This document shows, one piece after another, positions 1-64,000 of a stretch of DNA of 64,000 bases; positions within the stretch are counted from its first letter, which is position 1, and the number at the start of each line of letters is the position of its first letter. The position numbers and the translations under genes are program-made. Origin of the DNA: Streptomyces lunaelactis (GTDB lineage: Bacteria; Actinomycetota; Actinomycetes; Streptomycetales; Streptomycetaceae); NCBI RefSeq assembly GCF_003054555.1, contig NZ_CP026304.1:558001-622000 (forward strand), written 5' to 3'. The notes below the pieces were generated by a model. It did no database searches. It saw nothing but the letters and a program-made list of their open reading frames with translations, and was not told where the DNA came from.

Positions 1-95
1 TGTGTTGTCGCGACAGCCCGATCGGATTGGACCAGCCGCTGACGGTGGCCTCCACGCCGTGCCGATGTCGCCATGCCGTGATCTTGGAGGTCCCC

Positions 96-305
96 GTGTC
101 GCCAGCCCACCCTGCCATCGATCGACTGGTGGAGGCCGCGCGCCATGCGCCTGCCGGCCTGATTGCTCGGCTCGTGGAAAGCGACGACTTTCGCGAGACG
201 CGACTTGGGCAGGCAATCCGGGACGTTCAGAGACCCCAATCGCACCCGGACGCGGCTGATGCGGGGACTGTCATCGACCCGGTGACCCACGACCCCGGTT
301 GGTGA
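96..305 (+). CDS. small hypothetical protein
   Basis: A 69-residue frame starts at GTG 96, with a GGAGG five bases upstream. It is rich in Ala, Arg and Asp, has no signal peptide or membrane segment, and matches no family I recognise. The frame stays open upstream to base 27, but the ribosome-binding site favours GTG 96. It ends 63 bases before the GT20/HAD gene on the same strand, so it could be co-transcribed with it. It may also be the remnant of a longer gene. Confidence 0.35.
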   Translation: MSPAHPAIDRLVEAARHAPAGLIARLVESDDFRETRLGQAIRDVQRPQSHPDAADAGTVIDPVTHDPGW

Positions 306-368
306 AGCGCCCACACAAGGGCGGATTTTAGCGCTGCTGTAGTTGGTCAGGACCTGAAGGGACCGCCT

Positions 369-2471
369 GTGGGCGAGAAGACCGGCTCGGCCAGGGTGCT
401 CGTGACCGACCTGGACGGCACGTTGCTGGGAGGCGATGGACACGATCGGCGGCGTCTGCGCGACGTCCTGAACCGGCACCCGGACATCACAGTGGTCTTC
501 GCGACCGGACGCAGTCTTGCTTCCGTACAGGCCCTCCTGCGAGACGATCCCCTGGTCCCGTCCCCGCGCTGGATCATCGCCGACGTCGGGGCCAGCGTCA
601 TCGACGCCATCCGGATGGTCCACCTCGAAGACATACAGGGGAAGCTGCGCGCCGGATGGCCGGGCGCCCACCGGGTTCGAGCGGCGCTGCAGCAGTTCCC
701 GCAGCTCGTGTACCAGGAAGGCGTACCCCAGGAGGGGCGCTGCTCCTTCTATCTGAACCCCGAAGGTCTCTCGGACGACCTCAAGGCCACGGTGAGAGCG
801 CTGGGATGCTCCTGGTCGTACGCCTCGGGCCGGTACTTCGACGTCCTGCCGGCCAGGGCGAGCAAGGGACGTGCATTGCGGCTGCTCGGCCGCAGGCTGG
901 GGTGGCCCCGGCAGGCGATGCTCGTGGCCGGGGACTCCCTCAACGACCTCTCACTGTTCTCCCAGGGCACGCACGCGGTCGTGGTCGCCAATGCGCAGCC
1001 CGCTCTGGCTGCCGGCGTCCCACCGAGCAAGCAGGTCCACCACTCCGCCTTGGACGGAGCTGCCGCCGTCCTGGAGGGGATGGAACGCCTCGGCTGGCTG
1101 GTCCGCCGATCGGTGGTCGTCGGCTATCACCGCCCACCCGTGCGCTGGCTCGACGGCGGCTGGCGGCCGCCGTCCAGTCCCAACGGCATCCTGCCGACTT
1201 TGCAGGCCGCTCTCACCGACGAGCGCCTGGACGCTGTGTGGGCAGCCGCCTACATCGGCGAGGCACCGCCGCCCGCCGAGCCCATGACGGCCGTCGACGG
1301 CTTGCCGCTGTCCCTGCTGCCGCTGCATGCCGAACGGTGGGCGGGTTACTTTCACCGCGTCTGCAAGGAGACGCTCTGGCCGGCCTTGATGTCCCAGCCC
1401 GGCCTCATCCAGGACCGGCCTGCCCACTGGGCCGACTATGAGGAGGTCAACGCCGCATTCGCCCGCCATATCGGCTCCCTCGCTGCGCAGGGAGGCACGG
1501 TCTGGTTGCACGACTACAATCTGTGGCTGGTACCGGCCGTCCTCAGGGCCCAGCGGCCCGACCTGGCCATCGGGCTGTTCCACCACACGCCGTTCCCCCA
1601 ACCGGACGTCTTCAGCCGCATTCCTGCAGCCGGGCAGCTGCTCGACTCGCTTGCATGCCTGGACTGGGCCGGCTTCCACACCGCCGACTGCGCCGACAAC
1701 TTCCGTCGGCTCCTGGCCGGCACCGCAGGGCCCACGCCGCGCGTCGGCGTGCACCCCCTCGGCATCGACCGCCATGCCGTCGCAGACCTCGCCAGGACGC
1801 GCCCCCAGCCGCGGCAGGGGAAGGACGGCAGCCAGTTGGTGCTGTCCGTGGAACGACTCGACTACGCCAAGGCGCCCGTCCACAAGATCCGCGCACTGGA
1901 CGCCCTCCTGGCCGGCTCGCCCCGGCTACGGGGACGCGTGCGCTACCGCCTGGTCTGCCCACCGCCGGAGGCCGGCATCCGCGCCTACGACTCCACCCGC
2001 TCGGAACTTGAGAGCGCGATCAACCGAATCAACCACCGCTGGGGCACGCACGGGTGGGAGCCCGTCGACTACATCCCCCGCAATCTGGACTTCCCCGAGG
2101 TCGTCGACCACTACCTGGCAGCCGACGTGTTCTGGGTGACCTCACTCGCCGACGGGATGAACCTCACAGCCCAGGAATACATCACCGCGTGCCACGCCAT
2201 CAACCGTCCCGGTGTTCTGATCCTGTCCCGTCACGCGGGAGTCGCGCAGCACCTGGGAACCGCGGCCCTGCTGACCGATCCACTGCGGCCACAGGATCTG
2301 GTCGACACCCTGCGCGCCGCACTGGCCATGACGGTGCACGAACGCGCCGCACACATCACACGCCTGGAGAGCCGGCTCAACACCCCGCCCCCGGCCGAGT
2401 GGGCCCACACAGTCATCGCCGCCATCCGGGGTCTGCCCAGCCAAAGGTGTAACTGGGGTTGGCGTGGCTAG
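369..2471 (+). CDS. bifunctional HAD phosphatase / GT20 glycosyltransferase (glucosylglycerol-phosphate synthase/phosphatase type)
   Basis: This 700-residue cytosolic protein has two domains. Residues 1-240 are a sucrose-phosphatase-like HAD domain: DLDGT nucleophile motif with D14 and D16, ATGRS, and a GDSLND loop near residue 190. Residues 250-690 are a GT20 domain of the trehalose-6-phosphate synthase superfamily, with WLHDYNLWLVP, GLFHHTPFP and a C-terminal SLADGMNLTAQEY nucleotide-sugar loop. A phosphatase placed before the GT20 domain is the layout of fused GgpP-GgpS enzymes, which make the osmolyte glucosylglycerol from ADP-glucose and glycerol-3-phosphate. OtsA-OtsB fusions usually have the reverse order. 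The start is GTG 369, behind AAGGGA. Substrate identity is inferred; a trehalose-phosphate role is the main alternative. Confidence 0.75.
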   Translation: MGEKTGSARVLVTDLDGTLLGGDGHDRRRLRDVLNRHPDITVVFATGRSLASVQALLRDDPLVPSPRWIIADVGASVIDAIRMVHLEDIQGKLRAGWPGAHRVRAALQQFPQLVYQEGVPQEGRCSFYLNPEGLSDDLKATVRALGCSWSYASGRYFDVLPARASKGRALRLLGRRLGWPRQAMLVAGDSLNDLSLFSQGTHAVVVANAQPALAAGVPPSKQVHHSALDGAAAVLEGMERLGWLVRRSVVVGYHRPPVRWLDGGWRPPSSPNGILPTLQAALTDERLDAVWAAAYIGEAPPPAEPMTAVDGLPLSLLPLHAERWAGYFHRVCKETLWPALMSQPGLIQDRPAHWADYEEVNAAFARHIGSLAAQGGTVWLHDYNLWLVPAVLRAQRPDLAIGLFHHTPFPQPDVFSRIPAAGQLLDSLACLDWAGFHTADCADNFRRLLAGTAGPTPRVGVHPLGIDRHAVADLARTRPQPRQGKDGSQLVLSVERLDYAKAPVHKIRALDALLAGSPRLRGRVRYRLVCPPPEAGIRAYDSTRSELESAINRINHRWGTHGWEPVDYIPRNLDFPEVVDHYLAADVFWVTSLADGMNLTAQEYITACHAINRPGVLILSRHAGVAQHLGTAALLTDPLRPQDLVDTLRAALAMTVHERAAHITRLESRLNTPPPAEWAHTVIAAIRGLPSQRCNWGWRG

Positions 2472-2786
2472 AGTTGGCCTGCGGTGAGGCGGCCCTTGCG
2501 CAGGGAATCTCCGATCGGGACCCATGGCCGCCATGGCTCAGAGCAGCTCCGGTCTCATGCTTCGTACGTCCGCAGAGCCGGCGGTAGGCGGCGAGGGCGT
2601 AGCGCTTCATACTCCTCACGCCGCTGCGGCGGCTGCTTTCCGGCAGGCCGCCGGGAGTTGTTCGAGCCGATGTGCACAGCTGGGGGCTGCACAGATAACG
2701 GTGGGTGAGTATTCGAGATGCGCAGCCGAAGGGTCGCTGTTTCGCTGGTGTGGCCAGCTCATTCCCGATCAGACCAAGGAGTGGTC
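2472..2786 (+). other. intergenic, nothing coding supported
   Basis: This 315-base gap separates the GT20/HAD gene from the DUF6381 gene. Several short frames cross it, but none has a ribosome-binding site together with a recognisable product. It presumably carries the promoter of the small gene at 2787, but I could not pick a convincing -35/-10 pair. Confidence 0.4.
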
Positions 2787-2978
2787 ATGAGCGTTGCAGG
2801 CGAGTCCAGTGGTCGCGTTCAGCAGCTGCGCCGGAAGGCGCAGGAGATGGAACAGGCCGCGGAGCGTGTCGCTGACCCGCAGGAGCGTCAGCGTCTGAAG
2901 GACAAGGCCCGCCGGCTCGCGGAGCAGAGCGAGCAGATGAGCAGCACGGGCAGTGGGGACCTCGACCCCATGGTGTAA
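2787..2978 (+). CDS. DUF6381 family small protein
   Basis: This 63-residue, highly charged protein is almost entirely predicted helix: Gln/Glu/Arg-rich heptads from about residue 9 to 50, including DPQERQRLKDKARRL. It matches the small DUF6381 proteins that are frequent in Streptomyces; their function is unknown. The start is ATG 2787 with AAGGAG seven to twelve bases upstream. The frame is open further upstream, but without a ribosome-binding site. A strong hairpin follows at 2995-3048, so this is likely a single-gene transcript. Confidence 0.7.
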   Translation: MSVAGESSGRVQQLRRKAQEMEQAAERVADPQERQRLKDKARRLAEQSEQMSSTGSGDLDPMV

Positions 2979-2994
2979 CTGCCCTGCGCATACG

Positions 2995-3048
2995 CCGGCC
3001 GGTGGCTGCCCCCGCGACCCTCGAGGCGCGCGCGAGGCCACCGGCCGG
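2995..3048 (+). terminator. stem-loop terminator after the DUF6381 gene
   Basis: A 12-base GC-only inverted repeat (2995-3006 with 3037-3048) encloses a 30-base loop, 17 bases after the stop codon. There is no U-tract, as is usual for Streptomyces terminators. Confidence 0.55.
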
Positions 3049-3600
3049 TCATCTGCGCCTGCGCCGGCCGACAACGCGCTGCCATGAAGCGCACCGTCTT
3101 CGCGGCTCGTCGTCGGCGCCGACGGGCACTCCCCTTGCTTCTCAATCTCCGAGCACCGGTAGCGGTCGGCGGCTCCGCTCAAGCGACTGGCCTCCCCGCA
3201 GGCCGTGTCCGGGTCGTCGACGTTTCGACGTCGAATGGTGCTGTGCCCCGCACGCCTCATCCCCCGTTCCCCGGCCTGGCCTGCGGTGGGGGCGGTGACG
3301 ATCAGGAGGCCGAAGCGGGCGGCGAACATGTCCCCGGAGGGCGGGCGAAGCAGCAGGTCGCCAGCCGTGGCCTGCCATGGGATCCGCTCGCTTGCGGGCG
3401 GTAGGGCCGGATGCGTTTGTGGGCGATGCCGGCCGCGGCCAGGGTCTGGGTGCCTCATCCAACGACCACCGCCGCACCATGACCGTTGATGCTCTGGGCT
3501 TGATCCGCTTTGCCGGACGTCCGAGATCAGGCGTTCTGCCCCGGAAGGATGTCCATCATCGAGATCGCGTCGACCTCCACCTGGCCCAGGTAAGTGTGAC
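3049..3600. other. non-coding or decayed stretch
   Basis: No frame in this 550-base stretch has a start signal plus a recognisable product. Open frames run on both strands, as expected from the high GC. Since it abuts the IS3 remnant at 3601, it is probably decayed, formerly mobile DNA, but I cannot identify any source gene. Confidence 0.4.
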
Positions 3601-3827
3601 GGCCTGACCAGCAGTGAACGCGCGGAACTGGCCGCACTGCGGCGGGAGAACCGCCGGCTGCTGGAGGACGTCGACATCCTCGAGCGGGCCACGGCTCTCT
3701 TCGTGGAGGAGATCCGGTGACGGTGCACCCGTTCATCGAGGCGGAGAAGCAGAGCAACCACAACGTCAAACGCGCCTGTGAACTGCTCAACGTCTCCCGC
3801 ACCGCCTTCTACGCCCGCCGCATCGGC
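3601..3827 (+). pseudogene. IS3-family transposase remnant (orfA C-terminus plus orfB N-terminus)
   Basis: The frame from 3601 to the stop at 3718-3720 encodes an orfA tail (LTSSERAELAALRRENRRL, then a DVDILERAT stretch). This is the leucine-zipper end of IS3/IS911 transposase subunit A. The overlapping frame begins at GTG 3717 and encodes an orfB start (VHPFIEAEKQ, then VKRACELLNVSRTAFYARR). It loses similarity after about residue 37, near base 3827. The start of orfA and the whole catalytic DDE part of orfB are gone, so this is an inactive relic. It sits 230 bases before the subtilase gene. Confidence 0.75.
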
Positions 3828-4053
3828 TCCTGTGGGTCCGGGCACTCTCCGCTCTTGCCGTCGGCCGATGCGTCGAGCCTCGGGCCCACTGTTTCGCACA
3901 CGGCGGCTTCACTGCCAATCGCCTTTCCGAGAAGGGCACTTGTGTGATCGAAACCCTTCCCCTGCAGGGCCGTTGTCTGAGAGCTTGCGTTCACCACTTC
4001 CCACAATCGGTCCGGTTGGTGCCACCAGCGCCACCGGACTCTCGGAGGACGCA

Positions 4054-5841
4054 TTGCTTACCTTCATATCCAGCCGCCTGAGACGCTCGGTCGTGGCCAC
4101 TGCTGCCCTCGGTGCGGCAGTGGCGTTCGTGAGTCCCGTCGGGGCCGCCCAGGCCGCGCCGGTCGCGTCCGGGACCTCTGTGGCGTCCGCGTCGTCCACC
4201 GCTTCGTGGGCCGCAGGCACTCGGGCCTACCTGGTCATCACCGCACCGGGCGACACCTCGGCCGTACAGACGGCGGTCACCAACAACGGCGGCACGGTGT
4301 TCGCGCACTACGACGCGATCGGCGTGATCGTGGCGCACTCGACGTCCTCGGCCTTCGCGGGCACCATGCGCGGCGTCAGTGGCGTCCAGCAGGTCGGCGC
4401 CACGCGGACCTCGGATGTTCCGGCCGACGCGTACAACCCCGTGCTTCCCGCCACTCCCTCGCAAGCCACGACCACCCTCACCGAGTCCAACCGCTGGGAC
4501 ATGACCCAGATCAAGGCGGACAAGGCCTGGGCCGTCACCACCGGCTCCCCCACCGTCAAGGTCGGCGTTCTCGACACCGGCGTCGACGACCTCCACCAGG
4601 ACATCGCGCCCAACTTCAACGCCGCAGACTCGGCTTCCTGCGCCTACGGCAAGGCGGACACGCGCACCGGCGCATGGCGCGACGTCGGCGAGCACGGAAC
4701 ACACGTGGCAGGCACGATCGCGGCGGCCAAGAACGGCAAGGGCGTCATCGGCGTGGCCCCGAGCGTGAAGATCTCCTCTGTCAGGATCGCCGAGCCGAAC
4801 ACCAGCATGTTCTTCGCCGAGAACACCGTCTGCGGGTTCATGTGGGCCGGTGACCACGGCTTCAAGGTCACCAACAACAGCTATTACACGGACCCGTGGA
4901 TGTTCAACTGCCCCGACAACGTGGACCAGGCAGCCATCATCGAGGGCGTCAGGCGCGCCCAGGAGTACGCGGAGAACAAGGGCTCGCTGCAGGTCGCGGC
5001 CGCGGGCAACTCCAACTACGACCTGGCGAACAAGCGGACCGACACATCGAGCCCGAACGACTCGACCCCGGTCACCCGCACCATCACCAACGCGTGCATC
5101 GACATACCCACCGAGCTGCCGGGCGTGGTGACCACAGCGGCCATGGGCAACGGCAACGTCAAGGCCTCGTACTCCAACTTCGGCCGGAGCATCATCGACA
5201 TCGCGGCCCCCGGCGGCGACGGCGCGTCCGGGGTCTACTCGACGCTGCCGGGCGGCAAGTACGGCACCATGAACGGCACGTCGATGGCCTCCCCGCACGT
5301 CGCGGGTGTGGCGGCGCTGCTGGCGAGCACCAACCCCGGCTCCACACCTGCGGATCTCCGGGCCAAGCTGGCCACCCAGGCCACCGATACGGCCTGCCCC
5401 TCCGACAGCCGCTGCACTGGCACGACCGCCAACAACGCCTTCTTCGGCGAGGGCCAGGTCGATGCACTGAAGGCCGTCGGCGGCACGCCGCCGCCCGGCG
5501 CGTACTTCGAGAACGCTGCGGACGTCGCCATCGCCGACAACAGCACGGTGGAGTCCCCGCTCACCGTGACCGGCGTCAGCGGCAACGCCCCGGCCACGCT
5601 CAAGGTCGGCGTGGACATCAAACACACCTACCGCGGCGACCTCGTGGTCTCGCTCGTGGCCCCCGACGGAACGGTCTACACGCTCGAGGACTTCCCGAAC
5701 AACGACGGCACCGACAACGTCGCCAGGACTTACACGGTGAACGCCTCCTCGGAAGTGGCCGCAGGCACCTGGAAGCTGCGCGTCAGTGACGTCGCCTCCC
5801 AGGACATCGGCAAGATCGACGCCTGGAACCTGACCTTCTAG
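4054..5841 (+). CDS. secreted S8 (subtilisin-like) serine protease with P-domain
   Basis: This 595-residue exported endopeptidase starts at TTG 4054, behind GGAGG at 4044-4048. A Sec signal peptide has an SSRLRRS basic part and an Ala-rich core, with cleavage expected after GAAQA near residue 34. An inhibitor-type propeptide follows. The catalytic triad is complete: D174 in VGVLDTGVDD, H214 in HGTHVAGT and S410 in NGTSMASPHVAG. From about residue 485 to the end lies a proprotein-convertase P-domain (HTYRGDLVVSLVAPDGT, GTWKLRVSD, ending IDAWNLTF). The frame is open upstream to 3778, but that part encodes nothing similar. The gene is monocistronic and its stop codon touches the palindromic repeat at 5841-5950. 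Confidence 0.93.
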   Translation: MLTFISSRLRRSVVATAALGAAVAFVSPVGAAQAAPVASGTSVASASSTASWAAGTRAYLVITAPGDTSAVQTAVTNNGGTVFAHYDAIGVIVAHSTSSAFAGTMRGVSGVQQVGATRTSDVPADAYNPVLPATPSQATTTLTESNRWDMTQIKADKAWAVTTGSPTVKVGVLDTGVDDLHQDIAPNFNAADSASCAYGKADTRTGAWRDVGEHGTHVAGTIAAAKNGKGVIGVAPSVKISSVRIAEPNTSMFFAENTVCGFMWAGDHGFKVTNNSYYTDPWMFNCPDNVDQAAIIEGVRRAQEYAENKGSLQVAAAGNSNYDLANKRTDTSSPNDSTPVTRTITNACIDIPTELPGVVTTAAMGNGNVKASYSNFGRSIIDIAAPGGDGASGVYSTLPGGKYGTMNGTSMASPHVAGVAALLASTNPGSTPADLRAKLATQATDTACPSDSRCTGTTANNAFFGEGQVDALKAVGGTPPPGAYFENAADVAIADNSTVESPLTVTGVSGNAPATLKVGVDIKHTYRGDLVVSLVAPDGTVYTLEDFPNNDGTDNVARTYTVNASSEVAAGTWKLRVSDVASQDIGKIDAWNLTF

Positions 5842-5950
5842 GCCGTGTCTGACACATAGCGCCGTCCGCCCGCAGGGCGAGGTGCGCGGCGTCCGGTGCG
5901 TGCAATCGCACCGGGCGTCGCGCGCCAGGCGGGATTTGTCAGACACGGCC
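5841..5950. repeat. 110-bp palindromic (MITE-like) repeat
   Basis: Perfect 14-base terminal inverted repeats (5841-5854 with 5937-5950, GGCCGTGTCTGACA type) enclose a further hairpin around CCGGTGCG/CGCACCGG at 5893-5914. There is no coding capacity. The inner core CGGTGCGTGCAATCGCA (5894-5910) recurs with one substitution in the repeat at 22528-22685. Together these features suggest a non-autonomous transposable element, which may also act as transcription terminator for the subtilase gene. Confidence 0.65.
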
Positions 5951-6333
5951 CAGGGGCACACGCGTCACCGGGTCCCGGGGAGGAGCTGTGCACGGTTCTC
6001 CCCGGGACCTTTCGGCGCCTGGCATGAGACCGAGTTCGCGAACGGGATCACGGCAGTCCACTACTTTTCGCAGAGCCCACTGACACCCTGTCGCAATACC
6101 GGCCACCGGTTTTTGGCCATCACGCTCGGCAATGCTCCATAACCGCCGAGTGGTGATCATCACAGGCTCGTGGCGCCAGACCCCCCGGAACAGTGCGCTA
6201 ACGTCATCGTGCGGCGCGCCGAAGTCGGGATTTCACGAACCACGAACCAGTTCGACTCGGCGGTGAAACCAGAATCCACTTAGGTTTCCCCCGTCAGTGC
6301 GTCGCGTGGACAAGGAAACACCAGGAGGGGTTT
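5951..6333 (+). other. upstream region of the lst-type operon
   Basis: No gene is supported in these 380 bases. They contain a GTGAT-C-ATCAC palindrome at 6153-6163 and a CGAAC-CAG-TTCG element near 6245, and end with a strong AGGAGGGG ribosome-binding site before lstA. The operon promoter is presumably here, but no clear -35/-10 pair stands out. Confidence 0.45.
6153..6163. promoter_or_regulatory. possible operator upstream of lstA
   Basis: Perfect 5-base arms GTGAT/ATCAC flank one central C, 171 bases before the lstA start. The size and form would suit a dimeric repressor, but no regulator gene is adjacent and the match could be due to chance. Confidence 0.25.
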
Positions 6334-7383
6334 ATGAATAAGAGTCGATTAGAGTCCATAGGGGCGTATCTCCCCTCGGCTGTTATGAGTACTCCGGAAC
6401 TCCTCACTCACATGGAGAAAGCTCCGGAATTCGACCTCTTCAAGATTACCGGAATGGCCGAGCGCCGCGTCGCGGACGACACTGCCGACATCCCCGAGGA
6501 CTGCCTCACGATGGCAGTCTCGGCGGCCCGCGAGTGCCTGGATCGCTCGCGCTACGCGCCGGACGAGATCGACGTCGTGATCTCCTGCTCCATCAGCCGC
6601 ACCACGGACGGGCGACGCCACCAGTTCGAGCCGTCGTTCGCCCACCGCATCGCCAAGGAGATCGGCGCGCTCTCCGCCCTTCACTTCGATGTCTCCAACG
6701 CCTGCGCGGGCATGATGACCGGCGTCTATCTGCTGGACCGGATGATCCGCTCCGGTGAGGTGCGCAACGGCTTGGTCCTCAGTGGCGAGCACATCACCCC
6801 GATCGCCTTCACCGCCGCACGCGAGATGGAGAACAGCCGGGACCCGCAGTTCGCGTCCCTCTCCGTGGGCGACTCGGCCGTCGCCGTGATGGTCGATCGC
6901 GCCACCGACGAAGCGGACGCGATCCACGACATCGAGCTGATGACCTGCTCGGAGTACTCGCACCTGTGCCTGGGCATGCCCAGCGACGACACCGGCGATC
7001 TGGCCATGTACACGAACAACACAGAGATGCACGCCCAGGACAGGCTCTCGCTGTGGCCGACCTTCCACCGCGACAAGCTGGCCGAAGACGGTCGCCAATT
7101 CGCCGACGAGGGGTACGACTTCGTCGTCCAGCACCAGGTCGGCAGCCGGTTCATCGACTTCATGAACCACGTGGGCGAGAACATCTTCGAGACACCGATG
7201 CCTCAGTCACTCTCGATCGTCGAGAAGTTCGCCAACACCGCCACCACCTCTCACTACTTGGTACTGCATCAGGCACTCGCGGAACGCCGCATACCCAAGG
7301 GGTCCAAGATCCTCCTGGTGCCCGCCGCATCGGGTGTGGTGACCGGTTTCCTGTCCGCGACCGTCTCCTCCCTGGAGGTATGA
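6334..7383 (+). CDS. lstA: LstA-like (OleA-type) thiolase, catalytic subunit for Claisen condensation of two acyl thioesters
   Basis: This 349-residue thiolase-fold (KASIII/OleA) enzyme keeps the whole catalytic set: C124 in DVSNACAG, H267 in VVQHQVGS and N301 in FANTATTS. It also has the OleA-type glutamate E99 in FEPSFAHR, which activates the second substrate. In lipstatin-type pathways this subunit pairs with LstB to join two fatty acyl thioesters head to head into a beta-keto acid. It is the first gene of a six-gene operon and has an excellent AGGAGGGG ribosome-binding site. Codon 6 is TTA (6349-6351), so translation of the operon probably depends on the bldA tRNA and hence on developmental stage. 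The symbol rests on gene order and family match with the Streptomyces toxytricini lst operon. Confidence 0.88.
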   Translation: MNKSRLESIGAYLPSAVMSTPELLTHMEKAPEFDLFKITGMAERRVADDTADIPEDCLTMAVSAARECLDRSRYAPDEIDVVISCSISRTTDGRRHQFEPSFAHRIAKEIGALSALHFDVSNACAGMMTGVYLLDRMIRSGEVRNGLVLSGEHITPIAFTAAREMENSRDPQFASLSVGDSAVAVMVDRATDEADAIHDIELMTCSEYSHLCLGMPSDDTGDLAMYTNNTEMHAQDRLSLWPTFHRDKLAEDGRQFADEGYDFVVQHQVGSRFIDFMNHVGENIFETPMPQSLSIVEKFANTATTSHYLVLHQALAERRIPKGSKILLVPAASGVVTGFLSATVSSLEV

Positions 7384-7385
7384 CC

Positions 7386-8333
7386 ATGGCCACCGTCATC
7401 ACCTCCACCGCCCTCAGCCCCGCCGACGAGTCAGGCAGCGCGATCGGGTACGCGGCATCGGCCGGCAGCGTCTGCCTGGCACAAGCCGGGCTCACCGCCG
7501 CTGACGTCGACGTCCTGATCAACGTCGGCGTCTACCGCGACTCCAACATCTCCGAGCCGTCCGTCGCCGCACTCATCCAAAAGCGCATCGGTATCAACCT
7601 GGAGTATCTGCACGACCCCGACCGGCGGGCCGCGTTCTCGTTCGACCTCATGAACGGCGCCTGCGGCGTGCTCAACGCCGTCCAGGCGGCCGGTGCCCTG
7701 CTGGCAACCGGCAGTGCCCGCCGGGTATTGGTGGTCTCCGCCGACACGCACCCCTCGATGGACCCGTCGAAGGCGGGCACTGCCGGGTTCCCGTACGCGA
7801 GCACCGGCGCGGCGCTGCTGCTGGAACGCACCGACGACGCCCGCGGCTTCGGCCGGGTGTACCACCGGTCGGCGCCGGGGACGCACGGCGTCAACGGGTA
7901 CCTGCCGCTGGACGAGGCCGGCTCCGAGGGCCGTAACACTGTCGTCGTCGACTGCGACGGCGGCGTCCTGGAGCGAATGCTCGATCTGGCCGTCGAATCG
8001 GTACGCGGCTGCCTCGCGGCCGAGGACGGCACCGACACCGAAGGAGCGGCAGCCTTCCTCGACCGCACACTGCTGATCACCTCCCAGCCGGCACCCGACT
8101 TCCCCGCCCAGCTCGCCAAACGCCTGGGCGTGGCATCCGATGCCGCAGTCACCGTCGAAGGGGTCCAGGGCGACCCGCACACCTCCGCACTCGCCTACGG
8201 CTTCCGACAGGCACAAGACGCGGGCAGGCTCACCGGCTTCGACCGGATCCTCTTCCTCGCCGTCGGCGCCGGGCTGAGTTCGGCAGCCTCCCTCTACCGC
8301 CTGGCCGACGACAGCGAAGGAGCCGCGTGCTGA
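7386..8333 (+). CDS. lstB: LstB-like OleA-type thiolase partner subunit lacking His/Asn
   Basis: This 315-residue thiolase-fold protein starts at ATG 7386, two bases after the lstA stop. It keeps a cysteine at the nucleophile position (C93, MNGACG) and the OleA glutamate motif (E57, RDSNISEPS). The catalytic histidine region reads TSQPAPDF instead of the usual HQ motif, and the Asn region reads VQGDPHTS with Asp. It is also shorter at the N-terminus than LstA. The likely role is a partner that completes the LstA active site, as proposed for the LstA/LstB and NltA/NltB heterodimers. The frame is open upstream inside lstA, but no start signal supports a longer protein. Confidence 0.85.
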   Translation: MATVITSTALSPADESGSAIGYAASAGSVCLAQAGLTAADVDVLINVGVYRDSNISEPSVAALIQKRIGINLEYLHDPDRRAAFSFDLMNGACGVLNAVQAAGALLATGSARRVLVVSADTHPSMDPSKAGTAGFPYASTGAALLLERTDDARGFGRVYHRSAPGTHGVNGYLPLDEAGSEGRNTVVVDCDGGVLERMLDLAVESVRGCLAAEDGTDTEGAAAFLDRTLLITSQPAPDFPAQLAKRLGVASDAAVTVEGVQGDPHTSALAYGFRQAQDAGRLTGFDRILFLAVGAGLSSAASLYRLADDSEGAAC

Positions 8334-10297
8334 TGCCCGGCACCGCAACCGCACTGCGCCAGGACGCGTTCCTGGCCGAACTACTTGCCTGGCACGCCGT
8401 CCGTACACCCGACAAAGCGGCCGTCATCCACCCGGACGGCGACCGGATGGCGGCAGGTCGACCGGCCTACGCCTCGGTCGGCTATGCCGAGCTCGCCGCC
8501 CGGGTCACCGCCTGCGCCGCCGCGCTGGAAGAGCACGGCATCCGCCGCGGTACCCGTACAGCGCTGCTGGTGACTCCGGGCGTCGACCTGCTGACGCTGG
8601 TCTTCGCCCTGATGCACGTCGGAGCGGTTCCGGTGGTGGTCGATCCCGGCATGGGGCTGAGCCGCATGCTGGACTGCATCCATCGCGTGGGTGTCCAGGC
8701 ATTCATCGGCGTACCGTCCGCACACATCCTGCGGCGGCTTCGCCCGCGTGCCTTCGCCGGAGTGCAGAGCCTGATCCGGGTGGGCGGCCCAAGCGGCACC
8801 GGACTTGAGGAGCTGACCTCCTTCGGTGCGGGCCTGCCGCAGCTGCCCCCGCTGGAGTCCGGGCCCGACGACCTCGCGCTGATCGGCTACACCACCGGCA
8901 GTACCGGCCCGGCCAAGCCGGTCGAGATCACCGTCGGCATGCTGCGGGGCATGGCGTACGGCGTCGAGGAGGGCCACTTCACCGCCGACATGGCAAGCAC
9001 CCTGGTCACTCTGCCCCTGATGGGCGTGTTCGACCTCGCGGCGGGCCGCACGGCGGTGGTGCCGAAGATGAACATGGGCCGCGTCGGCACCGCCGACCCG
9101 GCGCTACTGACCGACGCGATCCAACGCTTCTCCGTGAACGCCATGTTCGCCTCCCCCGCGCTGCTGGGTCCGCTCGCGGCTCATCTGGCAGAGACGAATG
9201 CCCAGGTACCGTCGCTGCGTCTCATCGTCTCCGGTGGCGCACCGGTGAGCCCTGAGCTGATGGGCGCGCTGCGCGCCGTACTCCCCAACGAGGCACGTGT
9301 GTTCAGCACCTACGGATCGACCGAAGCGCTGCCGATGGCACTGGTGGAGAGCAGAGAAGCCCTGGCCGGCCCGGCTGCCGGCCCGGCTGAGGGCCTGGGT
9401 GTCTGTGTGGGCCGCCCCGCACCCGGCATGTCGGTCCGCACCATCGAAGTCAGCGACCGGCCGGTCCCCCGGTGGACGCCCCAACTGCCGGTGGCTCCCG
9501 GTGAGGTGGGCGAGATTGTGGTCAGCGGTGAGGCGGTCAGCCCACGCTACTTCCAAACGCTCCAGGCCGACGCCGAGCACAAGATCCAGGACGGCGGGCG
9601 TCGTTGGCACCGCACCGGTGACGTGGGATGGATCGATGGTGAGGGACGGATCTGGTTCTGCGGGCGCAAGAGCCACCGGGTCCGCGCAAGCGGCGGCGAC
9701 CTGCACACGGTGCGCTGCGAGAGCGTCTTCAACACCCATCCGCAGGTGCAGCGCACGGCGCTGGTGGGCTTCGGCCCGCACGCCGAGCAGCAGCCGGTGC
9801 TGTGCGTGGAGCTGGCACCGGACACCGAACGCAAGCAGTGGCCCCGGATCGAGGGCGAGTTGCGCGAACTGGGCGCGAACAACCCGATGACCAAGGCGAT
9901 CGCGGACTTCCTGCCGCATCCCGCGTTCCCTGTGGACATCCGCCACAACGCCAAGATCCGCCGGGAGCTGCTGGCCGGATGGGCCGAAGACCAGCTCACC
10001 GGAAGCCGCCGCCCAACGGCGGCCGACCGCGCGCTGCGCACCGTCCCGCTGCTCGGGTGGGCCTATCTGGCGGCCTGGCCGCTGCTGCCTTGGGATCATG
10101 TGGCGCTGACCGCTCTGTGGTGGCTCGACGCCTTCCTGAGCGTCGTCGTCCACGCGGTCCAGATACCGTCCGCGCTGCGCGCGGAGCAGGAACTCGCCAC
10201 CGGGCGAAAGCCATGGGCGAGCGCCACGCTCACGATGCTGTACGGAGCCACATGGTGGCGTCCCCGCAGCCGCAAGATGAAGGGCGCTGCGGCATGA
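8333..10297 (+). CDS. lstC: LstC-like (OleC-type) AMP-dependent beta-lactone synthetase
   Basis: This is a 654-residue ANL-superfamily enzyme. P-loop YTTGSTGPAKP is at 186-196, TYGSTEA at about 326, the HRTGDVG hinge motif at about 426-432 and RHNAKIRREL near 540. In the ole/lst pathways OleC homologues adenylate a beta-hydroxy acid and close it to a beta-lactone instead of making an acyl-CoA. After the ANL fold there is an extra tail (about 560-654) with hydrophobic stretches (LLGWAYLAAWPLLPW, LWWLDAFLSVVVHAV), so the protein may associate with the membrane. The start is ATG 8333, overlapping the lstB stop by one base; GTG 8327 is an alternative and is nearer the GAAGGAG. Confidence 0.87.
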   Translation: MPGTATALRQDAFLAELLAWHAVRTPDKAAVIHPDGDRMAAGRPAYASVGYAELAARVTACAAALEEHGIRRGTRTALLVTPGVDLLTLVFALMHVGAVPVVVDPGMGLSRMLDCIHRVGVQAFIGVPSAHILRRLRPRAFAGVQSLIRVGGPSGTGLEELTSFGAGLPQLPPLESGPDDLALIGYTTGSTGPAKPVEITVGMLRGMAYGVEEGHFTADMASTLVTLPLMGVFDLAAGRTAVVPKMNMGRVGTADPALLTDAIQRFSVNAMFASPALLGPLAAHLAETNAQVPSLRLIVSGGAPVSPELMGALRAVLPNEARVFSTYGSTEALPMALVESREALAGPAAGPAEGLGVCVGRPAPGMSVRTIEVSDRPVPRWTPQLPVAPGEVGEIVVSGEAVSPRYFQTLQADAEHKIQDGGRRWHRTGDVGWIDGEGRIWFCGRKSHRVRASGGDLHTVRCESVFNTHPQVQRTALVGFGPHAEQQPVLCVELAPDTERKQWPRIEGELRELGANNPMTKAIADFLPHPAFPVDIRHNAKIRRELLAGWAEDQLTGSRRPTAADRALRTVPLLGWAYLAAWPLLPWDHVALTALWWLDAFLSVVVHAVQIPSALRAEQELATGRKPWASATLTMLYGATWWRPRSRKMKGAAA

Positions 10298-11328
10298 AGG
10301 TACTGGTGACAGGCGCCTCCGGGTTCCTCGGAAGCCACATCGTCGACGCCTGTGCGCGCGCCGGTGACGAAGTGCGGGTGCTGGTACGCAAAGACAGCGA
10401 CCTGAGCCATCTGCGCACCGTTGCAGGCATCGAGTTCGCGTACGGCGACCTGCGCGACGCCGCCTCACTACGTCGGGCCATGGACGGGATCGACGCGGTG
10501 CACCACAGCGCGGCCCGGGTCACCGACAGGGGTACCCGCGCCCAGTTCCAGGACGAGAACGTCTCGGGCACGGAGCGCCTCATGTCGGCGGCCCAGGAAG
10601 CGGGCGCACGACGCTTCGTCTTCATCAGCAGCCCCAGCGCGCTGATGGGCATCCGCGGCGGCGACCGGCTCGACATCGACGAGAGCGAGCCCTTCCCCGC
10701 ACGCCACCTCAATCTCTACTCGGAGACCAAGGCCGCCGCGGAGCGCCTGGTGCTGGCCGCGGACCGTGCGGACTTCACCACTGTCGCGCTGCGCCCGCGC
10801 GCCGTCTGGGGCCCGCGCGACCACTCCGGTTTCATGCCGCGGCTGCTCGCGAAGATGATGACGGGCAGTCTGCCCGACCTCTCCGGGGGCAGGCGCGTGT
10901 ACGCGTCGCTGTGCTACTGCGAGAACGCCGCCGATGCGTGCGTGCGGGCGGCGCGTGCCGACGGTGTCGGCGGCAGGGCGTACTTCATCGCCGACCAGCA
11001 GCCGGTGGAGATCTGGAGCACGCTCGCCGGCCTCGCCGAACGGTTCGGCGGCAGTCCTCCGACCAAGCGCGTCTCCCACAGCGTGCTGCGCGCAATCGCC
11101 TTCACGGCGGACATGGTCTGGAAACTGCCGTGGCCGGCCAAACACTCCTCGCCCCCGCTCTCCCGGTACTCGCTGGCCCTGCTGACCCGTTCGGCGACGT
11201 ACGACACCTCGGCGGCGCGACGGGATCTGACAGCGCCGCGGGTGGACCACGAAGCCGGGATGGGCCGGCTGGAGGCCTGGATCGACAGCATCGGCGGCGT
11301 CAACGAGTTCATCCGGAAGGTGCGGTAG
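10294..11328 (+). CDS. lstD: LstD-like (OleD-type) NAD(P)-dependent beta-keto acid reductase
   Basis: This 344-residue extended short-chain dehydrogenase belongs to the 3-beta-hydroxysteroid dehydrogenase group. The GASGFLGSH nucleotide loop is at residues 7-15, serines are at 112-115 (SSPS) and the active-site YSETK has Y142 and K146. The family role is reduction of the 2-alkyl-3-keto acid from LstA/LstB to the 3-hydroxy acid that LstC cyclises. The ATG overlaps the lstC stop by four bases (ATGA), indicating translational coupling. A helical C-terminal part is present, as in OleD. Confidence 0.88.
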   Translation: MKVLVTGASGFLGSHIVDACARAGDEVRVLVRKDSDLSHLRTVAGIEFAYGDLRDAASLRRAMDGIDAVHHSAARVTDRGTRAQFQDENVSGTERLMSAAQEAGARRFVFISSPSALMGIRGGDRLDIDESEPFPARHLNLYSETKAAAERLVLAADRADFTTVALRPRAVWGPRDHSGFMPRLLAKMMTGSLPDLSGGRRVYASLCYCENAADACVRAARADGVGGRAYFIADQQPVEIWSTLAGLAERFGGSPPTKRVSHSVLRAIAFTADMVWKLPWPAKHSSPPLSRYSLALLTRSATYDTSAARRDLTAPRVDHEAGMGRLEAWIDSIGGVNEFIRKVR

Positions 11329-11330
11329 CC

Positions 11331-14300
11331 ATGACTGCGCAGCGTGCCGCCACGGGCTTCGGTCCTGGGCCCCGTCCTGTGGGGCGTACCGCTTTCCGCC
11401 GGCCCGTCTCCCCCACCGAGTGGTCTTATCTGGCCGCCGCCCGCCTGGGTGAGCTGATGGTGCTCCACCTGGTGGTCGAGGGCACCGGGCCGATCGACGC
11501 CCTGGCCCTGAGCCGGGCCGTGGCGCAGGCCTCGGCGTCCTGCCCGGGCTCGCGGCTGGTACGTCGCGGCCGGATGTGGATCGACAGTGGACGTCCGGCC
11601 CGGGTCGTGGTCGCCGATGGAGCGGCCTTCGACCGCAGTACACTCACCGGCCTGCCGGAGCTCACGGGCCCGCTGCCCGAGGCGGAAGGCCGCTCCGGCA
11701 CCGAGGTGCTGCTCCTGACCGGCGAACCCAGCACCGTGGTGTTCCGCGCCTCCCACGCAGTGATGGACCTCAAGGGCACGGCGATCTGGGCGGCCGAGGT
11801 CTTCCGCGCTCTGCGGGGTGAACCGCTGCACGGCGCCGCCGATTCCCTGGCCGACTACCAGTTGCTGGACGGGCTCGGCCGAACCGGGCAGCGGCCCCGC
11901 CTCGGGCTCGACCAGCGCTCACCGTTGGCCGGCCGGGCGGGCAGCGGCTCGCTGTGGCGGCGGCGTACGGTTCCGGGCCGGCACGCTGCGCTGGCCGCGA
12001 AGGTGGCGGCGGCGGTCGCCGGGGCCGTGGGTGTTTCCCCGGCCCGGATCATGGTCCCGGTCGATCTGCGGCGTCACGCACCCACGGTGTCGTCCACGGC
12101 CAACCTGGCGCTGCCGGTGTTCCTCGACGTGCCGGCCGGCCAGGGCACGGACGAGGTGCACCGGCGGCTGCTCAACGCCCTTTCCGTACGGCAGGAATTG
12201 GCGGCCGGGGCGGAGGCGGCGCTGGCCCGGCTACCGCTGCCCGCAACGGCCGCGCTGGTCGGCGCTTCGCGCGCCGCCACGTACGCACGGCACCGCTACC
12301 TGGCGTCGGCAATCGTGTCCAACGCCGGCCGACTGGCGCTCGAGGACTTCAGCACCGGGGAGTTCACGGCGGCAACCGTGTACGCCCTGCCGGTGCATGC
12401 ACCCCTGGTTCCCGTCAGCATCGTCCTGCTGGAACTGCCCGAGCACACCGAACTGGTGATCTCCGCCCGCGGCGCCGCGGACGTCGGCGAGCGCTGCGAG
12501 CTGCTGCTGGACCGGATCGAGACCGCGCTTGGCACCGCCGTACCGGTGCCGGGCGCGCCGCGGGTGACACCGCCTCGGGTGCCCGGCGCAGCCGACCGGC
12601 TGCTCGCACCCGGACCTGACGGACTTCCGCCGCTCGACACCACAGTGGTGCAGTTGTTCCGGGCGCAGGCCGCCGAGCGGCCGGACGCACCCGCCGTGAT
12701 CGGCGACAGTCCCCCGTGGTCGTACGGGGATCTGGACCGCCGCTCGGACTCCGTCGCGGCCGTGCTGCTGGCCCGAGGGGTCAGGCGCGGCGAGGTGGTC
12801 GGTGTGCTTGCCGACCGCTCCGCGCTCGGCCTGGCGGGGGTCCTGGGTGTCCTCAAGGCGGGCGCCGCGTTCTTGCCGATGGACGACCGGAATCCGGCGC
12901 AGCGGGTCAAGGAGCTGCTGCACGACGCACAAGTCCGCTTCTGTCTCACGGAGACGGCCTCTTGTGTCAAGGCGGAGGGGGCCGACTGCACGACGATCCT
13001 CCTCGATGACGTCGCAAGGGGGGACTGGACCGTCGACGAGCACGCCCACGCGACCCTCGCCGCTGCCGCCCCCGGGCCGGACGATCTGGCGTATGTCATC
13101 TACACCTCGGGTTCCACCGGCAAGCCCAAGGGCGTGCAGATCGAGCACCGGAGCCTGGTCAACGTGGTGGGCTGGATAGCCCCGTTCCTACGGTGCGACG
13201 AGCAGACCCGGGCCGCGTACTCCTTCTCGCCCGGCTTCGACCTGTCGATGATGCAGATCTTCCCGCCGCTACTGCACGGTGGCGCCGTCGTACCCGTGCC
13301 CGGCGAACTCGACCACATCAAACTCCGTGAGATGTTCTCGGGGCGGCAAGCCAACACCCTGGCGCTGACCCCGACCCACCTCGAGCTCGCCGCACGGCTC
13401 GGCCTGCGCCCAGCAGGTATCCGGGCGCTCCATCTCGGCGGCGAGAACCTCACCACGGCCAGCAGCCAGTGGGCCCGCGCGTCGTTCGGGCCCGACTGTC
13501 TGATCGTCAATATCTACGGCCCCACCGAGGCGACGGTGGCCTGTACCGTCGCAGTCGTCGGCGACGACGCCTCACGCGCGTCGATGCCGATCGGAGTGCC
13601 GGTGCACCGCACCTCTGTGGCCGTCCTGGACGAGCAGCGGCACGAAGTCCGTGACGGCGAGTTGGGCGAGCTGTATGTAACCGGTGTTCAGCTGGCCCGC
13701 GGCTATCTCGGCCGTCCCGACCTGACGGCCGACCGCTTCGTCCACTTCCCTGACGGGCGGCGCGCCTACCGGACCGGAGACCTGGTGCAACGGCTGCCGG
13801 ACGGGCAGCTCGAATACGCGGGCCGGATCGACGCGCAGGTCAAGATCCGCGGCCACCGGGTCGAGCCGGGCGAGATCGAGGCGGCGCTCACCGCACTGCC
13901 GGACATCGCACAGGCCGCCGTGGTCGCCCGCCGCCGGCATCACGCCGGCCCGCAGGCGCTGTGCGCCTACGTGGTTCCTGCCGAGGGTGCGGCGGTCCTC
14001 GACGAGACAGCCTTACGGGCGGAGTTGGAACGTTCGCTGCCGTCCCATCTGGTGCCCTCAGTGGTGTGTGCATTGCCCGCGCTACCCGAGACGGCAAGCG
14101 GCAAGACCGACCGGAACGCGCTGCCGAACCCTTTCGACGAGGCAGCCGAAGAGCACGGGAAGCCAGCCGTCCCGGGAGCGCCCACTGATTCGCAGCCCAG
14201 GCTCGGCCCCGACACCGCCGCAGTGACCGCCGGGATCTGGTCCCGCGTCCTGCACTGCGACGCCACTCGCCTCGACGACTCCTCCGACTTCCACGCACTG

Positions 14301-14465
14301 GGCGGCGACTCACTCGCCGTCCTGGAGATGCTGGCCGCGCTCGGAGACGAACTGCTGGGACAGGCCATGGAGAGGCAGTTCTTGGCCCGGCTCGGGTCCC
14401 TGAGCGACAACCTGACGCTCGGCCGGGTCGTCGAGACCGTCGACGCGCTGCGGAGGACGTCGTGA
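11331..14465 (+). CDS. lstE: LstE-like NRPS: condensation-type domain, adenylation domain, carrier protein
   Basis: This 1044-residue synthetase has three parts. Residues 25-400 are a condensation-like acyltransferase with ASHAVMDLKG, where H142 and D146 form an HxxxD motif. Residues 465-930 are an adenylation domain (YTSGSTGKPKG from 591, NIYGPTEA, YRTGDLV, ETASGKTDRN). Residues 945-1035 are a carrier domain with GGDSL and phosphopantetheine serine S994. In the lipstatin pathway this enzyme activates leucine and esterifies it onto the hydroxyl of the lactone chain. My alignment by eye gives a pocket code of D-L-M-L-H-G-I-V-A, not a classical Leu code. TTA codon 895 (14013-14015) adds bldA dependence. 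There is no thioesterase domain. Confidence 0.87.
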   Translation: MTAQRAATGFGPGPRPVGRTAFRRPVSPTEWSYLAAARLGELMVLHLVVEGTGPIDALALSRAVAQASASCPGSRLVRRGRMWIDSGRPARVVVADGAAFDRSTLTGLPELTGPLPEAEGRSGTEVLLLTGEPSTVVFRASHAVMDLKGTAIWAAEVFRALRGEPLHGAADSLADYQLLDGLGRTGQRPRLGLDQRSPLAGRAGSGSLWRRRTVPGRHAALAAKVAAAVAGAVGVSPARIMVPVDLRRHAPTVSSTANLALPVFLDVPAGQGTDEVHRRLLNALSVRQELAAGAEAALARLPLPATAALVGASRAATYARHRYLASAIVSNAGRLALEDFSTGEFTAATVYALPVHAPLVPVSIVLLELPEHTELVISARGAADVGERCELLLDRIETALGTAVPVPGAPRVTPPRVPGAADRLLAPGPDGLPPLDTTVVQLFRAQAAERPDAPAVIGDSPPWSYGDLDRRSDSVAAVLLARGVRRGEVVGVLADRSALGLAGVLGVLKAGAAFLPMDDRNPAQRVKELLHDAQVRFCLTETASCVKAEGADCTTILLDDVARGDWTVDEHAHATLAAAAPGPDDLAYVIYTSGSTGKPKGVQIEHRSLVNVVGWIAPFLRCDEQTRAAYSFSPGFDLSMMQIFPPLLHGGAVVPVPGELDHIKLREMFSGRQANTLALTPTHLELAARLGLRPAGIRALHLGGENLTTASSQWARASFGPDCLIVNIYGPTEATVACTVAVVGDDASRASMPIGVPVHRTSVAVLDEQRHEVRDGELGELYVTGVQLARGYLGRPDLTADRFVHFPDGRRAYRTGDLVQRLPDGQLEYAGRIDAQVKIRGHRVEPGEIEAALTALPDIAQAAVVARRRHHAGPQALCAYVVPAEGAAVLDETALRAELERSLPSHLVPSVVCALPALPETASGKTDRNALPNPFDEAAEEHGKPAVPGAPTDSQPRLGPDTAAVTAGIWSRVLHCDATRLDDSSDFHALGGDSLAVLEMLAALGDELLGQAMERQFLARLGSLSDNLTLGRVVETVDALRRTS

Positions 14466-15151
14466 TCTTCGTCGGTGAGGGCGCGCTGCTCTGGCGCGCC
14501 GTACAGCACACGCTGGACAGCGGCCTGGCCGTGGACCTGGTCTGCGGCCCTGCCGCCCCGCGGACGGCTCGGCCCGACGTGCCCTTTCTGGCCGTCGCGG
14601 ACGTCAACACGGTCGCTGCCGAACTGGCCGGCGCCGGCACGGACGGCCTCGTCTGGTCGGTCAACAACCGGATGATCTTTCGCGCTCCGGTCCTCTCCAC
14701 CGGGCTGCGCATCCTGAACGTCCACCATGGCCCTCTGCCTGCCTATCGGGGACTGCCCGAGGTGGCCCTGGTGTACGCGATCCTGCGCGGCGAGCCGGAG
14801 TTCGCCGCGACACTCCACCAGGTGGACGAGGGCATCGACACGGGCCGGACCCTGGCCGTGGAGTCCTATCCGATCGGCCCGAACGATCCCTACCACGTGG
14901 TGCTGCGCCGCGGCCTGCAAACCTGCCACCATCTCTTCGAGCGCTGCCTGCCCCTCGCCGTGGCCGACCCCGACTGGACCGGCGAGCGCACCCGGCCCAC
15001 GGGGGCAACGGTGGCCGACGGCGGTGGCTACTTCGGCCGCAAGGCACTGGTCCGTCTGCACGAGTACCGCAGCCACCCGAACTTCAAGCGCGCCACCGAC
15101 CTGGGCTTCCTGGCCGATTACCTCCCGGAACTCACGGCAGCCCTGCCATGA
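14462..15151 (+). CDS. lstF: LstF-like formyltransferase
   Basis: This 229-residue formyl_trans_N enzyme uses N10-formyltetrahydrofolate. The cofactor/catalytic signature is present (NVHHGPLPAYRG, residues about 81-92) together with the conserved Asp in DEGIDTG. It is shorter than methionyl-tRNA formyltransferase and lacks its C-terminal tRNA-binding domain, which fits formylation of a small molecule or carrier-bound aminoacyl group. In lipstatin biosynthesis this step N-formylates the leucyl ester. GTG 14462 overlaps the lstE stop by four bases. It is the last gene of the operon and converges with the phosphatase gene; I saw no clear terminator between them. Confidence 0.88.
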   Translation: MIFVGEGALLWRAVQHTLDSGLAVDLVCGPAAPRTARPDVPFLAVADVNTVAAELAGAGTDGLVWSVNNRMIFRAPVLSTGLRILNVHHGPLPAYRGLPEVALVYAILRGEPEFAATLHQVDEGIDTGRTLAVESYPIGPNDPYHVVLRRGLQTCHHLFERCLPLAVADPDWTGERTRPTGATVADGGGYFGRKALVRLHEYRSHPNFKRATDLGFLADYLPELTAALP

Positions 15152-15174
15152 GGCCGGTCGCGACGCCGGCAATC

Positions 15175-16350
15175 TCAGCTCGGCGAACGGTCTCCCCGGC
15201 CGACCTCACGATCCCTGACGCGCGGCAGACGCTCAATCGCCACCATGGCAGCATCGTCGCCCAGCCTCCCCCCGGCATGACTCAGAAGGTCTTTGCACAG
15301 GTGGTTCAGAAAAGCTTGAGGATGTTCACCGGACCAAGGAGCCACCCGTTCCACAAGGGGGTAGAAGGCGCCGGACCGGTCCCGGGCCTCGATGACTCCG
15401 TCCGTGTAGAGCAGGATGATGTCGCCTGCCGCGAAGGCGAACGTCTCCGCGGCGAAGTCGGTGTCCACGAGTTCGATGAGGCCCAGAGGTGGAGCCGGGC
15501 GGCGCACTTCCAGCGCGATGACCTGGCCGCCGCGTAGCAGCAGGGGCGGCGGATGCCCGCAGTTGATCACATGAAGGACCGGCTCGTCGTCCGGAACGTC
15601 GAGGACGGCCGCGGTGATGAATGCCTCGCCGTGATTCTCGGTGTCGTCAGCATCAGCTCCAGGGTCGTCCAGGTTCGACGAGACCGTTCCCTCCAGATAG
15701 GCCACCAGCGCCGGCAGGTCGGTCTGCCGGTGGGCAGCGGCTCGGAAGGCGCCGAGGAGGAGAGCGGCGTCCCCGATCGCCTCCAGCCCCTTGCCCCGAA
15801 CGTCCCCGACGATGAACCGGGTCCCATGGGCCGTGCGGGCGGCGGCATACAGGTCGCCGCCGATCTGTGCCTCGGCTTCGGCGGCAATATAGACGGACGC
15901 CACACGCAGCGGGCCGACCCGCTGCGGCAGTGGCCGTAGCACCACCTGCTGTGCGGCCTGGGCCACCGAGCGGAGCTGGGTGAGTTGCTTTTCGTGCTCT
16001 TCTCGCAGGTGGGCGAAGAATGTCACGAATACCGAGATCAGGATCAGCGCGATGATCTGGAAGGTGTGGTTCAGGTCGGTGAGGCTGGTGCGCGCCATCG
16101 CAACCACCATCTGGGCCAGGACGGCGACCGCTCCGACGAATGCGGTGGTTCGAGGCCCGGCGAACGAAGCTGTGACGGCCGGAGCGGCGACCAGGAAGGG
16201 GCCGAGGTGGACCTCGGGAGGAGCCAGGATGTCGACCACCGTGACGATCGCGATCATTGCGAGGGGTACGGCGACGAGCGCGTGACCCGGCTCCCATGAC
16301 CAGCGATTACTCCCACGGAGTCGTCCAGGACTCATTAGTCCTGGATACAC
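15175..16350 (-). CDS. membrane-anchored SpoIIE/PP2C-type serine phosphatase
   Basis: This 391-residue protein has three or four N-terminal membrane segments (residues about 25-115, including VAVPLAMIAIVTVVDIL and IIALILISVFVTFF). A short coiled region follows (EEHEKQLTQLRSVAQAAQQ), then a SpoIIE phosphatase domain at 150-375. Metal-binding aspartates are visible in IGGDLYAA, VGDVRGKG, YTDGVIEARD and LGDDAAM. Such proteins usually dephosphorylate anti-anti-sigma factors; no partner gene is adjacent. The frame opens at GTG 16350, with ATG 16335 as alternative. That ATG lies in the loop of a perfect 9-base-stem hairpin (16324-16345), so initiation may be structure-controlled. Confidence 0.85.
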   Translation of the reverse strand: MYPGLMSPGRLRGSNRWSWEPGHALVAVPLAMIAIVTVVDILAPPEVHLGPFLVAAPAVTASFAGPRTTAFVGAVAVLAQMVVAMARTSLTDLNHTFQIIALILISVFVTFFAHLREEHEKQLTQLRSVAQAAQQVVLRPLPQRVGPLRVASVYIAAEAEAQIGGDLYAAARTAHGTRFIVGDVRGKGLEAIGDAALLLGAFRAAAHRQTDLPALVAYLEGTVSSNLDDPGADADDTENHGEAFITAAVLDVPDDEPVLHVINCGHPPPLLLRGGQVIALEVRRPAPPLGLIELVDTDFAAETFAFAAGDIILLYTDGVIEARDRSGAFYPLVERVAPWSGEHPQAFLNHLCKDLLSHAGGRLGDDAAMVAIERLPRVRDREVGRGDRSPS

Positions 16351-16496
16351 CGAACCATGGCTCGGCGCTCACCGCCGCCATGCCGGGGCACACCGCAGGA
16401 GGACGGCTTCCAGCCGCGCTGCAGGGCGCCTGCGCCGTTCCCAGGCGCGTCATCGACTCCCGTACGAACCGTGTTCGCACTATGCGTGGCGCAGGC

Positions 16497-17687
16497 TCAC
16501 GTCCTGACCTGGACCAGCGCGTGCGTACCGCTGGTCCGCCAGGCGCTGCCTGTCGCTTCCAGCTCCGCCTGCGTATGCGGTGCGAGACCGGTGATGACAT
16601 CGGACTTCAATGTCCGCAGCGCGGCGACCGGGCCGGGAAAGTACTCGGTGACCTTCGAGAAGGCGGTGGTGGCGGGCCAGTGGCGGTCACCGACGAGCCG
16701 GCGGTAGTTCAGGTCGCCCTTCATGACGGTCAAGGTGGCGGAGGCGAAGTCCTCCCGGAGCCCGACCGGCATGTCCAGGTACGGCAGTGGGGCGCACGCG
16801 AACGGATAGGCGCGCAGGAGGAGACGTCCGCCGGTCACCGCCTGCCGCAGCCGCCCACCGATCTCCGATGCCCGTCCGGAGGCCGCGGCCATGCGTGTCA
16901 GACAGTCGAGCACGTCAGTCGTGGTGGCGTCGGAGATGTAGTACGGATACGGCTTGATGTGCAGGCTCACGCACGAGGCGCGATCCGTGGTGAGCAGATG
17001 GTCGGCGAGAACCAGATCGGGCAGCAACTCCGGCCCGGCGTTGTCGGCGACCAGGCACACCTTTCCGGGCCGTTGGCCTGCCAGCAGGTCCCAGAGCGCC
17101 GTCGTGTCGTCCACGACGAGCCCTGTCACACGCTCGCCCAGACCGGACTCGCCGGCCGACAGCCGGAAGCCAAGGTCGGCTCTGTTCCCCCACAGTGACG
17201 CGTGCAGCAGGGTGGTGTCCTGCTGCGCTGCCGGCAGGCGGGGAATCCCGTCGAGGGCGGCGAGCTCGGAATCGACGGTCGCGCCCATGAGTTCGGCGCG
17301 TTTGAAGGGTGCGAACGGGTCGATGCCCCGCCACGGTCCTGGAGCGAAGTAGCCCAGCGCGGCCAGCAGCTTCCGGTAGAAGTAGCTCTCCGCCCAGAGG
17401 AACGGCACGTCTGCCCAGCGACACCCGATGTGGCCCCCGGCCCACCGCCGCCATTCAGCTGCATCCGGTTCGGTGTCGTCGAGCGCCTCGATGACACCTC
17501 CCTCGGCGGTCTCGCGCAGCAGGGCGTGCAGAGCGTGCTGCTGTTCCGCGGGATAGGGGGTCGCCCGGCGTACGCGTTCGACCAGCGCAGGGTGCCGGTC
17601 ATGGAGAACGCCCCAGGCGAAGGAGCCGACGGTATTGCTCACAACGACAGGGGCGTTGCCCACGTCGGCCGGAGTTGGTTGCGACAT
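16497..17687 (-). CDS. damage-control phosphatase ARMT1-like (DUF89) protein
   Basis: This 396-residue DUF89 metal-dependent phosphatase is related to human ARMT1. Metal-site motifs are seen in VADNAGPELLPDL (residues about 215-227), HIKPYPYYISDATTTD and VMKGDLNYRRL. The family removes phosphate from side-product sugar phosphates or damaged phosphometabolites; the substrate here is unknown. The start is ATG 17687, preceded by AAAGGAG; the frame extends 29 codons further upstream without a ribosome-binding site. It is probably transcribed separately from the phosphatase at 15175, since a 146-base gap lies between them. Confidence 0.82.
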   Translation of the reverse strand: MSQPTPADVGNAPVVVSNTVGSFAWGVLHDRHPALVERVRRATPYPAEQQHALHALLRETAEGGVIEALDDTEPDAAEWRRWAGGHIGCRWADVPFLWAESYFYRKLLAALGYFAPGPWRGIDPFAPFKRAELMGATVDSELAALDGIPRLPAAQQDTTLLHASLWGNRADLGFRLSAGESGLGERVTGLVVDDTTALWDLLAGQRPGKVCLVADNAGPELLPDLVLADHLLTTDRASCVSLHIKPYPYYISDATTTDVLDCLTRMAAASGRASEIGGRLRQAVTGGRLLLRAYPFACAPLPYLDMPVGLREDFASATLTVMKGDLNYRRLVGDRHWPATTAFSKVTEYFPGPVAALRTLKSDVITGLAPHTQAELEATGSAWRTSGTHALVQVRT

Positions 17688-17884
17688 GCTCGGCGGACTC
17701 CTTTTGTCGACGCCGCGGACGGACACGCGAGCGGCATCACCGTACGCCGCGTTCGGTCGGAGGCTGACCTTCACGGCGAGTGTGCCGTCACCCGAACCGG
17801 ACCCCGCCGGGCGGGCGGTTCCGGCTGAGCACCACTGCCCGAGCCGGTTCCGACCGCCCGTCGGCCCGCCCCCGCGGATCGGAG

Positions 17885-18958
17885 TCAGGCCGAGTACTGG
17901 TGGGCCGAGTAGGTCAGGTAGCCCGCGTCACCGCCCTGGTAGTGCGTGGCCTCATCGGCGGGGGCGATCGGAAGCGCGCCCCGCAACCGTTCGACCAGGT
18001 CGGGGTTGGCGATGAAGGCGCGGCCGAAGCTGATGAGGTCGGCGCCCAGGCCGAGCCAGTGGTCGGCGTCGTCCCGGCCGGTCTGCTTCGGGCCCATCGG
18101 AAGCGTCGGGTTCATGACGAGGGTGCCCGGCCACGCCCGGCGCAGGGCGACCAGTACCTCTTCGTCGGCGGTGGCTTCGAGGTGCACGTAGGCCGGCCCG
18201 AGTGGGGCCAGTTCGGTCAGCAGCGCGGTGTAGAGCTCGCGGACGTCGGAGTCCTCGACTCCCCAGAACGTTGCGCCCGGTGAGAGGCGGATGCCGGTCC
18301 TGGCCCCGCCGACGGCCTCGACGGTGGCGGCGACCGCTTCGACGGCGAACCTGATCCGGTTGGCGATCGGGCCTCCGTAGCGGTCCGTGCGCAGGTTGGC
18401 GTTGGACGAGAGGAACTGCGAGATCAGGTAGCCGTTGGCGCCGTGCAGTTCCACGCCGTCGAACCCCGCGTCGACGGCGCGGCGGGCGGCCCGGGCGTAG
18501 GACAGTGCGTGCTCGGGCACTTCGGCGGTGTCCAACGCGCGCGGCGTCGGAGCGGGCTGGAGCCCGGTCGGGGTGAACACGTCGCCGACGGCGGGGACGG
18601 CCGAGGGCCCGACCGGTTGCAGGCCGGTGGTGTCGGAATGCGAGACCCGGCCGCCGTGCATGATCTGGGCGAAGATCCGTCCACCGTTGACGTGGACGGC
18701 ATCGGTCACAGGACGCCACGCCTCGACCTGCTCGTCGGTGTGCAGTCCCGGCGTACCCGGGTTGGACTGCCCGATCGCGCTCGGCTGCACCCCCTCGCTC
18801 ACGATCAGCCCGGCCGTGGCCCGCTGAGCGTAGTAGGCCGCCATCGACGGCGTCGCCAGACCGCCGGCGGCGGCCCGGACTCGGGTCATCGGGGCCATGA
18901 CCACCCGGTTGGGCAGCGTCAGGCCGCCGAGCCGGTAGCTGGTGAAAAGGGTCGTCAT
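17885..18958 (-). CDS. Old Yellow Enzyme family NADH:flavin oxidoreductase (NemA-like)
   Basis: This 357-residue FMN-dependent TIM-barrel ene-reductase reduces activated double bonds or nitro compounds with NAD(P)H. Motifs seen are NRVVMAPMTR at 17-26, QIMHGGR, GVELHGANGYLISQFL around 182-197, RYGG at 209-212 and FGRAFIANPDL near the C-terminus. ATG 18958 follows GAAGGAG. The gene diverges from a MerR regulator across a 117-base gap containing a promoter with a 20-base spacer. This suggests induction by electrophiles or oxidants through that regulator. Confidence 0.9.
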   Translation of the reverse strand: MTTLFTSYRLGGLTLPNRVVMAPMTRVRAAAGGLATPSMAAYYAQRATAGLIVSEGVQPSAIGQSNPGTPGLHTDEQVEAWRPVTDAVHVNGGRIFAQIMHGGRVSHSDTTGLQPVGPSAVPAVGDVFTPTGLQPAPTPRALDTAEVPEHALSYARAARRAVDAGFDGVELHGANGYLISQFLSSNANLRTDRYGGPIANRIRFAVEAVAATVEAVGGARTGIRLSPGATFWGVEDSDVRELYTALLTELAPLGPAYVHLEATADEEVLVALRRAWPGTLVMNPTLPMGPKQTGRDDADHWLGLGADLISFGRAFIANPDLVERLRGALPIAPADEATHYQGGDAGYLTYSAHQYSA

Positions 18959-19008
18959 GTCAGGACTCCTTCGCGATCCGCAATGCCCGCGCCTCGGGCA
19001 CGTCAGCT

Positions 19009-19040
19009 ACGCTAAAACCTCACACTGACGTCAGAGGCAA
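19009..19040 (-). promoter_or_regulatory. MerR-type promoter of the OYE gene
   Basis: On the minus strand TTGCCT (19035-19040) and TAGCGT (19009-19014) are separated by 20 bases. Such a long spacer is characteristic of MerR-activated promoters. The spacer contains the perfect palindrome CTGACGTCAG (19025-19034), a plausible operator for the adjacent MerR protein. Confidence 0.55.
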
Positions 19041-19075
19041 GCTGTTGTGACGCGGGACATAGCCGGGAGGTCATC

Positions 19076-19453
19076 GTGCGGATCGGGGAGCTCGCGTCAC
19101 GGGCCGGAGTCAGCGTCCGGTCCGTGCGCTACTACGAGGAGCAGGGCCTCCTCACCAGCACCCGCAGCCCCAGCGGGCAGCGGCACTACACGGACGGCGA
19201 GGTCGAGCGGGTCGCCTTCATCCAGCGGCTGTACGCCGCAGGCCTGTCCAGCCGCACCATCAGCGAGCTGCTGCCCTGCGTCGACGCGCCGAGCGCGGAG
19301 AACTCCGACTCCGCGCTGGAGCGGATGGCGCAGGAGCGCGACCGGCTCTCCACGCACATCGCCGACCTCGTGCGGACCAGGGACGCACTCGACGGGCTGA
19401 TGGCCACAGCCCGGGCGCACCGGCAGCAGTTGGGGACGGCCGTGGCCGGCTGA
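19076..19453 (+). CDS. MerR family transcriptional regulator
   Basis: This 125-residue regulator has the MerR winged helix at residues 1-70 (IGELASRAGVSVRSVRYYEE, SPSGQRHY) and a dimerisation helix at 75-120. Only one cysteine (C64) is present and there is no metal-binding loop, so an organic or redox effector is more likely than a metal ion. GTG 19076 follows GGGAGG. It faces the Old Yellow Enzyme gene and presumably controls it. A 28-base-pair hairpin terminates it. Confidence 0.9.
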   Translation: MRIGELASRAGVSVRSVRYYEEQGLLTSTRSPSGQRHYTDGEVERVAFIQRLYAAGLSSRTISELLPCVDAPSAENSDSALERMAQERDRLSTHIADLVRTRDALDGLMATARAHRQQLGTAVAG

Positions 19454-19476
19454 CCGAGGAACACGCCTTCGATCCT

Positions 19477-19537
19477 GCCCCGTCATCGGAGGAGGGAGGC
19501 ATGGCGGAACCATGCCTCCCTCCTCCGATGACGGGGC
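19477..19537. terminator. 28-bp perfect hairpin, bidirectional terminator
   Basis: Two perfectly complementary 28-base arms (19477-19504 and 19510-19537) enclose a 5-base loop (CGGAA). The hairpin lies between the convergent MerR and MMPL genes. A stem this long and perfect is unusual even for Streptomyces. It abuts the partial repeat at 19537-19588, so it may derive from a mobile element. Confidence 0.75.
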
Positions 19538-19588
19538 GAGCGTGCGTACCAGATCCCTCGAGCCCGGCACGATCCGAACGAGAGGCCC
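19537..19588 (+). repeat. partial copy of the GATCCGAACGAGAGGCCC repeat
   Basis: Bases 19537-19588 match the right part of the repeat at 22528-22685. Shared segments are GCGAGCGTGCGT, then CGAGCCCGGCAC and the terminal GATCCGAACGAGAGGCCC (19571-19588). The left end is missing. The two copies have the same orientation and bracket the MMPL/TetR gene pair. Confidence 0.65.
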
Positions 19589-19592
19589 CAGT

Positions 19593-21800
19593 TCAGACCT
19601 TCGCGGGCGTCCGCTCCTCCTCAGTGGGCGCGCCGTCGGTGAGGCCCAGCCGCCCGTGCACAGCGCGCAGCGGCCTCGGCGCGTACCAGGCCGTACGCCC
19701 CAGCAGCCGCATGGCCGCCGGCACGAGCACCCCGCGTACGGCCACCGCGTCGATCAGGATCGCCAGACCGCTGCCGAGCCCGAACATCTGGATGAAGCTG
19801 ACATGGGCCGTGCCGAAGGCGAAGAAGCTCACCGCGAGCAGCCCGGCTGCCATGGTCACGATCCGCCCGGTGTGCGAGAGCCCGCTGGTGACGGCGGTCT
19901 CCGTGTCGGCGCCCGCGTCGTGCAGCTCCTTGATCCGGCTCGTCACGAAGACCTCGTAGTCCATGGACAGGCCGAAGGCGATGCAGAACATGAGCACCGT
20001 CATCGAGGTGTCCATCGGCTGTGGTGTGAAGCCGAGCAGGGAGGCCAAGTGGCCGTCCTGGAAGATCCACACCATGACGCCGATTGCCGCGGTGAGGCTG
20101 ATGGCGTTGAGGACCAGCGCCCGCAGTGGCTGGACCACGCTGCCGGTGAACAGGAAGAGGATCACGAACGTACTGCCCGCGACGAGACCGATGGCGGCCG
20201 GGAGCCGGTCGGCGATCGAGTCCTTGGAGTCGACGAGCCGCGCGTCGGTGCCGCCGACCAGCGCCTGGGTCCCGGCGGGCGGATCCACCGCTCGTACGTC
20301 CTTGACCAGGTCCTGCGCCTCGCCCGACTTGGGGGTGAGGTCGGTGACGACGGTGATCCGCTGGGCGTCGGGCCGGCCCAGCGCGGCGTTCGCGGGCCCG
20401 GGCGGAGCGGACCGGCCGTCGCTGAAGGTGCCGGCGGAGGTCTCGACCCGCACCGCGCCGTCGAGCCGCGAGATGTCGGTCGCGTACGAGCGCAGCTCGG
20501 CCGGGGCCACGGGCCCGGTCGTGACGATCTGCACCGCCGACTCGTCGCTGCCGGTGAAGTCGCGCTGCACCGCGGTGGCGACCTGCCGGCTCTGGGCGCT
20601 CTCTGGCAGCACCCGCTCGTCCGGCGTGCCGAAGATGACTCCGAGCAGCGGACTCGCGGCGAGGAGCAGTATCCCGAGGACCGGCAGTGCGGTCAGGGCG
20701 GGCCTGCGCATGACCGTGCGGGCCAGCCGGCCCCAAAGGGGCGCGTCGGCGCTCCGCACGGTCTTCGCCCAGGGCAGCCGGCCGTTGTTGACCCGGTGAC
20801 CCAGCACGGCGAGCAGCGCCGGGACGACGAGCAGGGCGCTGACGGCGGCGATGGCCACCACGCCGATGCCCGCGTAGGCGAAGGAGCGCAGGAAGAACTG
20901 CGGGAAGACCAGCAGCGCGGCGAGTGCGGCTGCGACGGTCGCCGCGGAGAAGGTGATGGTCCGCCCGGCAGTCCGTACCGTGTGCCGGAGCGCTTCGGGG
21001 ACGTCGGCGCCCTCCGCGAGGTGCTCGCGGAACCGGCTGATCATGAGCAGTGCGTAGTCGATGCCGAGGCCCAGGCCGAGGGCGGTGGTGAGGTTGATCG
21101 AGAACACCGACACGCTGGTGAGGCTGCCGAGCACATAGAGCTCGGCGAAGGTGCCGACGATCGCGATCAGCCCGATGACCAGGGGCAGCAGTGCCGCAAC
21201 GATGCTGCCGAAGGCGATCACGAGCAGGATGAGGATCAGTGGCACGGCGATCATCTCGGCCACCGCGAGGTCCTTGGCGACCTGGGTGGGCACTTCGTCG
21301 CCGACCGCGGCGGCTCCGCCGGCCTGCACGGTCAGCCCGTTCCGGTCGCCGGTGTACTCATCAATGATCGCCGAGGCGTTGTCGCCCTGCTCGGTGTCGT
21401 CGCCGTTGACGTGAGCCAGCACCAGCGCCTCTTTCCCGTCCCGGGAGGTCAGCGCGGAGGTGCCGCTGTCCCAGTACGAGATCACGTTCGCCACGGTGGG
21501 CTCGCCCTTGAGCTCCGAGGTGAGTGCGCGGCCTGCGTGCTCGGCGGCGGGCGAGCCGATGCCGGCGCCGTCGTCGGCCCGGACCAGCAGGACCAGGTTG
21601 CTCTCGCCGCCGAACTTCTCGTCGATGAGCTCCTGGGCGCGGGCCGAGGGCGCGCTCGGATCTTCGAAGCCGCCGCCCAGGAGCTTGCCGAACGCTCCGA
21701 AGCCGATGGCTCCCATGGCAACCACGGCCACCACGGTGAGTGTCAGTACGAGCCGGCCTCGGTGGAGGGCCAGCTCGGCAATTCGATCGAACACGGTCAT
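19593..21800 (-). CDS. MMPL/RND-type membrane transporter
   Basis: This 735-residue inner-membrane exporter belongs to the RND/MMPL family. It has the expected duplicated layout of a lone hydrophobic segment (about 16-38), a large extracellular loop, and a block of five or six membrane segments, all repeated once. The GLGLGIDYALLM and FGLSMDYEVFV motifs carry the proton-relay aspartates. Relatives export lipids, pigments or drugs. ATG 21800 follows GGAGG. The gene diverges from a TetR regulator with two operator-like repeats between them, so it is probably a substrate-inducible efflux pump. Confidence 0.9.
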   Translation of the reverse strand: MTVFDRIAELALHRGRLVLTLTVVAVVAMGAIGFGAFGKLLGGGFEDPSAPSARAQELIDEKFGGESNLVLLVRADDGAGIGSPAAEHAGRALTSELKGEPTVANVISYWDSGTSALTSRDGKEALVLAHVNGDDTEQGDNASAIIDEYTGDRNGLTVQAGGAAAVGDEVPTQVAKDLAVAEMIAVPLILILLVIAFGSIVAALLPLVIGLIAIVGTFAELYVLGSLTSVSVFSINLTTALGLGLGIDYALLMISRFREHLAEGADVPEALRHTVRTAGRTITFSAATVAAALAALLVFPQFFLRSFAYAGIGVVAIAAVSALLVVPALLAVLGHRVNNGRLPWAKTVRSADAPLWGRLARTVMRRPALTALPVLGILLLAASPLLGVIFGTPDERVLPESAQSRQVATAVQRDFTGSDESAVQIVTTGPVAPAELRSYATDISRLDGAVRVETSAGTFSDGRSAPPGPANAALGRPDAQRITVVTDLTPKSGEAQDLVKDVRAVDPPAGTQALVGGTDARLVDSKDSIADRLPAAIGLVAGSTFVILFLFTGSVVQPLRALVLNAISLTAAIGVMVWIFQDGHLASLLGFTPQPMDTSMTVLMFCIAFGLSMDYEVFVTSRIKELHDAGADTETAVTSGLSHTGRIVTMAAGLLAVSFFAFGTAHVSFIQMFGLGSGLAILIDAVAVRGVLVPAAMRLLGRTAWYAPRPLRAVHGRLGLTDGAPTEEERTPAKV

Positions 21801-21812
21801 CGCCTCCGGATG

Positions 21813-21859
21813 TTTACGCCGTTAATATCGACGGTGACACACAATGTTAACGACGTCAA
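21813..21859. promoter_or_regulatory. pair of TetR operator-like repeats
   Basis: TTTACGCCGTTAA (21813-21825) and TTAACGACGTCAA (21847-21859) both fit an inverted TTWACGnCGTYAA pattern. Their centres are 34 bases apart, about three helical turns, between the divergent MMPL and TetR genes. This would suit cooperative binding by the TetR protein and repression of both genes. Confidence 0.55.
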
Positions 21860-21878
21860 CATGAGGCAGGATGGGGTC

Positions 21879-22529
21879 ATGGAATCGATCACGGGCGGCA
21901 AGTCCCGCTACCACCACGGCGACCTCCGCAACGCGCTGATCGAGGCCGCCGTCGGACTCGCGGTCGAAGGCGGCCCCGAGCGTGTCGTCCTGCGTGAGGC
22001 GGCCCGCAGCGTCGGCGTGTCGCCCACCGCCGCGTACCGCCACTTCACCGGCCAGGGAGATCTCCTCGAGGCCGTGAAGATCCGCGGCCAGCAGGCGCTC
22101 GCCGACTCGATGACCGAGGCCGTGCGCGTACTGCCCGGGCTCGACGACCCGGGTGAGGAGGCCGTTCGCAGGACCGAGGCGATCGGGCGTGGGTACGTCC
22201 GGTTCGCGATCGAGCACCCGGGGCTCTACCGCACCGCCTTCTGCCGCACGCCCTTGGCGGAGGGCAGCGGCTTTACCGGCCTCGATGCCCCCGAGGACAG
22301 GCCCGAGTTCGCGGCGTTCGTGCAGCTCTCGGACACGCTCGACACGCTCGTAGCCGCAGGCCGGATGAGGCCGGAGAACCGGCCTGCGGCCGAGGTCGCC
22401 GCCTGGTCGGCCGTCCACGGCCTCTCCCTGCTCATCCTCGACGGCCCGCTCGCCCACCTCCCCGCCGACCAGCGCGACGCGGTCGTGGAGCGCACTCTCA
22501 CCACCATCGTCGCCGGCCTGACCCGCTAG
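21879..22529 (+). CDS. TetR/AcrR family transcriptional regulator
   Basis: This 216-residue repressor has an N-terminal TetR helix-turn-helix (residues 10-55, SVGVSPTAAYRHFTGQGDLL). Its ligand domain resembles the TetR_C_33/WHG type (GYVRFAIEHPGLYRTAF). ATG 21879 is preferred because AGGATGGGG precedes it; in-frame ATG 21861 lies against the operator and lacks a ribosome-binding site. It diverges from the MMPL transporter and probably represses it and itself. Its stop codon overlaps the left end of the repeat at 22528. Confidence 0.9.
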   Translation: MESITGGKSRYHHGDLRNALIEAAVGLAVEGGPERVVLREAARSVGVSPTAAYRHFTGQGDLLEAVKIRGQQALADSMTEAVRVLPGLDDPGEEAVRRTEAIGRGYVRFAIEHPGLYRTAFCRTPLAEGSGFTGLDAPEDRPEFAAFVQLSDTLDTLVAAGRMRPENRPAAEVAAWSAVHGLSLLILDGPLAHLPADQRDAVVERTLTTIVAGLTR

Positions 22530-22685
22530 GGCCTTTCGTTTGGATCAGGGCGGCCCGCCGCGGAGCGGCTGATGTCACTGCGGTGCGTGCGATCGCAATG
22601 CGGCGGAGCCATGCCGACCGACGACAACGAGGCGAGCGTGCGTGCCAGGGCACGCGAGCCCGGCACGATCCGAACGAGAGGCCCT
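22528..22685. repeat. 158-bp MITE-like repeat with 19-bp terminal inverted repeats
   Basis: The ends AGGGCCTTTCGTTTGGATC (22528-22546) and GATCCGAACGAGAGGCCCT (22667-22685) pair at 17 of 19 positions. The interior has no gene; it contains the core CGGTGCGTGCGATCGCA (22581-22597), shared with the 5841-5950 repeat. A one-ended copy lies at 19537-19588. The form suggests a non-autonomous element. The element starts inside the tetR stop codon. Confidence 0.65.
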
Positions 22686-22817
22686 GGGGCGCCCAGGGGG
22701 TCACCCTTCCCCGATGCGTGGGGACCCCGACCAGCTGCAGGTCGGCGGGCTGCCGGTCAACACGGCGGCTGGATACTCCGTGACTCCTGGGGCTGGTGCG
22801 GTCATAGAGTGTCGCGC

Positions 22818-23546
22818 GTGAGAAGACATATCGAGTTCGAACGCCTCCACAACTTCCGGGACTTGGGCGGCTACCGCACCCAGGATGGCCGCACCGTGCA
22901 ATGGGGCCGCCTCTACCGATCCGACTCGCTCTCCAAGCTCCAGGGAGCCGACTGGGACCAGTTCCTCGCCCTCAAAGTGGGCGCGGTGATCGACCTGCGC
23001 TATCCGTGGGAGATAGAGGCGAAAGGCCGCGTGCCCGACAGCGAGGGACTCGAGTACATCAACCTCAGCGTGGAACACCGGCCCTACGACCAGGCGGAGA
23101 TCGACCCTGACCTGGACCCCTGGCGCTTCCTCGCCGACCGGTACGCGGAGGTCGCCCTCGATGGAGCCGAGGAACTCCTGCAGGCCCTTAAGGTCATCGC
23201 ATCCGGCAATGCCCCACAGGTCTTCCACTGCGCATCGGGCAAGGACCGTACCGGCCTGCTGGCCGGCCTGGTCCTCGCGCTCCTGGGCGTGGCCGAGGAC
23301 GACATCGTCGCGGACTTCGCTCTCACCGAACTGGCCACCGAGCGTCTGATCGCCGACTGGACAGCGGCCAACCCCGGTCGGACTATGACGTGGCCCGGCT
23401 ACGGACGAGCGCCGGAAGAGGTCATGCGACTGTTCATGTCCGACCTCACTGCCACTTACGGCTCCGTGCACGACTACGCCGTTGAGCACCTCGGCGTCGA
23501 CGAAACCCTGATCTCACAGTTGCGCACGCAGCTTCTGAGCACCTGA
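22818..23546 (+). CDS. IphP-type tyrosine-protein phosphatase
   Basis: This 242-residue protein has the signature HCASGKDRTG (nucleophile C138, with K and D in the loop as in IphP/LipA and MptpB-type phosphatases). The N-terminal motif NFRDLGGYRTQDG is also present. The family hydrolyses phosphotyrosine and, in some members, phosphoserine or phosphoinositides. No signal peptide is seen, so it is cytosolic. GTG 22818 was chosen because similarity begins there; the ribosome-binding site is weak. A hairpin terminator follows at 23579. Confidence 0.85.
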   Translation: MRRHIEFERLHNFRDLGGYRTQDGRTVQWGRLYRSDSLSKLQGADWDQFLALKVGAVIDLRYPWEIEAKGRVPDSEGLEYINLSVEHRPYDQAEIDPDLDPWRFLADRYAEVALDGAEELLQALKVIASGNAPQVFHCASGKDRTGLLAGLVLALLGVAEDDIVADFALTELATERLIADWTAANPGRTMTWPGYGRAPEEVMRLFMSDLTATYGSVHDYAVEHLGVDETLISQLRTQLLST

Positions 23547-23578
23547 GCCTCACGACGGCGATCAACGCTCAGCACCCT

Positions 23579-23616
23579 GTGCGGCCGGCTGACTCCCCCG
23601 CCAACCGGCCGCACAT
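23579..23616 (+). terminator. hairpin terminator after the phosphatase gene
   Basis: An 11-base perfect inverted repeat (23579-23589 with 23606-23616) with a 16-base loop, 33 bases after the stop codon. Confidence 0.6.
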
Positions 23617-23686
23617 GGGACTCACAACTCGCCACCAAGGGGCCCTGCGGCCCGGCGGTTCCGATCACAGGACCAGATGCGCGATC

Positions 23687-24199
23687 ATGTTCGACATGAC
23701 GTCGACAGTGTCGCCAGAGCCAGGCACAGCCGGGGATCAGCGCATCAAGATCTGGTTCCGTTTCATGCCGAGAGAAGGCTGGCTTCCGCAGGACACCGAG
23801 GGCCTGTGGGCGACACGCCTCGGCGACGACACCGCCCGCGTGGAGAACGTCCCCTTCTTGCAGAACGGGGTCGCCGAAGGCGACGTCGTGCGCTTTGCCA
23901 CCGATGATGACGGCCTCCACTGGGCCAAGGAACGGGTCTCGGCATCCGAGAACTGCGCTGTCCGAGTCCTGCCGGTGCCCAGCGGCCCCCTGGGACGGAG
24001 TGCTCAGGCTGTGCACGCGCACCTGGCACCGTTCGGCTTGGGCGGCGAGGTGTTCAGTGACGAGTTTCCGTTGGTCGCCTTCAACGTGCCTGCCGAGGCG
24101 GACCTGGGCCAGATCAAGAAGCTTCTGGCCCACGGCCAAGAGGAGGGCTGGTGGCACTTCGAGGTCGGATGTGCCACCGACGCCTGGAGACAGGCGTAG
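23687..24199 (+). CDS. DUF4265 domain protein
   Basis: This 170-residue protein resembles DUF4265 proteins: KIWFRFMPREGWLPQDTEGL, a conserved VENVPFLQNGVAEGDVVRF segment and a WWHFEVG end. No enzymatic motif, signal or membrane segment is seen and the family function is unknown. ATG 23687 was chosen; ATG 23696 is an equally possible start and neither has a strong ribosome-binding site. It stands alone after a terminator. Confidence 0.7.
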   Translation: MFDMTSTVSPEPGTAGDQRIKIWFRFMPREGWLPQDTEGLWATRLGDDTARVENVPFLQNGVAEGDVVRFATDDDGLHWAKERVSASENCAVRVLPVPSGPLGRSAQAVHAHLAPFGLGGEVFSDEFPLVAFNVPAEADLGQIKKLLAHGQEEGWWHFEVGCATDAWRQA

Positions 24200-24426
24200 G
24201 CGGGGCTTCATGAGTGCTCGACGCCGCCCTGTATGGCCGCGTGGGTGTTCCGCAGCAGGAACATGCAGGGGCTTGGTCAGCTATCACGTTCTGAAGTCTC
24301 GAGCCACGCTCTTCCCGCAGCTCAGGGGCCCCGCGCTCACGTGGACGGAACCCTGTTGAGATGTGTTCATAACGCCCGGCGTATGAGGTGCGAGCGGGAC
24401 GGGTCCTGACGCCGAGAACTTCACGC

Positions 24427-24456
24427 TTGACTTATATAAGCCACGGATGAGATTCT
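24427..24456 (+). promoter_or_regulatory. promoter/operator of the ArsR gene
   Basis: TTGACT at 24427-24432 and a weak GATTCT at 24451-24456 leave only six bases before GTG 24463, so the transcript is probably leaderless. The perfect palindrome CTTATATAAG (24431-24440), AT-rich in a GC-rich setting, lies in the spacer and is a likely ArsR-family operator. Confidence 0.5.
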
Positions 24457-24462
24457 CGGGTT

Positions 24463-24852
24463 GTGCACGCATTCGACGTTCTTGGTGATCCAGTCCGTCG
24501 CCGGATACTGGAGCTGCTCGCCGACGGCGAGCAGACGGCCGGCGCGGTCAGTGGGGTCATCCACGAGGAGTTCGGGATCTCGCAGCCGGCGGTGTCGCAG
24601 CACCTCCGAGTACTGCGGGAGTCCGGGTTCGCGACCGTCCGACCGGAGGGCACCAGGCGCCTGTACGCAGTCGATCCGGGGCCCCTGCAGGAGGTCGACG
24701 TCTGGCTGGAGCACTTCCGCCGGTTCTGGAACCAGCGCCTGGACGCCCTGGATACCGAACTCGCGCGCGGCGGGCGCGAACGCCGCGAAAAGGACGACCC
24801 GAGGTCGCCGGGGGGCAGCAAGCCACACACGAAGTGCGAGGAGGACGCGTGA
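24463..24852 (+). CDS. ArsR family transcriptional regulator (SRPBCC-coupled type)
   Basis: This 129-residue winged-helix protein has the ArsR/SmtB motif FGISQPAVSQHLRVLRESGF at residues about 39-58, followed by TVRPEGTRRLY. It has no metal-binding ELCVC motif. It belongs to the group with the QEVDVWLEHFRRFW tail that is normally encoded just before an SRPBCC (AHSA1) protein, and that is the case here. GTG 24463 is probably leaderless. The SRPBCC partner is truncated, so the pair may no longer work as a unit. Confidence 0.85.
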   Translation: MHAFDVLGDPVRRRILELLADGEQTAGAVSGVIHEEFGISQPAVSQHLRVLRESGFATVRPEGTRRLYAVDPGPLQEVDVWLEHFRRFWNQRLDALDTELARGGRERREKDDPRSPGGSKPHTKCEEDA

Positions 24853-25037
24853 TCGACTTCGTCGACCAGATCAACGCCGCCCACCGGGAGGTCGGCAACC
24901 ATCCCGTCGCCACGGGCGAGGGGCGGTCGCTCCTGCTGCGCCGCAGTTGTGACGCCTCGATCGACGACGTCTGGAATGCCTGCACCGACCCCGACCGGAT
25001 CAGCCGATGGCTGGCCCCGGTCACCGGTGACCTCTGA
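24849..25037 (+). pseudogene. truncated SRPBCC (AHSA1-like) protein
   Basis: GTG 24849 overlaps the arsR stop by four bases. The frame encodes 62 residues with a typical SRPBCC beginning (LLLRRSCDASIDDVWNACTD, then PDRISRWLAPVTGDL), then stops. Full members are about 150-180 residues and continue after the TGDL position. The following DNA does not restore similarity in another frame, so the 3-prime part was lost by deletion rather than by a simple frameshift. Confidence 0.7.
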
Positions 25038-25139
25038 CGGCTCTTGGCGCTTGATATTCCAGCAGGTCCCTTGCGCGGGCGATCCGTGGGCGAGCCGGCC
25101 GGTCTGCCGCTTGTCGGGTGACGTACCCAAGGGGACTAC

Positions 25140-25418
25140 GTGACAGCTCCGTCAGCCCTCAGCCGAAAGCAGTTCTTCGGCTACTTGAGGGTGAAGCTTC
25201 CTCATGGTCCGGACGATATCGACGAGTCGGTCGTGCTTAGCTTCCTAGCTGCCGGGGTTGCACCGGCAGTCGCGCGCAGCAGTACGGCAATGGCACTCGG
25301 CACAGGCTTGGCCGGCGCATTTCTCGTTGCCACCGCAGGGCTGCTCCTCCTACGCGCACAGGCCCGCCGCCGCAAACTGCTTCAACTGCGCTACGCGCTA
25401 CAAGGGGACGCCCCATAA
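25140..25418 (+). CDS. small putative membrane protein
   Basis: This 92-residue frame starts at GTG 25140 with AAGGGG six bases upstream. One hydrophobic segment (about residues 50-72, LGTGLAGAFLVATAGLLLL) is followed by a basic RAQARRRK stretch, consistent with a single-pass protein with a cytoplasmic basic tail. I recognise no family. It follows the truncated SRPBCC gene by about 100 bases. It may be a real small gene or chance coding in a decayed stretch. Confidence 0.4.
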   Translation: MTAPSALSRKQFFGYLRVKLPHGPDDIDESVVLSFLAAGVAPAVARSSTAMALGTGLAGAFLVATAGLLLLRAQARRRKLLQLRYALQGDAP

Positions 25419-26730
<1,312 letters not shown>

Positions 26731-26771
26731 CGCCGGTCAGTACCTGTTGAGCAGTTGAGCTGAGCACCATC

Positions 26772-26805
26772 GCGTCCCGGCGCCGGACCTCCGGCACCGG
26801 GACGC
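26772..26805 (+). terminator. hairpin terminator after the trypsin gene
   Basis: A 15-base stem with one G-T pair (26772-26786 with 26791-26805) and a 4-base loop, 42 bases after the stop codon. Confidence 0.7.
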
Positions 26806-27006
26806 GGCTTGACGCGAGCCGCGTTCCACAGACTGCTCGGTCGAGGGAGAATCCCTCGCTATGAAACGCGAGCCCGGTCCCTTGACGCTGAGCGAGGACG
26901 ACCGACTGTTCGAGCCGACGCCGTGTCGACCGGCTGCCCGCGCGAGGCGGGCCGGGCCACTGAGTACCCGTACTCATGTGTCGGCCCTGATCCGGGAGCC
27001 AGGCTT

Positions 27007-27456
27007 GTGGATATGGACCTTCCCCCCGCGCCCGTGGCGTTCGACGCCTCCGTAACGCCTCACACTGGTCGGGGCGCCGACGTGGGGGCTGCCCTGGGGC
27101 TGCTGTTCCTCGAAGCCCTTGCCTTGCTGCTGATCTTCGGCCTCTGGGTGTTGTCGGGGTTCAATCTCGACCCGGGCAGGACAGTGAAAGCCGACCCGTT
27201 GTCGGGCTACCTGGTCGCCGCCGGTGGGGTCGGTGCCGTGGCGGTGGTGGCGTCCGCGATCGCGTCCCGGTCCGGTGCTGTGGTGACGGTGTGGACCCAG
27301 TGCTTCATAGCCGCCATCGTGGCGGCGGGGCTTTTCGGCGGGATGGCGGTCCAGCAGCATGAGGACAAGCTCAACCAACCCGCACCCGTGTTCACCGGCG
27401 AAGTGGGGTGCCGCAGTGGCGGCGACAACAGCGAATGCGCGGACACCGGAGGCTGA
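27007..27456 (+). CDS. DUF6234-type membrane protein
   Basis: This 149-residue protein has three hydrophobic segments (about 31-52, 65-87 and 92-112), followed by an outside tail with two cysteines in GCRSGGDNSEC. The pattern resembles DUF6234 proteins of Streptomyces, whose function is unknown. GTG 27007 (spaced from GGGAG) or ATG 27013 is the start; the first is preferred. No operon partner is evident. Confidence 0.6.
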   Translation: MDMDLPPAPVAFDASVTPHTGRGADVGAALGLLFLEALALLLIFGLWVLSGFNLDPGRTVKADPLSGYLVAAGGVGAVAVVASAIASRSGAVVTVWTQCFIAAIVAAGLFGGMAVQQHEDKLNQPAPVFTGEVGCRSGGDNSECADTGG

Positions 27457-27650
27457 ACCCCGCCCGTACGCAGGCTTCCGACGCTCCGCAGTTGTACTGC
27501 CGGAGGGCGGGGCGCGTGCACCGCCTGAGCGGATTCGGCTACGCGCGGGCCCTCGGGAAGGCTGCGCCGGCCTGGGTGCCGCACCTGGGAAGACATCCCG
27601 TGCCCGGTAGCCTCGGACCGCGATAGACGGCCGTAAGAAGCACGAGTAGC

Positions 27651-27943
27651 TTGCAAGCAGGTCCTGGTAGGCAGAAGCTGGGGGATGGTCTGGACTACGG
27701 CAGCTACCTGCGTCTGCGCCGGCAGGGCTCCCAGATGGGCGGCTTCGCCTACGTGCACGCCGAGACCGGCCTGGTCAATCTGCGTCTTCAGCTCACCGAG
27801 GCCGAGCTGAACGACCTGGGCGCCTCGCACGCCCGCCCCTGCGGTCGGGCCACCACGCGTATCGCGTCAACATCAGCATCGTCGACGAAGCAAGCCTGAA
27901 GCAGGCTCGCCGGCTCGCGAAGCTCGCCTATGACCCAACATGA
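27651..27943 (+). pseudogene. frameshifted small conserved gene before the helicase
   Basis: One frame reads LDYGSYLRLRRQGSQMGGFA, then a VHAETGLVNLRLQLTEAEL stretch up to about 27840. The natural continuation GHHAYRVNISIVDEASLKQA, then RRLAKLAYDPT, is in another frame and ends at 27941-27943. The two halves read as one protein of about 95-100 residues with a plus/minus one shift near 27840. The second half overlaps the helicase start by 14 bases, so the original gene was probably translationally coupled to the helicase. Its true beginning is uncertain. A sequencing error is possible. Confidence 0.5.
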
Positions 27944-30467
27944 CGGGGCAGACCGGCGGAAACCGAACCCAGCAACCGAGGAAACCAAGCGCGTGAAACT
28001 ACGCCCCCACCAGATCGAAGCCGTCGACGCCGTCGTCCGGGCGCTCGAGAGGCCGGCATCCACCCGGATGCCTGCAGAGGGGCTCCGCGCTCAAGTCATC
28101 ATGGCAACCGGGTCCGGGAAAACCTTCGTGGCCGCGCAGGGCTCGGAGAAGCTCCGCGCGGGTCGTGTGCTGGTCCTCGTGCCCTCGCTGGACCTGCTCG
28201 CCCAGAGCGTCAAGGCGTGGCGCGAGGGAGGCCGTACGGGTCCGGTGCTCGGGGTGTCCTCGCTGCGCGGGGACGAGGTGGGTTTCGCCAGCACCACGGA
28301 CGTGGACGAGCTGGTGGAGTGGTGCCGGGGCCTAGAGCGGGTGACGGTGTTCGCCACCTACGCCTCACTCGGGCTCGGCACGCTGGAGCGTGCGCACCAG
28401 GCCGGCCTGCGCGGCTGGGACCTGATCGTGGTGGACGAGGCACACCGCACCTCGGGCCGGATCGGGAAGCCGTGGGCGATCGTCCATGACAACCAGCGGA
28501 TCCCGTCGGCTCGGCGCCTCTACATGACCGCGACTCCGCGCCTGTGGCAGGCCGGGGAGGAGAACGAGGGGCAGGGCGAGGCCGGCAGCCGCGGGCCGGG
28601 TGAACTGGTCGCCTCGATGGAGGACGACCCCAACGGGGCTTTCGGGAGCGTCTGTTACCGCCTGAGTCTGTCGGACGCGATCGACCGCGGCATCGTCGCC
28701 CCGTACCAGGTCGTCTGTGTCGACGTCACCGACACCGCCTTCCAGGCCGCGGTGCTCCTGGGCACGGACGGGCGCTCCGACGCCGTACGCGGCGCCCGGC
28801 TCGCCGCCCTCCAGACCGCCCTGGTGAAAGCAGCGTCGGAGGAGAACCTGAAACGCACCCTCGTCTTCCACCACCTCACCAAAGAAGCCGAGGCCTTCGC
28901 AGCAGGCCTCCCCGGCATCACGGCGCAGCTGTGGGCAGACGATCCGGAGCTGTACCCGCGCACGATCTGGGCCAACTGGCTGTACGGCGAGCACAGGCCG
29001 CTCCACCGGCGGGACGTGCTGGCCGAGTTCGCTTCAGGGATCGCCGCGGACGGGACCGTGGTGGAGAAGGCGTTCCTCAGCTCCGTGAAGGTGCTGGGCG
29101 AAGGCGTCGACACCGCCAACTGCGACTCTGTGTTCTGGGCGGACCTGCGCGGCTCTATGCCCGACCTGGTCCAGGCCGTGGGCCGGGCGCTGCGGATGAA
29201 GCCCGGCGAGGGGAAGGTGGCCTCCCTCGTGGTGCCGGTGCTGCTCGCACCGGGCGAGACGCCCGACACCATGCTCACGTCGAAGTCCTACGGGGCACTG
29301 GCCAAACTGCTGGAGGCCCTTCGCGCACACGATGCCCGGGTCGTGGAGACGCTGGCAGAGCCGCAGGCCCCGAGCGGGTACCAGCCCGTCGCCAAGACCG
29401 CCGGCGAGAAGGAGGGCGAGGCGCCCGAGGGTGTCAGCGCGGCCGCCCGAAGCCTGCTGAAGTTCTCCACGCCCCGCGATCCGGCGCACCTCGCGGCGTT
29501 CATCGAACTGCGTGTCCTCAACCCGGAGAAGGAGCACTGGCGGCGCGGGATGGAGACCGCCCTCGTCTACGTACGCCACCACCGCCATCTGAAAGTACCG
29601 TTCGGTTTCAAAGCCCCCGAGGACACGCACGGGTGGCCGGCCCCGCTCGCCGGGTTCCCGCTCGGGCAATGGATCGCCGACGCCCGACGTATGTACGGAC
29701 AGGGGCGGCTGGACGAGGACCGCGTCGGGCAGCTCGACGCCCTCGGCATGATCTGGTCGCACTTCGACGTCGCGTTCGACGAAGGCCTCGCCGCAGCGCG
29801 CGGCTGGGCCGCCGAACACGGCCACCTCCTGGCACCCGTCGAGGCCACATGGAACGGGGCGCCGGTCGGCGTCTGGCTCAAGAACCAGCGAGCCGCCGCA
29901 CGCCGGGCGAGGGAGAACGAGCAGCGGCGCGCCGAGGGACTGCCCGTCCCGTCATCGGCCGGGGAACTGTCACAAGAACGGCACCGGGCGCTGGAGGACA
30001 TCGACCCGTCCTGGTGCCCGGCCTGGCCAGTCGCCTGGCAACGCCGCTTCCGCCTCACCCGACAACACACCGAGGCCGGCGGAACACTGCCGCTGGCCCC
30101 GGGCGACGTCGTCATCCAGGGCGAGGACTTGGGGCAGTGGGTTCAGGCGCAACGCGTCGGATGGGATCAGCTCACAGCCGCACAGCAATGGATGCTCGAG
30201 CAGGTCCTCGGCATCGAACCCGCGACCGAAGACGACACACCCAAACCGAAGCGCAGCCACGGCGACAAGTGGGCGGCGAACCTTGCCGCAGCCAAACAGT
30301 ACTTCGAGCGGGAGGGCCACCTGCACGTCCCGCGCAAACACATCGAGGCCGTCGGCGGTATTGAGTACAAGCTGGGTGCCTGGGTCGCCAACGCCCGCAG
30401 CAGAGCCGCGAAACTGCCACCAGAACGCGCGGAACAGCTGTCCGCCATCAGCATGCGATGGGCCTAG
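27930..30467 (+). CDS. superfamily 2 DEAD/DEAH helicase with C-terminal helicase-associated (HA) domains
   Basis: This is an 845-residue ATP-dependent helicase. Q-like LRPHQIEAVDAV is at 24-35, Walker A ATGSGKT at 59-65, the VVDEAHRTSG box near 168, YMTATPRLW near 200 and motif VI QAVGRALRMKPG near 420. After the motor come repeated helicase-associated domains, about 70 residues each (WRRGMETALVYVRHHRHLKV, FDEGLAAARGWAAEHGHLL, ANLAAAKQYFEREGHLHVP). Proteins of this build are common near ends and accessory regions of Streptomyces replicons; some are implicated in transfer or telomere functions. ATG 27930 is used; GTG 27993 is an alternative. A bidirectional terminator follows. Confidence 0.85.
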   Translation: MTQHDGADRRKPNPATEETKRVKLRPHQIEAVDAVVRALERPASTRMPAEGLRAQVIMATGSGKTFVAAQGSEKLRAGRVLVLVPSLDLLAQSVKAWREGGRTGPVLGVSSLRGDEVGFASTTDVDELVEWCRGLERVTVFATYASLGLGTLERAHQAGLRGWDLIVVDEAHRTSGRIGKPWAIVHDNQRIPSARRLYMTATPRLWQAGEENEGQGEAGSRGPGELVASMEDDPNGAFGSVCYRLSLSDAIDRGIVAPYQVVCVDVTDTAFQAAVLLGTDGRSDAVRGARLAALQTALVKAASEENLKRTLVFHHLTKEAEAFAAGLPGITAQLWADDPELYPRTIWANWLYGEHRPLHRRDVLAEFASGIAADGTVVEKAFLSSVKVLGEGVDTANCDSVFWADLRGSMPDLVQAVGRALRMKPGEGKVASLVVPVLLAPGETPDTMLTSKSYGALAKLLEALRAHDARVVETLAEPQAPSGYQPVAKTAGEKEGEAPEGVSAAARSLLKFSTPRDPAHLAAFIELRVLNPEKEHWRRGMETALVYVRHHRHLKVPFGFKAPEDTHGWPAPLAGFPLGQWIADARRMYGQGRLDEDRVGQLDALGMIWSHFDVAFDEGLAAARGWAAEHGHLLAPVEATWNGAPVGVWLKNQRAAARRARENEQRRAEGLPVPSSAGELSQERHRALEDIDPSWCPAWPVAWQRRFRLTRQHTEAGGTLPLAPGDVVIQGEDLGQWVQAQRVGWDQLTAAQQWMLEQVLGIEPATEDDTPKPKRSHGDKWAANLAAAKQYFEREGHLHVPRKHIEAVGGIEYKLGAWVANARSRAAKLPPERAEQLSAISMRWA

Positions 30468-30484
30468 CCCGCAGGCACGAAGAT

Positions 30485-30523
30485 CGCCTCGCCCTTCCCT
30501 TCCTCCGGGGGAAGGGCGAGGCG
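30485..30523. terminator. bidirectional hairpin terminator
   Basis: A perfect 15-base stem (30485-30499 with 30509-30523) with a 9-base loop lies between the convergent helicase and P450 genes. Confidence 0.75.
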
Positions 30524-30538
30524 CTTCGCATCAGGCGG

Positions 30539-31747
30539 CTACCACATGACGGGGAGCCTCTCGGGCATCCGCTTCATGAACCCGGTCCGCCATACCAGCT
30601 GTTCGACGGGGACCGCGAGTTGCAGGTCCGGCATCCGCTCGAGCAGCGTCTCCAGGGCGATCTCCGTGTGCTTCTTGCCCAGCATGGTGGCGGGGCAGTA
30701 GTGCTGACCGCCCCCGAAGGACAGATGCGCCGTGCTGTTCTCACGGCCGACGTCCATCCGGTGCGGATCGGCGAACACCTCGGGGTCGAAATTGGCGCCC
30801 TCGACGAGGACCAGGACCAGTTCGCCCTTCCTGACCTCTACGTCCCCGAGCGTGACGTCTTCGAGGGCAAGTCGCGGCAGGCCGTCACCGATCGACAGGT
30901 TGATCCTCAGCAGCTCATCGACCGCCGCGGGGATCTTGCCGGGGTCCTCGCGCAGTTCTGCCGCCACCTCAGGGTGCTGGAGGAGAGAGAAGACGGCCAT
31001 CGTCAGGAACGCCGAGGTCGAGATCACCCCCGCGCCGAACATCGTCACGCCGACCGTGGCGAGCATCTCGTCCGTGAGATGGGCGTACTCCTCGTCCTGA
31101 CGCAGCGCCGCGATTTCGGCCATCAGCCCGGTGGTGGACGGGTCGTCCAGTCGCTCCACCATGTACGCCATGTCGCGGTCCCAGTTCAGCTTCGCGCCGG
31201 TGACCGGGCAGGCGGAGTTCATGAACGCGATGTCCAGACTCGCGGCCAGGCGGGGAGCGTCCTCCAGCGGGATGCCGAGCATCCGGCAGTGCAGTGCCTC
31301 CGCATACGGGTTGGAGAAGTGCGCCCTCAGATCCGCCGGCGCCCCCTGGTCCATCAGGGCGTCGACCAGACCGGACGCGTACGACCGCATCCACTCCACC
31401 AGGCCGTCAGCCTTCGGATTGAGCGCCCTGAGCACCGCCTTGCGAAGCCCCGCCCCCGTGATGTTGCCCATGTTGTTGACGACCTCCGGCGGGATCGTCA
31501 GCGCGTACTGCCTCGGCACACCCGGCGCCGACGTGTCCTTCAGACTGAACCGCCTGTCCTCAAGGACCTGTTTGCACAGCGGATAGGAGGACACCAGCCA
31601 CGCCTCGTCGCCGGCGATCGTACGGACCCGCTTGACGGGCTCGTTGCGCAACTCCTCTATCTCGTGCGGCAGTTCGTCGCCCCGCCAGGAGAACGGGAAG
31701 TCGAGGAGCGCCCCTGCGGGCCGGTCGGGCAGCGTCTCAGCGGGCAT
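30539..31747 (-). CDS. CYP121-like cytochrome P450 (mycocyclosin synthase type)
   Basis: This 402-residue soluble P450 has heme ligand C351 in [10 protein letters not shown] and the EExR-type VDELLR in the K-helix. Its I-helix reads [13 protein letters not shown], without the usual acid/alcohol pair. Long stretches follow M. tuberculosis CYP121A1 as I remember it: [33 protein letters not shown], and the C-terminal QLVWRTGF with the active-site arginine, ending ERLPVMW. CYP121 couples the two tyrosine rings of cyclo(L-Tyr-L-Tyr) to give mycocyclosin. ATG 31747 has GAAGGAG and overlaps the cyclodipeptide synthase stop by 11 bases. Nucleobase-coupling or aryl-dimerising activities known from related Streptomyces P450s are alternatives. 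Confidence 0.88.
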
Positions 31748-32486
31748 CGGAGTCTCCTTCTGCGGGGGTGACCATGGCATGGCCCTGGTTGCGGGAGGCG
31801 CGCAGTCCTGACCCGCGCGCGTAGAGCATCTCGGCCATCGGCAGGAGCTGGTGGTAGCAGTTGAGGGAGGAAGGAACTCCCAGGATGGCGGGGGTGTCCA
31901 GGAACAACGGGGCCTCCGCGCAGATGTACTTCAGGCACACCTCGCGCTGCCGGTCGGTGCCGGCCTTCCCGTCCAGGACCTTGGAGGAGAGGAAGGAGTC
32001 CACGAGCGTGTCGCAGGTCTGGCGGAACTCCGCATCCGTGTCCAGAAGGGTCCAGATGTGGTCATGGATCTTCCGGTAGGCCGGATTGCCCACGAAATCC
32101 GACATGGCATGGGCTCTGAGCCTCCCGCCCGTGGGACCGGCGGTCTCGACCGCGCTGGTCACCTTGGCCCGCACACCGCGCAGATTCTTGACAGCCTTGC
32201 GGCGGGCGTCATCGGGGGTGTAGCCGAGCGTCTCGTACATTTCGGCTACGTGGAGGTCGGTATAGACGAAGTCGACTTGGTTGAAGTGGTCGATGCCCCA
32301 CTGGGCGAGATCGGTGATGCGCCGGGCTGAAAAGTAGCTGTTGCCCGGCGAAACACCGATCACGGCATGGTCACCCTCAGCACAGATCACCTGGCAATGG
32401 GGGGTGTAGGGCCGGATCTCGAAGACTTCGGCCGCTTTCGCAACCGGTGTGCAGGACTGAATCTCGATTTCGGTCGCTGTCGTCAA
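31737..32486 (-). CDS. tRNA-dependent cyclodipeptide synthase (Rv2275-like, NYH subfamily)
   Basis: This 249-residue class Ic tRNA-synthetase-like enzyme makes cyclodipeptides from two aminoacyl-tRNAs. Catalytic S46 lies in [11 protein letters not shown]187 and E191 (YICAE) are present, and N49 plus Y211-H212 (NCYHQ) place it in the NYH subfamily. Blocks such as [34 protein letters not shown] and [16 protein letters not shown] resemble Rv2275, the cyclo(Tyr-Tyr) synthase. It lacks the long N-terminal extension of Rv2275. The start is TTG 32486 with a weak AAGGA upstream. A TTGACA promoter at 32555-32584 probably drives this gene and the P450. Confidence 0.9.
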
Positions 32487-32554
32487 CTGGAGAGCGTCCT
32501 TCGGCGTCGCAAGTCCCGAGGAGCCTCGTGCTCCTGGTGTGGCGACGACGCGAG

Positions 32555-32584
32555 AAGTTAGCGTCCGAACACGGAGAGTGTCAA
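32555..32584 (-). promoter_or_regulatory. sigma-70-type promoter of the cyclodipeptide operon
   Basis: On the minus strand a perfect TTGACA (32579-32584) and TAACTT (32555-32560) are 18 bases apart. This predicts a 5-prime leader of about 60 bases before TTG 32486. Confidence 0.6.
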
Positions 32585-32865
32585 CGGGGAACCAGCCCGC
32601 GAGACGAGCTGTGAATCGATGCCCTCCGGCCCGCGGAGCAGCCGGCCGGAAGCGTCCCCCACCGCCTCCGCCCGTTCGAAGGCAGACGGAGGCCGAATAT
32701 GTGTCGCGGGGTCAGGCGCGTTCCGATCTTGGCCGGTTGTGCGCGATTCGCCCCCCATCAGGCTCTGACACTCCGGAGCCGATCCGTACCGCAGTGCCTA
32801 GAGTGGGACATGGTCCGATGAGACCATCAGTACCGTCCTGACAGCCCGGCAGCCTGGGGAGTGAA

Positions 32866-33402
32866 GTGAGCACAAGGGGCACCATGCGCGAGCTCCGTTA
32901 CGAACTGGCGGGTGCTCTCGAGCTGGCCGGTCCGTCCAGGCCCGACGAGGTGTTCCAAGCTCTCTGTGAGCACCTGAGCAAGCGTCGCGGCAGGCCGGTG
33001 GCGTACCACCTGGTGGACTTCCCGCCAGGGACGGCCAGCGGCCTGTACCTGGACATGACCGACCGGGACATCATCTGCATCCAGGCAAGGACGAGCCCCT
33101 GGCACCAGTTGGTCATCTTCGGCCATGAGGTGTGGCACATGATCGCCGGTCACTGCGGACAGCACGAGACTGGTTCAGCCGTGGCCGCCAGTCTCCTCGA
33201 GGATGGCGCTGACATGAACTCCGCCCTGCAGAACGCGGCCGCACGCACGGACTTCCGGCAGACGGAGGAATCCGACGCCGAGTTCTTCGGCATGGAGCTG
33301 GGAGCTCATCTCCGCACATGGGTGGAGGGGACGGAGAGCGCGGCACCCCGCAGTGGGCTGGCCAAGCGGATCCAGACCTCGCTCGGGCATCGCCAGGGCT
33401 GA
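32866..33402 (+). CDS. HExxH metallopeptidase-like protein (ImmA/IrrE-like, annotated elsewhere as toxin component)
   Basis: This 178-residue cytosolic protein carries a zinc-protease motif GHEVWHM (H87, E88, H91) after a compact N-terminal domain, and a downstream Glu in ESDAEFFGMELG that could be the third ligand. This is the layout of ImmA/IrrE peptidases, which cleave partner repressors. No XRE repressor is immediately adjacent; the nearest XRE gene is at 37157. GTG 32866 follows GGGGAG. It is the first gene of a three-gene coupled set, only three bases before the membrane protein gene. Confidence 0.75.
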   Translation: MSTRGTMRELRYELAGALELAGPSRPDEVFQALCEHLSKRRGRPVAYHLVDFPPGTASGLYLDMTDRDIICIQARTSPWHQLVIFGHEVWHMIAGHCGQHETGSAVAASLLEDGADMNSALQNAAARTDFRQTEESDAEFFGMELGAHLRTWVEGTESAAPRSGLAKRIQTSLGHRQG

Positions 33403-33405
33403 CCC

Positions 33406-34611
33406 GTGCGAAACTCTGACTACTACTTTCCCGCCGTCGCACTCGGCATCGCTTTCGTTGCCAAACTGCCCGCGCTGAGGCGCGGTTGGCGAAGTCCCCT
33501 GGTGCGTTCGGTCTGTTTCCTGGTCTTTGCCGCGGCTATCTGCTTCTTCTTCGCAGCTCCGCCCACCATCGAGGCGGTCAACGACCTCACGGGAATCCCG
33601 AACTTCTCAGGTCCGCTGGTCTACTGCGTCATGTGCGCTTTCAGCTGTGCCTGCCTTGTGCTCATCGTCAACTGGCGGGGCGGTCCCGACGAAACGGTCC
33701 GGCGCAGTTCGCGGAGGTGGATCGCCGGCTACACCGCGGCCATCATCGCCTTGCCCGTTTTCTTCGCACTGGGGGACGCACCGGTCGAGCGGCTCCGTGA
33801 CCTGGACACCTACTACGCCACCACGCCGTTCATCCGGGAGATGATCGTCACCTATCTCGTGGCGCACATGGTCTCCGCCGTCGTCACAACGGCCCTGTGC
33901 GTGCGCTGGGCTCGTGCCGTCGGGGACTGGCTTCGCGTGGGCCTGGTCGTGCTCGTGATCGGATTCGTGCTCAACCTGCTCTTCGGCCTCGCCAAACTGA
34001 CCGCGGTCGTCGCCCGGTGGACGGGCAGAGACTGGGACGCCCTCAGCACGACACTGGCACCGCCCATCGTCGCCGCCGGCGGCCTGATCGTGACCGTCGG
34101 CTTCCTGCTGCCGCTCCTGGGCCCGCAGATCAGCGATGTCTGTCACGCCTGGATCACCTATCTGCGTCTCGGCCCGTTGTGGCGGCAGCTGCGAGCCACC
34201 CCGGGAGACCACGCCCCGCTGCCGCAGATCCCCTGGTGGGCCGCTCCCGACATGCGTCTGACTGTGCGGGAGACCGTCATCCACGATGAACTGCTCAAAC
34301 TCCAGCCGCACCTCGACGACTGTGTCCGGCAACGCGCGCACGACGCAGCGATCGACAGCCACGCGTCGCCCCAGGACGCGGAAGTCGTGGGGGCGGCAGC
34401 CATGGTGGTTGCCGCCGTGGAAGCGAGCACCAGGACGCCGGAGCCGGACCCGCAGGCCGAAAGCCGCGTCCCGGCCGGAGCAGTCGCGCTGACAGCGGCA
34501 CTCGGCCCAGGACGCGGGCGGCTCGTGCAGCTTTCACGCGCCCTCCATTCCCCCTTCGTCGCCGCTGCACGCAAGGAAGCGGCCACCTACTCAGAGAGCA
34601 GTACTCGATGA
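33406..34611 (+). CDS. MAB_1171c-like multi-pass membrane protein (putative transporter)
   Basis: This 401-residue protein has seven predicted membrane segments within about residues 5-250 (for example SVCFLVFAAAICFFFAAP, WIAGYTAAIIALPVFFAL, GLVVLVIGFVLNLLFGLAKL). A soluble C-terminal part of about 150 residues follows, containing MRLTVRETVIHDELLKLQP. This matches the MAB_1171c putative transporter family; transport has not been shown for it as far as I know. GTG 33406 is three bases after the upstream stop, and the downstream FAD enzyme overlaps by four bases. The tight trio suggests one function. Confidence 0.78.
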   Translation: MRNSDYYFPAVALGIAFVAKLPALRRGWRSPLVRSVCFLVFAAAICFFFAAPPTIEAVNDLTGIPNFSGPLVYCVMCAFSCACLVLIVNWRGGPDETVRRSSRRWIAGYTAAIIALPVFFALGDAPVERLRDLDTYYATTPFIREMIVTYLVAHMVSAVVTTALCVRWARAVGDWLRVGLVVLVIGFVLNLLFGLAKLTAVVARWTGRDWDALSTTLAPPIVAAGGLIVTVGFLLPLLGPQISDVCHAWITYLRLGPLWRQLRATPGDHAPLPQIPWWAAPDMRLTVRETVIHDELLKLQPHLDDCVRQRAHDAAIDSHASPQDAEVVGAAAMVVAAVEASTRTPEPDPQAESRVPAGAVALTAALGPGRGRLVQLSRALHSPFVAAARKEAATYSESSTR

Positions 34612-36059
34612 CGCGCCCCACCCAGACCGCCCCCTCCTCCAAGCCTCGCCGTGCCGTGGTCATCGGCGGCGGTATGGCCGGCATGCTCGCGGCGGCGGTC
34701 CTGGCCGACTTCACCGACGAGGTCACGGTCATTGAGCGCGATGCACTGCCCGAGGGGCCCGAGCCACGCAAGTCGCTTCCCCAGGCGCGGCATGTGCATG
34801 TGCTGTGGTCCGGCGGCGCCCGCGCATTCGAGGAGCTGATACCCGGCATCACCGACCGCTGGCTGGCGGCAGGAGCCCGGCGCATCCCGCTGCCGACGGG
34901 CCTGGTGTCGATGACGGCTCAGGGCTGGCTTCCGCGTTGGCCGGAGATGCAGTACATGATCGCCTGTACGCGCGATCTGCTGGACTGGGTCGTACGCGAG
35001 CACGTCCTCGAACTCCCGGGCGTCTCCTTGCTCCAGGGTTACGAAATGCACGCGTTGGAGGGCGATGAGAGCCGGGTGACGGGCGTGCGCGTGCGTACTC
35101 CCGACGGGGGCGAACTCACCGTCGGCGCCGACCTCGTCCTCGACGCGAGCGGCCGCGGTTCCCGAGCCACGCAATGGCTGCGGGAACTGGGCGTGGGCGA
35201 CATCGAGGAGGCGGAAGTCGACTCCGGCCTGGTGTATGCCAGCCGCGTCTACCAGGCGCCCGAGGGCAGCGAGACGTTTCCCATCGTCAACGTTCAGTCC
35301 AACCCCGGCGACCCGGTGCCGGGTCGGACAGCGACGATCGTGCCCGTCGAGTCAGGACGCTGGCTGGTGACGCTCTCGGGTACGCGAGGAGGTGAGCCCT
35401 CCCGTGATCCGGACCAGTTCGAGGCCTTCGCCCGCTCCCTCAGGCACCCGGTCGTCGGCGAGCTGATCGCGATGACCACTCCCCTCTCGGACGAGGTCAC
35501 CCTGTCCCGCAGCACCGTCAACCGCCGCCACTACTTCGAGAAGGCCTCCGCATGGCCGGACGGCTTCATCGTGGTCGGCGACTCTGTGGCCACGTACAAC
35601 CCGCTCTACGGTCAGGGGATGACCGTGGCAGCGCAAGGCCTCGTTGCACTGCGGAACGCCCTGCGCCGGAACGCGCTCGGTGTACGGGGGCTCTCGCGTC
35701 GTATCCAGCGGGCCATCGCCCGTCCCGCCGGCCTCGCATGGGAACTGGCGACCTCCCAGGACATCCTCTACCCGGACGCCGTGGGCAGGCAGCCGAGACC
35801 GGGCACCGCCCTCGCGAACGCCTATGTCAACCGCCTTGTCCGTACGGCAACCGGCCGCGCCCGGGCCACCCGGGCCTTCCTCGGCGTCATCACCATGTCC
35901 GAGCCCGTCACCTCGTGGCTGCAGCCGGACATCATCGTGGCAGCCCTGCGCGGTCCGGGCCGGAAGCCCCTGACGAAACCGCCCCTGACCGAGGAGGAGC
36001 TGAAGGTGGCTGCCGGCGGAGGCAGGGCGACTCAGGTCCAGCCCACGTCCACGCACTGA
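34608..36059 (+). CDS. FAD-dependent monooxygenase/oxidoreductase
   Basis: This 483-residue flavoprotein has the dinucleotide-binding AVVIGGGMAGMLAAAVLADF motif at residues 16-35, a DG/GD-type block (VVGDSVATYNPLYGQGMTVA near 325) and a helical C-terminal region. The build resembles the geranylgeranyl-reductase/PHBH-like group; the substrate is unknown. The ATG overlaps the upstream stop (ATGA), so it is translated with the membrane protein. An oxidoreductase placed with an HExxH protein and a MAB_1171c-like protein suggests lipid or small-molecule modification at the membrane, but this is inference. Confidence 0.78.
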   Translation: MTRPTQTAPSSKPRRAVVIGGGMAGMLAAAVLADFTDEVTVIERDALPEGPEPRKSLPQARHVHVLWSGGARAFEELIPGITDRWLAAGARRIPLPTGLVSMTAQGWLPRWPEMQYMIACTRDLLDWVVREHVLELPGVSLLQGYEMHALEGDESRVTGVRVRTPDGGELTVGADLVLDASGRGSRATQWLRELGVGDIEEAEVDSGLVYASRVYQAPEGSETFPIVNVQSNPGDPVPGRTATIVPVESGRWLVTLSGTRGGEPSRDPDQFEAFARSLRHPVVGELIAMTTPLSDEVTLSRSTVNRRHYFEKASAWPDGFIVVGDSVATYNPLYGQGMTVAAQGLVALRNALRRNALGVRGLSRRIQRAIARPAGLAWELATSQDILYPDAVGRQPRPGTALANAYVNRLVRTATGRARATRAFLGVITMSEPVTSWLQPDIIVAALRGPGRKPLTKPPLTEEELKVAAGGGRATQVQPTSTH

Positions 36060-36257
36060 CGGTCCGACGGCGACTCAACTCCGTTGCCGTTTCGGCGCGG
36101 AGCGGCCGGTCGACGCGGGTGAGCGGGACGCCGAGCGTGGCTGAAAATGCATCGTGCGCCCCCGTTCCTCCCATGCGTGGCCTATGCCGCCGTCCTGGCC
36201 ATCCCTAGCATGGTCGTCTCACAGGACCTGATTTCGACATACGCGGGTGAGGACTGG

Positions 36258-37070
36258 ATGCAAGGGGAGTCGTTGCGCCCGAGCGCCATCGACACGACCG
36301 TGCCGAGCGTGGCGCGGATGTACGACTACTTTCTGGGGGGCGACGACAACTACCAGTCGGATCGCGAGGCCTGCGAGGAACTGCTGAAGCAGGTTCCCAG
36401 CACCAAGACGCTGGCTGTCAACAACCGCCGGTTCCTTCAGCGCGTGGTGCGGATGCTGGCGGCCGAGTACGGAGTGCGCCAGTTCATCGACCACGGGTCA
36501 GGTCTTCCCACCCGGGACAATGTCCACCAGGTCGCCCAGGCCGTTGATCCCGCCTCACGGGTGGTCTACGTCGACAACGACCCCATCGTGCTGGCGCACG
36601 GTCGGGCGATGCTGGAGGAGAACGACCGTACCGCGGTCATCCAGGCCGATATGCGGGACACCGACGAGATCTTTGGTCACGCGGAGACAACACGACTGAT
36701 TGATTTCAGTCAACCGGTCGCGGCACTGTTCGTGTCGGTGATGCACTGCATCCCGGACGAGTCCGATCCGGCCGGCCTCGTACGGAGCGTCGCGGAGCGT
36801 CTGGCACCGGGTAGCTTCCTGGTCGTGTGCCAGCTCGTCAGCGACCGTCCGGAGATCCGGAAGTTCGTCACCGACTTCATGGCTGAGGCGACCGGCGGCA
36901 ACTGGGGACGGGTGCGCGAGGAACAGGAAGTCGTGCAGTACTTCAATGGCCTGGAGATTCTCGAGCCGGGCCTGGTCGAGGTTTCCACCTGGCGGCCCGA
37001 CACTGATCTGGCTCCCGAGCAGGAAACCGACGAGTGGCTCGAGTGGGGCGGCGTCGGCCGGCTCCGGTAG
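36258..37070 (+). CDS. DUF574-type SAM-dependent methyltransferase
   Basis: This 270-residue protein resembles the Streptomyces-expanded DUF574/Methyltransf_19 family: an N-terminal RPSAIDTTVPSVARMYDYFL stretch with GGDDNY, QFIDHGSGLPTRDNVHQVA as SAM loop, and VVYVDNDPIVLAHG. Genomes of the genus carry many copies, often beside DUF397/XRE genes as here; substrates are unknown. ATG 36258 follows GAGG and matches the family start. The frame extends 37 codons upstream without family similarity. Confidence 0.85.
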   Translation: MQGESLRPSAIDTTVPSVARMYDYFLGGDDNYQSDREACEELLKQVPSTKTLAVNNRRFLQRVVRMLAAEYGVRQFIDHGSGLPTRDNVHQVAQAVDPASRVVYVDNDPIVLAHGRAMLEENDRTAVIQADMRDTDEIFGHAETTRLIDFSQPVAALFVSVMHCIPDESDPAGLVRSVAERLAPGSFLVVCQLVSDRPEIRKFVTDFMAEATGGNWGRVREEQEVVQYFNGLEILEPGLVEVSTWRPDTDLAPEQETDEWLEWGGVGRLR

Positions 37071-37092
37071 CCGACCAGCTGTCCTGACTTGG

Positions 37093-37137
37093 ACGGCCCA
37101 GGAGGAGTGCCCCAACTGGGCGCGCCGTCTGGGCCGT
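37093..37137. terminator. possible terminator between convergent genes
   Basis: Nine-base perfect arms (37093-37101 with 37129-37137) enclose a 27-base loop between the methyltransferase and XRE genes. Confidence 0.4.
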
Positions 37138-37156
37138 TACTGATTCGGACGCTGTC

Positions 37157-38059
37157 TCAGAGTTTGTCGATCCGCTCGCGCAGCGCCTCGAGCGACTGAG
37201 CGGGCGTGAGGGCGCATGCGCCGAGGCGGTCGAGCATGTCCCGGTACTGCTCGACGACCTGGGGGCGTTGGTTGAAGGTCGAGTCCGTGAGGTGCTCGAT
37301 GTACACGGCGTCCTTCAAGTCGCTCAAGGCGAAACGCAGATAGGTCACCCCGGTGCCGACTCCGATCGCGGCTGTCACGTCCAGCGGGGCGATCTGCACC
37401 GTGACTCGGGAGCGCCGCATCATTTCCACGAGATGCTCGAGCTGTGCGCGCATCACCTCCGGGCCACCGACGGCGCGCATCAGGACGGATTCGTCGAGCA
37501 CCGCCCACAGGTGCGGGGCATCCGGCTGGTCGAGCTGCCGCTGTCGCTCCTGGCGCAGTCGGACCCGCCGCTCGGCCTCGTGCGTCAGGAGGTGGCCGGG
37601 CCCGGCCTTGATCACCGCACGGGTATAGGCGGAGGTCTGCAGCAGGCCCGGCACATAGAACGGCTCGTAGGTGCGGATGCGCTCAGCGGCTCCTTCGAGA
37701 GCGACGAGCGGGGTGAAGAAGTCGGACAGGACGTCACTGTAGGAGCGCCACCAGTCCGCCTGCCGCGACTGCTGGGCGAGTCGCAGGAACTCCGCAATGC
37801 GCTCCTCGCCGGTCACTTCGTACAGAGCGAGAAGAGCCAGAGCATCTGCCGCCTTGCAGCCGTTCCTGCCCAGCTCGATTCGGCTTGTTTTCGACCGCGA
37901 GAAACCCAGCCGGACGTCGACGTCCGCGGGGTCGAGCCCAGCGACGGAGCGGAGCTCGCGCAGTTTGCCGCCCAGGATCAGTTTCAGTGCGGTGGGATTC
38001 TTCTCCACCGCACCCAGCGGCCGTACGAACAACGAGGGGTTCGGATCGGCTGCGGCCAT
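37157..38059 (-). CDS. XRE family regulator with DUF5753 (Scr1-like) domain
   Basis: This 300-residue protein has a helix-turn-helix at about 28-85 (GKLRELRSVAGLDPADVDVR, FSRSKTSRIELG). A DUF5753 sensor-like domain at 110-290 contains FTPLVALEGAAERIRTYEPF and VPGLLQTSAYTRAV. Such proteins pair with DUF397 proteins and HATPase regulators to control morphological differentiation and antibiotic production (for example the WhiJ and Scr1 groups). Here a DUF397 gene lies 86 bases upstream on the same strand and an ATPase gene lies beyond it on the other strand. Confidence 0.88.
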   Translation of the reverse strand: MAAADPNPSLFVRPLGAVEKNPTALKLILGGKLRELRSVAGLDPADVDVRLGFSRSKTSRIELGRNGCKAADALALLALYEVTGEERIAEFLRLAQQSRQADWWRSYSDVLSDFFTPLVALEGAAERIRTYEPFYVPGLLQTSAYTRAVIKAGPGHLLTHEAERRVRLRQERQRQLDQPDAPHLWAVLDESVLMRAVGGPEVMRAQLEHLVEMMRRSRVTVQIAPLDVTAAIGVGTGVTYLRFALSDLKDAVYIEHLTDSTFNQRPQVVEQYRDMLDRLGACALTPAQSLEALRERIDKL

Positions 38060-38145
38060 CGCTCGCTCCTGCGGACTCTGGGAAGACGCCAGTATCCAGC
38101 ACTCACCACCAGGCGATGCCGAACGCGTCCTTCCTGCGACCCTTT

Positions 38146-38382
38146 TCAGCCAATCATGAAGTCGAAGTCACCGCTCCGGGCGCCCGCGACGAACGCCGCA
38201 ACCTCCTCGCGCGTATAGATGAGAGCCGGACCGTGCGGGTCACGGGAATTGCGAATCGCGACCCGATCGCCCGGCAGCGCCGCCACCTCCACGCAGTTCC
38301 CCGTCGCGTTGCTGTGACTGCTCTTGGTCCACGTCACCGGGCTCAATGCGCCGGCCTTCATACCGTTGAAGAAATGATCCAC
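38146..38382 (-). CDS. DUF397 domain protein
   Basis: This 78-residue protein carries the DUF397 core: VTWTKSSHSNATGNCVEVA, then VAIRNSRDPHGPALIYTREE and a FVAGARSGDFDF end. DUF397 proteins act as partners or antitoxin-like modulators of the neighbouring XRE/DUF5753 regulator. It lies upstream of that gene on the same strand and probably forms an operon with it. Confidence 0.88.
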   Translation of the reverse strand: MDHFFNGMKAGALSPVTWTKSSHSNATGNCVEVAALPGDRVAIRNSRDPHGPALIYTREEVAAFVAGARSGDFDFMIG

Positions 38383-38536
38383 TGCAACAGCCCCTCGACG
38401 TACGTACGTTCACTGACGTCCGACTCCAACGACTGCAATCCCAGATGCAATTGTACTCTCGGCCGAGGGTGACCATACTCGTCCCACGGCTGCTGCCGCA
38501 TCACTGACGACCGAAGCCCCCAGGGGGACACGACCA

Positions 38537-39097
38537 GTGACCACCCACTTGTCAGCCTCATTGAGCACAAGCACCAGGCAGGGATCCCGGCTCCATGTCG
38601 GCGAACCCGGCGCCGAACCGCTCTTCCGATTAACTCGTTCGAGTGAGCGGGAGCGAGAGCGGGGCCTGGACCAGGGCATCAACACGTCCGGATTCGCCGC
38701 CTGCGGTCTGGACGGTCAGCTGCAGAACGCTCCGCAGGCACGACGCTTCGTCGAGGTCACCCTCAACGGATGGGCGCTGCAACTCCTCGTCCCCGACGCC
38801 ACCCTGGTCGTCAGCGAGCTCGTCACCAACGCCGTCCGGCACGCGCTGGAACCGGCCCCCGACGCGTCCGAATACCCTCTCTGGCTCGGGATCTTCCTGC
38901 GCCCCGGTGATCTGGTCTGCGCTGTCTCCGACCCGAGCTCCACCCCGCCCTGTCAGCGCAACCCCGACGACTCAGATTCCGGCGGACGAGGTCTCAACCT
39001 CGTCAGCGCCCTGAGCGACAGCCTGCACTGGTCCCTCACGCCGCCGCAGGGAAAGACCGTCTGGGCGACTCTGCGCCTTCCCGCGAAGGCAGCCTGA
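38537..39097 (+). CDS. RsbW-like ATP-binding (HATPase) regulatory protein
   Basis: This 186-residue protein has a GHKL ATPase fold at about 60-180: N-box LVVSELVTNAVRHA, G1-like VSDPSSTPP and GGRGLNLVSALSD as G2 box. Relatives are anti-sigma-factor kinases; those beside DUF397/XRE genes are thought to belong to the same regulatory system. GTG 38537 opens the frame, but the first 55 residues are variable. It ends 25 bases from the convergent sugC-like gene. Confidence 0.8.
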   Translation: MTTHLSASLSTSTRQGSRLHVGEPGAEPLFRLTRSSERERERGLDQGINTSGFAACGLDGQLQNAPQARRFVEVTLNGWALQLLVPDATLVVSELVTNAVRHALEPAPDASEYPLWLGIFLRPGDLVCAVSDPSSTPPCQRNPDDSDSGGRGLNLVSALSDSLHWSLTPPQGKTVWATLRLPAKAA

Positions 39098-39122
39098 GAG
39101 CAGCGGCACCGGGAACCGCGGC

Positions 39123-40319
<1,197 letters not shown>

Positions 40320-40357
40320 GGTCGGTGCTCCTTGTCCTGACGGTCGGCTGCTGCCGG

Positions 40358-41191
40358 TCAGCCCTTGACGGCCCCGGACGTCAGTCCGGCGACGATGCGC
40401 CGCTGGAACAGCAGCACGAAGACGATGATCGGAATGGTGATGACCACCGCGGCGGCGGCGATCGAACCTGTGGGCTGCTGGAACTGGCTGCTCCCGGTGA
40501 AGAAGGCGATCGCCGCCGGGACGGTGCGGGCCGCTGTCGTCGAGGTGAGGGAGATCGCGAACAGGAAGTCGTTCCAGCAGAAGATGAAGACGAGAATCGC
40601 GGTGGTGAACACACCCGGCGCTGCCAGCGGCGCGATCACCAGCCGGAAGGCCTGGGCGGGCGTGGCCCCGTCGACCTTGGCCGCCTTCTCCAGATCCCAC
40701 GGGATCTCCCTGAAGAACGCCGAGAGGGTGTAGATCGCGAGCGGGAGGGAGAAGGTCATGTACGGGATGATCAGCCCCGGCCAGGTGTCGAAGATCCCCA
40801 GGATGCGCTCGATGTTGAACAGCGGGGACACCAGGGAGATCGGCGGGAACATCGCGATCAACAGGGACATGCCGATCAACAGCTTCTTGCCGGGGAAGCG
40901 CAGCCTCGCCACGGCATAGGCGGCCATGGTGCCCAGCACAACGGCGATCACTGTGGCGATCAGAGCGATACCGATCGAGTTGATCAGGGCACGTGTGAAC
41001 TCCGAGGTGTCGAAGATGCCGCGGTAGTTGTCCAGCGTCCACTTCTCCGGGATGAAGTTCCCGTCGGTGAGGGTGCTCGGCTCTTTGAACGACAGGGCCG
41101 CGATCCACCAGACCGGGAACAGGGCATAAGCGATCACCACGGTGTTGGCGATGGCCCAGCCGGTGATGTGCCTCTTGCCTGCGCTGGCCAT
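40358..41191 (-). CDS. SugB-like ABC sugar permease
   Basis: This 277-residue inner-membrane permease of the MalG group has six membrane segments and the EAA loop [20 protein letters not shown]. It forms the channel with the SugA-like subunit. ATG 41191 overlaps the upstream stop by one base, so the two are translationally coupled. Confidence 0.9.
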
Positions 41192-42129
41192 CAGCGTCCC
41201 GTCTCCTCTGCGCCGGGAGCGGCAGCCCCGAAGAGTTTGATGAAGGCGAAGGCGATCACGCCCACGCAGATGAAGATGAGCACGGAGATTGCCGATCCGA
41301 TGCCGAGGTTGAGCGCGGTGAACAGGTTGTCGTAACCGAGGATCGACACCGAGCCCGTGCCATGAGCGCCGGAGGTCAGGATGTAGATGTTGTCGAAGAT
41401 CCGGAAGGCGTCCAACGTGCGGAACAGCAGGGCCACCAGGATGGCCGGCTTCATCAGCGGCACCGTGACCAGAGCGAAGCGCTGCCAGGCGGACGCACCG
41501 TCGACCATGGCGGCGCGCAACGTCTCCTCGGGCACCAGGGCGAGTCCGGCCAGCAGGAGGAGCGCCATGAACGGGGTGGTCTTCCACACCTCGGCGAGGA
41601 TGATCAGCCCGATGGCGGGCCACTGCTCGGTCAGCGGGGCATCACCGGACGGCAGCAGTGCGGCGAGATAGCCGGTGTCCGGAGTCCAGGCGTACTGCCA
41701 GGAGTAGGCGGCGACCACAGTGACGATGCCGTAGGGGATCAGGATGGCGGTACGCACGACCCCCCGGCCGAAGATGGCGCGGTGCATGACCAGCGCCAGC
41801 GTGAACCCGAGGACGAGCTCGACGGCCACGGAGACGGCGGTGATGAACAGCGTGACCCAGAACGCCTCCCACCAGAAATCGGAGGAGAGTACAGCCCCGT
41901 AGTTGCTGAAGCCCACGAACTTCGCCTGGCCCGGGAAACGCAGGTCGTAGCGCTGCAGGGACAGATAGATCGCGTAGCCGATGGGATAGGCCGTGACGGC
42001 CAGCATGACGACCACCGCGGGCGCACACAGCAGCCAGCCCAGCCGTCGCTCCTGCCGTGCGCCCTCGGACAGTGCCTCGGTCCCGCCGGGGGCCGGGGCC
42101 GTTGATGTGGCGGGGGTAGGGGTGTTCAC
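41191..42129 (-). CDS. SugA-like ABC sugar permease
   Basis: This 312-residue permease of the MalF group has six membrane segments from about residue 30 and the EAA loop [23 protein letters not shown] 42129 overlaps the stop of the binding-protein gene by four bases. The order binding protein, permease, permease, ATPase equals that of the mycobacterial LpqY-SugABC trehalose importer. Confidence 0.9.
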
Positions 42130-43454
42130 GGGATCAGCCCCTTGGACTCGAGGGCGTCCTCGATCTGGCTGCCGATGTTCTCGATGTCGCTCCGGGGCTG
42201 GATCGCCGAGGGCGGGGAGAGCGTGTGCGAGATCGCGATGGACACGTTCTGGTAGGCGGGGGTCTGGGGGCGGACGCTCGCGTTCTCCAGTGCCGAGAGG
42301 ACATCCGCGGCGAACGGGTAGCTCTTGACCAGTGCCTGGTCGGAATAGAGCGCGCGCAGGGTGGGCGGCAGTCCGCCTTCGAGCGCGGCGGCCATCTGGT
42401 TCTGGCGGTTGCGCAGGCACAGGGCGGCCTCGAATGCGAGGTCCGGGTGGCGCGAGTAGGCGCCGATGGCCAGGTCGATGCCGCCGATGGTGGGCTTCGA
42501 GGGCCTGCCGGGGTCAACTCCGGGGTACGGCGCCCACTTGAAGCTCTTGAACAGATCGGGCTTGTTCGCCTTCATCGACGGATAGACGAACGGGTAGTTC
42601 AGCTCGAAGGCAGCGTTTCCCGACTCCATGGCCAGCCGGTTCTGGTCCTCCATCTGGTTGGACAGGGAGGGGTCAGCGGCGGGTGAGGTGGCCAGGTTGC
42701 GCATGATCGTGGCCGCCCGGACCGCGGGTGGGCCCAGCGAGGGTGCCGTGGCCGTGGCGTTGAGGATGGAGCCGCCCGCGCTCGCGACGAGCGTGTTGAA
42801 CCAGACCGTAAGCCCCTCGTACTGGGCGCCCTGGATCTCGACGTAGTGCGGCTTGCCCTGCTCGGCGAGGTCGCGTGCCATGGTCAGCATCTCGGCCCAG
42901 GTCGTGGGGGGCTTCGGCACGAGGTCGCTTCGGTACCACAGCAACTGGGTGTTGGTGTTGTACGGGACGGCGTACAACCGGCCCTTCCACGTCGCCGTTT
43001 GCAGCGGCACCTCGAGGGTGCCCACCGTGGCGTTGCGGCGATTGCTGCCCGTCCACGGCAGGATCCACTTGGCCTCGGCGAACTCCGGGGCCCAGGTGAC
43101 ATCGAGACCCAGGATGTCCATGGTGTTGTCCTCCGCGGCGAGGCGGCGGACGAGCTGCTGACGCTGGCCGTCCGCACCGCGCGGGAGCTTGTTGTACTCG
43201 ATGCGGTACCGCCCGCCCGAGGCGCGGCTGCAGTTGTCCGCCGCGCCGGCCAGGGCCCCTGAGTCGTCGGGGAAGTTGTACCAGTTCAGGCGGACGGGGC
43301 CGGATTCACCTGAGTCGCAGGAGGCGAGCAGTCCGGCCAGTAGCGGCAGCACGGTGAGGAGCCGCAGCCGCCGCGCGGCGCCACGACCGGCGGATCGCGG
43401 CGATGCCTTGCCGCGCGCCCGTGCCGGGCGGGCCTGTCCGTTCGTGCGCCCCAC
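42126..43454 (-). CDS. LpqY-like sugar-binding lipoprotein
   Basis: This is a 442-residue extracellular solute-binding protein of family 1. A long basic N-terminus precedes lipobox LLASC (C46), so it is lipidated and held outside the membrane. The body has motifs seen in LpqY and maltose/trehalose binders: RLNWYNFPDDSG, MDILGLDVTWAPEFA, AVPYNTNTQLLWYRSDL and GGIDLAIGAYSRHP. GTG 43454 follows GGGAGGTG. Trehalose is the likely ligand on gene-order grounds; maltose or other glucosides are possible. Confidence 0.87.
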   Translation of the reverse strand: MGRTNGQARPARARGKASPRSAGRGAARRLRLLTVLPLLAGLLASCDSGESGPVRLNWYNFPDDSGALAGAADNCSRASGGRYRIEYNKLPRGADGQRQQLVRRLAAEDNTMDILGLDVTWAPEFAEAKWILPWTGSNRRNATVGTLEVPLQTATWKGRLYAVPYNTNTQLLWYRSDLVPKPPTTWAEMLTMARDLAEQGKPHYVEIQGAQYEGLTVWFNTLVASAGGSILNATATAPSLGPPAVRAATIMRNLATSPAADPSLSNQMEDQNRLAMESGNAAFELNYPFVYPSMKANKPDLFKSFKWAPYPGVDPGRPSKPTIGGIDLAIGAYSRHPDLAFEAALCLRNRQNQMAAALEGGLPPTLRALYSDQALVKSYPFAADVLSALENASVRPQTPAYQNVSIAISHTLSPPSAIQPRSDIENIGSQIEDALESKGLIP

Positions 43455-43510
43455 CGTTCACCTCCCGGACCGGCGGTCACCGGGCGCCTGGTCACCCCGC
43501 GTAACGCCTT

Positions 43511-43524
43511 CGTTCCGGCGAACG
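43511..43524. promoter_or_regulatory. possible operator of the sugar importer operon
   Basis: Perfect arms CGTTC/GAACG separated by four bases lie 57 bases upstream of the lpqY-like start, flanked by GTAACG-type motifs. The size would fit a LacI-type operator, but no LacI gene is in the window. Confidence 0.3.
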
Positions 43525-43701
43525 TAACCGCCTGGCCGCGGCTCCCGGCGCGACGCGTCGTGTCGGATCCGGGAGATCCCCCGGATGGCCACCCTCCAGG
43601 TTGGGTGTGCGGCCGGCACGCGACCGGGCCCGGGTGGGTGGATGCTGGGAGAAGGAGCGTGCTGCGGCGGCGCAGTACGGCCGCGGGCGAGGAGGTGCGC
43701 G

Positions 43702-43995
43702 ATGACTCGCACACTGGAGTGGAAGGTCCGTCTCTTCCTGTCCGAGGAGGAGGGCACGACGAGGGCCCAGGCGGTGCTGGACACCGGCACCGCGACGCTC
43801 ACCGGCCAAGGGGTGGCCCGCTGCAACCCGGAGGACGTGGACGTCCCGGCAATCGGCGACGAACTCGCGGCGAGCCGGGCCATGAGAGACATCGCCGGGC
43901 AGCTGATGAGGGTGGCCGACCATGACCTGGAGGCTGTGGGCGCCGGATCGGGGATCGGGCACATGGCGCCACCGTACGGGTGGTCGGACACGTGA
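43702..43995 (+). CDS. DUF1876 domain protein
   Basis: This 97-residue protein matches DUF1876 (dsRBD-like fold): TRTLEWKVRLFLSEEEGTTR, then ARCNPEDVDVPAIGDELAAS and RAMRDIAGQLM. Members are small, common in actinobacteria, often near stress genes; function unknown. ATG 43702 follows GAGGAGG. Confidence 0.82.
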   Translation: MTRTLEWKVRLFLSEEEGTTRAQAVLDTGTATLTGQGVARCNPEDVDVPAIGDELAASRAMRDIAGQLMRVADHDLEAVGAGSGIGHMAPPYGWSDT

Positions 43996-44063
43996 CCCGG
44001 CCACGAGAGGCCGGTCCGCTCCCCGCTTGACCCCATGGACACCCAGGGGGAAAGTGTAAACAC

Positions 44064-44140
44064 AGTGCAAAAAACGCACTATCCGGATATGCCGATCGCT
44101 TGAGCCTCCGGGGACCACTCCGGGGATATCCGGGGACCAC
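44064..44140 (+). promoter_or_regulatory. repeat-rich leader before the GGDEF-EAL fusion gene
   Basis: An AGTGC/GCACT inverted repeat flanks an A-run (44064-44080). Two direct copies of TCCGGGGACCAC start at 44107 and 44129, 22 bases apart (about two helical turns). These lie 70-150 bases before GTG 44212 and could be regulator sites. No promoter was assigned. Confidence 0.35.
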
Positions 44141-44211
44141 CCCGGAGTTACGGGAAGCGCGTATGAACGGGCCAGCAACTCACGGCTGCGAGCGACCACT
44201 GGCAGGTCACC

Positions 44212-47200
44212 GTGGACAGCATCCCGCAGCGTGAAACGTTGTCCCGGTTCGCGAGCCTGCACCTGCCGCTGAAACCGTCGGGGCCCTCCGGGGGGCCGGG
44301 GTACCTGACCTCCGTGCACCGGCTGATGGCCGTGTACGTCCTCTGCGTGATTCCCCCCGCCGTCATCTACCTCACCGTGCCGTCCTGGCACACCGTCTCC
44401 TGGGCCGTGATCGGGCTCGGCGGAGTCGCCGCGGTTCTCCTCGGGGTCCGCATACACCGCCCGGCCCGGCGCTGGCCCTGGCTGCTGCTCGCCGCCGCGA
44501 TCCTCACCTTCACCGCCGGGGACACCACCTACAACATCCTCGAATCGGCCTTCAGCCAGGAAAACCCGTTCCCCTCCCTGGCAGACGTCTTCCACCTGGC
44601 CACCTATCCCCTCTTCGCGGCCGGGATCCTCGGCTTCATCCGCTACCGCTCCGAAGCCCGCGACCTGGCGAGCCTCCTCGACGCCCTGCTCCTCACCTGC
44701 GGCCTCGCCCTGCTCTCCTGGGTGCACCTGATCAACCCGCTGACGCAGTCCGAAGGTCTGACCTGGGTGGAGAAGGCGATCTCCATGGCCTATCCGCTGG
44801 GTGACGTCCTGATCCTGGCCATGCTCGTCCGGCTGCTCACACTCGGCACGATCGGCATCCTGGTGTCCGACGTGCTCTACGGACTCCTCCACCTCAACGG
44901 CACCTGGCAGGTCGGCACGTACATGGACCTGGGCTGGGTGGTCTTCTTCACCGCCTGGGGCCTCGCCGCACTGCACCCGTCGATGGTGCGGCTCACGGAG
45001 CGAACACGCCAGCAGCCTCCCGGCATTGCCCAACGCAGACTCATCGTCCTCGTCGGCGCCTCGCTCGTCGCGCCGGCCATGCTGCTGTCGCAGTCCCTCA
45101 ACGGCAACGCCCAGGACATCGGGATCACCGCGGTGTTCTCCGCGGTCATGTTCCTGCTGGTGCTGGCCCGGCTGTGGGGTCTGGTGGACGAACACCGCAA
45201 TGCCGTGACACGCGAGAGAAGCCTGCGGGTGGCCGCCGCGTCGCTCGTGGCCGCGGTCAACCACGAGGAAGTCGCCAGCTCCGTACGGGCGGCTACAGCC
45301 ACCCTCTTCGACCCGCCCGCACACCACGAGGCCGTGCTCCTGGTCGTCGACGCGAGGCAGTCCCTGCACCCCGTAAGCACCCCCGGACAGGACTGGCACT
45401 GGCAGCTCGGCGCAGGCACACCGGAGAGCGGCGTGCCGGAACTGCTCTCCAGCGGTACCCGGCTGGTCAGCGTCGACGACCTCGGCTCAGGGGTCGCCGA
45501 CGCCCTGTACCCGCTGCCCAGCGCCCTGGTGTGTCCCCTCGTCCTCGAGGCGCCGCACTCGTTGAAACCTCTCATCGGCGCACTGCTGCTGGCGGGCCCC
45601 GAGAAGGAACTGGCGGGCCTGAAGGGCTCCATCGAGTCGCTCGCCTCCCAGACCGCGCTCGCGCTGGAGCGCGTCGGACTCAGCGAGGAGATCAACCGCC
45701 AAAGAAGCGAGGCCTACTTCCGCACGCTCGTGCACAACACGTCGGACGTGATCCTCATCCTGGACGACGACAATACGGTCCGCTACGCGAGCCCTTCCGC
45801 GGACGGCATGTTCGGCGGAACGCTGCTGAGCGGCACACCGGTCACCGGCCTCGTCGGAGCACAGGACCGCGATCGAGCACTGCGCACCATCTCACGGGCA
45901 CGGGCCGAGGACACCCCCGACATCCACGACAACTGGCGGGTGGCCGGCCGGGGGGCAGGCAGTCTCGAAGTGGAGGTCCGGTGCAGAAATCTCCGCCACG
46001 AACAGACGGTGCAGGGGCTCGTCCTGACCCTCCGTGATGTGACCGCGCAACGCCAACTGGAGCGCGAGCTCACCCATCGGGCCTTCCACGATTCGCTGAC
46101 CGGACTGCCCAACCGCGTGCTTCTGCTGGAGCGCATCGAACGCGCCCTGCTGCGCGGGCGTCGTGACTCCACCCTCACCTGTGTGCTCTTCGTCGACCTC
46201 GACGACTTCAAGATCGTCAACGACATGATGGGGCATTCGGTCGGTGACGAACTCCTCGTCGCCGTCGCACGACGGCTCACCGGTGCGCTGCGGCTGAGCG
46301 ACACAGCGGCCCGCCTGGGTGGTGACGAGTTCGCAGTCCTGATGGAGGGCGCAAAGGAGCCGGAAGACGCGGAGACACTCGCGGCACAGGTCGTCCAGGC
46401 TCTCGGCCGGCCCTACCGGCTCGACAGTGGTTCGACAAGCATCTCCGCCTGTGTCGGGGTCGCCACCGCACGGGACAGCGACGAGGCCGAGGAACTGCTC
46501 GGCCACGCCGACCTGGCTCTGTACGCCGCGAAGATCGCGGGCAAACGACAGTGGCGGCCCTTCCGGCCCGACCTGCACGCCGGAATGGTCGCGCGCCACG
46601 AGCTGCAGGCCAGCCTCGAGAGCGCCATCAACGAGGAGGCCTTCGCCCTCCGCTACCAGCCGATCGTGGAGATCGTCGACGGTGGAGTCGGTGGTGCCGT
46701 CGCCGGATTCGAGGCGCTGATCCGCTGGCCGCACCGCCGGCGCGGCTTCGTGCCGCCCGACCAGTTCATCTCCCTCGCCGAGGAGACCGGGCACATCGGG
46801 CCGCTCGGCGCCTGGGTGCTCCAGCACGCCGCGACCGAGATCGCCGGCTGGCAGCGCGCCCGGCCCCGGACGAATCCGCTGTACCTCAATGTCAATGTGT
46901 CGGCCCGTCAGTTCGTCGACCCCGGCTTCGTGGACGAGGTGCGCAAAGTCCTCGACACCTCCGGTCTCGCCCCCGGCTCACTCGTGCTGGAGCTCACCGA
47001 ATCGGTTCTGATCCGCCGCGACGAGCAGATCCGTACCGCCATGAGGACGCTGAAGGACCTCGGAGTGTCCATCGCCATCGACGACTTCGGCACCGGGTTC
47101 TCCTCGCTCAGCTACCTGCGGGAGTTCCCCATCGACGTGCTCAAGGTCGACAAGTCGTTCATCGACGACATCGTCACCGACGGTCAGCAGGTGGCCCTTG

Positions 47201-48702
47201 TCGAGGGGATCGTACGCATCGCAGACGTCCTCGGACTGCAGGTCATCGCCGAAGGCATCGAGAACGAGGGGCAGCGCGATCTGCTCGCCGCCATGGGCTG
47301 CCGGTTCGGGCAGGGCTTCCTCTTCGCGCGGCCGATGACGGCCGCCGAGGCGCAGCGGTTCCTCGTCGCCTGTCACGAATGGCAGTCCTCGCCCGTGGCG
47401 AAGCGGCACGACAGCAGTCGGCCCCCGTTCTCAAGAGGCCTCCGCCAGGCGCAGCGCCGGAGCGACCTGGAGCGACTGCAGAAGACGAGCCGGATGTGCG
47501 ACGCCGTCATCGACGAAGTGGACGGCCGGCGCATCCGCAGCGGCGACCAGTGGCTCATCGATTTCGCCTCGTGCAACTACCTGGGCCTCGACCTCGACCC
47601 GGAGATCATGGACGCCATCGGACCACAGGTCCGCCGCTGGGGCACCCACCCCAGCTGGTCCCGGCTCATCGGCAATCCCCGCCTCTACCCGGAGATCGAG
47701 GAGCGGCTCACCGATCTGCTCGGTGCTCCGGACTCTCTTCTGCTGCCCACCATCACCTTGATCCACTCCTCCGTGATCCCGTTGCTCGCCGGCGGCGGGC
47801 AGATCTTCGTCGAGGCGCGCTCCCACCGCACGGTGTACGACGGATGCGTCGTGGCCCGCGGACAGGGCGCGAGCGTCTCGCGCTTCCACGCCGAACAGCC
47901 CGAGGAACTCGCCCACCTGCTCGACTCCGCCCCGCCGGGCGCCTCCCGGCTGGTGTGCCTGGACGGTGTGAACAGCATGACCGGAAACCTCCCCGACCTG
48001 CGGGAGCTGGCCCACATCTGCCGGGCGAGGGACGCACTGCTCTACGTGGACGACGCGCACGGGTTCGGGGTCATCGGTGAACGCAGCACCGCCGAGTCCT
48101 CCCCGTACGGGATGCGCGGCAATGGCATCGTTCGCCACCTCGACGAGTCCTACGAGGGAATCGTGCTGGTCGCCGGATTCTCCCAGGCGTACTCGTCGCT
48201 GCTGGCCTTCCTCACCGCGCCGCCCGACATCAAGGCACACCTCAAGATCGCGGCGGCCCCGTATCTGTACTCCGGGCCCTCCCCCACGGCATCGCTCGCG
48301 ACCGCACTCGCGGGTCTGGCCGTCAACGACCGCCGCGGCGACGCCATCCGCGCAGACCTGCACCGCAAGACAGCCCAGGTTCTGGAGCATGTACGCGGCC
48401 TGGGCATCGCCACGCCGAACACCGATGGGCTGCCCATCATCGAGATTCCGCTCGCCGAGAGCTCGGACCTCGACGCGGTCGGCGAATTCCTGTGGAACGA
48501 GGGCATCTACGTCACGCTCGCCGCCTACCCCCTGGTGCCGCGCGACCAGGTCGGGTTCCGTATCCAGGTCACCGCCCGCAACACCGACGAGGAGATCGAA
48601 CAGCTCAACGCGACCATCACCGGCCTCGCCGAGCGATTCTCCCTGAAACAGAACGCGCAGGGGCCGGGGGCACCGCCCGCACTGGGCGGGCGGCCGTCGT
48701 AG
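44212..48702 (+). CDS. membrane GAF-PAS-GGDEF-EAL protein fused to an alpha-oxoamine-synthase-like PLP domain
   Basis: This is a 1496-residue uninterrupted frame. Residues 35-320 hold about eight membrane segments. A GAF-like region (about 350-490) and a PAS domain (505-615) follow. The GGDEF domain has an intact GGDEF motif at 703-707. The EAL domain (about 800-1050) has E834-A-L, LNVNVSARQF, LELTES, AIDDFGTGFSSLSYL, VDKSF and AEGIE, so the phosphodiesterase residues are present. After a linker, residues 1085-1480 form an aminotransferase fold of the KBL/AONS/serine-palmitoyltransferase group: FASCNYLGLD, HPSWSRLIGNPRLYPEIEE and DDAHGFG with D1280 and H1283. The position of the PLP lysine (SKAF-type motif) reads FSQAYSS with Q1325. 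c-di-GMP turnover is likely; the PLP domain may be inactive or a sensor. Confidence 0.88.
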   Translation: MDSIPQRETLSRFASLHLPLKPSGPSGGPGYLTSVHRLMAVYVLCVIPPAVIYLTVPSWHTVSWAVIGLGGVAAVLLGVRIHRPARRWPWLLLAAAILTFTAGDTTYNILESAFSQENPFPSLADVFHLATYPLFAAGILGFIRYRSEARDLASLLDALLLTCGLALLSWVHLINPLTQSEGLTWVEKAISMAYPLGDVLILAMLVRLLTLGTIGILVSDVLYGLLHLNGTWQVGTYMDLGWVVFFTAWGLAALHPSMVRLTERTRQQPPGIAQRRLIVLVGASLVAPAMLLSQSLNGNAQDIGITAVFSAVMFLLVLARLWGLVDEHRNAVTRERSLRVAAASLVAAVNHEEVASSVRAATATLFDPPAHHEAVLLVVDARQSLHPVSTPGQDWHWQLGAGTPESGVPELLSSGTRLVSVDDLGSGVADALYPLPSALVCPLVLEAPHSLKPLIGALLLAGPEKELAGLKGSIESLASQTALALERVGLSEEINRQRSEAYFRTLVHNTSDVILILDDDNTVRYASPSADGMFGGTLLSGTPVTGLVGAQDRDRALRTISRARAEDTPDIHDNWRVAGRGAGSLEVEVRCRNLRHEQTVQGLVLTLRDVTAQRQLERELTHRAFHDSLTGLPNRVLLLERIERALLRGRRDSTLTCVLFVDLDDFKIVNDMMGHSVGDELLVAVARRLTGALRLSDTAARLGGDEFAVLMEGAKEPEDAETLAAQVVQALGRPYRLDSGSTSISACVGVATARDSDEAEELLGHADLALYAAKIAGKRQWRPFRPDLHAGMVARHELQASLESAINEEAFALRYQPIVEIVDGGVGGAVAGFEALIRWPHRRRGFVPPDQFISLAEETGHIGPLGAWVLQHAATEIAGWQRARPRTNPLYLNVNVSARQFVDPGFVDEVRKVLDTSGLAPGSLVLELTESVLIRRDEQIRTAMRTLKDLGVSIAIDDFGTGFSSLSYLREFPIDVLKVDKSFIDDIVTDGQQVALVEGIVRIADVLGLQVIAEGIENEGQRDLLAAMGCRFGQGFLFARPMTAAEAQRFLVACHEWQSSPVAKRHDSSRPPFSRGLRQAQRRSDLERLQKTSRMCDAVIDEVDGRRIRSGDQWLIDFASCNYLGLDLDPEIMDAIGPQVRRWGTHPSWSRLIGNPRLYPEIEERLTDLLGAPDSLLLPTITLIHSSVIPLLAGGGQIFVEARSHRTVYDGCVVARGQGASVSRFHAEQPEELAHLLDSAPPGASRLVCLDGVNSMTGNLPDLRELAHICRARDALLYVDDAHGFGVIGERSTAESSPYGMRGNGIVRHLDESYEGIVLVAGFSQAYSSLLAFLTAPPDIKAHLKIAAAPYLYSGPSPTASLATALAGLAVNDRRGDAIRADLHRKTAQVLEHVRGLGIATPNTDGLPIIEIPLAESSDLDAVGEFLWNEGIYVTLAAYPLVPRDQVGFRIQVTARNTDEEIEQLNATITGLAERFSLKQNAQGPGAPPALGGRPS

Positions 48703-48784
48703 CCGAGTGATCTGTACCGGTCGATCCAGCGGTTGACGGTGTCGGAGAGAGCCGCGCCGAGCAACGAGAGACGCCGGCCGTTTC

Positions 48785-49885
48785 TCATGCCAACAGCTCC
48801 CGGTACAGGTTGGTGTAGTGCGCCCTGAACGGCTCGGGACCGAAGCGCTCCTCCACTGTGGCCCTGCCCCGTTTGGCGAGGATCTCCCACCACTGCGGCC
48901 GGTCGAGAAGCTGCCGGAGCAGGTGCCCGGTGCGCCGGAAGTCCCCGATGGGAGCTCGCAGCACGGTGTCCCCGAGTGCGGCGAACTGGGCCTGGTCGCT
49001 CACAATGACCGGGCGCCCGGTGGCCAGCGATTGAAGAACCGTGAGCGGGACGTCTGCCCTGACGTCGAGCAGTTGTGGGACGAAGAGCAGCACATCGGAT
49101 TCGGCCAGCAGTGCGCTCATGTCCTCGACGTAACCTCGCACGTCCACGTCGCACAGCCCCTCCCGCTCCGCGTGCGCGCGCAGCCCGTCCTCGAGTGCGC
49201 GCAGGTTCTGGCGGGGCCTGCCGCGCATGGCCAGCACCAGGCGGAAGCGCGCCCCCGCACGCGCGGCAACCGCTGCGGCAGCGATGGCCTCGGACGCGCC
49301 ACCCCCTGGGTCGTGGTGGGCGGTGACCAGCACCATCGGTATCTCTCCGACCGGGCGCGGCCGCATCGGCCACTGGTCGAGCCTGACCAGAGGCGGGATG
49401 ACCAGGACTTGGCCGAACCCCGCGGCGCTCAGCTCCTTGGCGGTCGACGCCGAGAGCGCCACCGTGCGGCCCAGCGGGCGGGCCCGCCGCAACAGGCTCG
49501 GATCCCTGACACCGGGGACGGTGTGCAGGACCGGCCGCCGGCCCACCAGCCTTGGCCAGAGCCGGGAGAAGGCCGGATATCCGTCGGCGATCGTCATCAC
49601 GGCGTGCACGAGGTCGACCCGGTGGGCCAGCACCGCACTGGCAGTGGCCACTTGGAGCCGCTGCTGGACGTGGGGGATACCGTCCAAGGAGACGACGGGA
49701 ACGGGACGGCCCCTGGCGACCGGGGGTGGCCCACCCCGGCTGGGCCACCGTCTGAACCAGGTGAACTCCACGTCCGGAATCGCGTACGCGACCGCCGCGG
49801 CCAGCTGAATGTCCGCTCCTTGCTGCCCGTCCACGGGGCCGCTGGTGAGGAGAAGTACGCGCGGCGGGTGCCCACTAGTCGCCAT
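48785..49885 (-). CDS. GT4 family glycosyltransferase
   Basis: This 366-residue GT-B glycosyltransferase has an N-terminal Rossmann half (RVLLLTSGPVDGQQGADIQL) and a C-terminal nucleotide-sugar half with DVDVRGYVEDMSALLAESDV, then VPLTVLQSLATGRPVIVSD around 290-310, the usual donor-binding Glu region being replaced by PLTVLQ. The acceptor is unknown. It lies downstream of the PIG-L deacetylase on the same strand and converges on the large fusion gene. Confidence 0.85.
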   Translation of the reverse strand: MATSGHPPRVLLLTSGPVDGQQGADIQLAAAVAYAIPDVEFTWFRRWPSRGGPPPVARGRPVPVVSLDGIPHVQQRLQVATASAVLAHRVDLVHAVMTIADGYPAFSRLWPRLVGRRPVLHTVPGVRDPSLLRRARPLGRTVALSASTAKELSAAGFGQVLVIPPLVRLDQWPMRPRPVGEIPMVLVTAHHDPGGGASEAIAAAAVAARAGARFRLVLAMRGRPRQNLRALEDGLRAHAEREGLCDVDVRGYVEDMSALLAESDVLLFVPQLLDVRADVPLTVLQSLATGRPVIVSDQAQFAALGDTVLRAPIGDFRRTGHLLRQLLDRPQWWEILAKRGRATVEERFGPEPFRAHYTNLYRELLA

Positions 49886-49975
49886 GGCCGGGTCCGGTCT
49901 GCGCAGAGGGGGCCGCGGCGCTCGGCAGCGGCCGGCGGATGCTGCGTGCGGCCGCCGCCACCCGGGTTGCTGTCG

Positions 49976-50821
49976 TCACGGCCATGGCGGGCCTCCCCGC
50001 GGTGGCCTGACATCGGCACGGGCCACGAGCGCCGGCCGGCCGGGCAGGAGATAGACCTCGGGCACGAGGGGAATGCGGCCGTCCGGGAAGAGCAGCGGGG
50101 CCTGCGTGCGGTACCCGTGGATCAGGGCAGCCTTGTCGGCGATGTCGCTGTGCCATGTCTCCGTGACCAGCGCATTGCGCCGCGAGAATCCGGCGTCGAG
50201 GGAATGGCGCTGATTGTACGGGAAGTCGCTGTAGTAACCGAAGCCGCGGTTGCTGAGCTCCGCGGCCGTGCGGACCAGCAGATGGTCGACGTGTCCGCCC
50301 ACGGCGAGCGGCGCGAGCAACAGCCGCGGCCCTGGCGGCACAAGGTCGTCCAGGGCGGCCGCGATGTGCGCCAGTGCGGCGCTGTCGTAACGGGAGATCC
50401 GGCCCGAGGCGATGTGGAGGCGGTACGTCGGGTAGACGTACGCCGCCTCGGGCAGCACGCTGTGCGCCCGCCGGGAACCGTCCGGCATGCGCCCGGGCTT
50501 CCGGCGGAACAGCCCCTCCGGCAGTCCGAGATGGCGCCAGACGATGCCCATCCCTTCGAGGACCTCCCGGTCCTCGGCCCGCCTGGAGGCGTACAGCTCC
50601 TCCGCGTCCTTCACCCCGGCCAGCCGCAGTGAGCGGCGGGCCGAGAGGGTGTACGGCCGGGGGCCCGCCTCGGTGAACACGGTCGCGACGGTCATGGACA
50701 CCCGGGAGCGTGCGTGTGTCAGCAGGGCGCCGCAGGACAGCACGGCGTCGTCGAGATGCGGCGACAGCACGAGCAGAGGGACTCCGTCCCTGATCGCGGC
50801 GGTCAGTTGATCGGCGGACAT
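49976..50821 (-). CDS. PIG-L family deacetylase
   Basis: This 281-residue zinc-dependent N-deacetylase of the MshB/LmbE group has the metal motif SPHLDDAVLSCG at about 19-30, a second ligand region GGHVDHLLV near 185, and REVLEGMGIVWRHLGLPEGL. It removes acetyl groups from GlcNAc-type residues of lipids or small glycosides. ATG 50821 follows GGGAGGAGG. The gene overlaps the upstream glycosyltransferase fragment by 19 bases and sits among glycosyltransferases, suggesting a GlcNAc intermediate made and then deacetylated. Confidence 0.86.
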   Translation of the reverse strand: MSADQLTAAIRDGVPLLVLSPHLDDAVLSCGALLTHARSRVSMTVATVFTEAGPRPYTLSARRSLRLAGVKDAEELYASRRAEDREVLEGMGIVWRHLGLPEGLFRRKPGRMPDGSRRAHSVLPEAAYVYPTYRLHIASGRISRYDSAALAHIAAALDDLVPPGPRLLLAPLAVGGHVDHLLVRTAAELSNRGFGYYSDFPYNQRHSLDAGFSRRNALVTETWHSDIADKAALIHGYRTQAPLLFPDGRIPLVPEVYLLPGRPALVARADVRPPRGGPPWP

Positions 50822-51066
50822 GACGCGGATGCCTCCTCCCTCGGATGGCGTCCCCGGTAGGCGGACGAGTCGACCGTGAGATCGCTGGGGCGGCGGCGAG
50901 AACGGCGACGACGGCGGATGCGCCGCACCTCTTCGACGACGACCGCGGCCGGCCGCCCGGCGATCTCGTAGCAGTACGCTTCGGCACCGCCGGCCTGCGG
51001 ATGCGAGGGGTCGCGCCAGTTGGGGAACAGGACATCTGCTCCGGCGAGTTGGTCGAGTGCGGTCAT
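50803..51066 (-). pseudogene. N-terminal fragment of a GT4 glycosyltransferase
   Basis: ATG 51066 starts a frame whose first 36 residues are the typical beginning of a GT4 enzyme (ADVLFPNWRDPSHPQAGGAE, then AYCYEIA). From about residue 37 it continues as an Arg-rich sequence without family features (VVVEEVRRIRRRRRSRR) and stops at 50803. A normal GT4 has about 370 residues, so most of the gene was deleted. It lies five bases after the GT2 gene and overlaps the PIG-L start, so it may now act only as a coupling leader. Confidence 0.6.
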
Positions 51067-51071
51067 GGCAG

Positions 51072-51881
51072 TCACCGCGAGAGGGCGATACGGAGGAGGT
51101 CGGCCATGGATCGCAGACCGTCCGTGCGGGCCGAGAAGGTCGACCCCGGCACGTCGGACCAGGCGACCGGTACCTCGATGATGGCCCGCCCCTCCCGCGA
51201 GAGACGGGCGAGGAGCTCGACGTCGAAGGCGAAACCGTCGATGCGGCAGCTGCTGACGATCGCACGGACGAGCGGGCCGTCGAAGAACTTGAATCCGCAT
51301 TGCGTATCGGCGATGTCCGGCAAGGTCAGTTGCGCCGGCCGCCGGAACATCCACCCGCCGCCCCTGCGCAGGGCCGACTGCTCGATCTCGTAATGCGCAC
51401 CGGGAGCACGCCGGGAGGCGATGACGGCGCCGTACGCCTCGCTCAGCAGCGCCATGACCATGTCGAGCGTGCCGATGGGGGTTGCGTTGTCGGCGTCGGC
51501 GAAGCCGACGAAGCGGGCGGCGGAGGTCGCGATCCCGCGACGTACCGCGGCCCCCCTTCCGTGGCTGCTGCAGCCGATCACGTAAGTCGAGACCGGGGCG
51601 TCGCCGAAGGCCCCCAGCGCTTCGAGTGTGCAGTCCGCGCTGTCGTTGTCGACCACGACGACGGCCGACGTCCACGGCCGACCCGAGAGGTAGTCGATGG
51701 TGCATGCGATCGTTCCCGGGAGGCGGCGCTCCTCGTTGAATGCCGGAACAATCAACTCGAGGTCCACCGGCGGGCGGATGAGCGAGGCAGGGATCTCCTC
51801 GCCGGGACCGCCGGCGATCCTTGGAAGGTGTGGCGCGTGAGGAGTGCCCCAGCGGGGGCGGGCAGGCAGCACGGACACCAT
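51072..51881 (-). CDS. GT2 family glycosyltransferase (dolichyl/polyprenyl-phosphate sugar synthase-like)
   Basis: This 269-residue GT-A glycosyltransferase has LELIVPAFNEERRLPGTIA at about 40-58, VVVDNDSADCT, FADADNATP with the metal-binding D-x-D, and ADTQCGFKFFDGPLVRAI. These resemble dolichyl-phosphate glucose or mannose synthases, which load sugars onto polyprenyl phosphate. No C-terminal membrane segments are seen. ATG 51881 follows GGAGG; the frame extends 18 codons upstream without similarity. It is probably the first gene of the GT2, GT4-fragment, PIG-L, GT4 transcript. Confidence 0.86.
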   Translation of the reverse strand: MVSVLPARPRWGTPHAPHLPRIAGGPGEEIPASLIRPPVDLELIVPAFNEERRLPGTIACTIDYLSGRPWTSAVVVVDNDSADCTLEALGAFGDAPVSTYVIGCSSHGRGAAVRRGIATSAARFVGFADADNATPIGTLDMVMALLSEAYGAVIASRRAPGAHYEIEQSALRRGGGWMFRRPAQLTLPDIADTQCGFKFFDGPLVRAIVSSCRIDGFAFDVELLARLSREGRAIIEVPVAWSDVPGSTFSARTDGLRSMADLLRIALSR

Positions 51882-52340
51882 CAGGAGTCGCCTCCTTGGA
51901 TCATGCACCCGCGCGACCGTGGCAGGGCACACCACGGACGGGCCGCTGTGACGTCCGGAGTCAGACTCCGGTGCGGCCCGTCGGGGCTATGGGAATGGGC
52001 GGAACTGCCGTCCGAATCGTTTGTACGCCGGCTGCCGGTGCCGGGCGAGGAAGCCGCCCGGGCCCGCCTGCGCCGGGGGGCGGCACAGGGCCTGCGCACC
52101 ACGGCACGGGGCACGGCGCTGGAGATTGCGAGACGGTCGGACGCGCGGCGGGAGGGATGGGCACCTCGCCGGTCGGGCGCTCCGAGGGAGCAGTGCCGCG
52201 AACCTGCCGCAGGCCAGTCGCTCACCCGCCGCAGCGGGTGAGAAACGGTGGGCGCCGGAGACCGGCTTACCTGGAGGGAGGACACGAGGGCCTCTTCCGG
52301 ACGACTGGTACCTGCATGGCCATGAATGCCTAAGTTTACA
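51882..52340. other. long leader or non-coding stretch
   Basis: About 460 GC-rich bases without a supported gene lie between the two GT2 genes. Open frames exist on both strands, but none has start signals plus a recognisable product. If the promoter at 52341-52369 is real, this is a long 5-prime leader of the downstream transcript. Confidence 0.4.
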
Positions 52341-52369
52341 GCATTAGCACATGATTTATACATGGTCAA
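52341..52369 (-). promoter_or_regulatory. candidate promoter in an AT-rich patch
   Basis: On the minus strand TTGACC (52364-52369) and TAATGC (52341-52346) are 17 bases apart. The patch 52320-52380 is strikingly AT-rich for this genome. Transcription would run toward the glycosyltransferase/PIG-L genes, starting about 450 bases before the first one. Confidence 0.45.
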
Positions 52370-52377
52370 TCTGGGAT

Positions 52378-53247
52378 CTAACTGTTCGTCGCTTTCGATT
52401 CCGGTGTGGACCGGGCAGTGTGCCGGGCAGAAACGCGACGGAACCGAGGTGCCGGGACGAGTCGCACCAGCGCGGTACGCGGGCGCTCGTCGAGCAGGGT
52501 CCTCAGGATCCGCGCACCGTCGTGAACCGTGCGCAGATTCGACGCACCGTCCCGGCGCGGCAACTCCAGACTGGGAACCTCGGCGATTCGGAGCCCGTAG
52601 TGCAGGGCATGGGCCACGATCTCGGCACCCAGCTCCACCCCGTCGCCCCGGAGATCCAGCAGCCTCAGGAACTCCCGCCGGAACGCGCAGAAGCCGTACC
52701 AGACATCGGTCAGCTGCTGCCCGTACAACCGCCGGGCCACGCGCAGCAGGACGCGCTGCCCCACCCGGCGCAGCAAGGGGTAGCCGACGCTGCCGCCGCC
52801 GGCGATGAAGCGCGAGCCCTTGACGAAGTCGTATCCGTTCTCGAGGTAGTGCAGGTAGCGGGGGATCTCCCCCGGCGACATGCTGCCGTTGGAGTCGATC
52901 AGTACGACATGTTCGCCGCACGCGGCCAGCAGGCCCGCGTGGAACACGTTCCCCGCACCCTCGGTCCGCTGCTCGACCGTGCGCAGACAGGGCCCGCCAC
53001 GAGAAACCGGGCCGTCCGGAGAGTGCCCCCGCACGTCGCCGACGAGGATCACTTCCTCCACACAGTCCGGCACTTGCCCCAGAAGCCACGTGATGTCGCA
53101 CGTACCGTCCAGGACGGGGATCACCAGACTCACAGCGGGTCGGCGCGGAGCCGTCGCAGGTGCAGGTTCCGGTCGGGGGTCCGTGGCCCGGCGCAGCGGG
53201 TGAGCGATCAATGTCGTCGCCTCCGGCGATGCCAGATATACCTTCAT
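52378..53247 (-). CDS. GT2 family glycosyltransferase
   Basis: This 289-residue GT-A enzyme has AVSLVIPVLDGTCDITWLLG at about 38-57, VLIDSNGSMSPGEIPRYL with a D-x-N variant of the D-x-D motif, and VKGSRFIAGGGSVGYPLLRR, then DVWYGFCAFRREFLRLL. The last two blocks are typical of polyprenyl-phosphate sugar synthases. The acceptor is unknown. It is oriented like the 51072 GT2 gene but separated by a 496-base gap with its own promoter-like signal. It diverges from the GH15 gene. Confidence 0.83.
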   Translation of the reverse strand: MKVYLASPEATTLIAHPLRRATDPRPEPAPATAPRRPAVSLVIPVLDGTCDITWLLGQVPDCVEEVILVGDVRGHSPDGPVSRGGPCLRTVEQRTEGAGNVFHAGLLAACGEHVVLIDSNGSMSPGEIPRYLHYLENGYDFVKGSRFIAGGGSVGYPLLRRVGQRVLLRVARRLYGQQLTDVWYGFCAFRREFLRLLDLRGDGVELGAEIVAHALHYGLRIAEVPSLELPRRDGASNLRTVHDGARILRTLLDERPRTALVRLVPAPRFRRVSARHTARSTPESKATNS

Positions 53248-53393
53248 GATGCGGCGCTCAACGGCACAGGGTCAAGCCCGTTCCACGTTCCCCCGCATTT
53301 TCCGGCCTGCCGCCCGCTGGAAGCATATGGCGAACTCCGGGAATCTATTCTCCGGGCGCGCCTTTCGCGCTCTACAGGAATACAATTCCCTTC

Positions 53394-55205
53394 ATGGCGG
53401 GGCGAATCGAAGACTATGCCATCATCGGAGACCTTGAGGCGGCGGCTCTCGTCGGCCGGGACGGGGCCATCGACTGGTTGTGCATGCCGCGCTTCGATTC
53501 CCCCGCCTGTTTCGCTTCCCTCCTCGGCAGCGAGGACAACGGTCAGTGGTGGATCTCGCCGGCCGACCGGCGTCCCTGCAACCGGCGCTCCTACCGCGGT
53601 GACACGCTGGTGCTGGAATCGGTGTGGGAGACCGTCGGCGGCGCTGTGAAGCTCATCGACTTCATGCCGCCCCGCGGGGAGGTCCCGCAGATCGTACGGA
53701 TCGTGGAAGGTCTGTCCGGACAGGTCCACATGCGGGGCGAGTTGAAGTTGCGCTTCGACAACGGCCGTATCGTGCCGTGGACCCGAGCCATGGACAGCAG
53801 CACGGTGTCGGCGGTCGCGGGACCCGACTCCGCCTTCCTCCGCTGCGACCGCGGCGTGAGGATGTCCGACAGCAAGACCTGCACGACCCTCGACTTCTCG
53901 GTCTCCGCGGGACAGCGCATCGCCTTCGTCCTCGGCTGGAGCCCCTCGCATGTGGCTGCCATGCCGGACGTCGACACCGAAGCAGCAATGGAGAAAACGC
54001 TGGAATTCTGGCGGAGATGGACGGCGAAGTGCCGGTACGAAGGGCCTTGGCGGGATGTCGTCATGCGTTCCCTGATCACCCTCAAGGCACTGACCTACGC
54101 GCCGACGGGCGGAATTGTCGCCGCGGCCACCACCTCACTGCCGGAATACATTGGCGGAGACCGCAATTGGGACTACCGGTTCTGCTGGCTGCGCGATTCC
54201 ACGTTCACACTCTCCTGCCTGTTGCGCAGCGGATATCGCGAGGAGGCGGTGGCCTGGAAGGACTGGCTGGTGCGAGCCGTGGCAGGTGAACCCTCCGATC
54301 TCCAGCCGCTGTACGGCGTGGCCGGACAGCGCCGACTGGTCGAGACACCCGCCTGGTGGCTGCCCGGCTACGAGGGCTCCCAGCCGGTCCGCTTCGGCAA
54401 CGCGGCCGTCGACCAGCTGCAACTCGACGTCTACGGCGAAGTCCTGAACACCGTGTACTCGGCCGTGCGGGCCGGGGTTCCGATCGACCGCCATGTGTGG
54501 AGTCTCATGGCCTCGTTCATGCAGTACCTCGAAAAGCACTGGGAGGAACCGGACGCGGGATTCTGGGAAGTCAGAGGCCCCCGGCGGCACTTCGTCCACT
54601 CCAAGATCATGTCCTGGGTCGCCGCCGACCGCGCACTGCGGCTGGCCCGGGTGGCGGGACAGCGGAACTCCACAGAGCGCTGGCGGGCGATGCGACGGGA
54701 GATCCGCGACGAGGTGTGCCGCCAAGGCTGGGACGACGAGCTGGGATACTTCGTCCAGTCCTACGGGTCCCGCCGCATCGACGCCTCGGCACTGCTGCTC
54801 CCGAGGCTCGGCTTCCTCCCCCCGGACGACCGCCGGGTGCTGGGCACAGTGGAGGCTGTACGCAGGCTCGACCACCACGGATTCCTGCGGCGCTACTCCG
54901 TGGACGACGGCGGCCAGGACCAGGTGGACGGCATGAGCTGCGGGGAAGGAACCTTCCTCGCCTGCTCGTTGTGGTACGCCGACGCGCTCGCCATGACCGG
55001 CCGTCAGGACGAGGCCCGCGCGGTCTTCGAACGCGTGCTGGCCGTACGCAACGACGTCGGCCTGCTCGCGGAGGAGTGGGACCCGGTCGCACGCCGCCAG
55101 CTCGGCAATACTCCGCAGGCCTTCAGCCATGTGGCCCTGGTGAACACGGCGTTCGCCCTGCACGGCACACGCAACCAACCGCGCCGATCGAGCGGCACAC
55201 GTTAG
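53394..55205 (+). CDS. GH15 glucoamylase/trehalase-like glycoside hydrolase
   Basis: This 603-residue (alpha/alpha)6-barrel hydrolase has an N-terminal beta-sandwich (IEDYAIIGDLEAAALVGRDG, then AIDWLCMPRFDSP) and the catalytic barrel from about 225 (GGDRNWDYRFCWLRDSTFTL). General-acid glutamate lies in HWEEPDAGFWEVR at 382-394 and the base in GLLAEEWDP near 560. Actinobacterial proteins of this build include cytosolic GH15 trehalases as well as glucoamylases. No signal peptide is present, so the substrate is intracellular. Trehalose is attractive given the LpqY-SugABC-like importer 10 kb away. Confidence 0.88.
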   Translation: MAGRIEDYAIIGDLEAAALVGRDGAIDWLCMPRFDSPACFASLLGSEDNGQWWISPADRRPCNRRSYRGDTLVLESVWETVGGAVKLIDFMPPRGEVPQIVRIVEGLSGQVHMRGELKLRFDNGRIVPWTRAMDSSTVSAVAGPDSAFLRCDRGVRMSDSKTCTTLDFSVSAGQRIAFVLGWSPSHVAAMPDVDTEAAMEKTLEFWRRWTAKCRYEGPWRDVVMRSLITLKALTYAPTGGIVAAATTSLPEYIGGDRNWDYRFCWLRDSTFTLSCLLRSGYREEAVAWKDWLVRAVAGEPSDLQPLYGVAGQRRLVETPAWWLPGYEGSQPVRFGNAAVDQLQLDVYGEVLNTVYSAVRAGVPIDRHVWSLMASFMQYLEKHWEEPDAGFWEVRGPRRHFVHSKIMSWVAADRALRLARVAGQRNSTERWRAMRREIRDEVCRQGWDDELGYFVQSYGSRRIDASALLLPRLGFLPPDDRRVLGTVEAVRRLDHHGFLRRYSVDDGGQDQVDGMSCGEGTFLACSLWYADALAMTGRQDEARAVFERVLAVRNDVGLLAEEWDPVARRQLGNTPQAFSHVALVNTAFALHGTRNQPRRSSGTR

Positions 55206-55371
55206 AGGTCGTCCCGCACGCCCTCGGGGGCGGGATGGGTGTGGCCTGGTGGAACCACATCTGCCCCTTCGCGCCCGCACTCTGCTTGCGCCAGAGCGAA
55301 CTCCGCCGTGCCCAGGACACCGGTCACAGGTGACGGCTCAAAGCGCGGACAGAGTTGCCGCACAGCCGCGG

Positions 55372-56559
55372 CTATTCGCGAGCCGGCGCCGTGCGGCGCT
55401 GCCCGGTGAGTACGAGCAACGGGGCGATGGACAGCAACGCTGCGAGGGCTGCGTAACCGTAGGTGAGACTGGCGACCGAGGCGACAGCCGCCACGAGCAA
55501 GGGACCGCCGGCGTCGCCGAGTTCGCGGCCGAGTTCGGCGGAGCCCATGGTCTGGCCGAGCCGTTCCTCGGGGGTGGACTCCGCCAGGGCGGCGAAGCCG
55601 AGCGGGGTGATCAGGCCCGTGCCGATGCCGATCAGCGCGGCCGCGATCAGCACTCCGGCAAGGCCGGGCAGCATCGCGGCCGCAAGTCCCGCCGCGGTGA
55701 TCAGCAGGCCGGCGCCGAGCCCCGTCCGCGTGGCCAGGCGCCCCTCGTCCAGCGCCCGCCCTGCCCGGGGCTGCACGACGGCGGCGCTCGCGGCGAGCAC
55801 GGAGACTGCGGCTCCCGTGGCCACGGTGCCGAGCCCGGCCGCCGCGCCGGAGACGGGCAGGAAGCCGACGCCGACGGAGAGCGCGGCGGTCGCGCCGGCG
55901 AGTGCGGCCGTCGGGGCGAGGAAAGCGCGGTCGGTCAGCCGGCGCGCGAGGTCGGCAACGGTCTGCCGCTTGCGGGGCAGCGGCGGTACGTGCGGCACGG
56001 CGAGCATGGCCCACAGGGCGACGGCCGCGCCGAGCACGGCCATCACGGCGAACAGCAGCCGCAGTCCGCCCGCCCACACCAGCACACCGCCGAGGAGCGG
56101 GCCGAGGGTGTAGCCGATGGACTTGTAGAAGCCGTAACTGCCGAACGCCCGCCCGTGCTTGGCGGCCGGGTTGAGCCGAGCGACGAGCGCGGACGCCGAC
56201 GGGGAGAAGGCGGAGGCCGCGACGCCCTGGCCGAGACGGGCCGCCCACAGCCGGCCGGGGCTGTCGGCAATGGCGTAGAGCGTGGAGGCGGCGGCGAAGG
56301 CGATCAGCCCGCCGAGCAGAACGGGCTTGCCGCCGATCCGGTCGGCGAGCGAGCCGAAGACGGGCTTGAGGAGCACCTCGGCGCCGTCGTACAGGGCGAG
56401 CAGGCCGCCGAGTACAAGAAGTGAGGTCACCGCGTCGTCGGAGAATCCGCCGAGGCTGGCCGCGATGCCGTGGGCGCCGAAGGCGGTCGTGAATCCGGCT
56501 GCGTACAGCGGCCACATGACCCGCGCGGGGGCCGTCTTTGATATCGAGTTCCCGTTCAT
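55372..56559 (-). CDS. MFS transporter
   Basis: This 395-residue protein has twelve predicted membrane segments of the major facilitator superfamily. Motif A GSLADRIGGKPVLLGG is at about 70-85 and a motif-C-like GFYKSIGYTLGPLLGG at about 145-160. Substrate unknown; the drug:proton antiporter group is likely. ATG 56559 overlaps the stop of the ChrB-like gene by four bases, so the two are co-translated. Confidence 0.9.
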   Translation of the reverse strand: MNGNSISKTAPARVMWPLYAAGFTTAFGAHGIAASLGGFSDDAVTSLLVLGGLLALYDGAEVLLKPVFGSLADRIGGKPVLLGGLIAFAAASTLYAIADSPGRLWAARLGQGVAASAFSPSASALVARLNPAAKHGRAFGSYGFYKSIGYTLGPLLGGVLVWAGGLRLLFAVMAVLGAAVALWAMLAVPHVPPLPRKRQTVADLARRLTDRAFLAPTAALAGATAALSVGVGFLPVSGAAAGLGTVATGAAVSVLAASAAVVQPRAGRALDEGRLATRTGLGAGLLITAAGLAAAMLPGLAGVLIAAALIGIGTGLITPLGFAALAESTPEERLGQTMGSAELGRELGDAGGPLLVAAVASVASLTYGYAALAALLSIAPLLVLTGQRRTAPARE

Positions 56560-57131
56560 GGCGTATCCGGCCCGCCCGCGTCGTGCAGCGCACGGAAGAC
56601 GCGCTCGGCGTAGTCCTCACAGACCGCGGCGCACTGCTTGAGGCGATCGCCGGACTCCGCGGCTTCCGGGGCTCCGAACACATCACGTGCGGTCAGATCG
56701 CGATGCCAGCGCCGCAGCCGCTCCAAGCTCTGCTCCTCTTCCTCCAGTTCGGCCAGAGTGAGTTTGGCGATGCGGATCTCCTTGGCGATCTCCTGCTCGA
56801 ACTTGCCGCAGTCGGCCAGGAACTCCGCCCAGTCCGCCGAGCGCGCGGCAGTGAACAACGCCTGGAAGCGGGCCGCGTCCTGGGCATCGCGTCCGGCCGC
56901 CTCCAGCGCGATGGCCTCGCCCTCCGCTCGCCGAGTCAGCGCGATCGCCCTGTCCACCCCGTCGGCGAAGGCCGGTACATCCGGTACGGCCCAGACGCCC
57001 TGGCCCAGCGAGAGCGCGCCGGCCTTGCGCAACTCCCGCCAGACGGCGACGCGGTGCCGGGACGGCTCCGCGGGAAGTCTGATCAGCAGCAGGAGCCATC
57101 GCACCCTGCGATCCGTTCCGCGTTCTGTCAC
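56556..57131 (-). CDS. ChrB N-terminal domain protein (PaaX-like winged helix)
   Basis: This 191-residue protein resembles the N-terminal part of ChrB, the chromate-sensing regulator: RWLLLLIRLPAEPSRHRVAV, then WRELRKAGALSLGQGVWAVP. The rest is charged helix (LAELEEEEQSLERLRRWH). The second ChrB domain is missing, as in many actinobacterial versions. Together with the MFS gene this suggests a regulated efflux unit rather than the classical chrBA pair. GTG 57131 has no ribosome-binding site and lies seven bases after a TACATT box, so the mRNA is probably leaderless. Confidence 0.8.
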   Translation of the reverse strand: MTERGTDRRVRWLLLLIRLPAEPSRHRVAVWRELRKAGALSLGQGVWAVPDVPAFADGVDRAIALTRRAEGEAIALEAAGRDAQDAARFQALFTAARSADWAEFLADCGKFEQEIAKEIRIAKLTLAELEEEEQSLERLRRWHRDLTARDVFGAPEAAESGDRLKQCAAVCEDYAERVFRALHDAGGPDTP

Positions 57132-57138
57132 AATGATA

Positions 57139-57157
57139 AATGTAGCAGCCGTTACAT
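57139..57157 (-). promoter_or_regulatory. promoter -10 box overlapped by an ATGTA/TACAT operator
   Basis: Perfect arms ATGTA (57140-57144) and TACAT (57153-57157), eight bases apart, overlap the minus-strand TACATT (57139-57144). Binding here would block transcription of the chrB-like/MFS pair. Autoregulation by the ChrB-like protein is plausible. Confidence 0.5.
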
Positions 57158-57274
57158 AACCGCAGGCGGCACGGACCCGCCCCGCCCTTCCGACGGTCCG
57201 GTGGTCGCCACGTCGCCGTGTCGCCGCGTCGGCGCCGAGGTGCGAGTGCCCGCGCGGGTAGGAAGACTGGCCCT

Positions 57275-57475
57275 ATGTCGAGCAAAGCAGTCCTTGAGGG
57301 TGGGCCGGATGATCTGCCCGAGCGGATCGTCCCCATCACCCCTCCCGGACAAGAGCTGAAGATTCCGCACCGCGGCGGGTACGAGCACTTCAAGGTCACG
57401 TCGCGGCACCAGGACAGCCCCGAGGGACGGCTGCCCGTCTACGAATGGTGGGAACGGACAGAGATTGCCGAATAG
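57275..57475 (+). CDS. DUF5988 family small protein
   Basis: This 66-residue protein (EGGPDDLPERIVPITPPGQE, then KIPHRGGYEHFKVTSRHQD and ending YEWWERTEIAE) matches DUF5988 proteins of Streptomyces, unknown function. ATG 57275 follows TAGGAAG. It is followed after 39 bases by an alpha/beta hydrolase and may be co-transcribed with it. Confidence 0.75.
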   Translation: MSSKAVLEGGPDDLPERIVPITPPGQELKIPHRGGYEHFKVTSRHQDSPEGRLPVYEWWERTEIAE

Positions 57476-57514
57476 GGTCGGTGTGGACGGCCGGGCGGAG
57501 CGAGGCAGGCCGAG

Positions 57515-58342
57515 ATGACCACGATCTCCCTCAAGACCGCGCCTCTGCGGGAAGGGCTCACCCTCCCGTACGCCGAGGCCGGCTACCCCGGTGGCACGCC
57601 GGTCGTCTTCGTACACGCGATCGCCGACTCATGGTGGACCTTCGAACACCTGCTGAGGCGTCTCCCGGTGTCCCTGCACGGCTACGCGCCCACCCAACGC
57701 GGCCACGGTGACGCCGACCGCCCTCCCGACGGTTACCGGCCCGAGGACTTCGCCGCCGATCTCGTGGCCTTCCTCGACACCGTCGGGCTCGAACGCGCCC
57801 TGCTGGTCGGAACCTCCAGCGGCGGCGTGCCCGCCCGGATCGTCGCCGGCAGCCACCCCGATCGCATCTCGGGGCTGGTACTGATCGGCGTCCCCGCCAC
57901 GCTCGCGGACAAGCCCGCGGTGACCAGGATCTGGGAGACCGTCCAGGGCCTCTCCGATCCCGTCCCCCGCGAGTTCGTCGAGGACCTCATGACCGGTATG
58001 GTGGCCCGCCCGGTCGCCCGAGGCCTCATCGAGACGATGATCGACGAAAGCCTCAAAGTCCCCGCCCACGTCTGGAGGGAGACCCTGCGCGGACTGCTCG
58101 AAGCCGATCTGCCCGCCACCCTCGCGGGCATCCTGGTGCCGACCCTCGTCATCTGGGGCGACCAGGACGACTTCCTGCCGCGCAGCGATCAGCAGGCCAT
58201 CCTCGACGCCATCCACGGTGCGCGCCTCGTCACGTACGAAGGCGCGGGTCACGTCGTTCACTGGGAGCAGCCGGAGCGCGTCATCGCCGACCTCGTGGAC
58301 TTCGCCGCGCTCACCGCACCCGCGTCCCCCGGTACTCCGTGA
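57515..58342 (+). CDS. alpha/beta hydrolase
   Basis: This 275-residue alpha/beta hydrolase has nucleophile S101 in VGTSSGG, acid in WGDQDDFLP near 219-227 and His in GAGHVVHWEQP near 247. The oxyanion motif is HAIADSW instead of the usual HGxxxS. Typical esterase or epoxide-hydrolase-like fold; substrate unknown. No signal peptide. It converges with the DMT transporter gene, 48 bases apart. Confidence 0.87.
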   Translation: MTTISLKTAPLREGLTLPYAEAGYPGGTPVVFVHAIADSWWTFEHLLRRLPVSLHGYAPTQRGHGDADRPPDGYRPEDFAADLVAFLDTVGLERALLVGTSSGGVPARIVAGSHPDRISGLVLIGVPATLADKPAVTRIWETVQGLSDPVPREFVEDLMTGMVARPVARGLIETMIDESLKVPAHVWRETLRGLLEADLPATLAGILVPTLVIWGDQDDFLPRSDQQAILDAIHGARLVTYEGAGHVVHWEQPERVIADLVDFAALTAPASPGTP

Positions 58343-58390
58343 AGTCATCGAACGGGAAGTCGTCGAACAGCTGGTGGACTCATCGCCCCT

Positions 58391-59287
58391 TCAGGGCGTG
58401 TCGGCACTTCGCAGCGGCTCGTCGGGCGCGACCAGTGACCGCGTGAGCGGGATCCGGGACAGCGCGAGGACACCCGCGGCGATCATGGCGGCGCCGAGCA
58501 GTTGCGGCACCAGCCACCAGCCGGAGCGGACGTGTTCCTCGTAGACCGCGATACCGAGGGCCAGGCTCACCGTCGCGTCGCCGAGGGTGATCGCCGGCTG
58601 GGAAGCGACCAGGGGGCCGGCCTGCATCGCGTTCTCCAGCAGGAACAGCGCGCCCGCGCCGACCGCCGCGAAGGCGTACGTCTGCCAGGCGGTGAAGAAC
58701 GCCACGACCCCCTGGTCGTCCAGGATGTGCATCGCCGCCTTCATCAGCGCCGCGGTCACCGCGTAACTGATGGCGGTGGCCGCGCCGAGACACGCCGCCC
58801 GCGCCCGGCCCTCGGGGCGTCTGAGTGCCGCCAGGGCGAGCACGGCCACCGCTCCCATGCACACCGCCAGCGCGGGGATCCAGCGCTCCAGCGATACGTG
58901 CGTGCGGTTGCCCGTGGGTGACGCGGCGGCCAGGGCGACGCCGAGACCCGCCACCACACCGGCTACGGCCACCCAGCCGCCGCGGGACAGGTGCCGGTGC
59001 AGCAGCAGTGAGGCGACGATCAGGGTGAGCGGCAGTTCGAGTACGAAGAGGGGCTGAACAACCGTCAGCGGTCCGGTCGCCAGGGCCACCGCCTGGCAGA
59101 CGGCGGCGGCGATGACGGCGAGGATTCCGGCCAGCCAGACGGGGCGCCGCAGCAGATCGAGCATCAGCCCCGCGCGGAAGCCGTCGGAGCGCGGCACGCT
59201 CAGGGCCGCCTGCCGCTGCAGCACCGTGGCGACGGCGTTGCTCAGCGCCGCGCAGAGCGCGAAGAGGACCGGCAGCAGGGTGTGCAC
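58391..59287 (-). CDS. DMT superfamily (EamA-like) transporter
   Basis: This 298-residue protein has nine or ten membrane segments arranged in two halves, as in DMT family members (LLPVLFALCAALSNAVATVL near the N-terminus, then PLFVLELPLTLIVASLLL). No substrate can be inferred. GTG 59287 follows GGAGG; the frame continues upstream without homology. Confidence 0.82.
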   Translation of the reverse strand: MHTLLPVLFALCAALSNAVATVLQRQAALSVPRSDGFRAGLMLDLLRRPVWLAGILAVIAAAVCQAVALATGPLTVVQPLFVLELPLTLIVASLLLHRHLSRGGWVAVAGVVAGLGVALAAASPTGNRTHVSLERWIPALAVCMGAVAVLALAALRRPEGRARAACLGAATAISYAVTAALMKAAMHILDDQGVVAFFTAWQTYAFAAVGAGALFLLENAMQAGPLVASQPAITLGDATVSLALGIAVYEEHVRSGWWLVPQLLGAAMIAAGVLALSRIPLTRSLVAPDEPLRSADTP

Positions 59288-59583
59288 CGTGGTCGGCCTC
59301 CGGCACTCAGTGGTCGTCGAGGTTCGGTCGGGAGGCGGGCCGTGCGAACAGCGGTTGGGCGTTGTCGTCGCGGGCGGCGAAGCCTTCCGACATGTGACCT
59401 CCCATGTTCCGCACCGGTCGGGGGCACGTGCACCTGCTGCCATGGTGGCCCCGGCCCGTCCTCCCGCGCGAGCCGGACCGGCCGGGCTGCGCACCGGCGA
59501 GGGCGCACCGACAATGGGACAAGGGTGCCCGCCCGACCCACTCACGGCTGCGGTCGTCCGAGAGGTCCGAGAGGAACGTGCCC

Positions 59584-59781
59584 ATGCGCGCAGAGTCGCC
59601 GGCGGCCGCGCGGACGGGCATCGCCCTCGCCGGCACGGCGGCGGTGATCCTGCCGGCGTCCGTCGTCGTCATGGCCGTGCGCCACCGGCTCGTCGTCCAC
59701 GGCAAGGTGCCGCCGCTGTCCATGCATGCGCCCTGGCCGCTCGCGGAGAACGTCGCCAGGACCCGCGGAGACCGGTCGTGA
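59584..59781 (+). CDS. small single-pass membrane protein
   Basis: This 65-residue frame from ATG 59584 has one hydrophobic segment (about 11-31, TGIALAGTAAVILPASVVVM) and a basic segment after it. It overlaps the FUSC gene by four bases (GTGA), which argues that it is translated. No family recognised. Confidence 0.5.
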   Translation: MRAESPAAARTGIALAGTAAVILPASVVVMAVRHRLVVHGKVPPLSMHAPWPLAENVARTRGDRS

Positions 59782-62099
59782 CCCGCCACCGCGCCACACC
59801 GCACCGCCCGCGCCGCCACCTCGCTTCACGCACGCCACAGCGCGCGCGTCAGCGCACGCCTCAACGCACGCCTCAACGCACGGCGATCGTGCACCGCGCG
59901 ATCCGGGTCACCACCGCCTCCTGCGCCGGGTTCTATCTGTTCGTGTACGGCGTGGACCGGCCGGAAACGGCGCTGTACGCCCTGTTCGGGCCAGTGGCAC
60001 TCGGGATCCTTTCCCCGATCCCCGGATCCGGCCGGCAGCGGGCCGCAGTGATCCTGCGCGCCCTGCCCGGGGGCCTGGTGCTGATCACTCTGGGGACGGT
60101 GCTGGCCGTACACACATGGGCGGCCGTCCTCGGGATGCTGGTCGTCGGTTTCGCCCTCACCTTCGCGGCGGTCGCGGGACCCCGCCCCGCCGGAGCCGCA
60201 CCCGGGCTTCAGCTCTTCTACATCCTGGCCTGCTTCCCGCCCTACGCGCCGGACACCCTCGGGGCACGGCTGGCCGGCCTCACCCTGGGCGTGCTCCTCC
60301 TCGCCGCCTGCGAGGTCTACCTGCTGCCCACGCCCCCGACGGCCACCTACCGGCAGAGCCTGGCGGACGCCGTGACGATCGCGGGCCGGGCCGCCGCTGC
60401 GGCGGCGTCCGGCGACCTGTCCGCCGAGGGCGCCGACGACTCGGCGGACCGGCTGCGGGAGACCGGCCGGCAGCTGCGCCTCTCCCGTCTTCCGCCCGCC
60501 GAACGACCCGCCGGGGCCGGTCGCGCCGACCGCGCCCTGGCCCAAGCCGGCGCCGCCGCACGCAGACTGCTGGACCAACTGGCGCACCTGCGTCACACCC
60601 CACCGACCGTCTCCGTCGTCGCCACCGCCACGAGCGGCCGGGGCGCGAACGCCGACGCGACCGGTCAAGGCACGAAAGCCGACGCCGGCGCGACCGGTCA
60701 AGGCACGAAAGCCGACGCCGGCGCGGAGACGGACGCGGACGCCGCGTCCGCCGATCTCCTCGGCCGCGTCGCGGCACTCTGCGAGGCCACAGCGACAGCC
60801 CTGCGCACCGGCCGGCCGCCCCCGCGCTCCGGTCCGCCTGTCCTGGACGCAGCGATGCGCGACTTCCAGGGACTGCGCATCACGCAGGCGACCGGACCGC
60901 CGCAGTCCGTACCGCCCGCACCGGTACTGCGCCGCCAGTCCTCGGTCCTGGCACTGACCGAATCGGCCCGGATCCTTCAGACCGCCGTACGAGTCGGCCT
61001 GGACGGCAGGCGCAGACCGCCGATCCCGCCGCGAGAACTCTTCTGGTACGCGGACACACCCACCTACCTGCTGTGGTGGCGCCGCCTCACCGGCCATATG
61101 ACGCTGCGTTCGGTCCTGTTCCAGAACGCCGTCCGGACCGCCCTCGGGCTCGGTGCCGCCCGTCTGGTCGCCGGTTCACTCGATCTGTCCCACGGCTTCT
61201 GGGTACTTCTCGCCGTGCTCACCCTCGGCCGCACCACCGCCGGGGGGACATGGACAGCCGTGCGTTCGGCGCTGGCCGGCACTCTCGCCGGCGCGCTCGC
61301 GACCGGCACCCTGCTGCTCGTCGTCGGGCGGCACACCGACGCGTACGCGGCGGTGCTCGTGCCCGCCATGCTGGCCGCGTTCGCACTCGGACCGCTGCTC
61401 GGGATCGCCTGGGCACAGGCCCTGTTCACGCTGGTGGTGTCGGCCGCGTTCGCCCAGATCGCCCCCGCCTCCTGGCAACTCGCCGAGGACAGGATCGTGG
61501 ACGTCGCCACGGGCAGCGCGATCGGTCTGCTGTGCGGACTGCTCGCCTGGCCGGCCGGTGCCCGGCGCGAGGTACGAAGAACTATGGCCGCTCTGCTGCG
61601 CTCCTGCGGACCCCTGATCACCGGGACCGTCGAAGTGCTCCTGGCCACCCCGCCGGGAACAGCGCCCCTGCCGCCCACGCGCCCCGTGCTGCACCGACTG
61701 CGCCTCGCCGAGGCTGCGTATCTCCAGTACCGGAGCGAACCGGGCGACCGGCCGGAGGTGTCCATGGACTGGCACGCCGTGCTCATCACGGCGAATCACA
61801 TCCTGCTCGGCGCCCACTGGCTGCCTCGCTTCGACCTGCCCGAGAGAACCGTCACCCCGGAAGCCACCGCCTTGGCCCGTACAACAGCAGGCCATCTCGT
61901 CCTGGCCACCGACCGGGTCGCCGCAATCTGCGCCGGGGAGGGACCACCACCGCAGCCGCCGGCTGTTCCCGCGTATCGTTCGCCCACCGAGGTACGAGGC
62001 CACTCTCCCCTGCCCGCGCTGATCGACCTCGAACACTGGCTGAACAGCCTCACCGCTCAACTCGCCCGCATCGAGAGCTCGGTGCCGCCCGGGAGGTGA
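59778..62099 (+). CDS. FUSC family membrane protein
   Basis: This 773-residue inner-membrane protein belongs to the FUSC/aromatic-acid exporter-like group. Two membrane blocks (about 45-190 and 450-590) are separated by a cytoplasmic region. The second block contains the FUSC_2-type stretch HMTLRSVLFQNAVRTALGLG, then SHGFWVLLAVLTLGRTTAGG. The loop contains two copies of an 11-residue repeat (ATGQGTKADAG, 60657-60722). The N-terminus is Arg/Gln/Pro-rich with a short QRTP repeat. Relatives act in efflux. GTG 59778 overlaps the small upstream gene, indicating coupling. Confidence 0.82.
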   Translation: MTRHRATPHRPRRHLASRTPQRARQRTPQRTPQRTAIVHRAIRVTTASCAGFYLFVYGVDRPETALYALFGPVALGILSPIPGSGRQRAAVILRALPGGLVLITLGTVLAVHTWAAVLGMLVVGFALTFAAVAGPRPAGAAPGLQLFYILACFPPYAPDTLGARLAGLTLGVLLLAACEVYLLPTPPTATYRQSLADAVTIAGRAAAAAASGDLSAEGADDSADRLRETGRQLRLSRLPPAERPAGAGRADRALAQAGAAARRLLDQLAHLRHTPPTVSVVATATSGRGANADATGQGTKADAGATGQGTKADAGAETDADAASADLLGRVAALCEATATALRTGRPPPRSGPPVLDAAMRDFQGLRITQATGPPQSVPPAPVLRRQSSVLALTESARILQTAVRVGLDGRRRPPIPPRELFWYADTPTYLLWWRRLTGHMTLRSVLFQNAVRTALGLGAARLVAGSLDLSHGFWVLLAVLTLGRTTAGGTWTAVRSALAGTLAGALATGTLLLVVGRHTDAYAAVLVPAMLAAFALGPLLGIAWAQALFTLVVSAAFAQIAPASWQLAEDRIVDVATGSAIGLLCGLLAWPAGARREVRRTMAALLRSCGPLITGTVEVLLATPPGTAPLPPTRPVLHRLRLAEAAYLQYRSEPGDRPEVSMDWHAVLITANHILLGAHWLPRFDLPERTVTPEATALARTTAGHLVLATDRVAAICAGEGPPPQPPAVPAYRSPTEVRGHSPLPALIDLEHWLNSLTAQLARIESSVPPGR

Positions 62100-62419
62100 G
62101 CCGTCCAGGGGCTGCCGGGCTATTCCTCGATGGCCCCGCCAACGGCCCCCGCAGGTGATCGAGGACGAACGTCGAGGCTCAGAGGGCCGGTTGGGATCGC
62201 TCCCAGGCTGGGGACCGGCAGCCCGGTCCTTCGCGCGGGCGGCTGGGGCCGCGCATACGTGGCGGGGCGCGATGTGACGTATGCCATTCGCAGGGTTCCT
62301 GTGAATCTCCGCGATGGCCGCGGTGTGTGTGGGATCGTCAGGCCGGTTGTTACTCGCTGGTATTCGCGAGTCCCTTCCTGTTGCGCGTATCCCCCAACAC
62401 ACGCTCCGAGGATTCCCAC
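62100..62419 (+). other. intergenic region before the lipoprotein gene
   Basis: No coding sequence is supported in these 320 bases. A small ACTCGC/GCGAGT inverted repeat with an 8-base loop lies near 62352-62371, about 50 bases before the lipoprotein start, where a regulator could bind. No promoter hexamers were convincing. Confidence 0.35.
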
Positions 62420-63790
62420 GTGCGTAAGCTCCCTGCCAGACATGCCCTGTTAGCGGCACTGGCCACCGTTACCCTGTTCACCAGCGGCTGTTCGGCCGAG
62501 ACCGGGGCAACGTCCCCGGCTGCGGCCGGCGCCGACGGGCAGCGTCCCAGCAGCATCGTGACCCCCGACCCCGGCCCCTCGCGGCAGCTACCCGTGACCG
62601 GGGTGCCCGACGGGGAACCCACCGGCGTCGCCCGTGCGGGCAGCGACGGGAAGGCGACGAAGTCGCCGCTCAAGGTCGCCTCCTACGACCGCAGTACCCG
62701 ACGGGCCGTCATATCCAGTACGGGGAAGGCGACTTCGGCGCCCGCCCCCGCCCCCGCCGTCGGCGACGTCATCGCCAGCGGGCCGGCGCCCGGGGCCCCC
62801 GAGGGCCTGCTCGCCGAGGTCACCGACGTGGCCGGGAAGACCGAGAAGGGCACCGAGGTCAGGACCGAGCCGACGACGCTCGGCGCGCTGCTCGGTGACG
62901 ACAAGGCCGACGGGACCGTACCGGTCGATCCGGCGGCCGTCGACGTCGAGCCGCTGGTCCAGGGCGTGAAGGTCTCCTGGGCCAAGGCCGGGAACGTACA
63001 TGTGGGCCCGCAGGGCGCGAAGGTGCCCCTGGGGAGCCTGCGGATCGATGTCGGGGCGTCGGTCCCGCTCCCTGTCACCGAGGGCGCTCCCGTGTCCGGG
63101 GCGGTGTCGGTCGCGGGCTTTGTGCAGCTGGCCCCCGAGGTCGAGTTCTCGTACGACGGTTCCTCCGCGCTGACGCCGGACTCCGCGTTCCTCGGCCTCA
63201 CCGGTGACTGGACGTCGCAGTGGGCACTGAAGGGCAGGGCGGTCGCCGGTGGCAAGCCGGTGCGGATTCCCTTCGCCAAGCTGCACGCGGATCCCGTGAT
63301 CCAGGTCGGGCCGGTACCGGTCGTGGTGAACCTCGACCTCACGGCCTATGTCCAGGTGGCCGCGGACGGCTCTGTCAGCGTCGACGTCAAGCAGGACCTC
63401 AAGGGCGGCTTCCGGATCGGCGGCAGCTACTCGAAGGCGGGCGGCTGGAAGCCGGTCAGCACGTCCGACATCACCAGCACCCCGGTACGGGCGAAGGTGA
63501 CTGCGGCCGGCTCGGTGAAGGCCGCGCTCGGTGCCGAGGCCACGGTCGGGCTGTACGGCGCGGTCGGCGTCACAGCGGATCTCGCCCCGTACCTGCGAGG
63601 CGAAGCCAGTGCCGCGGCCACTCCCGGCTCCCTCGTGGGGGCCTGGAAGGTGTACGGCGGGGTGGATCTGACGGGGTGGCTCCAGTTGCAGCTGTCCATC
63701 TTCGGCACGCCCGTCTTCGAGCACCGCATTCCCTTGGGTGCCCTGCACCGCGAGTGGCCGCTGGCCGAGGGCAAGGGAATCGTCGCCTGA
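62420..63790 (+). CDS. secreted lipoprotein of unknown function
   Basis: This 456-residue precursor has a signal peptide with lipobox-like TSGC (C24), then an Ala/Pro/Gly-rich low-complexity stretch to about residue 120. A beta-rich domain follows (LRIDVGASVPLPV, VAGFVQLAPEVEFSYDGSSA, GPVPVVVNLDLTAYVQVAAD). I recognise no family; the beta-rich part resembles surface or lipid-binding domains only in a general way. GTG 62420 follows GAGG. Codon 11 is TTA (62450-62452), suggesting bldA-dependent, developmentally timed expression. A strong terminator follows. Confidence 0.75.
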   Translation: MRKLPARHALLAALATVTLFTSGCSAETGATSPAAAGADGQRPSSIVTPDPGPSRQLPVTGVPDGEPTGVARAGSDGKATKSPLKVASYDRSTRRAVISSTGKATSAPAPAPAVGDVIASGPAPGAPEGLLAEVTDVAGKTEKGTEVRTEPTTLGALLGDDKADGTVPVDPAAVDVEPLVQGVKVSWAKAGNVHVGPQGAKVPLGSLRIDVGASVPLPVTEGAPVSGAVSVAGFVQLAPEVEFSYDGSSALTPDSAFLGLTGDWTSQWALKGRAVAGGKPVRIPFAKLHADPVIQVGPVPVVVNLDLTAYVQVAADGSVSVDVKQDLKGGFRIGGSYSKAGGWKPVSTSDITSTPVRAKVTAAGSVKAALGAEATVGLYGAVGVTADLAPYLRGEASAAATPGSLVGAWKVYGGVDLTGWLQLQLSIFGTPVFEHRIPLGALHREWPLAEGKGIVA

Positions 63791-63805
63791 CGCCACGCAG
63801 CGGCG

Positions 63806-63848
63806 CGCGAAGAGCCCCTGCCGGGACATCAGGCAGGGGCTCTTCGCG
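63806..63848. terminator. bidirectional hairpin terminator
   Basis: A perfect 17-base stem (63806-63822 with 63832-63848) and 9-base loop lie between the convergent lipoprotein and dehydrogenase genes. Confidence 0.8.
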
Positions 63849-63936
63849 AATTTCGTACGTCGGGGTGGAGCGAACCAGGGAGAGTTGCCTGCCCTGCCCG
63901 CGCGCATCGATTCGTGTTTCATATCGATGCGCCACT

Positions 63937-64000
63937 TCATGACGTGGTGATGACGACCTTGCCCCGGATGTGCTTCCCCGCGAAGTCGACGACTGCCTGC
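63937..64000 (-). CDS. zinc-type NADP-dependent oxidoreductase, C-terminal end (partial)
   Basis: The last 20 residues of a minus-strand gene enter the window (AVVDFAGKHIRGKVVITTS then stop). The GKHIRGKVVI end is typical of medium-chain quinone-oxidoreductase-like dehydrogenases. Most of the gene lies outside, so the call is tentative. Confidence 0.45.
   Translation of the reverse strand, partial: QAVVDFAGKHIRGKVVITTS

Follow-up and report, generated by a model that had tools for sequence, protein, structure and literature searches.

A c-di-GMP enzyme continuous with an alpha-oxoamine-synthase fold

The open reading frame described here begins with a GTG codon, runs for 1496 codons with zero internal stops, and encodes in one polypeptide a membrane module, a possible GAF region, a PAS domain, GGDEF and EAL domains and a C-terminal alpha-oxoamine-synthase (AOS) domain (Table 1). 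It belongs to Streptomyces lunaelactis and lies in a stretch of 64,000 nucleotides that was analysed as a whole and is called the window. The initial annotation had claimed that a single 1496-codon frame joins a c-di-GMP enzyme to an AOS fold, and this is confirmed by the ORF, the Pfam scan, the motifs and a structural model; the coding sequence also starts in the same region in the window and in its relatives P0001 and P0002. The membrane segments that had been claimed correspond to six hydrophobic peaks within the first 330 residues, and the PAS region to a PAS_4 domain. The claimed GAF domain, on the other hand, is plausible by position only, because a Pfam scan of the fusion protein, residues 331-490 included, gave no GAF match.

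Table 1. Features of the fusion gene and its 3' flank in the window (aa, residues of the fusion protein; positions, nucleotides of the window)
Feature	Position	Strand	Basis
CDS, 1496 aa: membrane module-(GAF-like)-PAS-GGDEF-EAL-AOS	44212..48702	+	ORF, Pfam, start region
Membrane sensor module, aa 36-330	44317..45201	+	related to N-terminal part of receptors adjoining stand-alone AOS genes
39-bp in-frame deletion: loss of 13 residues that P0001, P0002 and P0044 have between two modelled helices	44830..44850	+	alignment, model
Possible GAF region, aa 331-490	45202..45681	+	position; Pfam scan without match
PAS_4 domain, aa 508-615	45733..46056	+	Pfam
GGDEF domain, aa 624-779; GGDEF motif 703-707, RxxD I-site 694-697	46081..46548	+	Pfam, motifs
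EAL domain, aa 801-1041, catalytic motifs in place	46612..47334	+	Pfam, motifs
Variable linker at fusion joint, aa 1046-1085	47347..47466	+	mean identity 27.5% to 57 relatives
AOS (AONS/SPT/KBL-like) domain, aa 1086-1475	47467..48636	+	Pfam, sequence and structure matches
DDAH motif, aa 1280-1283	48049..48060	+	alignment
Codon 1325, Gln at position of PLP Schiff-base lysine; FSQAY (relatives FSKAY/FSKAF)	48184..48186	+	alignments
82-bp gap to glycosyltransferase gene; site of a methyltransferase-like gene in Lys-bearing L140 and L147	48703..48784		locus comparison

Both c-di-GMP domains had been described as intact, and the catalytic motifs and the I-site are all found: the GGDEF motif and the RxxD I-site (R694) are kept, and the EAL domain carries EALIRW, NVNVSA, ELTES, DDFGTG, KVDKSF, AEGIE and GQGF. 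Judged by these motifs the window protein would class as a GGDEF-EAL c-di-GMP enzyme, and its c-di-GMP domains look intact. Its GGDEF domain is identical to that of P0001 across 161 residues. Among 48 fused loci (see below) GGDEF and RxxD are present in every one, and the complete set of motif patterns is present in 37; the EALxRW pattern is missed in 11, three of which also miss DDFG[TA]G.

The C-terminal part, in which Pfam calls Aminotran_1_2 at residues 1151-1466, was modelled over 416 residues with high confidence (mean pLDDT 90.8, pTM 0.90) and adopts the AOS fold, with ThaOS, AONS, SPT and KBL as the best Foldseek matches (TM 0.81-0.84, E about 1e-29). The closest solved sequences also belong to the SPT/AONS/KBL group, led by a bacterial serine palmitoyltransferase (E 2.4e-31); CqsA is far behind (E 1.5e-4), and assignment as a CqsA orthologue was rejected on these values. 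The domain shares with the AONS/SPT/KBL enzymes (TIGR00858, NF047599, PRK06939) the fold, the DDAH motif and the best HMM and structure matches, but it scores far under the cut-offs of the NCBIfam AOS models (BioF 170.6 vs 426, among the best 25 of 41 families), so that it looks like a subfamily of its own. The DDAH motif, which we take to supply the PLP-site Asp and His as in AOS enzymes, is kept in 119 of 121 aligned proteins, the window protein among them.

The fusion and its separate-gene relatives

A search with the AOS region returned 645 proteins at E <= 1e-3, and the best 120 of these are 1050-1577 aa long. GGDEF, EAL and Aminotran_1_2 are called together in 119 of these best 120 listed matches (table read by eye), the exception being P0088, which has no GGDEF call. 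Because the same fusion recurs throughout the best 120 listed matches, it is no assembly accident, and an artefact or missed stop at 47370-47470 is ruled out, the joined form being the rule among close relatives. The initial annotation had set both such an error and relatives with two separate genes against its reading; there is no sign of the former, whereas the latter do exist, as described below. Within Streptomyces the AOS domain (E <= 1e-60) is present in 31 of 199 genomes of one sample and in 69 of 392 of another.

Scanning named genomes yielded 348 confirmed relatives; 80 of these loci were kept, and 20 more were chosen by hand. The resulting 100 loci, in which genes outside the window were called with a codon-usage gene caller rather than taken from annotation, comprise 48 fusions, 50 separate AOS genes and two of another kind (L090 and L091). 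In the separate loci the AOS gene is accompanied by a relative of the receptor part, immediately upstream on the same strand in 42/50, adjoining on either side on the same strand in 45/50, and within seven genes in 49/50; short gaps or overlaps between the two genes are frequent. Separate genes are found, among other hosts, in Dactylosporangium, Paractinoplanes, Catenulispora and MAGs of Acidimicrobiia. Fusions were found only in Streptomycetaceae, where eight separate loci occur too. A quick tree was built from 80 of the 114 distinct AOS domains of these loci, with 15 outgroup rows picked from separate loci without the methyltransferase-like gene described below; on it the fused or separate state switches six times, which is consistent with a fusion that arose in Streptomycetaceae and was later split.

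The same association is seen across the phylum. Of 296 Actinomycetota genomes, 44 have the module (E <= 1e-25), 25 the AOS domain (E <= 1e-90) and 24 both, so that the module is present in 24/25 AOS-positive genomes vs 20/271 others. Where no fusion exists, the module lies on the same contig as AOS in 22 of 23 AOS-positive genomes, 16 of them within 500 bp, with a median gap between the matches of about 200 bp and a maximum of 4464 bp; it is upstream of AOS in some of the sampled genomes and downstream in others. The module of one relative was modelled with about 10 long helices, and a PDB fold search with this model gave no match at E <= 0.001. The S. lunaelactis genome itself holds a paralogue (L002, G000:C1:7665910-7668999) that is 53% identical over residues 36-1051 and has a related module and no AOS match; it is possibly an orphan receptor.

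The two loci of another kind concern the output. In genus g117 an AMP-ligase/ACP/AOS protein, with about 40% identity in its AOS part, adjoins a module-bearing receptor. At L090:2987-9806 the neighbour of the ligase-ACP-AOS gene is a hybrid histidine kinase (HK-REC-REC-Hpt) that carries the module, and at L091:8730-15283, in a sister species, a long AOS-ended protein adjoins a GGDEF-EAL protein whose module is 72% identical to that of L090. The scan for AMP-ligase and ACP domains covered L090 alone, and both loci stand outside the 48 fusions and the 114 domains, while their host genomes, G386 and G438, are among the 25 AOS-positive genomes of the phylum sample. A synthase-receptor pair would be expected to look like this, with synthase and module constant and the output exchangeable. 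In addition, since this relative carries a ligase and an ACP, an acyl thioester is suggested as the AOS substrate.

Further partner genes follow the AOS domain. A methyltransferase-like (MT) gene lies within two genes downstream in 44/48 fused and 8/50 separate loci, an MFS exporter-like gene (PF05977/PF07690) in 4/48 and 29/50, a SnoaL-like gene in 0/48 and 20/50, and neither MT nor MFS in 4/48 and 14/50. Three genomes are present twice among the 48 fused loci (L075/L146, L076/L143, L078/L138), and L154, at a contig edge with an MT match of 122 aa, is counted as MT there and omitted from the comparison of 5 and 50 loci below; in L085 the MT and MFS matches fall within a single ORF. All eight separate loci with MT belong to Streptomycetaceae, while the 42 outside this family include 28 with MFS and none with MT. 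An MT orthologue (at least 53% identity) is found in 28/31 AOS-positive Streptomyces genomes vs 1/168 others (Fisher p about 1e-29, ancestry ignored), and the sole AOS-negative genome that has it, G124, retains an AOS remnant. The family label of this gene is tentative: PF01234 (NNMT/PNMT/TEMT) scores 27.0 bits on one copy and 18.9 on another against a cut-off of 25, with no stretch passing alone, and in the PDB an indolethylamine N-methyltransferase (E 0.0018) ranks second to an expansin-like protein (E 0.0016).

Two observations on the surroundings may be added. In Paractinoplanes a luciferase-like monooxygenase gene replaces the MFS gene behind AOS (L104:10331-11152, by Pfam in L104, with a like-clustered gene in L112). 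Downstream of the window fusion, 48785-55205 holds a glycosyltransferase gene, a PIG-L deacetylase gene, two GT2-family genes and a GH15 gene, several of which are found close to the fusion in further Streptomyces loci too.

Losses at the S. lunaelactis locus

The initial annotation had described a full AONS/SPT-type PLP fold. The fold is kept in the window copy while the catalytic lysine is gone, so that the description holds for the fold and fails for the active site. Position 1325 is Lys in 118 of 121 aligned proteins and Gln in the window, P0001 (AOS 98.5% identical to that of the window) and P0007. Among 114 distinct full-length AOS domains of the fetched loci, with identical domains merged, 111 have Lys; the other three are those of the window (Q), Streptomyces sp. 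TRM49041 (Q), which by strain name is the source of P0007, and S. cupreus (R). Elsewhere the domain is well preserved: it keeps 134 of the 135 conserved columns of the fetched loci, the sole deviation being at 1325, and in the protein-based set of conserved columns it deviates at 1204 (A to S) and 1325. Most relatives are probably working synthases. Loss of the PLP lysine from an AOS fold is familiar from SPTLC1/LCB1, the eukaryotic SPT subunit that lacks the lysine yet keeps its fold and serves structure or regulation; the window genome differs in that no close active partner AOS was found in it, its other AOS-like loci being only 24-32% identical.

One explanation of these observations is that the PLP-fold domain is a sensor rather than a synthase, which binds PLP, an amino acid or acyl-CoA and controls the GGDEF and EAL domains allosterically, so that loss of the lysine would be tolerated because catalysis is not needed. 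There are regulators of the MocR/GabR type in which a PLP-fold domain has a sensory role; the window protein differs from them in that its Pfam scan found no GntR-type HTH before the PLP domain. In keeping with a sensor, the window AOS domain is as conserved as that of its Lys-bearing sister P0002 despite Gln1325 (mean identity to 57 relatives 78.1% vs 77.1%), the lysine changes three times on the quick tree, and the domain is fixed in cis. However, the lysine is retained in nearly all of the proteins and distinct domains counted above, and the exporter-like genes that often adjoin stand-alone AOS genes, like the MT genes of the Streptomyces versions, suit a producer. We consider a sensor in place of a synthase unlikely.

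The MT gene is missing as well. In L140 and L147 the order is AOS fusion, MT, glycosyltransferase, and in the window it is AOS fusion, 82 bp, glycosyltransferase; MT was not found in the window genome by a single-genome search run without a positive control, with a query that matches 51 of 199 genomes. Broken MT remnants are present in TRM49041 and S. noursei, with a weak C-terminal trace (E 2e-4) in S. cupreus. Degraded MT genes stand immediately after the fusion gene in L139 and L149, at about 10300-10770. The lysine is lost in 3/5 fused loci without MT and kept in 2/5, and it is lost in 0/50 fused and 0/9 separate loci with MT; the quick tree requires three lysine changes and five MT losses. 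Lysine loss and MT loss are associated by Fisher's test (p 3.8e-4, ancestry ignored), but a phylogeny-aware sign test has too few pairs (p 0.5), and on this result we reject the claim that the statistics prove lysine loss to follow MT loss. The counts hint that MT was lost first and the lysine afterwards, the phylogeny-aware test being underpowered.

The third change lies in the membrane module. Of 28 aligned modules 27 extend over the site (L137 begins after it); among these the 13-residue gap is unique to the window, and the other 26 keep the residues in some form. In the modelled relative L140 the deleted residues lie between helices 148-173 and 180-204, and the L140 DNA has a direct repeat at this place. 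The membrane topology of the window copy may be disturbed. Given Gln1325, the loss of MT and the deletion of 13 module residues, the window copy is probably no working synthase, and its AOS domain is probably a pseudoenzyme, which either persists as a folded module or is decaying along with the system.

That the whole locus is decaying in this genome, with an AOS domain without remaining function and a broken sensor, is somewhat less probable than the signalling model set out below, with which it is compatible. Besides the three changes just described, broken remnants of the module exist in other genomes (G197, G124, G009), and in P0001, a 98% relative, a conserved Trp of the protein-based set is altered as well. 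Yet all 1496 codons are open, the GGDEF domain is unchanged from that of P0001, and the AOS domain deviates from the conserved columns of the fetched loci at a single place.

CdgF and a candidate signalling system

The initial annotation knew of no described GGDEF-EAL protein with such a C-terminus. S. venezuelae CdgF (vnz_02140/sven_0451), however, is very probably the same AOS-bearing fusion, even though its published layout, 10TM-PAS-PAC-GGDEF-EAL in the available text of PMC6205966, lacks the C-terminal domain. A fused ORF at 0.487 Mb of genome G015 is 99.2% identical to P0044, which is labelled 'Streptomyces venezuelae', and the eight GGDEF loci of G015 follow the rank order of cdgF, cdgA, cdgD, cdgB, cdgE, rmdB, cdgC and rmdA by published gene number; the match rests on this rank order and the species label, without a locus tag or a domain check of the other seven loci. 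CdgF is thus very probably the orthologue of the window protein, from which it differs in that the G015 copy keeps both the lysine and, downstream, a full-length MT match of 241 aa, and the window copy neither. The words 'aminotransferase' and 'PLP' do not occur in the available text of PMC6205966, nor 'aminotransferase' and 'pyridoxal' in that of PMC13232838, and among open-licence titles and opening parts of abstracts nothing was found that combines GGDEF or diguanylate with AOS. According to the accessible parts of PMC6205966, CdgF, detected via a C-terminal FLAG, is confined to the membrane fraction and had no part in the control of development under the test conditions, and what the sensory domains of Streptomyces c-di-GMP enzymes perceive is unknown; PMC13232838, in its available text, describes the function of CdgF as still to be defined. 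The fusion is conserved yet functionally undescribed, the window copy being a probable pseudoenzyme version of it.

At family level a functional tie between c-di-GMP turnover and the AOS enzyme, as the initial annotation had proposed, is well supported by the conserved fusion and by the conserved adjacency where the genes are separate. Its further suggestion that an amino-ketone is made is plausible for the Lys-bearing relatives and does not apply to the window copy, with Gln1325 and MT lost. The fusion, its conservation, the gene neighbours, the shared receptor module, the GGDEF and EAL motifs and the AOS fold are directly supported. The candidate model, to which we would give a slightly less than even chance (roughly 45%), is that in this family the synthesis of a small amino-ketone is linked to a membrane receptor controlling c-di-GMP, as an amino-ketone signal synthase tethered to its own c-di-GMP receptor, with the sender arm lost in the window copy. 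The family would then consist of an AOS enzyme bound, as neighbour gene or fusion, to a membrane receptor that has many helices and most often acts through GGDEF-EAL. In the working version, probably represented by CdgF, AOS would condense an acyl thioester and an amino acid to an amino-ketone, which would be modified by the MT enzyme in Streptomyces or exported by an MFS protein in many others; the membrane module would sense the product, and sensing would alter GGDEF/EAL activity. That the product is the receptor's ligand, that it is methylated and exported, and in which direction c-di-GMP responds are steps that we infer.

The arrangement recalls the alpha-hydroxyketone systems CqsA/CqsS and LqsA/LqsS, in which an AOS-family synthase is paired with a multi-TM receptor with histidine-kinase output. 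The likeness lies in a synthase gene beside a membrane receptor, as in the separate loci here. The differences from CqsA/CqsS are that the AOS domain here is nearer to SPT/AONS/KBL, that the output is usually GGDEF-EAL, and that in Streptomyces synthase and receptor are joined in one polypeptide; no match of the module to CqsS emerged, the PDB fold search having given nothing with confidence. A precedent for the proposed logic exists in a chimera in which CqsS, joined to adenylate cyclase, drives the cyclase when stimulated by CAI-1 (PMC4821796, as far as its available text goes). In a review, PMC8846402, the accessible portion gives AI-2 and BDSF as quorum signals that have direct receptors within c-di-GMP networks; it contains no match for CAI-1, CqsA or Streptomyces.

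Several observations speak against the signalling model. Both MT and MFS are missing from 14 of the 50 separate loci, and MT is missing from all 42 that lie outside Streptomycetaceae; the module is also present in 20 sampled genomes that give no strong AOS match and in the AOS-less paralogue; the solved sequences closest to AOS are of the SPT/AONS/KBL group rather than CqsA, and the module is without a confident PDB match; and the lysine is kept in two of the five fused loci that lack MT, with a sign test that gives p 0.5. A tight AOS-receptor gene pair could also serve a lipid instead of a signal. AOS would then make a sphingoid-like or other envelope lipid base, in a process tuned by the c-di-GMP enzyme, a view that agrees with bacterial SPTs as the best solved-sequence matches and with the membrane location of CdgF (PMC6205966). 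However, the close neighbours that are annotated, in a minority of clusters, are MFS, SnoaL-like, luciferase-like and MT genes, with no lipid genes among them, and the patchy spread over the larger Streptomyces sample would be odd for an envelope lipid. We regard a lipid enzyme under c-di-GMP control as quite improbable.

If the signalling model is followed to its full extent, the family would be an unrecognised actinobacterial system in which a synthase dedicated to a small amino-ketone sits beside or is joined to its own membrane receptor, with one polypeptide in Streptomyces that makes a signal, senses it and converts it to c-di-GMP; some strains, the one in the window included, would have lost the sender and could only listen, and the output would be exchangeable between GGDEF-EAL and histidine kinase. 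In this full form the claim is doubtful, and we hold it less firmly than the model itself. Nevertheless, the C-terminal synthase and its gene partners provide a concrete candidate for the signal chemistry of a Streptomyces c-di-GMP enzyme and, if the model is true, would add amino-ketone communication to the Actinomycetota.
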